Below, piece after piece: positions 1-64,000 of a stretch of DNA of 64,000 nucleotides. Each line of letters starts with the position of its first letter. Position 1 is the first letter of the stretch. The notes under the pieces are model-generated. The model did no database searches, was not told the origin of the DNA, and was given only the letters and a program-made list of their open reading frames with translations. The stretch lies in assembly GCF_020740795.1 (NCBI RefSeq), contig NC_067285.1, positions 79,751,342-79,815,341 on the forward strand. Reading direction: 5' to 3'. The stretch comes from Apus apus. Lineage: Eukaryota > Chordata > Aves > Apodiformes > Apodidae. A program made the translations under genes and the position numbers.

Positions 1-3000
1 GAGTGCTGAATAGCAAAGAAAGAAACTTTCCACTCACAGAAACCTTTTATCTTGACTCAGCTGAAAGTTAATATACTACAGTCTCGGCTAATAGATGATC
101 AAAGACACAACCCAGTGTGAGGATTAAAGAGAGTTCTGCTGTGACCATCTTCATATATTCTGCACAGCGAGGTATTAATGAAAGCAAAGATAAGTCCAAA
201 AAGCCAATATTGATTTTTAAAAATGAAACCATCTTTTAATCTAAAATAGGTGCATATGACAAGATGTCACCGTGCACTTGAGAAACAACAATGAAAAGAT
301 AACAGCAGGAAATTAATTAGTTTACAGAAAAAGTGAGAAGTTATTATATCAGGCTCTGATTCAGGAAGCCATTGCTAGTCAGCAAAACACTTTAGTGTAT
401 GTTTAACTAGAAACATATTTGTGAGTTCCATGAGCTTTGATGAGCTATAGCACTTTAAGAGCAACTAATCTTAAATTTTAATATTAAAGCAGTGATTAAT
501 GCCTAATATTGTTCTTGCTAAACTTGGTAGTTTTTGCCATGAACTTCAAAGGAAGTAGAATTACACTGCTTATAACTTCCCTCATAAAGCTTGCGTTGTT
601 CTGTTTATGCTTATACTGTTATTATTTTTGTTATCTGAATAGGAAAAATAAAGTATTATTGAAATATTTTGTTGTCTTTACTTCTAGATACTGTTTCAAA
701 AAATAAGGGCTGACATGTATGTAATGCATGAATGTATGTACAATTCATGTATGTATGAAAGTGGAATTTATACACTGGCTTCCTAGAAGACACATGTTTT
801 AAAAAAAAAGCAGAGAAGTTTTCCTGTTTTAAGAATTATTTCCTCCTTTAGGTGCTTTATAAAGATTTCTGACCCCTTTCTTCCTAAAAACAGGGAGGGT
901 TTTTGAATAGATGAGAATATCAAATATTTACTTTTGATGTACATATCAAGGATAGATACTTGAATATGTACAGTTTAGAGAAATTGCACTGTAAAAATAA
1001 TGATTGTAGAGAAATACTGCTGTTTATGGAAAGCAGAGAAGCCAGATTGCAATACCAATGGGATGGTGCTATGAAGCAGTTAACATGAGGCAGTTAAGAC
1101 TGTGAATGGATTTGCAGGTAGTACTGACCCTGTGCGCATACTTATGTCATGGCAAATGAAACAATATTTGAGGCAGTGGATTCCTCACTGTAAATGTGAC
1201 ATGCTGCCTTTTATTACTGCAGAAGATGAGCATATAGACAGACAACTATTTTGAAGTAGCCAATACACTGGAAATTCTTCCAAATCTTTTTTTTTTTTTT
1301 TCAATGACTTAATAGCAAAACCATCTTCTAAGTCTTGTATGTCAAAGATTTAAACTCTAAAGCATTCCGGTTTTCCAGTCATATTCAACTGTCTAATTGT
1401 TCTAGAAGAAGTAAATCTGTGTAAAATTAATTTTTAATTTTTAGATGCATATTGTATATCTGTCTGTGTATATATGTATTATGTAAAATTTTTATGGTAT
1501 ATTGCATATTATGGTAAAGAAATACATATATATAGATATACATGAAGCATGAGATTAATCAAGGAGGAAAATAAAATAACCACTGTAAAGGTACTTCTAT
1601 TAAAGAATGTATGTGTAGCAGGCCTTTCAGCATCAATACACAGTAGTGATACATGCAATACACTAAACAAAGAGGCAAAGCTAATACTGGTTGAGTACAC
1701 CAAAGAACACAGCAATTAAAAAAACTATATCATGGACCAGTTCTGTTTTCAAAAGCTAGAGAGGCTCAGACTGCTATTAATCTACTTTTTGAAATTATTT
1801 ATCCTTTGAAAATCTCAGTGATGTGACAAGGCTTCAGAAAAGTGTAAAAGCTGCTGGAATTTTGCCAGTTAAAAGCTGTTAGAACAAGTTCCATGTAATG
1901 TCTTTGAATTCCTTACTCCACAAGTCAGTACAGTTGCTAGAGACTGCCAAGGGAAAGCAGTGTATGGAACATGCTTATGTTTTATATACAAGGCTGCTTA
2001 CAGACCTAAAACAGGACACCTGCTGACCAGAAAAGCAGGGTATCTTCGTTTACTAGACATTCCTACTGTGTTTGAATACAAAGGTGCCCGGTTCCAGTTT
2101 TTGCAATAATTCATTCATAACAAATAAGACATCTTTCATTTGATGTTGTCCCTGTCAGTTATTTTATTGTAGCCTCCACTTTCTGAATCAAGCTTTGTGT
2201 TTTCTATTTATTATTTCTTCTCAGTTTTTCATTTCCCTATTCCTTTTATTCGCATTTATATAAATGATAACATGACTCAAAAGGCCTAGGTAATCAGAGC
2301 AAGAAAATTAAGTCTTTAAAAACATTTTATTGTCTTTTTTTCCCCTTTAGATAAAGGTTTTGAACTGTAAAATGCTATGCCTCATATGTATTTAATCCTT
2401 TATTCTGTTTTGTTTGGAGACCTGAAGATTAAAATAATGATGTTTACATGGATGTTTTGCTAAAATAATAATAGATCTGACTTCTGTTGCGTATATGTTA
2501 ACTGAGACATCCTAGGCTGCTCTGCTCATAGAATTCACATAGTTTGGAGGCTCTGGTATATAGTGTAATAAGCCTATTAGAGCATAAGACATATTAAATC
2601 TATCGTATATTATTTTATCATTCCAAGAAAAATTGATAGTTTTACCTATTTACCCTGTTTCGACTTGTTTTCTGATAAAGATGCACACACAGACATCTGT
2701 TTCAGATTTAAATGGGGTAACTTAAGAAGGAGGGAGTCCAACTGTTTGTGTTGACCTGAAGAAAGCCCACAGGTAGTTAAATTTTGCACTGAAATTTATG
2801 GAAATCATTCATATAATTTGTTACTGTGGCTCAAACTCTCAGCTGCTGAGAAAGAAACTTTTGGTTTAGGCCATTACAGTTATTACTAAAATGATTGTCT
2901 GCATCATATCTTAAATCTACATGATCACACATAGAAAATTTTAAAATCCCCCTTTGTTTAAAGAGTAAGCAAATGGATAGATTCTGTTCCTATACACATT

Positions 3001-5279
3001 TATATGCATATGTTGCCTGATTTTTCTCATGAAGCTAATGCTTAGAATTCCCTGCTGATTGTAGATCTGGACATTGAGATCCTTTCTGCATCAGAAAAAT
3101 GCATTCAATAGATCAACATTGGAAATCCTGAAAACAGTTATTCCAATTCCTTAGGTAGCATATTGATAACTTTTTCAGAAAAGCTAGATACTGGTACCTG
3201 TCATATTCTGCTTGAGAAAATCACCAAAGCAGTAAGCAACTTCTCTTATTAAAAACTTATTCAATCTGAGTTACACCAGCTATGGTTTTTACTGCAATTC
3301 TTCAAAATAATTCCCATGTTCTTAGAAGTTACACACTACAAGAACTCTTCAGTTAGTGAATCAGTGAGAAAATAGCTAATTAACTATACCAACACAAACA
3401 TTCTGTGGCTAATCCCTTTTGTGTACTCTGACGGACTCCAAACCTTATACAAAACATATTTACCGCAGAAGTCACAAAATTATCCAACTGAAGGCAAAGA
3501 AAGGAACTGTCATATTCCTTTAAAAACGGTATTGTCCTACATACATCACCACTTGTTTAATATAATTCTGACTGTGTGATTTCCATGAAAGCAGCATGTC
3601 ACAGATTATCTTCATAGCTTTCCAGTTTGGATGCATTTTTCTAAAAATTAACCTTAAATTATTTTTTTTCCCTACCGTTATTATGAAACCTCAATTTTAA
3701 CAAAATTCAATTATAACATTTCTGCCTGTCATTTATGATATAGTGAAATAACTGAATGTATGATATTGTGTAGTACCTTTCCATATTTCTAGGTATTTGA
3801 AAAGTTTACAGACTTGTCCAGACATTTTGGACCTACTTCTCAGTTGGCTTCTGATTAATTCAAATTAGAAGCAAAACATGGCCTTTTGGAACGATTGTGT
3901 TCCATAATCTACTCTCTAATTTGAAAATGACTGAACCAATGAAAAGAATGAAATTGAAAATCTCAGAGCCTAATGAAGACTGTGTCTGTGTTCTGTCATT
4001 CAGAATTTCTCTTTTATTCCCCTTGTTTTCTTACTCCTTTGTCCTAAAATATGATTCTGACTAATCATAACATTTACCTCTTTGTGGATTTGAGAACAAA
4101 AAATATAAGCAGGCGGCTGCACAACAGAGGTTCTATAGAATTCCCTAAGTAGTGTCAGAATAAAGAAGCCATTAATTTGGATTCAAGCAGAATAATAATA
4201 TCCAGTGAGTATATGCCAATATTGGAATCATTATATTATGGGAAATATGAACAGCTAGAAATCAAAAAATGTGGCTAGATGGGAACTTGAGAGTTTAAAC
4301 CAAACAACCACCTCCTCAAAGCAGAACTAGTAATCCCTAGATGATTAACAATAATATTTAGCCATTCTGTAACTGAAAATTCTAGTGGTAGGAATTCAAT
4401 AACAAAAATAGACTATTTAGTTCAGTGCTTAAATGTCGCTATATTTAGAAATATTTTCCCAATGTCCAGCCTGAATCTCTTTATAGGAATGTAAAATTAT
4501 AATTTCATCTTCTTCCTCTTCTAAATATAAGGCTCACTTGACTTGTCAAGTGAGTTGTCAATCTCACTAGATTATCAGGGTACAATTGACTACCACAAAA
4601 TACTGTTTGAAAGTCCTCTACAAGACCGTAAGATGCTGATCATTTAGAGAGGAGTTTGCTGTACTTTCATAATTCTCACAGAAGTAATTTCACTGAAGTA
4701 TCTATGGAATGAGAAATTCCTCTTTTCTGCAAACCTAACAAATAAAGATATTTTCCATGTAATAATGAAATTGAATTTAGTGATGAAAATGAAGTTCAAA
4801 TTCAGACTACTGTTCTGCATTATGAACATAATTCCAAGATTATTGAGAGCACAGGGTGGAGTTACACTGACATGTGACTGATGAGGTGGAAATACGAGTA
4901 TGAGAGCCGTTGAACACCATGAATTTTCATAATATAGCATCATTACAAAACACCTGTGCCGAAAGGACATTGTGCTGATACACAGAAAATTTATTCTTTG
5001 TTGTTGACAGAATTTTCATTTTGCCCTGCAATGGCTAGAAAGGAGGATGGTAGCATCTGCTAGCTAGATTGTTTGCAGGCTATGTAAAAGCCTTCTACAC
5101 TGATAACACATTGCAGATTTTTCTAGCAAAAATGTGGCTGTAGGAAATCTTCCCCTTCTTTCAAGTCATTGAACTGAAAAACTGCCGCTTCAGCAGCTGG
5201 TTTTGAATGACACTGCAGTTCTAATCTTCTGCTTGTCTGAGAGATGAAAGCACTGAAGTTATAAAAAAAAATTAAATTA
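1..5279. other. AT-rich DNA without a recognisable gene
   Basis: I see no coding exon, RNA gene or recognisable transposon here. Visible details are an ATGT-rich patch near 717-760, a T15 run at 1287-1301 and a perfect short palindrome at 4533-4554 (listed separately). The open frames are short, have no recognisable domain and look like chance frames in AT-rich sequence. Ancient repeats too decayed to see by eye may be present. Confidence 0.6.
4533..4554. repeat. 22-bp perfect palindrome
   Basis: Arms CTCACTTGAC and GTCAAGTGAG are exact reverse complements separated by TT. Each arm contains CACTTGA or TCAAGTG, which matches the NK2-class homeodomain core (T-C/T-AAGTG). It could be a paired transcription-factor site or chance. 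There is no gene context to decide. Confidence 0.6.
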
Positions 5280-6197
5280 ATGGTCTAGATGGCACAAAGT
5301 GCCTTCTCAGAAACTTTGCACATGATACAAAGCTGCTAAAGGTGGTTCATACACCACTTGATTTCACTGCCAGTTGGAAGGACCTCAACAGGCTGGTGAG
5401 ATGGGTCACCAGGGACCTCATAAAGTTAGACAAAGAGAAATTTGAAGCCTTCCACCAAGCTAGCAATAATCCTATATGCCCATGCAAGCTGGATACCACC
5501 TGGCTGGACACCAGCTTTGCAAAAAAAGACCTGTGGGTCCTGGTGGACATCAAGAAGCACATAAGACAGAAAAGTGCTCTTGCAGAAAAAAAAGCCAACA
5601 GCCTCCTGAGCTGCATAAAGTAGAGAATCACAGAAACTCCATCCTTCCCCTCTACTCAGCCCTGGTGAGCCACAAATCTGAAGTGTTGTTTGCTGCTGGC
5701 TCCCCTGCACATGAAAGGCACGTACATATTGGAGCAAGTCCAGTGAAAAGCTACAAAGATGATTAAAGAATTGGAGCATCTCTCATATGGGCACGAACTC
5801 AGAGCTCGGGCTGTCCAGCTTGGAGAAGAAAAGGCACTGGGAGGACATTATCAACATGCATAAATTCCTGATGGTAGTATAAAGATGTCAGGGCCAGGCT
5901 CTGGCATTGGTCCAATGACAGGACAAGAGGCACCAGGCACCAACTGAAATACCAGAAATGCAAACAGAAGAAACACCTTTTATGCTGTCATGATGGTCAG
6001 ACACTGGAACTGGTTGCCCAGAGAAGCTGTGGATGTCCCTTCCCTGGAAGTGTTCAAGGTCAGGCTAGACAGGGCTCTGAGCAGTCTGATCCAGGTGAGG
6101 ATTCCTGCTCATTGCAGGGGTGTTGAAACTAGATAATCTTTAAGGTGCCTTCCAATACAAACCATTCTATGATTATATGATTCCATGATTCTGTGAA
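5280..6197 (+). mobile_element. CR1 LINE fragment, 5'-truncated and decayed
   Basis: The fragment starts inside the reverse-transcriptase region: the translation near 5310-5345 resembles the F-A-D-D-T-K-L-L block with the catalytic pair lost. It runs through the C-terminal part (a DLWVLVD-like stretch and a YSALVSHKSEVL-like stretch, normally [11 protein letters not shown]). It ends with the CR1 3' UTR and a degenerate tail around 6160-6197 (TTCTATGATTATATGATTCC). Frameshifts and stops are common, so no protein is encoded. It is much older than the full-length CR1 at 9.93 kb. Confidence 0.85.
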
Positions 6198-6222
6198 ACA
6201 CTGGAATTGCATTGAGTGAACA

Positions 6223-6357
6223 TGGAATCTTCACCCTTGAAGATAATAAAAAGGCAAATGTACAAGGTCCTGGGCAACCCTTTGTACTTGGCTGTGGTTT
6301 GAGCAGATATGTAGGGCTAGAGGTTCCATCTAACCTCAATTATTTTATTATTCTATG
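6223..6357 (+). mobile_element. CR1 LINE 3'-end fragment
   Basis: This is a second short CR1 3' end directly behind the preceding one. It has a degenerate CTTGAAGAT...GGTCCTGGGCAACC stretch, a GAGCAG...GGGCTAGAGGTTCC block equivalent to the usual GGTTGGACTAGATGA...GGTCCCTTCCAACC, and an ATTATTCTATG end. Only the last roughly 135 bp are present, so it is a separate, severely 5'-truncated insertion or a split piece of another copy. Confidence 0.7.
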
Positions 6358-9300
6358 AAAAATACCCTCACATCCGAGCATTGCCTGGTAAACATTGTCC
6401 CATTTGGATTCAGTACAGTATTTATGTGGACCTAAACAAACATTTTCTGCAACTGTACATTGTGAGTCTTCTGTGTTGAAAAGAACACTGTGAAGTTCCC
6501 CATTTTCTCCAAAGTATACTGTAGAAAAAGATCACAAAGGAAGAAACAAGAGAACTACAGAGAGTGTTATGAATAAACATATCCATTCTTCAAGGTTTTT
6601 TTATTGCTGAATGTGCAAGTCCCTATTTGTGTACTGTAGTGATCAAGAAACTACATAGCTTCATGGATATTCTGATATTCTTTGCCAGTATCTGCCAAGA
6701 GCACTGTAGAGATGATCATCTATTGTTTTGACACTGTTGCTGCTGGATATGATTATGCATTAAGTTAAAATATTGTCCTCTACACAGAAAAAGTTGTGCT
6801 GTTGCTTCATGAATGGCATCTCCCTTATCAGTCATCTGTAAAAATTATGTATACCTTATTTTGGAGATGTTCAGCAAATAATTTCAAAAAGTAATTTATT
6901 TCACAGAGTGTGAAATAGATATAGAACATCCTGTCTTGGGTATCGGAATGTTAGAGACCAGGAAGAAGGCACTCCCAGCTGTAGTATAAAAAAGACACTG
7001 GTCAATTTTGTTCTAGTTTGTGTACCTACTATATTCAAGCAGTTTTGACTGATGGACTGCTCAGGAAAACACCAAAGAGTTATAGCTATAAGGACAACAG
7101 AACAAAAACCCCCAAACAGTATCACATTTCATTACTGATACTGCTTAGTTCTTAAGGATAACTATAAAATAAAAACTAAGGAGAACTAAAAGATTGATAA
7201 TCCTAGCACTGCACATATAGTAATTCTGTAACTTTTTGTAATCTCTTAAATATACTAAATGCAACTTCTCCAAAATCACCATTCTGCTAAAGTAGAATCC
7301 ATTGCTTTAGACAAACAAACAGACATCATAGTTCCTGAAATTCTGCTTAGGAGTGATTCTATTTAAAAAAAAAATATTGAAATTGTCAAGTTAACTGTAT
7401 TTCATGCCTTTACTGACAGCATGTTGATGGATAGTTCCCTGATTGTGATTTTTACAGTTTAAACACCTTATTCACTCAGAATAGGTTTATAGATTTAAGT
7501 GAAATTATTTTTTTAACTATGGCAGAGATCCAGCATATTTTACAACTGATTCACAATAAAGCTAAGAATACGGCTCATCCACATGTTTACCTCATTAGTG
7601 CCAGTGGAGAAAGCCCAAGAACCAAGGCATTTTCAACACAGTTTTTTCAATAATTTTACACAGATTTTTTCTAGTATAACATGTAGAATTAATGCACGTT
7701 GACAGCCAACATAAGTGTTCCTTCCTTATTATCCTAATGAGCCAACTTCTAGGTTGCTGACTTGCCACCACACAAGCAACTCTAGCATCAGAGATTTATA
7801 TAACTCTGTACCATGGCAAGCTGATTCTGATGATAGGAAGGAGGAAGAAAGATTAATCATGTACCGAAAGATGTTGACAGAATCATTCCCACTTGGTATG
7901 AAGGCTATTTGAAAAAGAGAATTTTTATTTCTTGGTTTAGTCAACCCACTTCTTTTCAGTTTATATCTGTAACAGTCAAGCCCAGTCCTTCTAAATACAA
8001 CATGCTCTGCTCCTGCTGACTTCAATGTTCAGCATTTTTCAGGATCAAAACCCAAGGTAACAGAGTTAAAGATTCCATCCAACACAAAGTTGCACTTTTT
8101 TTCCTGTTTCTTTTTCTTTTTCTTTTTCCTTTTCTTTTTTTATATTTTGGGCTACCAGCAAGGATTAGAATATGTCGGAACCCATTATTCATGCCATGCT
8201 ATGTCATGTCTATATATATATGTGTGTGTGTATATATATATAAAATTAACCCAAGACTGACATCTTCTAAATATGCATAGATAATAATATAGATAAGTCC
8301 TTGCTGAATAACATACTGAAATTGCACTAGCTGAAAAAATAAAGCAAGAACACAAGTCACTCCTGATTTAGACAAATAGTTAAGCAGTCATTCTGACAAA
8401 AGAAGTCTTTTCAGTGAAAAGGATTGTAATCTTCAAAATCATAGCTGTTGTGATATTCTCAAACAAATTTCTCCTTTCAGCTTTTTTCAGTCTTGTCAGC
8501 TGACTGAAATACGCATGTGTCTCCAGCTGATTGAAAATAACAGCAATAAAAACTGGATAAAATTACCTTTTACAGATTATCACATTTCCTTAGGTCTATG
8601 CTCGCTTAACTGATTATTCTGAAAAGATAAAGAATATCATATTAATACAAAAATGCAGTTTTCTTTTAATTTAAGCCACAAATTATTGTTACCTATGCAT
8701 CTTTTAACTTTTAAGGTAATTTTCTTATATTACAAGGAGTCACTACAGAATGTAGCATGGTATGCAATAAAAGCACATTTGGGTGGTGTCTGGTTTTGAG
8801 ACTACTTCAGCAAAACAAAGAAAGTGGAAAAAAAAAATAACAACATACATTATAAAATCTTAGACCTATAAGAGGTTGACACAGCTTGGCACCTGAATTA
8901 ATAAAATGCTAGCAATTCCACCGATGGAAGCAAATGACATTACTGTCACTCTGCAAGACTTTAAACAATGTCTAGGTTCTCATGGGTTACAACAGTTTGC
9001 TTTCCAATATTACAAAATGCCTATTAAACTTTGACCTATTAACAAAAACCTGCAGAAAATACAGCTATTAAAAAAATCCACACAAGCTAACTTTGTATTT
9101 TAGAAGATGTCAAAATATCAGGAGTGGCTAGGTGAAACAAAGCAAAGAAATGTAAATGGTAACATTTTATATATAACTTCATCACAAAATGTGATTCTGA
9201 TGTGACCGGGGTTGTGCAGAACCAGGAGTTAGAGAAGGATTTTGTTATGATCAATAAAACTTGGAATGGTTTGCATATCAAGATCTTATTGAAGTCAAGA

Positions 9301-9930
9301 ATCTACATGTGGGTCTTGTTGATATCATGACTCTTTGGAAAGTTACCAGCAGCACAATATCACTGTACCAAAAATCTGCCATTCTTTTTGTGGGACTGAT
9401 GAATGAAACATGATAGTCATTTCCTGTAACAGTCTTGTTAGGTAAAGTTCAAATAGGCATTTCAGTCAACCACACTACAAACAAATCAACCTGGAATATT
9501 TTTGAGCCTTCCACTGAACTGATGTTTGGACTGGAACCAGAACAGAAGTAAGTTTCTAGATTGACAATTGATCCACATTATTTTTGCTATCTTAGTGGTG
9601 CTGGTTATGGCTGAAACTTAATTCTGTATGAATATCATTTCAGTATCTAGTACAGTACTAGCAAAATAAAAAAACACTGAGAGCTTTAATAAATAAAGAG
9701 ATAGGTATTAAGTAATGGGTTTGTACCTGTATATTAAGCTATACATTACAACTAGAGTGTATTACTATTCTAAACTTACCATTTTGTATACTGAATAAAG
9801 TCAAAGAAAAAAAGCTCACACAAATTGTAAAAAGCACTCAATAATAAGTGGTTTGTTCATTTTTTGAAAGTTGTACAGGCTTGATAGATTTGTTCTGCAG
9901 TCCCAGTTGCCAGCTCTGTGGCAAAGTTTT
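6358..9930. other. AT-rich DNA without a recognisable gene
   Basis: No exon or transposon is recognised. There is a pyrimidine tract of TTTTC units at about 8097-8139 and an alternating TA/TG microsatellite at 8211-8242. The open frames are short and featureless. Confidence 0.55.
8211..8242. repeat. (TA)n(TG)n(TA)n microsatellite
   Basis: A run of TA, then five TG units, then TA, about 32 bp in total. It is a compound dinucleotide repeat expected to be length-polymorphic. Confidence 0.9.
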
Positions 9931-9967
9931 AGCACGCGGCAGCGGTGAGAGCGCAGAGCGGCAGCGG
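9931..9967 (+). repeat. 37-bp repeat, copy 1, in the CR1 5' UTR
   Basis: Begins AGCACGCGGCAGCGG and is identical to 10164-10200. It is followed by TGAGAGCTGCTCC rather than the CCGTCACAGG that follows copy 2. Confidence 0.85.
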
Positions 9968-10163
9968 TGAGAGCTGCTCCTTTAATTAATTACTGAGGAT
10001 TAGAGAAGAGACCGGGCTTCCCGGAGACGGCGAAGCCGGAGCAGAGCGAGGAGACCCGAGTCTGAGCGGGAATCCTGAGAGGAGCAGGAAGGCTGACGTG
10101 GCAGGGGGTGTGGCTGAGAACCGCGGCAAGGTTTAAAAGCGGCCATCTCGGCAGCTCCCTCAG

Positions 10164-10200
10164 AGCACGCGGCAGCGGTGAGAGCGCAGAGCGGCAGCGG
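10164..10200 (+). repeat. 37-bp repeat, copy 2, in the CR1 5' UTR
   Basis: Identical to 9931-9967. It lies directly before the ORF1 region and after a CAGCTCCCTCAG stretch. Confidence 0.85.
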
Positions 10201-10289
10201 CCGTCACAGGAAGTGAAGTGGCGCGAGGGCAGGGGGAGAGCGGCGTGAGTGGAGGCAGGAAGCAGAGAACACCAGTAAATTTCTCTAGC

Positions 10290-11363
10290 ATGGTGGCAAC
10301 ACGCCCTAAAACTGTATTGAAGAAGGATATGGGAACTCAGACGGACGTTCTGAGCAGGCACGCAGCCGTGCAAGTCTCTGGCTGCAGCGAGTGCCTGAGC
10401 CTGGCACTGGTGCCAGAGGGAGCCAGTGGCACCGCGTGTGTGCGGTGCGAGCAAATCGATGATCTCCTCAGGCAGGTGGTTAGACTGACAGAGGAGGTTG
10501 AAAGACTAAGAATTATCAGAGAATGTGAGAATGAAATAGATTGGTGGAGTCAAACCCTGAGGCAAGGGCAGGAGGAAGAGATGCTAGAACAAGTGATGGA
10601 TCCCCTCCCCTCCTGTTCTCAGACAGAAGGAGAGAACTTTAGGAACATGGAGGAATGGAGGGAGGTCCGTCCTCGGAGAGGCAAGAAAAAACCCTCCCAA
10701 CTCCGTCCATCCTCCGAATTGCCCTTGAAGAATAGGTACGAGGTCTTGGAACTTCAGGGAAAGGAAAATGAAGCTGGAGTGACAGATTTGTCTAGTGAAC
10801 CGCCTATGACTTGTCGCTCAGCTCCACGACTTAGGACTTCTTCAACTAAGAAGGAAAGGAGGGTAGCTGTGGTGGGTGACTCCCTTCTGAGGGGAACAGA
10901 GGGGCCCATCTGTAGACCTGACCCATCCCACAGGGAGGTCTGCTGCCTCCCTGGGGCTCGCATTAGAGATGTTAAAAGGAAACTCTCTAGTATGGTAAAT
11001 CCATCTGATTACTACCCACTGCTGATTTTTCAGGTTGGCAGTGACGAAATTACTACAAGAAATGTAAGGGCAATGAAGAGAGACTTCAGGGCCCTGGGAC
11101 GGCTAGTTAGGGGGTCTGGAGCACAAGTCGTGTTTGCCTCCATACCTCCTGCAAGAATGGGTGGAGAGATAAGCAGGAAGAGTTTAATGATGAACGAATG
11201 GCTAAGAGACTGGTGCCAAAGGCAGGGCTTTGGCTTTTTTGATCATGGGCTGCTCTATGAGACACCTGGCCTGATGGTGGCGGGTGGGATGCACCTGTCC
11301 CAGAGGGGGAAAAGGCTTTTGGGGCAGGACTTAGCAGGGCTCATTGAGAGAGCTTTAAACTAG
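10290..11363 (+). CDS. CR1 ORF1 protein (coiled coil, CxxC pairs, SGNH-esterase-like domain)
   Basis: This 357-residue CR1 ORF1 product is presumed to be an RNA-binding partner of the retrotransposition complex. The frame is open upstream to GTG at 10218, but the first ATG is at 10290 (start [19 protein letters not shown]), so that start is used. In order: a CxxC-x14-CxxC arrangement that could bind zinc; a predicted coiled coil rich in E, L and V ([12 protein letters not shown]); an acidic to basic linker; and a C-terminal hydrolase-like domain. That domain begins [13 protein letters not shown] with the GDS nucleophile Ser198, continues with FQVGSDE, and ends [10 protein letters not shown] with His335. 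The Asp expected three residues before this His (DxxH) is Gly332, so catalysis is uncertain. CR1 ORF1 proteins are known to carry such an esterase domain. There is no internal stop. ORF2 follows in a different frame almost at once. Confidence 0.88.
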
Positions 11364-11467
11364 ATGTGAAGGGGGAAGGGGAGAAAACTGGGTCTGTTAG
11401 GGACAAGCCCAAGAGGAACATACCAGGGCCTGTAGGAGGATGGGCTAAGGAGGATTTAGTCCCACCG

Positions 11468-14251
11468 ATGTGCTCTACTTGCTTCCTGAAATGCCTGTAC
11501 ACCAATGCACGCAGCATGGGGAATAAACAGGAAGAGTTAGAGGTCTGTGTGCGGTCTAAGGGTTATGATCTGGTAGCAATAACAGAGACATGGTGGGACA
11601 GCTCACACGACTGGAATGTGGCCATGGATGGCTATGTGCTTTTTAGGAAAGATCGGTCGGTGAAGCGAGGTGGTGGAGTTGCTCTTTATGTGAGAGAGCA
11701 ACTAGAATGTATTGAGTTTTGTACAGGGGCTGATGAGGGGCGAGTTGAAATTCTGTGGGTAAGAATTAAAGGACAGGGTAGTATGGGTGACACAGTTGTG
11801 GGGGTCTACTACAGACCTCCTGATCAAGATGAGGAAGTTGATGAGGCTTTCTACAGGCAGCTGAAAGCAGCCTCACAATTGCAGTCCTTGGTCCTCATGG
11901 GAGATTTTAACTATCCCGATATCTGCTGGAAGACTTATACAGCCAGCCTTTCACAGTCTAGGAGGTTCCTCCAATGCATTGATGACAACTTCTTAATGCA
12001 AATGGTGGATGAGCCGACTAGAAGAGGAGCGCTGCTGGATCTTGTGCTCACCAACAAGGAGGGCCTTATTGAAGCAGTGGTGCTCAATGGCAACCTTGGC
12101 TGCAGCGACCATGAGATGGTGGAGTTCAGGATCCTGTGTGGGAGGAACAGAATTTCCAGCAGGACCAGAACCCTGGACTTCTACAGAGCAAACTTCGGCC
12201 TCCTCAACCAATTGTTAAGGGAAGTCCCATGGGACAGAGTGCTAGAAGGTAAAGGGGCTCAAGATAGCTGGACAATATTCAAGGACCACTTCTTGCAAGC
12301 ACAGCATCAGTGTGTCCCAATGGGTAGAAAATCTAGTAAGGGAGCTAGGAGACCAGCGTGGTTAAAAAAGGAACTGCTGGGGAAACTCAAGTGGAAGAGG
12401 AAAATCTATAGATCATGGAAGGAGGGACTGGTCACTTGGGAGGAATATAGGAATGTTGTCAGGGAATGTAGGGAGGCAACTAGGAAAGCTAAGGCCTCCT
12501 TGGAACTTAACCTTGCAAGTCAGGTTAAGGACAGTAGAAAGGGCTTTTTCAAATACATAGCCAACAAAGCTAATACCAGAGGCAATATAGGCCCACTGCT
12601 GAATGAGGTGGGTGCCCTGGTGACAGAGGATATGAAGAAGGCAGAGGTGCTGAATGCCTTCTTTGCCTCTGTCTTTACTCCTGCAGGCTTTTCCCATGAG
12701 CCCCAGATTCATATAACCCCAGAAGTAGTCAAGATAGGTGAGGACATAGTAGATGAGGATTGGGTTAGGGATCAGTTGCATAATCTGGACATCCATAAAT
12801 CGATGGGTCCGGATGAAATGCATCCAAGGGTGCTGAGGGAGCTGGCGGAGGTCATTGCTAGTCCACTCTCCATCATCTTCGGTAAGTCATGGGTAACTGG
12901 AGAGGTGCCTGAGGACTGGAGGATAGCAAACGTCACTCCAGTCTACAAGAAGGGCAAGAAGGAGGACCCGGGTAACTATAGACCGGTCAGCCTCACCTCC
13001 ATCCCTGGAAAGGTAATGGAACAACTTGTCCTTGGCACTATCTCTAGACATATCAAGGAGATGGGGGTCATCAAGAGCAGTCAACATGGTTTTACCAAGG
13101 GTAAGTCATGTTTGACTAACCTCATAGCCTTCTATGAGGAAATTACTAGGTGGATAGATGATGGTAGAGCGGTAGATGTGGTCTATCTTGATTTCAGTAA
13201 AGCATTTGACACCGTCTCCCACAGCATCCTTGTAGATAAGTTGATCAAGTATGGGTTTGATGATCAGGCAGTGAGGTGGATCAAGAACTGGTTGAAAGGA
13301 AGAAGTCAGAGAGTTGTAGTCAATGGGGCAGAATCTAGTTGGAGGCCTGTGACTAGTGGAGTCCCTCAGGGGTCGGTACTGGGACCGGTATTGTTCAACA
13401 TCTTCATCAACGACCTGGATGAGGGCACAGAATGTACCCTCAGCAAGTTTGCTGATGACACCAAGCTGGGAGGAGTGGCTGACACACCAGAAGGCTGTGC
13501 TGCCATTCAGAGAGACTTAGACAGGCTGGAGACTTGGGCGGGGAAAAACCTGATGAAGTTTAACAAGAGCAAGTGTAGAGTTTTGCATTTGGGGAAGAAA
13601 AATGTCATGCACCAGTACAGGTTGGGGGCTGACCTGCTGGAGAGCAGTGTAGGTGAAAGGGACCTGGGGGTCATGGTAGACAGGAGGATGACCATGAGCC
13701 AGCAGTGTGCCCTTGTGGCTAAGAAGGCCAATGGCATCCTGGGGTGTATTGGAAAGGGTGTGGTTAGTAGGTCAAGAGAGGTTCTCCTCCCCCTCTATTC
13801 TGCATTGGTGAGGCCACATCTGGAATATTGTGTCCAGTTCTGGGCCCCTCAGTTCAAGAAGGACAGGGAAGTGCTTGAAAGAGTCCAGCGCAGAGCCACA
13901 AAGATGATTAAGGGAGTGGAACATCTCCCTTATGAGGAAAGGCTGAGGGAGCTGGGTCTCTTTAGTTTGGAGAAAAGGAGACTGAGGGGGGACCTCATCA
14001 ATGTTTACAAATATGTAAAGGGTGAGTGTCAAGACGATGGAGTTAAGCTTTTTTCAGTGAAGACCAGTGATAGGACAAGGAGTAATGGATACAAGTTGGA
14101 GCATAGGAGGTTTAAGATGAATATCAGGAAAAATTTTTTTACTGTAAGAGTGACAGAGCACTGGAACAGGCTGCCCAGAAAGGTTGTGGAGTCTCCTTCG
14201 CTGGAGACATTCAAAACCCGCCTGGATGCCTTCCTGTGTGATGTACTCTAG
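11468..14251 (+). CDS. CR1 ORF2 protein: endonuclease and reverse transcriptase
   Basis: This is the enzyme that nicks genomic DNA and reverse-transcribes CR1 RNA at the nick (target-primed reverse transcription). The frame is open from 11348 without an ATG until 11468, which lies just before the endonuclease domain, so I use that start (927 residues). The endonuclease comes first: LYTNARS, ITETWWD with the catalytic Glu, [19 protein letters not shown] and a terminal SDH block. The reverse transcriptase follows: [44 protein letters not shown] and FADDTK, whose two Asp codons lie at 13454-13459. The C terminus has the usual [25 protein letters not shown] and [18 protein letters not shown] blocks, ending at TAG 14249-14251. 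All key motifs are intact and there is no frameshift, so the protein could be functional. Initiation by reinitiation after ORF1, or at the GTG at 11366, is possible. Confidence 0.92.
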
Positions 14252-14346
14252 GTGACCCTGCTCTGGCAGGGGGGTTGGACTAGATGATCTTTCGAGGTCC
14301 CTTCCAACCCCTAGGATTCTATGATTCTATGATTCTATGATTCTAT
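14252..14346 (+). other. CR1 3' UTR and octamer tail
   Basis: A short 3' UTR contains GGTTGGACTAGATGATC, a region recognised by the CR1 reverse transcriptase in other copies. It ends in tandem ATTCTATG units. CR1 lacks a poly(A) tail, and this octamer takes its place. Confidence 0.9.
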
Positions 14347-14440
14347 TGGCTTTGCCTCAGAAAAAAATACTTTCACAGATAAGTCTGCCTGAAAGTTCAT
14401 ATTTTTCAGTTATCACCAACTATACATTTTTTAAATCATA

Positions 14441-15490
14441 TCACAGAATAATAGAATTGTAGAATGGTTCAGGTTGGAAGACACTTTAAAGATCATATAG
14501 ATCAAACACCCCTGCACAGATAGGGACACTACCCACTAGACCAGGTTGCTCAAAGCCCCATCCAACCTGCCCTTGAACACTTCTGGGGAGGGGTCCTCCA
14601 AAACTTCCTTGTCTCTCCACGCTCACAGAGAATAATTTCTTCCTAATATCTAACCTAAATCTACCCTCTTCCAGTTTGAAAAGGTTCCCTCTTATTTATC
14701 ACTACAAGCCCTTGGAAAAAGTCCCTCCCTAGCTCTCCTGTACCCCCCTTCAGATACTGGAAGGCAGCTACAGGGTCTCCCTGGAACCTTGTCTTCTCTG
14801 GACTGAACAACCCCAACTCTCTCAGCCTGTCTTCATAGGAGAGGTGCTCCAGCCCTCTGATCATCTTCGTGGCCCTCCTCTGGACTCACTGCAACAGCTC
14901 CGTGTCCTTCTTATGCTGGGGCCTCCACAACTGGATGCAGTACTCCAGGTGAGGTCTCATGAGAACAGAGTAGAGATGGAGAATCACCTCCCTTGACCTG
15001 GTGCCCATGCTTCTTTTGATGCAGCCCTAGGATGTTGAGCCCTTATCTTCAGGGCTGTTCTCAATCCATTCTCTGCCCAGTCTGTATTTGTGCTTGGGAT
15101 TGTCCCAATCCCAGTGCAGGATCTTGCACTTAGCCTTGTGAACTTCTTGAGGTTAGCATGGGTCCACTTTCAAGCCTGTCAAGGTCCCTCTGGATGGCCT
15201 CACTTCCCTCCAGTATGTTGACTGCACCACACAGCTTGGTGTTGTCAACAAACTTGCTCAGGGTACACTGAATTCCACCATTCATATCGACAACAAAGAT
15301 GTTAAACATCACAGGTCACAATACTGATCCCTGAGGAACACCACTAGTCATTGATGTCTACTTGGACATCAAACTGTTGACCACAGCTATGAGTGTGTTC
15401 ATTCAGCCAATTGCCTATCTATCCATTGAGTGGCCCATCCATCAAACACACCTTGTTTTCTCACTAAAAGTCCTGACAAATTTATTTGCA
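14441..15490 (-). mobile_element. CR1 LINE fragment, minus strand (copy A of an inverted pair)
   Basis: The 3' end is at the left (AGAATAATAGAATTG...GGTTGGAAG). Reading leftward on the minus strand from about 15.49 kb, the reverse-transcriptase region appears as LFNIF-like text with the catalytic block degraded (FVDNTK instead of FADDTK), then the C-terminal part. An internal deletion near 15035 removes about 70 bp present in relatives. Positions 14649-15034 match 25361-25746 on the other strand with about 7 mismatches and no gaps. No intact ORF remains. Confidence 0.85.
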
Positions 15491-18400
15491 ATGTTTATGG
15501 GTCTCCAGGAATTGAGAACTGCACAAAGAAGCAAAGTATACTTAACTTATTTGCATGCTGCTACTAGGACTCCATAGTGACATGAAAGAATCAACTATTG
15601 CTATACACACATTTTGTACATTTTGCTTCAGAACACCTATTTCAGGCTACAACATTGTACAGAAATTAGACATTTAAAAACAAGACAAATAACCATATAA
15701 ATCATAAAAGGCTTTCCATATGTAACTATCAGTGATGCATGTTTTTTCCAACAGTAGGTAATACAGTAACACACAAATGTCATACCCTCTTCAGAAAAAC
15801 CCCTCTCAAGAAGTCCAAGGAATGAGCTTTGAATTCCTAAAAATCTGCGAAATTAACAAATTCAGGAAATGACACTCCACAAGGGATCACATGATAATGG
15901 AGACTCTCCCCAGAACACCCTGCTAGCATTCTCTGATTTAAGATGACCAAGTCACTTCAATTTAAAATAATCTAGTTTGGGTTTTTTCATACTTATAATA
16001 ATAATAAAATAATAATAACAATAATAATAATTACAATAATAACAATAATAATAAAAATTTTTAAAATACTCTATTTTGAAATCTCTTAATGGAACAACAA
16101 CAACAAAAAGGTAATCTATGCTTTCTAAATAAATACCACTCATACCGGGGAGTGGGAACAACTAACAATACACATAATTCAAACTTTCTGGAACACAGTG
16201 TGAAAACTATTTCTGATTCCCTGTTATGCCTGTTTCAAAGACTTATCAATCACAGACCAATGACCATGGAGCTCCCAAAGAAAGCAGGTATTTCAAGGCA
16301 TCTAGACTTTGTCCTATCCTAGGCTAAGTCATAAAATCCAGAGGCTGTCAGGGAAGCAAGAATTTTGAAAGCTTGCTAATAGCATTGCTATGTACTGGTG
16401 AATTTCACCTAAGATTTGTTAAAAACTCCATAAAACTTATATATCTTTTAACAAGCTTGACATGGGAATAAAAACCTGTTTTGCCATTAATTTCCTTAGT
16501 GCATTTCCTAGATGACAAAGAATGGATCTGAAAATCATTGTCTTTCTAAATCATGGTGAGAATTCACTGTATGGTATATGATCCCATGACTGTGAGTAGC
16601 TCAGGCTGCACTATGCAAAGAAGTAATTTCAGATATTGAAAGTAGTATAATTTAATGCATTTATATAGAACAGAACTTTCTCCATGTCAAGAGCCTATTA
16701 AAAACAACATTGTAAAGCTACACATTACAAAGGATGCTGTTGTCAAGTAGAAGTAGGAGGGAAGAGATCTAATCTGATGTTTATTAGTTTTAACTTGCAC
16801 TAATTTTATTTTGCCTTTTTTTTTTTTTTGACATTACAAAGAATGAAGTCAATTAAATGTATCTACTTTTTCAATTTAAAATTATTATGGTTCATCGCTA
16901 TGTGGTACCAATTTTATAAAATGTGTCATTGCAAATGTGCCTGTAAAATTTTGTGGAGACTGACTGGCCAATAAACTGCTGAAATGGAAGAAGGCACAGT
17001 GGAGATGGGCAAGGGTGATGTGCCTATGGAGTTCAGAGGATAATGTAGTGTGTGTGACTGATGACAGATGTTGCAAAGAAAACTGACTTTATCTCTACAC
17101 AGAGGGGACAGGAGGGTAGCCTTTGTTTTAGATAAACAGCTATGTCAGTTGCGTGGATTAACTGACTGTATCACAATTCAGTGGATCAGCTGGTGGCGTA
17201 AATGTTTCTCCCTGAGTTAGACAGAATATCTTGTGGGAGTGGGGGTGGTGAATACATGGCTCAGCCCAAAACACAGCATAAAAACTAAAAAAACTAACAA
17301 AATAATTTTTAAGAGAGCAATGGGCTTGAGCAGGCTTCAACTCACATGTTCCTTCCTGGCAACTGGGGATCCCCAGTGTCATGGTGGTGAACGTGTTAGA
17401 AAGACTTGTAAAGGGAATCACACTATTATTGAACCATGTATCACAATTGCTTTATTTTGCTAAAAGTAACTTAAAGTTGTATTGTGTTTTCAGTATCTTT
17501 TGTATCTCTCTGCTAAATCAGAAATCCAATGCAACATCATCTGTCTTCAAGCAAGTAAACATGGTAAGAAATACTGCATCATCCACACATGGAGTATCTA
17601 AAATAAGTTGATCAGAGAGTAACGGCCTCTGACAGAGGTATGTATCTGTAGACTTCTTTCAGTTGAAAATGTGCCTACTGGAACTATGCACTATTGTCCC
17701 GAAAGGGGCATTCTGCTACAACTATGTTATTCCAAGAGATATATCCCTTTCCTTGAGTTGCTATATTAACCAGCTAGGGGAATGCCTATGCTTTATCACT
17801 TTGAGCTATAGCCATGTTATAAAATAACATAACAACACTTGATTTTCCTTTAAGAAAAAGTGGTTATAATAGTATGTGTTTTTAGTGCCTTTTTATGGCT
17901 TGTTCCCATTAAATATTTTTTTTTTCTAAGACAATATTAGGGAAGTATATTAAGTTCTGCAATGAAGTCAAGGAAGAAGAAAGTGGCTATCAGCAAGGTG
18001 ATTCTTCTAATTCAAAATTTTAAAATGTCATTTCTGTGTGTTTTGAAACTAAGAGAGTGAACTGAGAGCTACATCACAAAGCTACAAATTGGGCTTCAGA
18101 ATTATAAATCTCTCAAAGCAAAAAAGAGTTCCAGACACTTATTTACTGGAAAGGCACCATAAGTGAAAGGGAGCACTGATATTAAGAAAGAGGTACTATT
18201 AGGCACCCTCATATACCCTCACACAAAGAACATCCTGTTAATTCACTTTATGATGTAATATCTTATTCTCATATTTTTTACTATTTGTACTTTAATTATC
18301 GCAGGGCATCAGCAATAATGTAATATTTATGCCTGGAATATTTATGCACAGTAGAGGATGCCAGAAAGTATGCAAAAACACTTCCTATGCTAATAATTTC

Positions 18401-19287
18401 TACAACTAATGATGCAAAGTGATGGAAAATGAAGGTTAATGTAAAAATATTTCTGAGTTGTAGCTATGTTTCCTAAGGAAAGCAAAAGGAAAATTAAGTC
18501 TCTTTTATATGCTCTAAGTTACTGCAGCCAGTAAGCAATAAATCTGTGAGATTTTTAGAACACAAATCTGAGACATTTTTGGTGGCTGCATCAGCATCCG
18601 TATGTCAAAGCATGACTGCTTTCTCCACTCTATCGTAACACAAAGTACAGCAGTTAGGAGGAACATTACAAGAAAGGTTTGTTTCTGTAGAGAAAATACT
18701 GGATTTGATGAGATTTGCACTGTAGTCCCAACCGAAATCTTGATTATCTTGCCATTCTTCCTGAGGACTTTTAATCCACAATCAATGGACTTTGTCAAGC
18801 CATTTTTTTCTGGCAGTAACGGTATTGAATGCTTAGAAGTACCAACAAAACTGGCTACATACAAGTTAAACATTATTATTATTTTATCGTCATTGTTAGT
18901 ATCTTAACTGCAAACCTGTATGTTTGCGTATGCAAACCTACATTATATCCACATGACTGTGGATTTCTCCATTAAAAATAAGGTAATCCACTAACCAAAA
19001 AAAAATTTCAGTACGGAGTTTGAATAATGCACAGTAGCACTTTTTCTTCTGGAAATTTTAGTCATGCCGAGATCTCCAGGAACAGAGAAACCTGAACTAT
19101 ATTCTGAACTCAAAGCTTTTCAGACCAAATACTTCTTCCAGATACCCAAGGGCTAATGACTCATCCAGTTCTAAATATGTACCCATAGCTCATTCTAAAT
19201 GTTTAAGCAATTCACGTCATGATAGAGAAGAAGCCCAAGTCAATTTGTAAAATTAAGTCAAACATTTCTCTTTGGCAGTGTAAATTT
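15491..19287. other. AT-rich DNA without a recognisable gene
   Basis: No exon recognised. An AAT trinucleotide-rich tract lies at about 15994-16056 and a T14 run at 16816-16829. Open frames up to 119 residues near 18.5-18.9 kb occur on both strands, have no recognisable domain, and look fortuitous. Confidence 0.55.
15994..16056. repeat. (AAT)n-rich microsatellite
   Basis: An interrupted run of ATA/AAT trinucleotides with CAA interruptions, about 60 bp. Confidence 0.9.
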
Positions 19288-20001
19288 GGGGTTGTCCTGG
19301 TTTGAGCCAGGATGAAGCCAGTTTTTCTTTTGCTGATTTTTTTTTCTTTTCAGTGAGCTTTCTTCAGCTAGCAACTGCGTGTTCTGCTAGGTTGATAAGA
19401 CACTGGAATGTTTTTATAATTGCTGGGCCCTCAAGGTCATGCCTTTGCTCTGCCAGCTCAGACACTGCAGGGAGATCTGTGCCCCCCTCATGGGAGGCTG
19501 GGTTAGACGGACAGCAAAATGGGCCAGAGGTATTCCATTCCATGTATCTACGTAGGCTCAGGGGAAGGTCGGAGATGACAGAAGACAACTTCCTTCCTTC
19601 CTTCTCTCTCCCTCTCTTCCGTTCATGGCCGGCGTCCGGAGACGACACCATCTGTCCATCATCGTCGACCCATCGACCTCAAGCCCTCCTGACCCTCGTA
19701 ACTCTTTGCCCTTCTCCAGCAGCAGCTCCGGGATTCCTCGGAATTGTCTCATCTGAGGGGAGTGCTGTGGGAGTTGCTGGGGGTGGGGGGAGGTGAGAGG
19801 CTTTTGCACGTATCTGAACATATTTGTATATAATTGCATATATTTTCTTATGTAATTCATTGGTGTTTAATTAAAGCTGTGCGGTTCAGTTTTCAATCTA
19901 GCCAAGTCTCTCTCTTTTTCTCTCTCTCCTTCCCTACCTGGGTGGGAGCGGGAGGGGATCGAGAGCATTGTTGTCAAACCGAGTCAAATGGTGACAGGGG
20001 T
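19288..20001. repeat. Target-site duplication GGGGT around the solo LTR
   Basis: GGGGT occurs at 19288-19292 directly before the LTR and again at 19997-20001 directly after it. Extending to 6 bp breaks the match, so the duplication is 5 bp, the same length as that around the palindromic element at 33.9-35.3 kb. Confidence 0.9.
19293..19996 (+). mobile_element. Solo LTR of an endogenous retrovirus, with a 5-bp duplication
   Basis: This 704-bp element begins TGTCCTGGTTTGAGCCAGG and ends GGTGACA (TG...CA termini). It is flanked on both sides by GGGGT (19288-19292 and 19997-20001), a perfect 5-bp target-site duplication. A polyadenylation-type signal ATTAAA is at 19870-19875. It belongs to the same family as the LTRs at 33.9-35.3 kb: the U3 start, the CACTGGAATG region, and the end-proximal pyrimidine and GATCGAGAGCATTGTTGTC blocks are shared. 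No internal retroviral sequence lies beside it, so it is a solo LTR left by LTR-LTR recombination. Open frames inside it, including one of 164 residues, are non-coding U3 sequence. Confidence 0.93.
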
Positions 20002-23000
20002 TCAGGTAACCTGTGCTGCACCACAGATATATTCAGACACTGACAAAGATATTCCCACAAAATAATTACTTTTTGTTAACTTATGCAATATGTTTCCCTT
20101 TCCTATAATCACTCCTACTCATTTAGCAAATCCATTTTTACCAGACTTACAGACAACTGCTGTATCTCAATTCCCTACTTAAAATTTGAACAGAGTTCAA
20201 AGTTTATTTCTGACTGCATATTAAAGTCACTTCTGAAATGAGACATAATGGAACCCTCTGTGTTGCTGTATCACATACAGAATGGGAAAACAACGTCCAA
20301 ATCTGCTTATTTTACAACTGCAGCTCTGTCAAGCTTCTTGAACAATCCTTCAGCTTTCAATATATTTAAACTTTACATGGAAGGTATAAGTTTGGAGAGT
20401 GCAGAAAATTACTGGTGACTGCTTGAAGTGAGTGAAATAAAGTTTTTTATTGCCATATATCTTAGCTTTGAAAATAGCAATTATTTTTCAAAATGTACGG
20501 TGAATGAAGGAAATCTAGAGGTCTTAAGGAAGATATAAAGAAAACTCTGACTTGCAGAAAATTATCAGACTAACATAATGGACACAAATATACTACAGCA
20601 AATTTCTAAACACTCTGTAAGCATTTGGTGGACAATGAGAATATGAGAATCAGTCAACATGAACTTTAAAGTTGGGTTGATACAATTTCTCTTTTTATGA
20701 GGTTATTGGCTTACAGGAGCAGAAAAACAGCAGATGTGATTAACAGCTTTGTTAATATCATGCAGTAATATAATCTGACATGGAATTGCCATAAGAAAGA
20801 GTAAAAATATTATCTATATCAAATAGATTTTAAAAGGTTGCATGACTACACCAGAGTTGAATAAGTAAATGTGTCTCAAACTGGACTGATAAGTCAGTGA
20901 GGCTACCACAAACTTTAGCCTTGGCTTTATAGTATTTAACATGTTTTTAATACATTGGATAACAGCAAAGTTAAAGTCCGTACTTATAACATCTACAGAT
21001 GATGCAGTCTGGAGACCAGTTTTCAATTGAAGTATTTCTTGTGACATGGCAAGAAGGGAGAAAATTATATTCAATAAAAAATGCATCCTAAATACATTCT
21101 CAGAAATAACTAAAAAATAATTTTGGACTACAAAATGAGAAGTAACTGTTAAATAGGAAAGTATCTAAGGGCAAAATTACAGTGGGACACAAATCCAATA
21201 AGAGTTGCATTATGCTAGGAAAGAAAAAGGTCATGGATTCTGCACCTTTACATATAAAAAAGGTTGTATCTGAATGTATTTTACATATGGGGCTTTGGCA
21301 AAAGTATGTTGCAAACATTGTCATAACTTAGAAATATAAAGGCAATGTAAGAAAAATCCAGACGAGAAAAAAAACTTAGATCTGATCGGAGTGATGCATC
21401 ACAAAAGACTTTTAAAAAGCAAAAAACATATTTGAAGCACTGTAAATAACTATTGCTCTATGAAACTGTGTATGCAATACAACATACCTTCATTCAACAT
21501 TATTCAGAATAAAATTTTTAGATTTTACTTTAATGAGTTGGTTTCTAAACAAAAGAGAATTTTCATAAATGAGTAAAACAAATTATCTCCTTGTTCCAAT
21601 ATCCATTCCTCACCAATCATACAGCTGATGGAACATTTGCAATGCAAATTCAGTTTTTTGTGCCCAGATATCTTGCAAAAAATAGTAAGTTCTTGGACTT
21701 ATTTTTAAAAATTGATTCAATATTCACCATTATTGACTAATATTTTATTGAGACAAATGTCAGTCTAAAACTGACACAGCTCCTAACTTTTCATTGTAAT
21801 TTAGCATTTATTATGCATTATTCAACCTAACTGGCTGTTAGCCAGATTAAGAAGTTTATTCTTCTGACTGGCTAGTTTTAATTTCAGCTCCAAGAACAGT
21901 TTTTTCATTGCATATTGATTCATGGAGTAGACTTCCACACAAGTAAATATGTTCTTTCATGTGTGAATGTCCTTCAAATATTTATGCAAAGTAAGCCAAA
22001 CTTAATCCAAATATTTGAAATTTAAATTTATTTTCAACTGGTGTTTTTTTTTCTTATTGCCTCAAATGTTTGCAGTTATGCACTATTCCTATTTTTAACA
22101 CAAATTAATGACAATCCCCCGCTATTCCAAAAAATGGCATAGATAAGTGTGTATGCACATACATATACTTAAAATGGTTAAAATAATCATAAATATGGCC
22201 AGTTCTGTGTAATCAATCACACTGGAAATTATGAGAATTAACATTTTTACTTGTACTGTTTCAATGCACCTGTGCCATCTATGATAGGATAAATACATTT
22301 TAAAAACTGAGGCATTCTGAAAGTATGTATATTTTTGCTGCATAATTGGCAGGTGCAATACCATATTATCTAGTTCTCCATTAATTTTGTACTTGTAAAT
22401 TAGCTACATACTGTTTGTCACTACCGACATAGAACAGTTACCCAAAGATCAGGGTAAAAGTCAAGTCATATGTACACTGCTTCCAAAATGTTTTTTGATT
22501 GCCATGCAGTCAATCAGTCATTACTTGTTTGAAACCTGTTATTCAAAGTTCATTCACACACATACAGCCATTCTCCCAAATGCTGGGAAAACGTGCTGTT
22601 ATAACAAACTTGCTCCAGCTCTTACACTGATTCACATCCTTTCTGTAAGCATTTACCTTTGTGAAAATCTCTCTTTTCTTCCTACTTTTTAGACAAGTAA
22701 AGGGCTGAAAGGCGGAGAGGTAGTTCTCAAAGCACATATGGAAATGTGTACGTGCTTGCAACAGTGTGAAACAAAAGGAATTTCAAGCCAGACAGTTCTG
22801 CAGAAAGTTGTTCCTTCATCTGGTAATGCATGCTCCTAGCTTCCATTATAATACCAACAAGAACTGTATACGTGCACTGATGAGTTCTGAATGAACAAAT
22901 CAGGCAAGGAAATAAAAAATTAAAATTCTGTACATTTTTTCCCTCATAATTTTAGAAATAATTGGTAGGCACTACAGTTAGCATTCTTCACTTGCCAGAT

Positions 23001-23567
23001 TTGCCTAGGGTTGTCTGAGACTGCAAAGAGAGCTTTATGCGCAGGTTTGGTTGTCTTATATTTAGCCTTTTCCTTCAAGGAAAACTTCAAGAAATGAAAA
23101 TTACAAGAAACAAAGTTTTCTCGATAAAATTCAAGCCATTAAGACAAGCTTTGAATTGTCAGCACGTTGACTATGCCAGCTGCATGCTGGAGCAAGTGAA
23201 GCTTGAAGCCAGAAGTAAGCATTCAAGGCAATGAACACAGTATCCTCATTCACTGGCAAGTACATGAAAAGTGCATCTACCTACAAGAGTGCTATTCTAA
23301 CATTTAAGCACAATTCCTTCCTGACATATAAAGACATCCGCTCTAGCATTCCTGACAAATCCCACGGAAGGCTTTCTTTCCTCAATGGAAAGACAATAAA
23401 TTATGTATTAGAAATGTATGTGCTGAAATAATGAAAAAAAACTGAAGTGTAAAATTAGTCTATTGCTTAAGGCAATAAACTTGAAGGCAACATGGATTTT
23501 TGCAATGCCTTTAACCTTTGCTGGGTTATAAAAATAGAAAGACCTGAATAATTATGAAAACACATAT
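20002..23567. other. AT-rich DNA without a recognisable gene
   Basis: No exon, RNA gene or clear transposon is visible. Short open frames lack recognisable domains. Confidence 0.55.
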
Positions 23568-24498
23568 TGAAATTATGAGAGCTGGGTAGCAGGATGCCCT
23601 GTCGCTCAATATGCCTGCCATAGTCTTCCTGTATGATTCAACTGCTTTTTGTCTCTCAGTTTTGCCTGAAGTGGAAAGGTTCCCATGAGAAAGGAAAAGG
23701 CCTAGTAAACTCTGAGCTGGTAACAACCTTGAAAGGAACAGAGGCCAAGTTGATGTTCGTAACAGCAGCTGCTCTCCAGTGTTGAAGAACACAGAGCCCA
23801 GCCTAGCTACCAACGGGCCCAGAATGGAGATAAATTTAGAACAAGCAGATAAGCAAATGAGTTTGCTTGCTGGGAACTGGGCCTTCAAGGTTTTTCTACT
23901 ATTTATTTTCCTTTCTCCAATGAGAGATGTTGGAAGTATGGCTAATGGTTAAATGACAGCAGTCAATCCCCTTTAATCTATAAAAGCCTGGTCCCATCTT
24001 TGATCAGAGGCACTTCCCATACACTTTCCCAGAAGGTTGCTGCACCTTCTCTACTCCAGTGGGGACGCCAGCCAGAGAGACTAATTCTTGAGAATTACAA
24101 TTCACCCAGGGACACTCAGCTGCAGCCAGGCAAGGGTGAGAAATACTAATTCTTTCACTGTCTTTATTAGTAAACTTGGTGTTAAGTAATCTTTAAGTTC
24201 AAGATTGTAGACTCCTTTAAGATTGATAGTTAATGTTCTAGGCCTAGTATAGAATTTGATAAGTAACTTGCTAGTATTTTAATTGTTAACCTTTTGTTGT
24301 TTGATCTAACTATAAGTAGTAAAATTCACTGTTAAGATTCCCTTTGCATTTGAACTTCAACTTCTGTTTTGATCTCCCAGTTTCCCTGTGTTTTTACTGT
24401 ACTTGTGTCTTCCGCTTTAAGGAGTTAAGACCCCAATGTTATATGCAGTAAATCTTGATCTGTGCATATATGTCTTTTCTGCCATCCCATCCATGACA
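23568..24498 (+). mobile_element. Possible degenerate LTR or retroviral promoter region
   Basis: This segment is richer in GC than its surroundings. It contains a TATAAAAG box at about 23981-23988, followed by a short leader-like CT-rich region and later T-rich sequence, an arrangement reminiscent of an ERV U3-R-U5. Boundaries are guesses: TG and CA ends can be proposed but no matching target-site duplication was found. It could also be a host promoter or another repeat. Confidence 0.3.
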
Positions 24499-25189
24499 AG
24501 ATGCTGTGTGAAAATAATTTGATACAGAGTAAGAACAGTGCAAAAGCTTGTACCATTCAAATCCATAATTGTCCTTCACACAGTAGTATGACTTGAACAC
24601 TATATTCTGACAGTAATGATAGACTTGCAGTTACTGCAGTAAGCATTTTATCTGAGAGAGTTTGCCTCCCCAAGACACAGCACACAGTAGTGCTGCCCAG
24701 CCTATCAGTTCCTTCCAGAAAAATATATTACATATTTAGAGAATAACTGGACTAGCATGCATATCAGGACACAACGACTGAAGTAATTTTCATATACTAA
24801 ATCCACGAAGACAGGAAAATTGTTATCTGAACAATAAATTACTTGTTATGAATCTTATTTAGGTAGGCACTTCAGGACAGGTGAGTGTGAGCTAAAAATT
24901 CAGACTCAAATTCAGATATGTACCGGAATTTCCTCCAGTTACTGTAGCAGCTGAGCCAAAGATTTTTGGGTTTAAGCCATCTTTATAAAGAAAGAAAAGA
25001 AAAAAAAAAGCCTAAACAAACACACAAAACAAACAAACAAAAAAACCCTGAACAATATTCTTTAGACTGGAATCCTTTGTTGACAAATTTTATTACTCCT
25101 TCTTGTACACCACCCTTATGACAACAAGCTGTGTGCCAGGCATTTAAAAGGAACAGAAACCCCTGTTTACTGACACACTGACCAAAGAA

Positions 25190-25800
25190 TGGCAATTTGT
25201 GAGGAAGGAATATGCACCTGGGGTGGGGCAATCCCAAGCACAAATACAGGCTGGGTAGAGAATGGATGGAAAACAGCCCTGAAGAGGACTTGGGAGTGTT
25301 GGTTGGTAAGAAGCTGAACATGAGCCAGCAATGTGCAGTTGTAGCCCAGAAATCCAAATGCATCCCAGGGCTGCATCAAAAGAAGCATGGGCACCAGGTC
25401 AAGGAAGGTGATTCTCCATCTCTACTCTGTTCTCATGAGACCTCACCTGGAGTACTGCATCCAGTTGTGGAGGCCCCAGCATAAGAAGGACACGGAGCTG
25501 TTGCAGTGAATCCAGAGGAGGGCCACAAAGATGATCAGAGGGCTGGAGCACCTCTCCTATGAAGACAGGCTGAGAGAGTTGGGGTTGTTCAGTCCAGAGA
25601 AGACAAGGCTCCAGGGAGACCCTGTAGCTGCCTTCCAGTATCTGAAGGGGGGTACAGGAGAGCTGGGGCGGGACTTTTTCCAAGGGCTTGTAGTGATAAA
25701 TAAGAGGGAACCTTTTCAAACTGGAAGAGGGTAGATTTAGGTTAGACCCTCTGTGAGGGTGGAGAGACACTGGAAGAGATTGTCTAGAAAAACTATTGCT
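25190..25800 (+). mobile_element. CR1 LINE fragment, plus strand (copy B of an inverted pair)
   Basis: The fragment covers the last part of ORF2: a NPKHKYRLG-like block, EDLGVLV, MSQQCAVVAQKS, then the C-terminal [19 protein letters not shown] block. It breaks off near 25746, where about 25 bp of the normal sequence is missing, and fades out near 25800 without a CR1 tail. Positions 25361-25746 are almost identical to the complement of 14649-15034, including many states that differ from the usual CR1 sequence. In-frame stops show it is non-functional. Confidence 0.85.
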
Positions 25801-27398
25801 CCTCTTTTACGAGTGAACAGTTGTAACACTATCAGTGTCCCTCACAGTAGGATAATTGTGAGTAGAAGAAATCCAGCTGATTTACACAAAACTATTCTGT
25901 ATCCTATGTTAAGAAATACTGAAATTGCACTACATCTCCTAAGTGGAAGATCATTATGTTTCAGTGTTACATCCCACTTTTTAAACTCCTTTACCTAGGA
26001 ATATGTGATGAATCAATTATTCTGATTCAGCCTCCGTTATTTAAACGACAGGATGTGAGGACCTTTATGTGTTTGCCATTTATTTGTCCATATTTGTTGT
26101 CCAAGTCAGTCACAGATCTGTGTTCCAGTGGGGTCTGTTTCTTCCACAATTGTTTTTGTCAATTTCACAGCTGGGCTGGCTGAGGAACAAGGAGATCAAA
26201 CATCTTGTCAAAGTTTTCAGGCTCAGTTCAGATTCTAACTTGCTCTGGGCAACTGGTACCTCTGTGGTTTGCACTGAACATTAGATAACGGGCACTCAGG
26301 TATTTTGAGATGGCTGGATATATTTAGTAATTGTAACAGGAGATTTTGGTACTAATTATTGGCTCCTATTGTACAGTAAGCTACTTTGTATGTAGTCTAC
26401 TAACTCCACTCCTACATAACTGTAATTTGTGCATACATGTGTGGTTTAATGTGACTAAGATTCATGTCAGAACTTCAATGCCTTCCAGACCAACTCAACA
26501 TTAAATAATTACCTTAGGAAAACATGTCATTCAATAAAAAAGATTATACTCTTGCATCAACTACCCTTAGGGGAATAATCAGAATAACTTATTTTTCTCA
26601 AGGCATGAATGTTCATTCCATTTTGATAAGCTTCTCAAATATTCAACGTACAAACATTCATATTGTTGCTCAATCAATATTTATAGTTTGAGAACGTATT
26701 ATTGTTACAAATGTTTCTGGGCAGTGAAAACTCTCCACTTCTAAAGGGAATACATAACAAAGGAAAATAGAATTATACAGTTTATTTCTACCACCAACTG
26801 AAGTGTCCAAAAGTAATGAGAAGTGTTAAGTTATTAAGGTCATATCTCTCTACATATGAAAAATAGCTTTGCCTGGATCATTGTCTCCTGTTGTGTATTT
26901 CATACACTTAAGGTTTTTTAAAACTGTTATTCCTATACATTTCTCTATTACAAAAGTCCTAAAACTAGAACTCCTTTACCATGTATTCAAAGACTACTGC
27001 AAAGACTTTTTATTACTCAAGTGGACTTGCATTCTGTAATTCCCCTGAGTCTGCAATTCAATTATGTACTGTATGAAAAGGTGTTTGTTCTAACGTCATA
27101 TTACTTAGTGCCCTAGTTCTAGCAGTCCAGAAAATAGCAAATAATTGTTCTCTATTTGCTCTCAGCAAGCAGTTCATGATTTTACAGATTTCTGTCACAT
27201 CTTCCCTCAAAAGTACTATTCTATTTATTTCAATAATGTAAATGGCAAGACATAATTTTTATTTTTTTAAACTAAATTTAGCAGTTTCTTGTACTGACCT
27301 GTGACATTGGGCAAAAATCCTCAGGCATATCTTTCATTAGCAGTTGAAATGTGTTTTTTTCCCCTTTCATAAGGAGACTACTAAGCCTCCTTATCATG
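25801..27398. other. AT-rich DNA without a recognisable gene
   Basis: Nothing recognised apart from short featureless open frames. Confidence 0.55.
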
Positions 27399-27915
27399 TA
27401 GAATCATAGAATCATAGAATCATCCTGGTTGGAAGGGACCTTGAAGATCACCAAGTTCAACCATAACCTAAATCCCCCTACCATAACCTTATTTACCCGT
27501 TCAGTGCTTAAATCATGTCGCTAAGCACTGTATCTACATTTCTTTTAAATATTTCCAGTGATGGTGACTCCACCACCTCCCTGGGCAGCCTGTTCCACTG
27601 TCCACCAACTCTTCAGGTAAAGAAATTCTTTCTTATATCCAGTCTAAACCTTCTCTGGCGCAGCTTCAGGCAACTTCCTCTCATCCTGTCACTATTCACT
27701 TTAGAGAAGAGGCCAACTCCCACCTCCTTACGACCTCCTTTCAGTTAGTTGTAGAGGGCAATGAGGTCTCCCCTCAGCCTCCCCTTCTTCAAACCAAACA
27801 ATCCCAGTTCCCTCAGCTTCTCCTTCATAGGGCTTATTCTCCAAACCTTTCACCAGTTTGGTAGCCCTCCTCTGGACACCCTTCAACAACTCAACATCCT
27901 TCAGTCCTTCATGTA
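27399..27915 (-). mobile_element. CR1 LINE 3' fragment, minus strand
   Basis: The left end carries the complement of the CR1 tail (AGAATCATAGAATCATAG) followed by GGTTGGAAGGGACCTT. Further right are the complements of the usual HWNRLP and C-terminal blocks (GGTGACTCCACCACCTCCC, then a TCCTCTGGACACCC region). It is 5'-truncated and has no intact ORF. Confidence 0.88.
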
Positions 27916-30900
27916 GTCTACTACCAAGTCACATGATTCAGCTAACTTTTCTGGAACTTCCTTACAGTTCTTGGATGAATTTTTTATGACACACTGAGAT
28001 CTATTTGCCACACAGGTCAGTATTCAATTTTGGTAAATGTTGTTAATTTTCAAAATTTAAGCAAGTCACTCCTCAACTCCTTTTTGACCTCCCCTGCTAA
28101 GACTAAATTTATCTTTCTTTGTGTTCCTACCCCTCTGCTTCATAGGTGTCGCAAAACAGACTTTACTTACAGAACCACAAACTATTTATCTCAGAAGGTC
28201 TCTATTTCACTCAGTCTCTAATGTGAAATTGCTTCCTGTGCGTCCCAGCCTGGCCAGTACGTATTCCTCTACGCTACCTGCAACAACATATGTAGTGAAC
28301 AGCAGAAACTGCTTCCCTTTTCTCAGCATAACTTCTGAATTTTAACTTAGCTCCAAATGCCAAAAACCTGTTCAGTCCTTGCTTGGAGTGGTACAGAGAA
28401 GATCTGTTTCTTAGTTTTACAGCTTCAAGGCAGCAGAGTACAAAAACTCTACTAAGTAACATGACAAAAAAAGGTAAAAAGCTGGGGGTTTTTTGTTAGG
28501 TTTCTATTTACTTTATTATTTGCAATGGATAACTCTTTTCTTGGGAACTTTCTTTGTTCTGAAAGAGAACTTAAAATTCAGACAGTTTGTATGACTAATA
28601 CAATTTGATAAAATAGTACATTAAAAAAAAAGAATGACAGTTAAGTCAAAGAATGGCATTGAAATAAACACTTCAAAAGCTAGCTTTATTTGAGCTCAGT
28701 ATTTACTGAGCAAATTTGCTCTGTTGGAGCTACACCCAGAGAAGAGGGTCTGTTACCTCATAGATCACTGATCTATGAGTAAAATCAATGACATGCTGCA
28801 TTAATATTGCAGTAATCATCGACTTGCTAGATTTGTATATTTTTTAGTGTAATATGAGTAAGTATTCTGTATCTGACACACAAATCTGATGGATATTAAA
28901 GTTGCAGAAAAAAAAATATACAGTACCTCTCAAAACAACTTGGGGATTTGCTTTAATATAATAGGCAGAATGGCTACAAATAGCTTAGTTCCCTACAATT
29001 CTGTATATCAGCATACTTTTTACTACCAGAAATCCACCATTCAATCATTTTGATGGAACAAGGTCACATTAAAAAATAAGGATCTGAATACAGAGGTTGT
29101 ATAAGTCATCTCAATTTATCCTTTGAATTATTTAAGTTTTTTTAAGGGTAAAAATTGGGTATTTACAGATAAATGAATGTCACTCTAGTTATCCCAGGAA
29201 CAGTGATGCCCTTGCTGATGCTCACCCATTTCTTCCTTAATTTCTGATACTTCACTAAATTCCTTATTTCTGTAGGAAAAAAATAATTAGCAAGGTAGTC
29301 AGCAACTCAAATTGCAAAAATGGTTAAAGGAAGTATTCTTCACTATTTTTTCTTTAAATTCAGTTTAATTTTTTATGATCACATTCTGAAAGCATTCAAT
29401 TCTTCAGAGTTCATTGGCTATACTTTTGGCTTGATTGCTTGAGTATTTGCTGAAAGTAAATTTTAAACTGAATATCTGATTAATACATTTGTAGTTTGCC
29501 TTCATGCTGGGTTGGTTAGTTACCATTAGTCATGTGATATCTGGATTTTGATTGCCTGGCATACATTGCTAGCATCTATTATAATCAAACACAGTTGGAA
29601 ATTTAAACTGAATTGCCTAAGTTAGTCAAATACATGTTTTACTACACAGAAGTTAGAGCACAAACTGATTGTAATATTCATAGTTCACAATTAAAAAGAC
29701 ACACCAAGAGTTATTTGCTAAAGGAATTACTAAATCATTCTGAATAATGAATAAATTTGAAAAATGAATTACTCTCAAAGAGAGAAAGGTGAAACTTGTC
29801 GAATTATTTATTCTGAATTACTTTTAATTTTCAATATTAAACTTCATAATAATTCTATAGGCCAATCAAATAAAGGGTAAGAAACTGGCTATGAAGTATG
29901 AAAATAATACTCTGAATACTCCAAGCTATTTTCAATAGAACCAGCTAAACTTTTATGATGGAACATCTGAACAACTAGCAACTTGGCCAAAATCCATAGA
30001 GACCCATCGCTTTCTCTTTCAAGTATATAAAGAGAGTCAGGAGAAAAAAATAAAGTTAAAAAAAAAATTCAGAGCCTGAATCGAACTAATTTTTAGCTGA
30101 TAATTTGATTGTTAATCAAAAACATAATACCTTTCTGAGGCTACACAGTAAAAATTATGTACACCATCATGTGGAGTTATTAAATCAGCAGTTCCCAGAG
30201 ATCATCTTTGCTATAGAGCATGAAAGATCTGGGAATCCTTTTCTAGGATGTTAGGTTTTATGTAGCAGCACTAGCACGTTTGCAAGTACTTGATATGAAA
30301 ATGGTATTCCTCCAAACACATCAGGGAGCATTTTGAGCACAACGCACTGAGATTTAGCTGCTTGATTCTCATTAATGTTAATAGGAGTTGCATGGCTGAA
30401 TCCCAGTAGACTTAACTAAAATGTTGCTGCTTTCCTGTTCACATCTGCATACCACATGTCTATTCAGTGCAGTCTTGGACTAGTTCTTTACAAAAGATAA
30501 AGTAACAGGAGTTTGCACTGCAGTAACTGAATTGAGCTACAGTTCTCATGAAATGAAACTTTTTTAAAGTCATTGAGAAACATAAGCCAAGAATAATGTA
30601 ATAGAGAAGTCTCCAATAAATACGGAGAGCTCTTCTTTAAAAAGACATTATTTGAGGAAGTGATTATAAAAGGTGTCTTGGACACCATGTGCAGAAATAG
30701 ACTAGGGCTAGGATGACCTGCTCTCTTGTTTCTAACTCTATGTGACTCACAGCACAATATGAATACATCTCTACTTAGAGTTGCAAACATTCCTTCACCA
30801 AATTATTTAAGAAGAGGTAAAGCACTTTAAAATCTTAAATTGGAATAAAATAATCTGGAAAAATTTAAAGATTAGAGAATTTAGAAGAAGCAGTATGTAT

Positions 30901-30985
30901 GTACTGTTCATGGTCTTGAACATATCAGTTACATCTTGGAAGTTTAGTTAGGTTAGCCATGTTAGATCAAGCATGAGTGCAAATG
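27916..30985. other. AT-rich DNA without a recognisable gene
   Basis: No exon seen. A perfect 23-bp palindrome lies at 28757-28779 (listed separately). Confidence 0.55.
28757..28779. repeat. 23-bp perfect palindrome
   Basis: Arms CTCATAGATCA and TGATCTATGAG are exact complements around a single C. It could be a regulatory dyad or a cruciform-prone site, or chance. Confidence 0.6.
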
Positions 30986-31102
30986 AATCACAGAGTCAAG
31001 GCTGGAAAAGACCTTTAAGATCATCAAGTCGAGCCAATGACCTAACACCACAACATCAGCTAGACCATGGCACTAAGTGCCATCCAGCCTCTAAATGAAC
31101 TT
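30986..31102 (-). mobile_element. CR1 LINE 3'-end fragment, minus strand
   Basis: A short decayed stretch contains AATCACAGAGTCAAGGCTGG, ACCTTTAAGATCATCAAGTC and CACTAAGTGCCA, the complement of a CR1 3' UTR of the type whose ORF2 end lies a little further right. Confidence 0.7.
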
Positions 31103-32683
31103 CAGAGGACTCTCTATTCTTTACAATGTAACTTGAGACTGCTTTGCAAATTTACTGCTTTCATTACATGCTACCATTGCTTTGATTATGAAACTATTGA
31201 CAGGAACCTTAGACTTTAAGCTGCAGAGTCTAACTCCTGTTGTCTGTAATATGTACCAAGCACCATGCACAGTCTGATTCTTCCATGTTATTTAGTAATT
31301 TTTCAGCTTCCTTTATTTATTTCAGGGAAATTAGATATTCAGACAGCAATACATTTATGGTCTTACAACAAGGCCTTTTGCAATAAGTACTGATCACTAA
31401 AGCACAAGTCTACCAAACAAACAAACAAATGATTCATCATTAATTAAACAAATAATTCTGGAAAATACTTTATTGTCTCTTTCCTCATTTTCCTAGAACA
31501 CATGGGAAATTTTGCATGTTCTAGCTGATGTTACTTTTTAATTTGTTATACCGTACCATACAATTAAGAACATTATCCAATTCACTGGAATGCAATGAAG
31601 AAAAAGATACATATTTTAATACTGATGTTACCAAGCTTATTAAATCCTGCAGGAAATAGTTAAACTTGAACAGCTACAGACAGTGGAAGCCAGGTATACC
31701 TCAGATTAGTGAAGAATATAACGCCCCAAGACTTTTTTATGCAATGCTGTAAATCTACTATAAAAAAACTTAAGGGATTGAATAGGACTTTGACTTATCA
31801 GCTGTCATCATTCCTCCTCAGTTAAACCACTTAGACTTCTAATATAATTTGTATAGATATTTTACTGCTTTTGAATCTGTGCTAATAGCCATAGCTGTTG
31901 TTCACATAGGAAATTTACAATAATGAGTCATCTATACCCAAATTACTCAAAGTAGGCCATATGTTTGCCAAATATGTTTTTTTCCCCTCAAAAATTTGAT
32001 AGATTCAGAAGTGTAATTTTGTATATGCTGTGGTGTAACTGGTTCTTAGAGGAACAAAACTAGAGTTGAGTAGATTTAGGATATAGGAAGTCATCAAAGT
32101 ACACAGATGTTTTGATGCATTCCTAAAAGGGAGCTAAGTATCACAAGGTGAGCTTTAAAAAATGTAAACCTTGAGCATCTGGACACAGCTCAAGAATCCG
32201 GAACCTGTTAAGAGTGTAGTCTGTGTGCAATTCATGAGCCAAGTTACCTGGTCAGACAGAATTTATCAGCATCTTTCTGTTGTGTATGGAGCTGTCTACC
32301 CTAGCTACTAGAAAAACACTTGAAAGAGGACTATTTGCCTCATATATACAACATGCACTGTATGATATTTTTCCCTCTGCTGACTTACTGCCCAGAACTC
32401 ACTGATGAAGCTAAGCAGCTATGAACTTCCTTTCAGGAACAGAGGAATTCAGCTGAGTAATGTAATCTCAAGACTGAAATTATTCTTGCTAAAAGAGAAT
32501 ATTAGAATTCTAAAATTGAAAACCAGCACTAAATTACACCTTAGAGTCAGTTGCTTACATTCCACTTTAGATTTGTATTTGCTTTTTAATCTGGTATTAT
32601 TTATCAGAGTAGGTTCTCATTAAGATAGTTAGAATATGGTTAACCTGTCTTGTTCCTTTTTGAAACAGTATTTCAAGGCAATG
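31103..32683. other. AT-rich DNA without a recognisable gene
   Basis: Nothing recognised. Confidence 0.55.
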
Positions 32684-32815
32684 TAGAATCATAGAATCAT
32701 AGAATGTATTGGGTTGGAAGGGCACTATAAAGGTCACTTAGTCCAAACCCCCTAAAATAAGCAGGGACATTTCCAACTAGAACAGATTGCTGAGAGCCCC
32801 ATAAAATCCTGTACC
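32684..32815 (-). mobile_element. CR1 LINE 3'-end fragment, minus strand
   Basis: The complement of the CR1 tail (TAGAATCATAGAATCATAG) is followed by GGGTTGGAAGGG, a CACTTAGTCCAAACCCCC block and a GGGACATTTCCAACTAG block. Only about 130 bp of the element is present. Confidence 0.85.
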
Positions 32816-33758
32816 TGATATTTAGTATCAAGTTAGGCTCATCATGTCCATCCTTTAATTGCATGTGGAATGCATATGCTTTATGAAGCAAATGACAAAT
32901 GCTGAAAAGGTTTTCTTTACAGTAATCTGTCCATTACAGCCACTTTAATACAGTAATGTGTAAAAATAAAATTTGCACTTGAGACACTCCCACTGTCACA
33001 CTAGTCAAAAAAATGATTAATATTATTTGAACTCAAAACTGAGATACAACATCATGTGTCACTTAAAGATATACTTTGAATTCTCCAAAAGATAAGTAAA
33101 AAGGGTACTAAATACTGATTCTATTTGATTTGAATGAGAACTGTGAACACCAGTTCTGCACAAGAGTATGTTGGGAAATAGCAAAGTATTTTGGCGTACA
33201 GCCTGTGCATATCTTGCTCTGATGCTTTTATAGCATTTTCCCGCCTCAATCTCCACCCAGTTTAAAGATCTGATTACATTTTGAAGCAGTGTCTTCATTT
33301 AAAGTCAAGAAAATTCTTTAACATGTTAATCAAAGTGAATACTTATTGCCATATCTCAATTCTGACATTTAAAAGAAGCTTAATGCAAATGAGATATGTG
33401 ACAGAATTACTAGAAAAGGTTATCAAATACTGAACACAGTAACACAATGAACACCACCATATTGACTGAAGTCCTTCATGTGCCTCCTCTAAAGTGCAAA
33501 TTAGACTTAGACTTGTGAACTTTGAAGTTTAGGAACCCTTGGATGTGTGTTCCTTAGTGCATACTGATGTTTATACTAAATCAAAACTAAAAGTATATCA
33601 TGAAACAAAATTTCCTGCTGTTGTGCTTCCTATGCTTGTAGACTCAGAACTGAAGAGGTAGTAAGTTGAAAAAGTTGTCTGATAACCCTGAAGATTTTCT
33701 TCTAAAACAAAGTACATCAGTTTGTGATGGCTTCCTTTTTAATATTTTACTACTTTCA
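32816..33758. other. AT-rich DNA without a recognisable gene
   Basis: Nothing recognised in this stretch of about 940 bp. Confidence 0.55.
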
Positions 33759-33919
33759 GAGAATGATAAAATGGTTTGGGTTGGAAGGGATCTTGAAGAT
33801 TATCTAGTTCCAATTCCCCTGCATGGGTAGGGACACCTCCCACTAGACCTAGTTGCTCAAACTTCTATCCAGCCTGGCCTTGAACACTTCCAGGGAATGG
33901 GCAGCCACAACTTCCCTGG

Positions 33920-34416
33920 TGTCCTGGTTTGAGCCAGGATGAAGCCAGTTTTTCTTTTGCTGATTCCTTTTTTTTATTTCAGTGAGCTTTCTTCAACTAG
34001 CAACTGCGTGTTCTGCTAGGATGATAACACACTGGAATGTTTTTGTAATTGCTGGGCCCTCAAGGTCGTGCCTTTGCTCTGCCGGCTCAGACACTACGGA
34101 GGGATTTGTGGCCCCCTCGTGGGAGGCTGGGTTAGACAAACAGCAAAACTGGCCAGAGAGATTCCATTCCATATATCTACGTAGGCTCAGGGGGAAGGTC
34201 GGAGATGACAGAAGAAAACTTCCTTCCTTCCTGCTTCGCTCTCTCACCGCTTCGCTTCGCCTCTCTGTCTGCCTTCCTTCTTCTCTCTTTTTCTCTTTCT
34301 TTCGTTCGTGGCCGGCATCTGGGAAAACACCATCTGCCCATCATCGTTGACCCATCGACCTCAAGCCCTCCTGACCCTCGTAACTTCTGCCTTTCTCCAG
34401 GAGCAGCTTCGGGATT
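33920..34416 (+). repeat. Partial U3 arm, inverted copy
   Basis: This 497-bp arm begins with TGTCCTGGTTTGAGCC and ends at CTTCGGGATT, inside U3. The corresponding stretch on the other arm continues with CCTTGGAATTGTC, which is absent here. It matches the complement of about 34775-35270 with only scattered differences. Open frames within it are U3 sequence and not genes. Confidence 0.9.
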
Positions 34417-34435
34417 AATTAATTAATTAATTGGG
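34417..34435. other. 19-nt filler at the tRNA 5' end
   Basis: The filler is four AATT units followed by TGGG-type ending, with GGG at 34433-34435 directly before the first base of the tRNA. It belongs neither to U3 nor to a mature tRNA-Lys. On the cDNA strand it reads CCC then AATT repeats. Reverse transcriptases are known to add non-templated C residues on reaching the 5' end of an RNA template, which fits this position. Confidence 0.7.
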
Positions 34436-34508
34436 GCCCGGCTAGCTCAGTCGGTAGAGCATGAGACTCTTAATCTCAAGGTTGTGGGTTCGTGCCCCAC
34501 GTTGGGCG
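34436..34508 (+). tRNA. tRNA-Lys(CTT) cDNA copy, 73 nt plus CCA
   Basis: A complete tRNA of exactly 73 nt with anticodon CTT at 34469-34471. The acceptor stem pairs GCCCGGC with GTTGGGC, including two G-T pairs, and the T stem pairs GTGGG with CCCAC. It is followed by CCA at 34509-34511. Nuclear vertebrate tRNA genes do not encode CCA, so this is a copy of a mature tRNA, and its CCA abuts the LTR exactly where a primer tRNA would. Against the standard vertebrate tRNA-Lys(CTT), which I recall, it has A44 for G, T48 for C and T58 for A. The T at 58 (34493) breaks the internal B box (GGTTCGA), so transcription as a real tRNA gene is unlikely. Confidence 0.9.
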
Positions 34509-34511
34509 CCA
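34494..34511 (-). other. Retroviral primer-binding site for tRNA-Lys
   Basis: On the minus strand these 18 nt read TGGCGCCCAACGTGGGGC, complementary to the 3' 18 nt of tRNA-Lys(CTT) including CCA. The site lies 9 nt downstream of the LTR end. The normal copy stops here because base 58 of the primer is modified; in this element the copy continues through the whole tRNA. Confidence 0.9.
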
Positions 34512-34520
34512 ATTATTTGT

Positions 34521-35270
34521 TGTCAACGTTTGACAACAATGCTCTCGATCCCCTCCCCCTCCCACCCAGGTAGGGAAGGAGAGAGAGAAAAAAGAGAGAG
34601 AGACTTGGCTAGATTGAAAACTGAACCGTGCAACTTTATTTAGAATACTAATACGTGATATAAGAGTGTATATATATATATAGTGATTATACAAAGGTGT
34701 GGTAGAAGCCTCTTGCCTCCCCCCACCCCCAGCAACTCCCACAGCACTTCCCTCAGATGAGACAATTCCAAGGAATCCCGAAGCTGCTCCTGGAGAAAGG
34801 CAGAGAGTTACGAGGGTCAGGAGGGCTTGAGGTCAATGGGTCAAAAATGATGGGCAGATGGTGTTTTCCCAGATGCCGGCCACAAACGAAAGAAAGAGAA
34901 AAAGAGAGAAGAAGGAAGGCAGACAGAGAGGCGAAGCGAAGCGGCAAGAGAGCGAAGCAGGAAGGAAGGAGGTTTTCTTCTGTCATCTCCGACCTTCCCC
35001 TGAGCCTACGTAGATATATGGAATGGAATCTCTCTGGCCAGTTTTGCTGTTCGTCTAACCCAGCCTCCCATGAGGGGGCCACAAATCCCTCCGTAGTGTC
35101 TGAGCCGGCAGAGCAAAGGCACGACCTTGAAGGCCCAGCAATTACAAAAACATTCCAGTGTGTTATCATCCTAGCAGAACACGCAGTTGCTAGTTGAAGA
35201 AAGCTCACTGAAATAAAAAAAAGGAATCAGCAAAAGAAAAACTGGCTTCATCCTGGCTCAAACCAGGACA
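34521..35270 (-). mobile_element. Complete LTR (U3-R-U5) of the palindromic element
   Basis: This 750-bp LTR reads on the minus strand from TGTCCTGG to GTTGACA. A polyadenylation signal AATAAA is complementary to 34635-34640. It is followed by the same GGTTCAGTTTTCAATC, pyrimidine-rich and GATCGAGAGCATTGTTGTC blocks as the solo LTR at 19.3 kb. An alternative CA end three bases further out is possible. A lysine primer is common in betaretrovirus-like (class II) elements, but the 5-bp duplication is not the 6 bp usual for those, so I leave the family open. Confidence 0.88.
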
Positions 35271-35416
35271 CCTGGGCAACCTGTTTCAACATCTCACTAC
35301 CCTCATAGTAAAGAGTTTCTTCCTAATGTCTAAACTAAATCTCCCCTCCTACAGTTTAAACCACTTACCCCTTGTCCTATTGCTACATGCCCTTGTAAAA
35401 AGTCTCTCCATAGCAG

Positions 35417-35785
35417 TGGATTTTATTTTATTTCCTCTAATCTGATTTTATTAAGAAGTAACATATTCTTTAATTTAAAGGCCACTTCTTTCTACTATTG
35501 AAATAAAGACTGTATCAAACATGGAAGCTAGCGTTCTCATGTCAGGAATGAATATATACTGAAAATACAAAGATATTTGCAGCAGCCAGAAAAGGGTGAC
35601 ATTAATGAAGAGATGTAGTGTTATACATTGAATAAAAACCTTTACATTTTTTCTAATTTTTAAACTGCAAGAAATGTAAAAGGCCATTCTCAATAGATGG
35701 AACTTGATTTTGATCCCACAGAAGTTTTTCATTTGTACAGATCCAATGTATTGAATTTTCACAGTTCAAATCATTTGGTAGACAA
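35417..35785. other. Short AT-rich gap without a recognisable gene
   Basis: Nothing recognised between two CR1 fragments. Confidence 0.5.
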
Positions 35786-36866
35786 TGTGTTCATTGTCTA
35801 CCCTGACTTCAACAAAGCTGTCTTCCACACACCTCCATGGAGAAGCTGAAAAAGCAGGGGCTGGGTGAGCAGACAATGAGGTGGATTAAAAACTGACTAA
35901 ACAATTGGCCCCAGAGGATTTTGATCAGTAGCACCAAGTCTAGTTTGAGGTCAGTAAGGAGCAGTGTAGCCCAGGGATCAATACTGTGTTTAACCTTGTT
36001 CAACCTCTTTATTAGTGATGGGGTAGAATGTATTCTAAGCAAATCTGGAGGACACAAACTGCGAGGAGTGGCTGATACACCAAAAGGTTACACTGCCATC
36101 CAGAGCAACCTTGAGAGACTGGAAAAATGGTCTGACAGGAACTTTATTAATTTCAAGAACAAAAAATGTGAAGTTCTGCATCTCTAGAAGGAACAACTCC
36201 ATGCAACTGTGCATACTGGGGCTAAAAATTTGCAAAGCAGATAAGCAGAAAAGAACCTGGGGTTCCTGATGGAGACAAAGCAGAATATTAGTCAGTAATG
36301 TGCTCATGGGGAAGAGAGGGCTAATGGTATCCTGGGCTGCATGAGGAAGAATATTGTCAGCAGAATGAGGAAGGTGAGCCTTCCCCTCTACTCAGCATTG
36401 GTGAGGCCACATGTGGACATCAAGCTAGTAGACAGAGTTCAGTGAAAGGCCAGTAAAATTATTAAGGGATTGGAGCACCTCTCAGATTCGGAGAGGCTGA
36501 AGAGAGCTGGGACTGTTCAGTTTAGTGAAGAGAAGGCTGAGCAGAATCTTATCAATGTGTACAAACACCTTAAGGGAGAGTGTAAAAAAGATGAAGCCAC
36601 ACCCTAGTTAGTGGTGAATACTGACAGAGGAAGAGTCTATAGACACAAAGGGAAGTTCCTTAGGAACATTCCTCAGGAAACATTTTCTTATTGTGAGGGT
36701 GATTTAGAACCAGTAATAGGTTTTCTAGAAAGGTTGTGGAGATACTCAAAAGCCATCTGCACATAATCCTGGGTAACCAGCTCTAGCTGGCTCGGCTTGA
36801 ATAGGGAGTTGGAATATATGATCTCCAGAGAGTCTGTGTCACTTTGTAATTCTAATCCTATAATAC
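35786..36866 (+). mobile_element. CR1 LINE fragment, 5'-truncated, plus strand
   Basis: The fragment begins in the reverse transcriptase block corresponding to VYLDFSKAF (here VYPDFNKA), passes a GSILCLTLFNLFISDG-like stretch, and continues to the C-terminal part and a degraded tail near 36866. The catalytic FADD block is replaced by SGGH-like text. Many stops and indels show an old copy. Confidence 0.85.
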
Positions 36867-37550
36867 TGGTGTAGACCACAACAAAGTAGAAACAATTAAG
36901 AACTACAGTATAATGTAACTAAAACATTAAGGTTCGAGACTTGGGCAGTGAATTTAATATCAAAACTATATATAGATTTGGTTCCTTGCTATAAATTAGG
37001 AAGTAGAGCATTCTGAACCTTCATTTTGCAAGTCCCAGGTGAACTCTTTAAATAATGGACTTAGGGTTAAAAAGGCAGCAGTGAGATTGCAATTGTTCTT
37101 TGGTAAGATTGATTAAATTTCTGCTGTTCTAAGTTTACAAACTATTAAATCTTCAGCAGGATTATTAATGATAATATTTCTGTATCTCCCTTTCTGTCAT
37201 CTAATCCTGCAGAGTGCAGAAAACCTCCTGCTGGATGTTCTTGCCTCTCACAGGTGCCTGTGGTAGCTGATAGCATGCAACAATTCACCGATAAGCTCAG
37301 TAGCAGAAATACTTCTCAGGTCTTGCATTCAAGACAATTTCAAATAGAACAGTAAAAACCCCATAAAAACAATAACATAAAACAAATAACAAAAACAGTA
37401 ACAAAATATAAAACAAATGGTTACATATTGTTATTTAGGCACCTACTAGAAGATTTTGATAAATTAAAGATCCTAAATGCTCCTAATCATTTGGGTCAAT
37501 ATACTCAAAGATCTAGCTTCCTCTGATGCATGGACTCTCTGAATATCTTC
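36867..37550. other. AT-rich gap without a recognisable gene
   Basis: Nothing recognised. An A/C-rich patch lies near 37355-37415. Confidence 0.5.
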
Positions 37551-37680
37551 TCTGGAGATATTCAAGACCCGCCTGGATGCAGCCCTGAGTAATGTGCTCT
37601 AGGCAATCCTGCATTAGCAGGAGTTGGACTAGATGATCTCCAGAGGTCCCTTCTAACTCTGACAATACCGCAATTCTGAC
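37551..37680 (+). mobile_element. CR1 LINE 3'-end fragment, plus strand
   Basis: Contains GATATTCAAGACCCGCCTGG, a GTAATGTGCTCTAGG block, GGAGTTGGACTAGATGATC and GGTCCCTTCTAACTC, the last 130 bp of a CR1. It closely resembles the fragment at 50.0-50.2 kb, so both may belong to one subfamily. Confidence 0.88.
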
Positions 37681-39100
37681 TCTTCTCTTTGGTGCTGCAT
37701 AGGGACCGAAGAACTATACAGAAGACTCCTACATAAAACAGTTAATTCTTTTAAGAAGTAATAACTAGGCTAAAGTTTTCTTCAATTTTTATCTCTAATT
37801 ACATAAATTTGTACTTGTTCTGAGGGTTCTAGTGAAAGATAATAATGATGTCACTATTTCCTGAATTAAATTATTCTTTAAAGATGTTTTCCTTTCTCCT
37901 TGAGGAATCACAGCTTTTTAATAGAAGACTTTTACTTCTTCAAAATGTAGAAATATTTATTAACAATATAGCTGTGATGGTTGGAATTAAAGCTAGCTCA
38001 CAAAAAGCAGCCAGCAGAAGCCATGAACCCGCATGGCTAACAGAGGGCACTGACTTTAAAGCAAACTCTTCCTCCAATGTAATTTCACAGGCGTTCTACA
38101 CAATTGGAGGTGGTAAATGTGAATACACAGGGTTTCAGCCTAAGCAAGTTACCCACACTTAACAGTTGTTGTTGAAGGAATTTACTTATGTGAAGATTTA
38201 CAAAAAGGATTCTGTTGTAAATTACAAAACCTATTCAAGTAAACACTAGAATCTCAACACAAAATAAATCAGTATGACTAGGATGAGAGGTATTTAAGTA
38301 AGAGGTTTCTGGACAGGCATTGCACTGAATATATAAGCAATAGAAAAAGTAATCAGAAACAGAATTCCAGTATCATTAACAACAGATATTTCTAGTAAAG
38401 CAAACAAAAACTATTTTTTTTAATATATTCAAATGCTACTAAAGCAATCTAATTTTTTATCAGTTTAATAGAGTCTAAGAGCAAAAAATATTTTTACAGT
38501 TCTAATTCTAAATTAGCAGATTTGCTCATCTGCTAATTTACAGTATAAAAATGCTGCCTATACATTCATTCAAATATGGCTAGCCAATTCCAAGTGTGAT
38601 TATCTTTTTTTTTCCCATTCTTTTCAGCTAATAGTACTAAGTTACAGATAAAGGTATTGTAGAGGTGATGAAGGAAGTTAATTTAGAAGACAGAATCACT
38701 GGCAAAGACAGCCTGAGACTTTAAGGCAGTATTACACAGATGGCTGAACATTGCAGCAGTATAGATATGTTCTCACAAACTCTGCAAATTGATAAACATC
38801 TTCATCATATGAAGATGATAGAAATCTGGGCAAATATCCCTATTTCACTCAACACCTGTGACACAGAGTGACATAAAATCCTTGTTTTAATTATGTGTCT
38901 GAAGATCTCCATCACTAGCACACTTTTCCTTTTGTCTATCAAAAGCCTCACATAACCATAGCCATTATGATATACAAGTATAAAAGCTTTTTTTGTAGAT
39001 CACCATAGTGTGACTCTGTGAAAATACGTCTACAAATTTGTACATAATGATATTTCTTACAATAGAGGCAGAAAAATCTAATGGTTTTCTCAAGATTTAC
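37681..39100. other. AT-rich DNA without a recognisable gene
   Basis: No exon seen. A hairpin-forming inverted repeat at 38509-38540 is listed separately. Confidence 0.55.
38509..38540. repeat. Inverted repeat with 13-bp arms and a 6-nt loop
   Basis: Arms TAAATTAGCAGAT (38509-38521) and ATCTGCTAATTTA (38528-38540) are perfect complements around TTGCTC. TTTACAGT-like words occur on both sides. The hairpin is too short for a typical microRNA precursor, and the AATTAG/CTAATT cores resemble homeodomain sites. Confidence 0.6.
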
Positions 39101-39689
39101 TGTTTTTTGCTGGGATAGAGTTAATTTTCTTCATAGTAGCTTGTATTGGGCTACGTTTTGGTTTTATGCTGAAAACAGGGTTGATAGCACAGGGATGTTT
39201 TCATTCTTGCTGAGCAGTGCTTACACAGAGACAAGGTCTTGTCTGCTTCTGACAACACCCCACCAATGAGTAGGCTGGGGGTGCACAAGAAGTTGGGAGG
39301 TGACACAGCTGGGACAACTGACTCCAGCTGAAAAAAGGAATATTTCATACTATATGATATCATGCTCAGCGATAAACTGTTGGCAGGGGAAAGGAGAAAG
39401 GGCAAGGGGATGTTCAGGGTTATGGTATTTGTCTTTGCAAGTAACCGTTACCTATGATGGAATCCTGCTTTTCTAGAGACTGCTCAACATCTGCCTGGGA
39501 AATAAGGAACACATTCCTTATTTTGCTTTGCTTGCACACACGGCTCTTGCTTTACCTATTAAGCTGTCCTTATCTCATCCCACAACTTTTTGCCCTTTTA
39601 CCCTTCTGATTTTCGATCCCATCCCACTGGCAGGTAGTAAGTGAGCAGCTTTGTGGGGCTTAGTCACTCGCTGGGGTTATACCAGAACA
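39101..39689 (+). mobile_element. Degenerate avian ERV solo LTR
   Basis: The sequence TTGCTGGGATAGAGTTAATT, followed by CTTCATAGTAGCTTGTA, GCTGAAAACAGGGTTGATA and CTGAGCAGTGCTTACACAGA, and ending in CGCTGGGGTTATACCAGAACA, is characteristic of an abundant avian ERV LTR (ERVL-type, from memory of the family). Proposed ends are TG at 39101 and CA at 39689, about 589 bp. I found no target-site duplication, consistent with age. It is unrelated to the TGTCCTGGTTTGAGCC family at 19.3 and 33.9 kb. Confidence 0.75.
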
Positions 39690-41453
39690 GAATAATTCTA
39701 TATTCGTGTGTTACATATGCTTAGATTTTTGTATACAAATTGTACTAACAAGATACATTCACAATACCCAGAAATATTAATAGCTTTCAAAATAGAAGGA
39801 GAAAGGTCAGATTCGGTTCTATCAAATAGCAAAATTCTCATTTGATATTAAATACTTATGAAAAGTAGAGTCCATAAAAAGGAAAACATTAATGAGCCAA
39901 ATGACAAGTAATTAAACTATATTCTCCATGCACACAGCTACCTGTGGAAATGAAATGCTGGAATATTTTATAGTTCCAGGTTTTAAGGCTAAATATAGAA
40001 CTCATATACATATATACACACACATAAACAAAAGTTTTGTATAAACAATGGATGAACCAAAGACTATCATATCCTAGTTCACTACAAGAAGAAGGGTGAA
40101 GTAAGTGGCTTGCTAAAAAGTCCTCGCTACAGTTGCGTAGGGGTTTTTTCTTATCTAGCAAACCGGTAGTTTAAAAAAACTGAAGTACCTCAGGAGTCAA
40201 CAGCTACTCAGGAAGGCAAGATTTAGTAGAAAGAGCATGATCTTTGAATCTGCTTTTCTTCACATTTCTGTTCCTTTCTGCAAAATAAAATTACAATTCA
40301 TCTAAGTAAGATATCTGATACAACTACAATTTTACATCAGTGATGTAAACAACCTTGCTGCCTCAGGAACCAGATAAACTTTTCTTAATTACTACAAGGG
40401 ACAAGCGTTATTCACTTCAAACATATTGCAAGAAAATTAGGGTAATTTAGAACTGATTCAGCTATTTCACTGCAAGCACAAAGAATAAGCATTTTAGTCT
40501 GTAAGATTTTTTTTCAGTACTAAGTAGCAGCTTCCCTTCATGCTTGGAAAAAAAAAAAAAGTAAAAATGACAGACTTTATTAGATTTAATTAGTTGTGCA
40601 CCATTGCTACTGTCATGTCATAATACAATTTTTGACAATTTACATTATGACATGACAGTGGAAACACACCATCAGCTAGATCAAATGCACTGCACAGACA
40701 AATAAAGGCAAAGCAGTGTTACCAAAGTCTTTAAACTTTTAAGGCAAACAGTTTTAGAAAGCAAAAATATTTTTTTTATATAATCCTTCGTGCACGAGTT
40801 CCAGAAAAAATGTATTTTTTTTTAAGTTGAAGATTTTAATGAAAATATCACTTTAATGGGAAAAAGCACTAATTTTCTGACACCAAAAAAAATCAAACTG
40901 CTTCAGTGAGAACAATTTTAGGGTTGACTCTGCAATCAACAGAGAACATGTTGTTTTACACACAAGGTAACATGCATTAATTAGCTGATGTAATATTGTG
41001 ACTAACAGATGGGATGCATAAAACAGTGCCAACAACACTTCAGTAGTTCTTGTTTAATACTTTCACCTTTAGGAAAGTCATGAAGACTCAAGGATAATGT
41101 CATTACCTTTTGCTTTTATGTCTTCAAATGCCCTGCTTTGATACTGATGTGTAACGGCAAGAACTATAGTATTCAGGACATTGCTTTAATTTGTTCAGTC
41201 TAGTTGGTAAATTATGCCTCCAGTATAAAAATATTGGTTATTCAGAGCAAAAATAAATGTGTTAATATAATGCCCTAATTTAAATTTATCTCTTTCCAAG
41301 AACATTGCTTTCCTCTTCATTTCAATCATAAATGTTGGTATAGATTTCAAATGTAGGAGGAAGCCTGAACTGTGAAACTTTAATAATGTCTGTGCTTCGT
41401 CTACTGTCCCTTGATATTTCTAATATTTTTGAAACAAAAACTCAATCCCCACC

Positions 41454-41456
<3 letters not shown>
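39690..41456. other. AT-rich DNA without a recognisable gene
   Basis: No exon recognised. A perfect inverted repeat lies at 40609-40659 (listed separately), with A-rich and T-rich runs near 40546-40560 and 40769-40778. Confidence 0.55.
40609..40659. repeat. Inverted repeat with 16-bp perfect arms
   Basis: ACTGTCATGTCATAAT (40609-40624) and ATTATGACATGACAGT (40644-40659) are exact complements with a 19-nt loop. Each arm carries TGACATGACAG, containing the TGACAG word bound by TALE-class (Meis) homeodomain proteins. It could be a conserved regulatory dyad, a small foldback transposon remnant or a structured RNA. No evidence here separates these. Confidence 0.65.

Positions 41457-41485
<29 letters not shown>
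41457..41485. repeat. (CA)n microsatellite
   Basis: About 14 uninterrupted CA units at the left edge of an LTR-type repeat. Confidence 0.95.
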
Positions 41486-41487
<2 letters not shown>

Positions 41488-42240
41488 GAATGAGGAGGAG
41501 AAAGCTCATGGGTTGAGACAAAGGACAAGGAGGGTTCTTCACCCATTAAGGTCCCAGGAAAAATTCTCAACTTGGGGAAAAAATAATAATTTAATTTAAT
41601 ACTAATCAAACACACACAGTACACAAACAACACAAAGAGCAGTGCTTGCATATGTTACTCCCTTCTTCCCCAGGCCCAAAGTACTTTGTTCACCATTTCT
41701 CTACCTCCTTCCACCCCAGCAGCACAGGGGGACAGGGGATGGGGTTTAGAGTCAGTTCACAGGTTGGTGGTTCCTGCCACGCCATCCTCCTCAGGAAGAA
41801 GGATTCCTTACAGTCCTTCCCTGCTTCCCCATTGGGTCCCTCCCATGGGAGAAAGTCTTCCATAAACGTCTCCTTCATGAGTCCTTCCCACGAGGTCCAG
41901 AGCAAGCTGCTCCAGCCTGGGCTTCCCACAGCATCATGGGCTGCTTCGGGAACAGCCACATCCCCTGGCGCCGTGGTCTTCCAAAACTTCATCATCAGTT
42001 CACTGGCAGCAAATCCACTGGTCACAAAATCCAAGTCCACTGGCCAAGTTCACGCCTCCTGGAGCCTTAAGGGAATGTTCCACCACATTCCTCCACGAGT
42101 GCAGGGAGACATCTGCCATCTTGCCATGGGTTGCAGGGAAACTACTGCTCGGGCACTTTCTTCCCCTTCTTCCTCACCAACCACCAGCAGGCTCTGCCCT
42201 CTCCAGCACAGCTCTTCTTTAATTGCTCTGCTCAGGTCAT
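41486..42240. mobile_element. Avian LTR-retrotransposon remnant, GC-rich
   Basis: The stretch starting CTGGAATGAGGAGGAGAAAG, continuing with GGTTGAGACAAAGGACAAGG, an AACTTGGGG-A-rich block, and then CCCTTCTTCCCCAGGC with CAGCAGCACAGGGGGACAGG, matches my recollection of a common avian ERV repeat. Repeated CTCCAGC and CCCACGGG-like words follow. Its GC content is well above the surroundings. Open frames on both strands, the longest 205 residues, follow this composition and have no protein domain. Ends and orientation are uncertain. Confidence 0.6.
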
Positions 42241-44514
42241 TTGAGGTAATTGCTATAGTTTAGAAATGCTTAGCTTTTTGGTAAATAAGCTTCGTGAGCA
42301 ATTCACTTTGTTTTTTAAAATATTCAACGTAAGAATTGCATGAATGTAAGAATTAATATTCCATATGGCTGAACAGCCTCTTGAAATATCATTTAGAAAC
42401 TTCAAATTAGGTAGAATCTCATGAATTTCATAATTTGTGTTGAGTTAAATCACTGTTTTTTGTATAGATTTGTTTTTTACCTCTTTAAATGCTTTTCCCA
42501 TTAATGACAATAAAATAGCAGAGCATTTAAAAAAAAAAAAAAAAGAGGGATAAGACATAGTATTTGTCTCTCTTAATGGTAAAGAATGTATCTATTTTAA
42601 AGTATAAACTGTATGGTACAGCTTTAATTTTGATTAATGATTTAGATCATCTTGAGCAAGATTAAAATTTAAGGCAGATGATTAAGACATTTATTTAAGG
42701 CATACTTTATGCCTTTTTCTTAATGAAAAAAACCACATCATTGGCTTGGAATGGAAGGCAGTATGAATCAATAGCTATCATATATTTAATGAAAGTCCCA
42801 GTTTAATTTTCTTTTATAATATGAATCCTTATTTTAAAGGCCTAAAGTCACAGATCATTTCAATTAACCAGGATGTGCAGGACATTTCCTGATTCTAGCT
42901 AAAATTTACTTCTATTTGTGCAGGTTAGACTCTTGGCAGTACTCGTATATGAGGGCAGAATGTGGCAAGTTTTTTGCAATTTCATTCATTCCTGTGTGAA
43001 AAATAGGTGGGCACTTTATACATGCACTGGAGAAAAGAGTTTCAGTTGGATCAAACCAATGGAGTTTACAATATAAACTTATTAAAAAACCACAGCCAGT
43101 GTCCCCTTTGCTATTATTGGTGAGTACTCCATTATCTAGAAATTTCCTTCACCTTCAAAATGATCAGTTCTCAGAATTTACTTTAATACCAATTTCTTGC
43201 AAAGATTTCTGGATTTTGGTTGCTAACTTCCTGTTTACTTTGATTCCTTTCAGTCACTTATATCTGAAAAATGAACATCCTTCAGACACCAGAGATATAA
43301 AATCTTTACATTCTATAGATGCAAGAATGATGCAGAGGGAAACTAATGACGTGACTAAAGGCACATAGGGAACATTTTGTGGATACGTGGGAAGCTCCTA
43401 GATGTCCTGAGCATCCTGTCACTGAAGTAAAATGGTTATTAAAAATATAAAATAGCCTGGGAGAAATCAACAGTTGCCCCAAGATCTGAACTTTAATCCA
43501 TGGAAAATGCAAGCTTTAGGTCTACATGTTTAGACCAAATCATTCATGAAGCTCAGATCCAGAAGGATGTAATTGTTAAACATGCATTTGAAGTTTAGAA
43601 CAATCACCACTTCCCAAACATGTCAAAAGTCTGTAAGGACCTCCATTTTTTAAATTTGATAAATACTTCAAGTTTTGCTTAGCAATCACATCATTTTGCC
43701 ACAAGAGACCTATAATAGGACCAAGATCCCAGAATCAGAACTTCCTCCTCCTTCAGCAGGAGGGAAAGCCTCACCCGAGTGAGAGACAGTGAATGTTGGC
43801 CCTATATAAGCATGACAGATTCCAAGACACTTCCTGTCAGAAGGATGCCCCGATGGAGTCCATTTCTTTCTAAAAAAATTCACTTCTTCCTCATAAAATG
43901 CCCTCAGTTCTCCCTTGCTTGCTCAATGAGTCTTCATTTTATTTATTTGTTTGAGGTTGTTGTTGTATTAGTTTTTTTGCTAAATGATTTTGTTTAACCA
44001 GGGCATTGAAAGTAACTCCCAGACACAACAGGAAGCACTGCAAGGAATAACATGGGTCTAAAGGGCGGTGAGAGGAGCAAGCGTGGCTGCTGCCTGGAGT
44101 CTTTTTCACTCGAACTGGAGGAAAACACGCTCTGGTAATCTAGCCTAAATACCTTCATAGCATCATCCCACAGGTCACTGGGCTAGCCATTACACTTTGC
44201 TACTGCACATTTCTCTTAATCAAACAGTCTAATTAAAATTTAAATGCTTATGAGGGTTTTGCAATACTTTGCGGGCTGCCTTCTGCACCTTGCTCTCTGT
44301 GGACTCCTGGCATTTGTAGTACTGTGCAATCAAATCCATAAAAGCAGGGAAGTCTAATTATGAGATTCGCAAATGTATTTATTAGCAATAACATGGGGTT
44401 AATTTCTCAAGTATGCAGGTTGAGAACTAGTTGGTTCCCTTTGCTATTGGCTGCACAAACATGCACATGCTCTTAGTAGGAATTATTTAAAACTTCATTT
44501 CTACAAGGAAAACT
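42241..44514. other. Mostly AT-rich DNA without a recognisable gene
   Basis: No exon recognised. There is an A15 run near 42530-42544 and a somewhat GC-richer patch around 43,990-44,160 that I cannot identify. Confidence 0.5.
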
Positions 44515-44860
44515 AGCAGCGCTTAGAGGATGGGCTTTTTCTCGCCATAGGCCAGCTGGGCTGTCACTCACCTTCAGGCAGGGTCCCTCGGCCAGAGGCA
44601 GGCAGGCAGGGCACCAGGGTGGTGGTAGCAGGGCTGGCAAACATTGGGAAGGAGACAGGAATAAGCCATGTCCAAGATCTCTGCAGGAAATCAAACTGCC
44701 CAAGGGCAGGACTAGGGGCAGGCAGGGACTGAAGGCCCTGACTGGGCTGAACAGGTGTCCTGGGCCTGTGGGCCACAGAGCAGGCCCTGCGGGAGGCCGG
44801 CCTGTACCAGGAAGGCTCATTGCTGCACTGAGGGCCTCGAGGCACAAAAAAGGTCGTGAA
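44515..44860. other. Unidentified GC-rich island
   Basis: About 345 bp of markedly GC-rich, CpG-poor sequence in AT-rich surroundings, with open frames of 93 and 124 residues on the minus strand that match no family I know. A strong splice-donor-like CTGAAGGTGAGTG occurs on the minus strand near 44565-44578. Possibilities are a non-coding RNA exon, an old retroelement or a processed pseudogene. I cannot choose between them. Confidence 0.35.
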
Positions 44861-46699
44861 TCTCTGGGATTCTAACAGAGAATTTGTAAGAAGATACCAC
44901 GTTGAAGCATTGTGGAGCCCATTGGCTCAGCTGGCAGGATTTCTCCTCCAGGTATACATTTAGACATATGTATGGTCATCTGAACCATCCGTCTTGAAAT
45001 AGGACTTACCTTACTAGCAAAAATATTCTTCATAGACTTTTAATCATGTACATTACTTTTAGTTATCTAAATACAGTTTAACAAGCCTACCTTGAAATAT
45101 ATTGACAGAAAATGACTAAAATATTTGATCATTAAATGCAGCAAGATGAAAATGCTTGCTGACCTTTTTTTTTTTTTTTTTTTTTTTCCTTCACCAAAAA
45201 ACATAACAAAATAACTGGAACTGAGGTATGCAGATTTGACATCTGCTTTACTTTTATTTGTATTTAGAGATAAAATGCAAATTTGAACGTAAGAATGCAT
45301 GATTTTTCTCTGTAGAAATGTTTATTAGTGACTCATAGATAAGATAGATTTATAATAGTCATTGATTGTATACAAAGAAGATTAAGCAAGTAAACTCTAA
45401 TGAAATACTGGATCAAAATAAAAGCCATGTATTTTATCAGTGCTAAACAAGAGAGCACTGGCAGTTACATGAATCAGGGTTTTGATGGCAGACCAGCACA
45501 TCGTACTTTAGAGAGGAAAGTGGAAGGGTTAAACTGTGGTTCTCAATTACACCCCACTTATATTTTGAAAATAAACATATTCTTTTGGGGAAGACCTTCT
45601 ATTACAGATTGCTTCTGAGAATTAGACAAGAAACTAGCATTACAGACAGAGCTATCAAAAGGGCTGGCTCAGGATCCGTTGACTCTATAGGTACATGTTA
45701 CAGGGGTTCCTGGTTCTTAGCTTTAACAGAGGGTCCTGAAGAATGCAGAACTGACAGCTGCTACTGAACTTAACATGCTAACCTTACATTTTCCCCCTTC
45801 TGCAAACACCAAGAAGAAAGGAGTTTTAAAAGCAGGATTTGAGGAGGGAAGATAAGTTTTCTATTAATTAATCAGGCAGGTCTTTAAATACAATTTTCAT
45901 AAGGGAATATTTTAAATTAACAAAACAGATTTCACTGAAAATCAGAACACCACTGTGTCTTAACATGCTTATTTAAAATTGTAAGTTGCTAATTGTATTT
46001 TTTTTTTTACAAGGAAAACATTCAAACATATCTATCAGAAAAAATATATGAGTTAAAAAAAATTAGTTACTCCAATTGGAATAATATTATTAGTTATTCA
46101 AATGCAATTTTTCTTAATTACCATATTTGTACTGCGATTTCATCTATTAAATCAGTGATCCAGATTTACAAACGTCCCTGTCTCAGTTTTGTATATCCAT
46201 TATTTATGTTCTCACTTGCTTCTGTGCTTATGCTGTGCAATGCTGCTGTCTGTCTTGTAGCCTGAATCGCGCCGGCTGACTTGATCATTAATATAAGTCA
46301 TCCCACCCACCTGCAGAAGATGAATAGCTGCAGAAGCTTCTCCTTATATTAAGGTTTAAAATTTGACAGCTCAACAACAAAAACAGGCCAAAAAGCCTTG
46401 TTCACCAGACTAGGAGGTTAGATCTTATCTGTCAACAATTAATGCTTTTTCTAAATTCCTCATCTTTATCTTCCTAGCTTCCTATGTGTATATTGATAGG
46501 CTATCTGTTACTGTCTGTCAAACACTCTAGTCCGTATTGTGCTACTTCTACAGGTAAAAGTACTGCCTAACTAGTAGCCAGGAAAACTTCTGCACTGTGA
46601 CACATCCAGTATTTGTAAAAATGATTATATTATTACATACAATTGTGGTAATAAAATTGATTGTGACTTGCATGTATAGTATTTTTATCTTCACACCTG
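44861..46699. other. AT-rich DNA without a recognisable gene
   Basis: A T23 run lies at 45165-45187. At 46288-46297 and 46343-46352, TTAATATAAG and CTTATATTAA form a 10-bp inverted repeat around a less AT-rich 45-bp core. No exon recognised. Confidence 0.5.
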
Positions 46700-46832
46700 C
46701 ACTACTACTGTGTAATATCTGGAATACTATGTCCAGTTCTGAATTCCCCAGTAGAAGAGAAATATTAAGTTACTGGAGATGGTCTAGCAAAAGACCTCCA
46801 ACATGAGTAAAGGACTGGAGCATCGCTCATAA
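46700..46832 (+). mobile_element. CR1 LINE internal fragment
   Basis: The stretch TAATATCTGGAATACTATGT followed by CCAGTTCTGAATTCCCC and AAGGACTGGAGCATC corresponds to the conserved [10 protein letters not shown]...MIKGLEHL region of CR1 ORF2. Both ends are lost. Confidence 0.75.
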
Positions 46833-49480
46833 TCAGAGGTAAATATTATATTGTACTGTTCTTTCACTTCAGCAACTCTACAACTGTCTCTCGGGGCCTT
46901 GCATTCTGAACACTGATTTGAAAAACTAAGCATAATCCACCCTAGGTTAAAAATCTAGCATTAAATTATTGATACAAGATATGAATTATTTAAAATAATA
47001 TACAACTTTTTGTATACTTTTTAACACAATATGGGGGGATATCAAGATAGTTCCAACATATTTTGTCCCTAAACTACTACAAAAATTTGAAAGAATATAT
47101 ATTTTAAGTATTATGTTCACTTTTTATATTAACAAAATATGCTATTATACGTGTTCCTTTTGATTTTCTTAATGCTTCGGGGTCAAAAATTGGTAGAATG
47201 CAATATGGATAATGTAAAATAATTAGAATTAGAGGTGCAGAACTAATTGTATATTTTACCTACTAAAGGTGCATAACTTCTCTTGCATACTTGATATTTT
47301 GAAAAATTTTAAATTCTTAATCTGTCTGTGGCAGTTGTTTGTCATGTACAATATGTGTGTGTACTGATAAGCACCCATTAAAATCTTCGTTGTCATATTA
47401 GTCTTTATCCCAGTGGCTTAGTCTGTATGTATACATCAGTGTGGAAAAGCTTATGAAAACAGACAGCTGTTTGCTTGTATGTGTATCTTCAAACTGGTTT
47501 TAAGAGGAAAATTAATTTACATATAGAAAAATAGAAAGTGTAAGAGACAGAATGAAGATATTTAACATTCTTCATCAAAGGAATGGAAAACCTTATGAGG
47601 TCTCAAGATTCTGTGCCCTTATTTTATTTTTTTTGCAAAATTTAGAATATGAGGGGTTATGACTGCTTTTTTACATATATCATTAGGTAACCACTTAGGA
47701 GGAAAAAGAGCCATAGAAGATAAAGCATTTCATTGGCATGAAAACAAATATGTAAGCACTGAGAATAAATTTATGCTAGAAATTAGGAAAAAAATATCTG
47801 ATCATCAAGGAAGTGATTGCCTGGAACACTGCAAGAAAAATACCTGGTGGCCCAGCAGATCACTCCTCATCCTCAGTCTTCAGTTTTCATATGTTTGAAA
47901 AGTTGGGGGCTATGGTCTCCCAGACCTCCCAAACAGCTGTGTCTTCTTGCTACATTAGCTAAATACCATTTTAAAGACTAGAAAGAAATACAAAGAGAAT
48001 ACAATCTATGCAATATGAAAGGAAGATATATATTTAGAATAACACTAGAACTGAAAACTTCATTGTTATGGATTTCTAACTATAGTTTTTTGAGCTTTTT
48101 AAGTATTTTGCCAGTTTGTCAGGGGTAATACTGTCCTTGAGGATTTGCCTGGCAGTTTTATAGCCACTAGCTTTCCTTATTTACAACTGCATTAAGCAGG
48201 TCACCTGATGGTAGCATAAATGGGAATGAAGCAGCAGTGATATTTAGTCATTCCTAATAAGAATGCTGCTAGGAGATATTTGTTTCAAAGGGCCAAGAGA
48301 ATAGAGATGAATTTCATAATGCAATACAGAGTATGGAAACCCCAAGCTATCAATTAAATTCTAGCCATTTCTGTGGAAAGAATTGTGGATTATCAACTAG
48401 ATTAATCATTGTGAAATGCTAATGTTGAAATCTCTAGTAGACTATTAAGCACTGTCTGTGTTACAGACAAATTTACTGCAACAAGGATTGTGTTTGTGGG
48501 AATGGCAGAGGTTCATCTACCATGCCAACCAGCACTGTCTTTTGACATGCCTGCATAGCTGTTTATGCCTACCTAGCAGCAGCTGATACACAAGACTCCT
48601 CTTTATAAACAAGCATTAGTTTTACTGTAATAACAAGCGTGTATCTTAGGTTTTTTTGGTTGCTTATTTCTATCTATGAGGACATTGGCTCCAAAAGGGT
48701 ACTGAGAAGCAAAACACTTGGGCATTGCCTGAGAAAAGGCTGCTGCACTGTTAGGGCACTGCAATGTCTCAGTCACTCCATTCATGTTGGAAGGCACCCA
48801 AAAATGACCAGTTCAGTTACGGAGCACCTTGAAGTAGAGCTGCAACACACCTCAACTCTTCACATAATCCAGGAAGGATGAAGGCTTTGTGAAAGCACCT
48901 CTTTGTGTTCCACACACACATTTCTGGCAAGAAAACTCAAAAGGATGTGAGCATCACTAGCTTGTTCTAATGTGCAGCATCTGCAAATTTCACTCCCTGG
49001 GGTCACTGTCTTAAAGAATATAGTTTCCACACCTCCGCCATCTACTTGTATTTTCAGATCTAGAAATGTGCAATAAGCACTGCTGTTGAAATTCTTAACT
49101 TAATTGGCAGTCTTTCAAGTGCAATTATATCTAAAAGGTTGGCCTTTAATCTTGCTACACTGCTAGTTAAAATTCCTGATTTTTTTTTAATACACTGACC
49201 ATATTCACTCATTTTAAATATCACTCTGACAGCTCTATACAACAAAAATCACTGGGTTTGAGAAGTTCATTCAATAAATGGTTTTAACATTTAAAGTAAT
49301 GCAAAGTAGATATTTTTCCTGTAAAAACTTATATTGTTTGGTTCTTTCACCTAATTAGCATGAAGTCAAGGAAAATAAAGAACTGAAAATATACTTTGTC
49401 CTTTTGCCCACTTTTGAAAATAGATATTTTCTTTATTTTCAACTAACTTTCATTTACTCTAGCAAGATAAGTTGTTTCAG
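46833..49480. other. AT-rich DNA without a recognisable gene
   Basis: Nothing recognised. The largest open frames, at 47.7 and 48.6 kb, are under 85 residues and featureless. Confidence 0.55.
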
Positions 49481-49508
49481 AGAATCATAGAATCATAGAA
49501 TCATAGAG
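49481..49508 (-). mobile_element. CR1 tail remnant, minus strand
   Basis: Three CATAGAAT-type octamer units (the complement of ATTCTATG), with no recognisable CR1 body attached. Confidence 0.6.
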
Positions 49509-49817
49509 AACACATTTGCTAGGATAGTCTCTCTTTTTTTTTTCCACTTGAGGGCAAGACAGATAAAATATGGCTGCTATTCACAGTCTTTCTGTGGCTG
49601 AGAGTCTATGTACCTTGGCCAGATAAAGTATAAATAGTCTCTTTATGTGTCTTCCGTCATATTTGCATCAAACATTCAATCTTCTTTAAAAGGATAAAGA
49701 AAGATGCTTGCAGCCCCGAGGTTGAAGATTTTTTTCCACCCTAAAGAATGTACTTCATCTAAACATGTAATTTCAACTGGATGACAACAGTTTAAACAAT
49801 TTTAAGACTACAAATAG

Positions 49818-49839
49818 AAAAAAAAAAAAAAAAAAAAAA
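49818..49839. repeat. A22 homopolymer
   Basis: Uninterrupted run of 22 A with no visible retrotransposed body next to it. Confidence 0.9.
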
Positions 49840-50019
49840 GAGGCATTTCTGTAGGCCCAAAATATCCTCTAAATATTTTTAAAATAAATATTCTTATTTG
49901 GTTTTATTCATAATCCCAAGCAATGCAAACACTTCTGATTTTTCTAAAAAATTATAATTTACTTTTCTTTAACAGCTCAAAATAATTTCTATGAGCAATG
50001 CTCAACTATGTCTACAGAT

Positions 50020-50190
50020 AGGTTGCCCAGGGAGGTTGTGGAGTCTCCATCTCTGTACATATTCAAAACCCGCCAGGATGCAGCCCTGAGTAATGTGCTC
50101 TAGGTTATCCTACTTCAGTGGGAGAGTTGGACTAGATGGTTTCTAGAGGTCCCTTCCAACTGACAATTCTGTGATTCTGTGATTCTGTGT
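50020..50190 (+). mobile_element. CR1 LINE 3'-end fragment, plus strand
   Basis: Contains GGTTGCCCAGGGAGGTTGTG, ATTCAAAACCCGCCAGGATG, GTTGGACTAGATGG and GGTCCCTTCCAAC. The tail has three TTCTGTGA units, a variant of the CR1 octamer. About 170 bp of a severely 5'-truncated copy. Confidence 0.92.
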
Positions 50191-53100
50191 AAGTCAAAAC
50201 CCAGCAATTCTGGAAAGTGTCAACTGACACATCTCCTCAGTATGTTAATTCTTCAACATATAAGAAATCCTCAACCTATTATAGCATATTACAAGTCTCC
50301 ATAAAACTCCAATAAAGAACTTCATATGGAAGAAAGTAATAAAACCAAGATGTGTGACTTTGTTGGCAATGTGCTTATACCTCTCTTCCTTTACAGGGTA
50401 GAGACAAACATGTATATCAACAAGTGAGAGGAAAACAGGAAGTTCTGAAGTTATAGAAAAATGTATGTCTGCACAGCTGGTATGGTAAGTTAATTTAACA
50501 TTTCCATATCTTCATAAACTGAATGTGTCTATTATCTGCAAAGTTGTTGTGGCTTTGTTTTACCACTTTCTGTTAATTTTCTCTTTTCAAAGAGGCTTTA
50601 TTCTGGCATTTTCATCACACTATGCCCAGTGCAAGATGTGTTGCTTTTAAGCATGGGGGAATGATGATTTTAATGGACAGTACATATTACATAAGGGATC
50701 AGCTATAGAGGTTTAGTTTTGTGTAGGTTATTCTGTGTGGCCCAGCAAGTACTAAGAAATTCAGATGTAAAATCAATGAACCAGCCTAAGGAAAAACAAT
50801 AAATAAATAAATAAATAAATATTATAATTTGAAAGTGCAGAAGAATATAAAAATGAAAAGAAAAGGAATCTTAATTTGTTAACGGGGATAAAATGTTCTG
50901 AGAACAATAGCATCCTTCTAGCATACTAATTTTGCCTTCCAGATAATGTGTACAATGATGAGCAAGAGATGTGGAACAACTGGTTTTACTCCCCATGGTA
51001 CCACACTTTCTCTTCTTATATCAAGCTGTATAGGGATGTAATGAAACTGTGCCAATGAAGTATCAAAAAAACCCAAACAAAACAAACAAAAAAAACCACT
51101 GAATAATCTCTGATGTTTTTTCAGGCCATGAAAACAAGCTTGTAAATGGGATCAAGGAAAAAAAAAAATAGAAATGTCTTTGAAAACAGATGGTATATAA
51201 AAAGTTCTAAACTTTTCTATGACTTTGAGTACCACAAGAAGTAAAATATATTTGAAATACAGGCACTTGTCTTACTGTGTTAAGCACCAACTGAGTAATG
51301 CAAATGCTAGTAAACTTCTTCTTAAGTACCTCTTAAAGGCAGATAGCTTTGAGGTTCTGTTGAGCTTTTAGGAAAAGAGGCTATCTGAAATTTGTGGATC
51401 TTCAAAGCATCTCCAACCTCATCCCAGAACTTCCTGGTCCAGTTTTTAGCATCCCTCTCTTCCTGTCTTTGGAAGCTAAGTTGAGTAGATCCAGGCAAAA
51501 TTCAGAGTATGGGGCTCTGCATAATTTCTCTCTAATATTTCTATATTCCATGAAACCTTCTGAATGCAACGGCATCTCGTGAGCTGCACTAGAATACTGA
51601 ACAGACATAAAAGTTGACTATAATGAAGCTAGCAACAACAACAACAAAAAGATCATTTACTGCAGCAGGGTCAGAAGTAATTTCTCTTTGCTTTGCAATT
51701 ATTGAGAAAAAGGATAGTTCACACACCAAAAGATACTGTCATAACTCCACATATTATTATATTTACCTAGATAGTGATGATTATTTTGACTATTTTGATG
51801 ATAAAATGGCCTTTAAAAGAGTTTTTGTTTAGTATTATTTAGGGAATACATTATTTAGATAGTACTGTAACTTGTCATAGAATAGCACATTCACTTCTAA
51901 TTAAAAAAATGTGGTCAGCTTGGAAACAAACTAATGATGTATTTGAGAACAAGAGAAGGCATCACTGAATGTATTTACTGTCAAACTATTCAACTCATCA
52001 TATTTAAAACCATTCAGACTCCAGAGAGCATTTTATATGTGCAATAACTGCTGTCATTGCTTCTGTTACTATTCAATTGTGTTTTATCAATAATATTACA
52101 TAATACTTAGCTAAAATACCAGTCCCAAGGTTACCCATAAAGAAATACAAGAAGATTTGCATAATAATTACTCATCAATTCAACAGCAGTGAAGAAATAA
52201 TGAGCCTTTTAAATAACCTGAAAATCTAAAAGAGGTTATAAATCCAAATCTACTAACAGTATACTTAATGGGTTTTGTCCCAAGACTGCCCCAAAATTCT
52301 TTTAGAAGTCACAGCACAGTATACTCTTAAAAAGTAAATCACCTGGCCATAGTAATTCCTTTCTTGTCTCAGGAGATTCTTTTGATTAATTAATAATGAT
52401 AATAATCCATGCTTCTGTATTACTTTCCCTCTATGATTAATGAAGTATTTCATAAGCATTATTAAATTAAATCTCCTAATCACCTGAGAGATGAGTAAGT
52501 ACTGTTATTTCAGATACAATATACAGAAGAGAAGCTAGGTATGGAAAGGTTAAGTAACTTGCCTAGCATGGTGTAAATAAGGATAAATATTAAGAAAGTG
52601 GAAGTAATTCTTACCACTAGAATTATGACATGGGTTTAAAATCATATGGTTTTTATTTCTAAATGGTATTTTTTGCCTGCTTTTGCCTCTCTGTATTTTG
52701 GCAGTCAGTTTTTTTCTAATAGTTCTTTTTAGAGGTTCCTCACTACAGCTAAGGAGTCCAGAGACCTTTTTTCCCTGTAAACTATAAAGACAAAAAGAGA
52801 GATAAAATTTGCACATAAAAACATCCTCAGGGGCTTAGATTTCAAACTGAGCAACAAACAATTGCAGATTAAAGAAACCAACCAACCAAACAAACAAAAA
52901 AACAACCACAAAAAAAAAAAAACACCAAACAAAAACAAAACAAAACAAAAAACCCAAACAAACAAACAAACCAGCAACAAAATCCCCAAGAATCCCATGT
53001 AGCATAACTGAAAACAAATAATTTATTATTTTCTGTTAGGTCTAAAGGTGAGCTTTTACATCCATACTCAGGTGCCTGGAGAAGCAACTTGACTTTTGCA

Positions 53101-56100
53101 AGCGAATTATACACACAGTGGTTTCCCTTGAGTTAAGTGGAATTCAGTGAAGGCACAGAATCATCGAGACCCAAGACATTTTCTAGGAGTGTAATTAAAG
53201 GAATCTGGGCTGAAATTTAGGTTCCAGTTTTGAAAAATCTTAACCTGTATCTCCTAACTTTTACTCTTGGCTTAATGGCACATTTTTCTTCTTTTTATTT
53301 ATGTTGTACTTGCCACCATAGCAGATTAGGGCAAATTAAATTCCACAATAATTCACCTAAATATGTGAATGCTATTTTAAGATTAAGAGCAGTTGGTCAT
53401 TATAATAAAATACTTCCATGTTAACTGCATAGTCTAGGAAATTATTAAATTATTTTTACACCAAAATTAACACTTTTGACACATACAGCACAGAAACCAT
53501 AAGTAAAGGAGAAGCAAAATTTAAAATGTTCTTCCTCAAGATGTAGATGCTTTTTGAGATCTTTGTTTAAACAATACTTCCTACTGGATTTTATTTTTTT
53601 CAGAATGTTCTCTGTCTAATTAAATTCATTTTCTTCTTCTGCAATGTAGACAAAACACATGTAAATTCACCAGGTTCATGATATCACCTTTGGTAGAATG
53701 GCTCAGCATGAAAATCTCCTTTAGCCTCAGTATTCCCTTCAGCCCTTCTATTGTAAGTTTCTGTGAAATGAGGAGCAGATAACTTAATAATTTTGACCTC
53801 CAGTAGAAGTGTGAATGAAAAATACAAGGAGCTCAAGCACAATTAAGCATTAATATAATTGTCTTCATATAGCAGAAATAAATTGTCCTTTCATTGTAAT
53901 ACTTCTGTTTTATATTTGAGAGGAAGGCCAAAAAAGGATAAAGAATGAGTGCTTCAGTGACCATATAGATCAAATATGAACTTTAACATGTAAGTAAGCA
54001 CGTATCTGAAGGACTGTGCTCCTTGATTTACTCCTGGTCCTAGCACTGTCATAAATATAAGGTCATTCTCTTTTTCAGTGTCTGGAACAGTCATTACTTT
54101 TTACTTTATGAACTGTATAGTCCATCTCCGTACTGTGCAGGAATAAACCTCATTTTTCTCTCTTTCCTAAATAATGGATATGTAGCAATTAGCAGAACTC
54201 TTTCACAAAAGTGTTTTCCAATGCAACCTGTACACAAACAGTTTGACCTGCACTGGCAAAATAGTGAGGTAATTTGTAATCCATTGGGGGTGTTTTCCTT
54301 TTTAAACTAAAATATTTAAAGACAATATAATCCAGTTGAAAGTACCTGACTTCAACTCTTTTAATCAATATTTAAACAGGCTTTTCTTAGAGATTTCATG
54401 GTTATCTTCTAGGGTCTGGTTTTGTGTTTGTTGTTTTTTTTTCATTTCAGGAACTTTTGCTACAGGTTGATATTCCCAAGCCATCTGTTTGTCTCTTGGA
54501 TGTATTTCTCAGTGGGGCTGAAGCTTTTTTAATATTTTTTTTTCATCTTCTTTTATGATTTTTTTTTTTTTTTAAGGAATATGTGGCAGTGAATAGCAAG
54601 CTGTATGGGTAAACTCAGCTGAAAACAAAGAGGTTATAAAAAAGGTCTTTCAAATAAATAAACAACACACTTGACTGATTGACACTTGCAGCACCCTTTT
54701 CTGATATTTTTCCCTTCCCATATAGTAAAAATTGATTGCTTTTTCTTCTTTCTCAGCCTCTTTTCTTCTTAATTGCTTTTGTTCCTTTGGTCATATGTTT
54801 CTTCCTCTGCATAATTCCAGGTTCTATTCTCCCATCTTACATGCATTTGCAGAATCATCTACTTCCTTCAAGCTCAGTGTTTTACCAAAAGGAATAATGA
54901 AATATCATTATACCTCCATTTTACAAATGATTGTAATTTCACTGCACAGGGCTCAAAGACACCTTCCTGTAATAATGTAATATAACCATACAACTTGAAA
55001 ATCACCTACTACCCAGGCATGCATATGTAAGCACAAAATGTCTTTTCAAGATATACATAGATGCATTCTGCATAATAACCTCAGACAACAGGATTAAGCA
55101 CTATAACTTTAACCTCTGTGAGTGCTACCATAAGGGAAATTTAAAACTGAAATATTTAAGTGCCTTCAAAAGTCCCTAAACCAGGTTCTTACTATCCATT
55201 CCGATAAGAATTTAAATAACGATTTAGCTTTTAGCCATATATACATATATTTGTTTTTCTTGTTTGTGTGAAAGGTTCTGCAGTAAAAATCAATGTGTGG
55301 AAGGGTAAGACATGCAACAGCATCAATAACAGTAATTCTTACATTCCACTAAAGGCCAAACCACTGTCAAAATGGGATTTCATGTTATGTTTTCATCTTC
55401 TTTCAGGTAAAAAACTATTCATTTCATTTCTGTAGCACATTTATTGTCATCTGTTAAAGCTCTGCTCCGTGTGCTTCTGATGCAGCTCAAGCTTTAGCTG
55501 TTACAGGACTAACCTCATCAGCTAGAATGGGCTATTTGTGCATATGCTGATAAACTATTTTATTGTGGTTTAGCTATAATTTATTTCATCCAGCATAAGA
55601 GGTAAAGCTAGAATATAGAACAAAACAAAACAAAACAATTAAAAAGCACCTTATATATAGCCCTGTTTTCCCTAGGGAGGCCTAGGGAGGGTAGCATGTA
55701 TTATTAACAATCAATGTTTTTAGGATGGAACTATGCAATCAGATAAGCAACCTTACTGTCTTGGCAGGAAGGGAAGACATACTCCAGTCCTGTCACTTGA
55801 AATCTGAAAAAGTCTAGAAGCAGAGGTTAGAGAATGGACAGTTTAGTTACACCAAACCAGTTGGGATATAAAGAATACAATTGGGATATAATTTTCTATT
55901 GCATTTTTCTTCTTCTTTGCATAATGCATCCATTTCTTTTGTTAATCCTCAATCAAGACTGAAACGGGAGAACTGGTAACGTTAAGAATAGATGGACAGA
56001 TGGACACAGTGATAGCAGATATTGTGGAAAGAGGGAGAAGAGAACCAAGTTTGGCAGCTAGAACTGGTCTGTTGCTGTAATTTTTCTATTCCTATTGCCA

Positions 56101-57411
56101 CTGCTCCTCAGTGTTGTCAGGAAAACTCTTTAGATTCTGCTTTAGTAATGTGGATAAATAAAGACAAAAATCTGTTCCCAGTCTACCAGCTTTTCCATTT
56201 CCCACAGTCTTTGTACACAGACAAATTAAGTTTCCTCCCAAAGTGTCTAGATAGCATGGAATTGTTTTTAGTTACTACCTACTATCATTATGGAAGAAAT
56301 TTGAAATACTTAAGACATCATATAAACTGCAAAGAGTGGTTTTGACATGAATTTTGTGGACAATGCAATTATTTCTTATTTTCACCTACTGTTGACATTA
56401 AAAGAAGTAGCTCTTATCCTCTTCTGTGTAATCAGTATAAAAATATTGCTACATCTCTCCTTCTATGACCTACAGCAGGTGCTCCTCACTCTGCAATCTT
56501 AATTAAGCTCCTCTATAGTAGCAGAATGCAACAAAAGCCATTCTGTACAGCTCTTACAGTATACCAAGTAATGGCATGAAGGTATCTTTTCAGAAGTGCC
56601 AAACACAATAGTACTGGTCATTTTAAATCAAATTTCTAATAATTTTATATAGCCAGAAATTAGTTGTAGTGTGATTAATTCTTCTGGATGATATTAATTG
56701 TTTAGAACAAGAGGGGAAAAAAAACCCTTAAACTAAGAAGCCTTACACAAATTAAAGCCAAAAAGGCTGTGATTTCTATATATGACATATAGGTTTGTAT
56801 CATTTTACTTCTTTAAATATGTTCTCAATTTCACAGTGGTAATTCCAGCAACCAGTTCTGTGTCACATAAAACAAGATAGGCCAGGAGAACAAATAAAAT
56901 ATTTAATTACTAAAGTGCAAACTATAGAAATTAAGATACATTAATTAAAATGTCTGCTTTTACATGTTGACTTTTATTTAGTGAACATCTTGGAAACTTG
57001 TTGAAAGGAGATTAATGAGATATTGTGATCCAAGGGAAAATTACATAAGAATGACAGACAATTCACAGGGCAGGTAGATTAACACTCTCCATTAAAGATT
57101 TTTCTGAGTTATTCCTATATAGCTTAACAGCATTTCTGTCATGCAGAGAAATTAGATTTGCCCAATTGCAAACTGATCCACAAGCAAGAAAAATATGGCA
57201 GCCTTGTCATTTTCTACCATAGTGTTTTCATAATATCTATCATGTTCCCCCAAAAAATCGTATCTTTTGACAAGAGTGAGCTTTTCCAAGACAATACAGA
57301 ACAAGCCAGACGATATTACTGTGCTGTGAGGTATATCCATCGTACACCCACATTCTGAACACTGATTGCAGTTATGGTAATCCTAAGTTAAAGCAATATT
57401 GTAGAATTTGA
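50191..57411. other. AT-rich DNA without a recognisable gene
   Basis: About 7.2 kb with no recognised exon or clear transposon. An AAAT microsatellite lies near 50801-50821, an A/C-rich low-complexity tract (AAAC units) at about 52882-52974, and T runs near 54535-54575. The hydrophobic-looking minus-strand frames near 52.7-53.1 kb arise from the A/C tract and are not genes. Confidence 0.55.
52882..52974. repeat. (AAAC)n low-complexity tract
   Basis: About 90 bp of A with regularly spaced C, no G and no T in the core. Confidence 0.9.
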
Positions 57412-58114
57412 AAAAGTCTAGCCAAGCACAACAAAGAACTTGGAGGTACTGGTGTATGAAATGCTCAACATACCTGGCAATGTGCTCTTGCAGCCCAGAA
57501 GGCCAACCATATCCTGGCCTGTACCAAATGAAGTGTGGCCAGCAGGTTAAGAGAAATGATTCTACTCCTCTACTCTATCATGAGGTCCCACCTGGAGTAC
57601 TGCATCCAGTTCTGGGGTCCTAAGCAAAGGCAAGACATGGAGTGTTTAGAGTGGGTCCAGAAGAGGGCCACAAAAATTATCAGAGGGATGTAACACCTCT
57701 GCTATGAGGACAGGCAGAGACAATTCGGGTTGTTCAGCTTGGAGAAGAGAGGGCTCTGAGACACCTTATTGGCCTTTCAATACTTAAAGAGGGTCTGGTC
57801 TGTAAGAAAGATGGGGAGAAACTTTTAAGCAGGGCCTGTTGTGATCAGACAAGGTGTAATGGTTTTAAACTAAGAGAGAGTAGATTCAGACTAAATATAA
57901 GGAAGAAATTTTTTATAGTGAGGCTGGTGAAACACTGAAACAGTTTGCCCAGAGACGTGGTAGAAGCCCCATCCCGGGAAACACTCAAGGTCAGGTTGTA
58001 CAGAGCTATAAGCAACCTGATCTAGTTTAAAATGTCCCTGCCCACTGCAGAGAAGGATGGACTACACCTTTATAGGTGCATTCCAAACCAAACCATTCTA
58101 CAATTCTATGATTA
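57412..58114 (+). mobile_element. CR1 LINE fragment, plus strand, with its own 3' tail
   Basis: The final part of ORF2 is recognisable in translation order: LGGTGV-like, CALAAQKANHILACT-like, then CCTGGAGTACTGCATCCAGT (LEYCIQ), AAAATTATCAGAGGGATG and the [22 protein letters not shown] block. The 3' UTR ends ACCATTCTACAATTCTATG at 58114. Frameshifts and stops throughout mean it is non-functional. Confidence 0.92.
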
Positions 58115-61100
58115 CCAGAATGGCTATTAAAGAACAATTGTGACTCAGCTGTAAATTCACACAGCCTTCTTGAAGTTTGTGGGATGACTTTGAGCTTAAT
58201 GTTACATCAACTTTTTCCATAGGTAGCCACAATTGGCCACTGTCAGAGCTGGGATATCAGTTCATAGGATGTTTTGATCACTTTTCATATTTTCCTTTCC
58301 TTCTTCCTTGTTAATCAATATTTGAAATTAGAAGGTTGAACAGTTTCCCACAAAGGTAAACTCCAGTTTGAAGTGATGACAGAATAACTGTTTGGTTTTT
58401 TTTATCTAGCAGGTAAGACAAGAAAAATCTCCTGACATGTGGAAGCTTGAAATTCTGCCCTTTACAGTTAATTAAAAATTAGTTTGGGAAGTTTCATCAA
58501 ATGTGTATGGTCAGCTATACACTGGAGACTCCTATAGTCTATTCCTACAAACTCTAAAACCTTTTGGCAAAACAGAACATTACAAAAAAATGTGAAAGGT
58601 AACTCCTCTTTTTCTTGTAAAAGTTACTTTTTCATACATGGATCTCTAAGAAATATGATCATTACTATGTAGTAATTTTGTAATTAAGCATTGCTTGTGT
58701 AGCTATAAAAATTACTAAAATGTACTCAGTTTTTGTGATGGTTTAGTTTCTGAACCTATGCAGTAATTAGGACAGAATAGTATAAAAGCTATTTCACTAA
58801 GCTAAAACATCCACAGTGGAGCCCCCCAGGATAGATTGTTTACAGTTGCCAGCATACTACCCCAAAAACAATAACAACTAATCCACAACTGAAAGATATG
58901 TAGTTTTGTGTAACTGGTTTATTAGATATTCTTTGGTAAGAACTTACCATTAATATTTTACAAAGTATTTAGGGACATGGTTTTGCAATTTGAGCATGCC
59001 AATTATTGGTTTCTATAATTTCTGTCAGTAAAGTTTGTCCTGCCTTTGATGTGTATAAATTAACTAGAATTTCTTCTGTAGCAATTAGCTGTCTTGATAG
59101 CTGACATTTGGTTTTGTTTTGTTTAAAATTCATGTCACCTTTTGTCATGACCTTGTGTACACAGATATACCTTGCTGGCTCTGGCCAACTTCACCTGGGG
59201 CCTCCCCTGTTACTCTGTGCCCGCTCTCCATGGGCCCAGTACCCCATTTCATCTGGGCCTAGGGGAGGGCTGGATGTTCCTGTCAGAAGTATATGCTAGC
59301 CTTGTCTCCAAGCCTTGTCATTGGCCCCATCCCCTTTTGTTCCTGGATGTCCCCTGAACCTGGTTCCATCACTTGTTTTATTGGGGGCTGAGTCAACCTC
59401 AGCTCCCAGTTCAGCTTCCTTAGAGATCAGCCAGCCTTCACTGCTTCCTGGCACTTGTCAGAGAGCTTGAATGCTTATGTTGCTGAAATTCTTTCTTGAG
59501 GTGTAGACCCCACATACTGAAAAAGGAATTAAACCAATCTAAGAAGTATTTGTATTTATACATTCAGTTTCATTTTAGTTCAGCTTATAAAACTAGTCTT
59601 GGATTTATTCTCTCTTGATCTTAATTTGAAAAAATAAATCCCTGTAAAATAAAGGGCCACTGAATTAACAGCGGATTTATGTTTATCTGTATTGGTTTGT
59701 TTTCAGTACAAATTTTTCAGAAGTCAGTATGTTGGCCTGAACATATGCGTTAATCGTATCTACTTAATAGTGCACAATATACATGCACTAAAAATATGCA
59801 CTCTTACATGTAAATGCTAAACTATCTGAAGTTCTTGAGGAAAGTTATAAGCATGCAAATGAGTATTTAGAGTGTTTGTGTGGACCATGATACACCTAGA
59901 AAGTTATATTGGCATGCCCACATTCTAAAAAGTCCTAATGTCAGCATTTTCTCCTTTTTACCTAGAAAAATTGTTATATATTCCTATTGCATTTTTTATT
60001 CCATCCTGCAGGAATTTCTCCCAAGATTAATTCAAATCTGCCTTTTTTACCAAGCTCTACAGTTTCATCTGCTCATTTCATAAGCAGCTGATACTTACCC
60101 TTCTAATTCTACACCTTACAATAGGTGATATAAAATTTATATTGTACAGATAATTGAGCTAAAGCTGAATGTACACAGACCTTCACACAGTTTGACAGGT
60201 TGGGAATGGGGGGGTGGAAAATAGCTCTTCCATCATGATTTTAGGTATCTTATGCCCTTCTCCAAAACACAGCATTTTTCTGTCTTTTCAAAGTCAAATG
60301 TAAGCAAAGCCTCTTTTACAGTATCTTTCATGTAATTCAGTTTGTAGTCTTTGTTGCTAGGCAGGTAAGCCATTTTCCTCAACCTCTACCCAGTCTAATT
60401 CAACTGTAAGTGCAGAATATTTTACCTTGCTGTCTTCATTACACATACCTTGATTTTAGCCCATTGTTCATCTTACTAGACTTTTCTTTTTATGTAACAC
60501 ACTTGTCCCCATTAATATGTTCAGAAATATTTCTTGTGCCTACAAAACATAAATTAAGCAAAGTTGTCTCCATCTTTCAGATAATGTCATGAACATAATT
60601 AACCTTCCATGCACAAAGAAAGAAAAAAAAAATCTGAATATTAAATATTTTCTGATTTTTTTTTTCTGACTGGACACACTAGTCTCATTAGTTTTGAAAA
60701 GGAAGGCTTCATTTAGTTTTAATTGTGTAGATAGCCAGCTCCACTAATAGCTACTATAGGAATGCTAAAAAAAGTCAGCATTTTAATTTCACTTTTTTAT
60801 ATGTATTCTACTAATGCTCTTTATAGAAGAACGATCCAGATTGCATCATTATCTAAAGATGAGGCTTTTTCCTTTCAACCTCCTCCCACACGTTTTTCTG
60901 ATCATCAGTCAGATGTCATGTAATCTTCTGCCAGGTTCTAGAAAAAAAAATAAATTAAGTGGGACTTTTTTTTTTAATCATACTGGGAATTCTTTACTGA
61001 TGCTAATTAATTTAATTATCTCTTCCCAAAACAGAGTAATATAATATTAAAAAAAAAAATAAAATAGCATACCAATTATGATTGGAAATAAAGGAACACC

Positions 61101-62199
61101 AGTGGGCCTGTAGGCAGCTGTAATACAAATTAGACATGTACTTCTATAATTAAGGAATGGTCCTGAAGTTATAGCTGCTGATCAGGTGGAAAATATGCTT
61201 CTTTCACACATAGGAGAAAACACTAGATGAATGTAATGCCTATGCATGATCTATATATCACACAGCCTTCTCCCTATCTGCTGCAGCCATTGACAACTTG
61301 GAAGGATTAGGACTAATGCTGCACTAGGAAAAAGAGAAAAAGTAATTTTTTTCTGTTTCTTCTTATTTTCTCTGACAGAATTTATCTCTGCAGACATTTT
61401 CAAGAATGCAATAATATTTGATCTACACTTTTACAAGTCACCAAAACTCACATTACATTAAAAAACAAGGGAAAAGGGCATGATTGGAACAAAAAGAAGG
61501 TACAGAAAGACTTTTCATGTAGTAAAAAAAGAATGTCTAGTGTGGTAAAGACAGATTGTGAAACAGCCACAAGTCTGGCATATGTTAGAGAAGACCCCAA
61601 ATGACTTGCCATCAGTTTGATACGTTCTGTTTATTGAAACATACCTAGAAGCTACCATATCTAACAGAATTCATATTTAAGTAGTTACTTGCCTGAGTGC
61701 ATAAGAACCTGGGTTTACTCGCATAAATGAGCAGAATAATTTTAAATTCTTCAAAAGCCTGGGCTTTTCTGTTCATCAAAACACATTTAGAAATTATCGA
61801 TGTCTCAGACCTTACGAATAGTAACAACTTCAGTTTGATAAAACCATTTACTATGCTCTTAAATTTGAAACAGTTTCATGGATTAAATACTCCTGTACTT
61901 CACCTCAGGCTTTAAACTTCTACTAAATTAAGCCACAAGAGTACGGAACCCCTTAGATTAAAGGCAAGCAAACAATTGGTTTAAAATTATTTTTCCGTTT
62001 AATAAAAATTTCTGATTTTAAGTCACTTTCATTAAAATCAAATTATTTAACAGTACTGAAACTGAGAATTGGTGACATTTCAGAGGAAAATGTATTTTCT
62101 TCTTTTTCTTATTCATTTTCTTTTTTTGGTGTGGTTTCTTGGCTCATTTTTACTTACAATACACTGTACCGAATAAACAGGGTTTTTTGGTTGAGAGAT
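58115..62199. other. AT-rich DNA without a recognisable gene
   Basis: No exon recognised. A GC-richer patch at about 59170-59470 (CACCTGGGGCCTCCCC, CATGGGCCCAGTACCCC) stands out and may be an unidentified repeat. The rest holds only short featureless frames and homopolymer runs. Confidence 0.5.
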
Positions 62200-62340
62200 T
62201 ATCAGTAGCCTTCCACTGGAATTGTGCAGGGACATATGCTGTTCAGCATGTTCATAAATTACCTAGGGAAGGAGATGAATTGCAAAGTAAGTTTGCTGGT
62301 GCTAGTAAGTTACTCTAGGTAGTGAATATGAAACCTCACT
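62200..62340 (+). mobile_element. CR1 LINE reverse-transcriptase fragment
   Basis: The stretch TGTGCAGGGACATATGCTG, TTCAGCATGTTCATAAATTA and GCAAAGTAAGTTTGCTGGTG corresponds to the [16 protein letters not shown]...SKFADD region with many changes. Very decayed, neither end clear. Confidence 0.6.
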
Positions 62341-62438
62341 GAAATACTGCAGAGCATCTCTTGCTATTGAGTGACCAAGCAGGAAATCCAAAGTTGTTAA
62401 GTGAAGGAAGAAAGTGAGCCCCTCAATTCTATATGCAC

Positions 62439-62545
62439 AGAATCATAGAGTTGTTCAGGTTGGAAGGGTCCTTGGGAGGCATGTAGTTCAAACTCCCTCT
62501 CAAAACAAGTTCTGTGAGATCAGAGGTCAGCTACAAGATCAGTCA
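62439..62545 (-). mobile_element. CR1 LINE 3'-end fragment, minus strand
   Basis: AGAATCATAGAGTTGTTCAG, GGTTGGAAGGGTCCTTGGGA and TTCAAACTCCCTC are the complement of a CR1 3' UTR and tail. Its tail lies on the left. Confidence 0.8.
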
Positions 62546-62574
62546 CTCAGAGTGACTACTCAGATCAGCCAGTG

Positions 62575-62612
62575 ATTTTTCTTTTCCAACCTGAATAGTT
62601 CTATGATTCTTA
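62575..62612 (+). mobile_element. CR1 tail fragment, plus strand, facing away from the previous one
   Basis: TTTTCCAACCTGAATAGTTC followed by TATGATTCT is a CR1 3' end on the plus strand, about 30 bp from the minus-strand fragment. The two tails point outward, forming a small inverted repeat. Confidence 0.6.
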
Positions 62613-64000
62613 CCTGTTAGGTATTCAAGACAGGATTCACTGTTCTGTTGCTCCTCGCAGGATTCCAGGAGCGTGCTTCTTTTGTCAAGCAATGTTGTGT
62701 TATTCAACACTATTGTGTACATACCATTGTCAAAAGGGCCCGATAGAACATTGTAGATTTAAAGCAGGCACATTGAAACTTTTCCAAATCTTATATAGTA
62801 TGTGTCAAATTTCATGCCATGATTTTCATGTTTTCATTTTGTTATGAGGGGTTTTTTCTTCCTTTTAAAAAAAATTCCTATCAGCATAAAGCATTTATTT
62901 GCTACTAGTTTAATTCAATGAAACATTTACTATCAGTGCAAGCATTTATTTTGAAATTACATTTAGGCACCAGTATGCATGGTGGCTTAATTCCTGTCAA
63001 GTCTGAAATGTTAAGGTATTTTTAGGAAATCTAACTAGCTGAACTTAAGATTCATGAAAACAGAAAAGCTGACAAAGAACTTCAATACAACACAAAGTGC
63101 AAATTCACATATTATGTTTCTGCTTTCACAAAATATATTGTAGTTTCCCACATCTTCAATGCAATCTATGCCAATCAATGCCATTGCTAATCAGTTGCAT
63201 TAAAAAATATATAAAAACAAACATCACATCAGTCTATATATGAAAACGAGTGATGCATGTCAAATAAATACTTCAAAATGTGGACTAAATGTTGGTTGGC
63301 AACAGAATGCTTGGCTAATGCTGGGGTGTCTATGAGTCTTACACAGTTGTTAAAACAGTGCTACTTAAAAGCAAGAGGGAAAGCATGGCAGTAACAGTAA
63401 GGAATGTCTCAATAATCATTATTTAAACATGCCATAGCCATCAGTTACTACTGAAAAAAATCTTGTGAAAGTATAGTAGCTTTAAATCACAGTCTATTTT
63501 AATTAAGAAAGCAGGTGCACTCATGGCAGGTATTAAGGTAGACATTGTAAGAATTTTATTTTCTTTCAGGTTTTAGATTAATTTGATAATTCATTTTACA
63601 AAAATTACTCAACCCAAAAATATTTGCTCCATTCAAGTGCAATAGAGATAACTTACTTCTTATCCAAATTATCTAAAGATTAAAAAACTGTGAAAATATC
63701 CCGTTATTTCTTTATAGCATTTAAAGAAATATATATATTTTAGAGTACATATCCACAAGTTGCATTTAATTTCCAGGAAGAGATTAAGAAATCAGGTAAT
63801 TTTTAAAGCTTTGAACTGTTGGAATATTTGCATTAATGTGAAGATGCTAGATCACCCACAACTGGAATGAACACTGGGTGAAGTTTTGCTAAAGATCCAA
63901 ATCCAAAATAAAACATTATTTAATGGACAATATATTTAATTTTAAATTGACTGCTAAAAGCAGTTAAAACAGAAAGACTTCAGTAAACATTTTTATAAGA
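62613..64000. other. AT-rich DNA without a recognisable gene
   Basis: Nothing recognised up to the end of the window. Confidence 0.55.

Follow-up and report, generated by a model that had tools for sequence, protein, structure and literature searches.

What kind of molecule left the insert at 33915..35275 of the window, the 64,000-nucleotide stretch of Apus apus DNA analysed here? The insert itself is 1351 bp long (33920-35270), starts TGTCCTGG, ends CCAGGACA and has CCTGG on either side, the left copy of this target-site duplication lying at 33915..33919 and the right copy at 35271..35275. Read along the minus strand, it consists of an LTR, a leader, a primer-binding site (PBS), the remainder of a tRNA as far as base 1, CCC, AATT four times over and an inverted stretch of 497 bp; this last stretch repeats the first 497 bp of the LTR in reverse complement and stops exactly at the LTR terminus.

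The LTR (34521..35270, minus strand) is complete, with 750 bp of U3-R-U5 running TGT...ACA; it was compared over 40 scored genomic places, the window included, and its boundary was taken from solo LTRs. Comparison with solo LTRs and PBS-bearing copies defines a 9-nt leader between LTR and PBS (ACAAATAAT; 34512..34520, minus strand), and the 18-nt lysine PBS that follows (34494..34511, minus strand) occupies the same place in related PBS-bearing copies. The plus strand of 34436..34511 reads as a complete tRNA-Lys(CTT) of 73 nt plus CCA, and the cDNA of the primer is therefore on the LTR strand. ARAGORN calls tRNA-Lys(ctt) at 34436-34511 and the Rfam tRNA model scores it at 63.5 bits (E 8e-12); CCA is not known to be encoded in animal tRNA genes. 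A 19-nt filler, AATTAATTAATTAATT plus GGG (34417..34435), joins the tRNA to the inverted U3 arm (33920..34416, plus strand), whose 497 bp terminate exactly at the U3 terminus TGTCC. The arm is 97.6% identical to 34774-35270, with 10 substitutions and 2 gaps in the pairwise alignment and 11 substitutions in 496 columns of the multiple alignment, and five variants common to both arms are absent from 31 other LTR rows. An older relative of the LTR (~81-82% identity) lies elsewhere in the window, at 19293-19979. A sequence-only reading of the window had described most of this layout: its single insertion between CCTGG repeats is exact to the base, the extension of the PBS into a whole 73-nt tRNA-Lys plus CCA is agreed on by ARAGORN and Rfam, and the inverted repeat bears out its 497-bp arm ending at the U3 terminus. 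The complete minus-strand LTR that it named is likewise present, but the solo LTRs place the LTR edge at 34521, so that 34512-34520 belong to the leader.

The insert shares with a solo LTR a single complete LTR and a 5-bp duplication, but a solo LTR has the LTR alone between its duplications, whereas the window holds a further 601 bp and adds leader, PBS, whole tRNA and inverted arm. It also differs from a normal provirus, as it has one LTR and an inverted partial U3 rather than two direct LTRs; at 1351 bp it is too short for a retroviral coding region. Normal plus-strand strong-stop DNA contains 18 nt of the primer, with the stop at m1A58, compared to 76 nt copied in the window. Finally, unlike a one-ended aberrant integrant, in which a host-joined end lacks the duplication, the window has an exact duplication at both U3 ends. 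The target was a CR1 element, which had been said to read through perfectly once the insert is removed. When the flanks are joined without the insert and one CCTGG, this is so against the CR1 copy at window positions 6005-6180, which aligns without a gap across the junction and stops matching 13 nt past it, but not against a second copy (14453-14733), which shows a 17-nt gap over the junction before the alignment continues.

To which virus does the LTR belong? A first look at the genome returned 3962 LTR candidates; 40 of them were scored, and apart from the window itself these 39 others show 92-96% identity. Among 30 loci, 17 solo LTRs had definable limits, and 16 of these are surrounded by an exact 5-bp duplication (L011, L012 and L021 could not be delimited, and L002, which is not solo, was left out); in PBS-bearing copies a leader of ~9 nt is followed by a lysine PBS. 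One locus, L033, carries a weak match to the retroviral protease domain PF00077 (E 0.0004, 21.0 bits against a cut-off of 20.7). The family is that of a lysine-primed avian endogenous retrovirus (ERV).

Copying of tRNA-Lys beyond the 18-nt PBS recurs in this genome, at 19 loci with the window included: 18 were returned by a first query made of the window's tRNA part and leader, and L055 by a second query. The tRNA lies directly behind an LTR match of the window's family at 14 of the 18 loci other than the window; because there are so many such places, and 14 of them have this arrangement, the copying beyond the PBS cannot be put down to chance. Counted over the first-query places, window included, 15 of 18 have a family LTR match at the tRNA, and an LTR is also found in L055. 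The match is just 27 nt of U3 in L044 and an inverted LTR only in L037; no LTR match was found in three old copies (L043, L047 and L048), which have in common a tail that is LTR-like by eye only. The 18 first-query loci are spread over seven contigs. Searching this genome for further LTR-tRNA-inverted LTR structures, as the sequence-only reading had envisaged, yields at least five other loci: six of the 19 (the window, L032, L036, L038, L040 and L045) have, besides an LTR, an inverted arm extending as far as the U3 terminus, and 13 have no such pair. Exact duplications of 5-6 bp occur at four of the six (the window, L036, L038 and L032). Judged by these comparisons, the window insert is one of a recurrent class in the same genome.

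The five other loci with two U3 ends vary in what lies between them. L036 has a full tRNA and an arm of ~515 nt (94%), with ATGTGG on either side, and L038 has 56 nt of tRNA and ~21 nt of U3, with CTCTT on either side. In L040, ~64 nt of tRNA are followed by 207 nt of reversed viral sequence and then 74 nt of U3, and its arms are 100% identical; the reversed stretch starts a few bases past the PBS and, when compared with six PBS-bearing copies, shows 97-99% identity to four of them and 92% to another. GGATG flanks L040 on both sides, as a duplication that is off by one extra base. L032 is the most elaborate: a full tRNA-Lys is followed by a second tRNA-like stretch, which scores as a tRNA at 32.3 bits against the Rfam cut-off of 29 and which we take to be initiator tRNA-Met, then by a whole inverted LTR with the same unusual leader, and after this by a polypurine side, a stretch of viral appearance and, last, a further, partial LTR that includes its U5 end. 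Taken together with L049:7356-9901 (C36), the whole L032 insert is surrounded by TCCCT. L045, which is the same locus as L002 (L002:996-2482, C3:62969716-62971202), consists of an LTR, 56 nt of tRNA, 28S rRNA in antisense (Rfam E 2e-15), 28S rRNA in sense (E 3e-6, below the family cut-off score) and an inverted U3 of 275 nt; its arms differ at 1 of 275 positions, and no target duplication was found at its flanks. At the start of its LTR, with TAA between, lies an antisense sequence that is probably a copy of 7SL RNA, judging by a match (E 5e-7, 39.2 bits) below the cut-off of 70.

At the remaining loci the tRNA is followed by various sequences. In L037 it is an inverted LTR up to its U3 terminus, the main LTR being absent, and in L046 and L055 it is a truncated piece of inverted LTR or, by eye, short inverted bits. 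L035 continues into viral internal sequence, 80-83% identical to the region 1.1-1.5 kb behind the PBS in five of the six PBS-bearing copies, and so probably does L044, where the sequence after the tRNA looks coding by eye. In L033, a 126-nt insert (L033:1586-1712) separates the tRNA copy from viral internal sequence with the protease domain; this viral part gave no match to the first 1.5 kb of the six PBS-bearing copies. One other place, C6:61176988, matches the 126-nt insert at 91-92% identity; it lies in a stretch with 80% G+C and 96 CpG in 730 nt. What follows the tRNA in L034, L039, L041 and L042 is without a match to the six PBS-bearing copies. In L034, L041 and L042 the tRNA end lacks a repeat of the 5 bases that precede the LTR; beside the tRNA end of L039, four of the five bases of a possible duplication can be seen by eye, and we do not count this as a duplication. 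A further candidate, L021 (L021:704-2254, C33:6934255-6935805), was rejected as a class member, having no tRNA and no clear duplication. It comprises an LTR and an inverted LTR (~602 nt) that enclose sequence resembling a viral 3′ region.

How could such a molecule arise? We think it very probable that the window insert reflects one integration of an aberrant reverse-transcription product of the lysine-primed ERV. Plus-strand strong-stop DNA would have read through and copied the entire tRNA primer, after which this strand would have been incapable of second strand transfer. Its stranded 3′ end would then have moved onto plus-strand DNA, by pairing or by switching, at position 497 of U3. Copying of this U3 template to its 5′ end would have created a second U3 end; in the relatives, the 3′ end would first have been extended on other templates, such as 28S rRNA or the viral leader. 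The resulting linear duplex, with an integrase-competent U3 end on both sides, would have been inserted normally, with a duplication. That the arm stops at the U3 terminus would follow because only molecules with a second U3 end can be inserted by integrase with a duplication. Against this scheme stand the L040 duplication that is off by one, the lack of any at L045 and the 13 of 19 loci without an arm.

The partner strand could have been a sister strand from the same virion or the strand itself. If it was another strand, itself truncated in U3, both could prime from their 3′ ends and a complete duplex would result; the self-complementary (AATT)4 at the window joint fits such mutual priming of two 3′ ends with slippage. 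If it was the same strand, the product would be a hairpin with one duplex end, which would have to be copied before insertion. A scheme of self-fold-back only, in which the strand copies the tRNA, anneals its 3′ end within its own U3 and is then elongated as far as the 5′ end of the same strand, with the hairpin later opened or copied, is possible but doubtful. The window arm does terminate at the U3 terminus, and private variants are common to both arms, which also pair as sisters in an LTR tree of 46 rows that includes 13 of the 19 loci (SH-aLRT support 97 for the window, 95 for L032 and 96 for L036). A self and a sister template predict the same sharing of variants, however, and a 5-bp duplication with two U3 ends would seem to need two duplex ends where a hairpin has one. 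In addition, the second strand carries 28S rRNA in L045 and a second tRNA in L032, of which the first strand has neither; because the partner carries this other sequence, it would not have been the same strand at these two loci. Overall we regard the sister-strand route as somewhat likelier than self-fold-back. The sequence-only reading had proposed an aberrant strong-stop product that copied its whole primer, was extended on U3 to the 5′ end and integrated with a normal duplication, and this account is supported; its further step, extension of the 3′ end on the strand's own U3, is retained as regards the U3 template but not as regards its ownership, since the shared variants fit a sister strand equally.

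Less probable still, and on the whole unlikely, is that a pair of incomplete viral DNA ends, both possessing a good U3 end, was fused by host end joining in the nucleus and then integrated. Short microhomologies or small fillers are seen by eye at the joints, and in L034, L041 and L042 one end of the insert seems to be attached to other DNA. However, joints with several 28S pieces, and jumps from tRNA to rRNA or from tRNA to viral leader, resemble reverse transcription, and a tRNA-DNA hybrid end would be a poor substrate for end joining.

We consider it very improbable that the loci descend from a multiplying non-autonomous family whose master copy once gained a tRNA. All 19 loci do have a tRNA copy in common, and eight of the 13 loci in the tree form a separate clade; because no ordinary LTR of that clade was included, this clustering is uninformative. 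The other five (the window, L002/L045, L033, L039 and L040) sit among ordinary LTRs. The inner arm ends differ among all six loci with two U3 ends, the copied tRNA ends anywhere from position 1 to 31 over 18 copies (the end in L040 was set at 13 by eye, as the automatic value of 8 overshoots by chance), and the filler bases of the query are matched by the window only. Two tRNA isodecoders, set apart by a compensating pair in the anticodon stem, have been copied, one in L032, L037, L039 and L040 (and L055, by eye) and the other in the remaining 14 loci, and the loci are therefore separate events. Breakpoints and isodecoders carry the case that this would be a recurrent accident rather than a multiplying element. 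There is equally little to be said for an assembly artefact from chimeric or fold-back reads: inverted structures are a known type of artefact, but the window arms differ by 10-11 substitutions and 2 gaps, and exact duplications occur at four loci and the loci on seven contigs. Least probable of all are two independent solo LTRs, an alternative named in the sequence-only reading, or inversion of an old provirus after insertion, as tRNA-less inverted LTR pairs such as L021 exist in the genome but in the window one duplication encloses the whole unit, the empty site can be reconstructed, the full primer tRNA with CCA is present, the truncated arm ends at the filler beside the tRNA, and the arms are sisters.

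If reverse transcription read through the primer, has the modified base at tRNA position 58 left a trace? In the window, the plus strand at 34493 has T in place of the A expected from the 18-copy comparison, which corresponds to dA opposite position 58. Given as the base opposite, position 58 is mismatched in three of the 18 copies (A in the window, C in L032, where it is the sole mismatch of the copy, and A in L043, an old copy); L055 reads T by eye, making three of 19 overall. As the copies are related, the following tests are too generous: other T positions are mismatched in 2 of 201 cells against 3 of 18 at position 58 (Fisher p 0.004), all A/T positions in 12 of 468 (p 0.015), and without the three oldest copies the comparison is 2 of 15 against 1 of ~166 (hand-counted; p 0.018). 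A pattern allowing up to three mismatches picks out 50 ordinary-looking junctions of the family; 5 of these 50 are mismatched at position 58 (four with A, one with C), against 2 of 150 at three other T positions (p 0.011, with the same relatedness). G occurs in none of eight mismatches at position 58. Other positions vary as well: 8 of 50 junctions (A, G, T) and 3 of 18 read-through copies depart from the tRNA at position 69, and we know of no modification that would explain this; 5 of 50 junctions do so at position 54, where the match has its edge; and C and G positions vary more than position 58 (position 48, for example, in 8 of 17), mostly as expected from CpG decay. Position 58 of primer tRNAs is m1A according to a review (PMC13191261), and m1A followed by G is described as giving little C signal, that is, little dG (PMC4787781); the missing G among the eight mismatches fits the m1A-then-G signature in that account. 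The excess at position 58, although it comprises few events, is suggestive of a modified nucleotide. A gene for tRNA-Lys(CTT), whose leader would be a candidate source of the AATT filler, was not found in the assembly with a 42-nt pattern allowing up to 3 mismatches, all seven places returned being among the 19 loci; the tRNA-Lys genes may lie in parts missing from the assembly.

The ordinary-looking junctions bear on how this virus normally ends its plus strand. In most of the 50, tRNA identity extends by TCGAA past the PBS, to position 54, a count that is not an independent test of the match because the pattern itself included TCGAA; TCGAA or a near form also follows the PBS in the PBS-bearing copies found by their LTR (L003, L005, L014, L019 and L025). 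Plus strands that end at position 55 or 54 are described as still usable (PMC13191261). Because the match reaches position 54 and such ends are usable, the ERV may tolerate bypass of m1A58, and full read-through may be the tail of such behaviour. A read-through pattern with the same number of mismatches gives 13 places, 12 of which belong to the 19 loci; 12 against 50 is not a rate, because ordinary proviruses have been lost to solo LTRs. The inserts discussed here would not collapse in this way, because they have no second direct LTR. The thirteenth place (C33:6710279-6710309) is a PBS junction with A at position 58; the sequence behind it differs from the usual viral one and is not clearly tRNA either. 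Two other arrangements were seen in the family. At L008:1519-2302, an LTR, its leader and 12 nt of PBS meet a PBS-leader end in inverted orientation at a self-complementary GGCGCC, maybe a tail-to-tail joint without tRNA read-through; at L029:1501-2278, the sequence behind an LTR and exactly 18 nt of PBS looks non-viral, which may mean that a normal strong-stop DNA was inserted by one end.

We see about an even chance that a broader statement holds: that plus-strand strong-stop DNAs that have copied their whole primer, and that prime mutually or on packaged host RNAs, form two-U3 duplexes that integrate naturally, that the loci record the primer, and that m1A58 bypass is maybe part of this ERV's normal replication. 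If so, genomes record the isodecoder used, the distance copied and the base placed opposite m1A58. The loci also bear on whether two U3 ends are enough for concerted integration, on whether two plus strands can meet, on the templates chosen by a stranded 3′ end, and on the tRNA isodecoders and modifications met by a past virus. Annotation may well list such inserts as LTR fragments next to a tRNA gene.

Parts of the mechanism are already known, but a search of titles and abstract starts in the open-access literature turned up no integrated insert of the LTR-full tRNA-inverted LTR kind, with a whole primer between two U3 ends; this is weak evidence of novelty. Primer read-through has here entered a germ line repeatedly, a fate that we have not found described. 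Aberrant integrants are known from ASLV and HIV, and RSV papers of Oh and Hughes are among the references of the account cited here. In the ASLV and HIV cases one end is joined by integrase and one by the host (PMC5041404); they resemble the present loci in their irregular viral DNA ends and inserted foreign sequence, but the window differs in having two U3 ends and a regular 5-bp duplication, and L034, L041 and L042 come closer than the window to these one-ended integrants. With HIV-1, plus-strand strong-stop DNA reads through the primer when tRNA-Lys lacks m1A58, according to the review cited above (PMC13191261); those are reverse-transcription products, whereas the present molecules have become part of a genome and possess an inverted U3 as well as a second U3 end. 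Many copies of 7SL and of tRNAs are packaged in retroviral particles, and an experimental recombinant has been found with 7SL sequence patched in by template switching (review PMC4997597). An LTR-tRNA-inverted LTR insert is not among the cases of host-RNA patching in the excerpt of that review, but its packaged-RNA templates can be likened to the 28S and probable 7SL sequences at L045/L002 and to the CpG-island sequence at L033.
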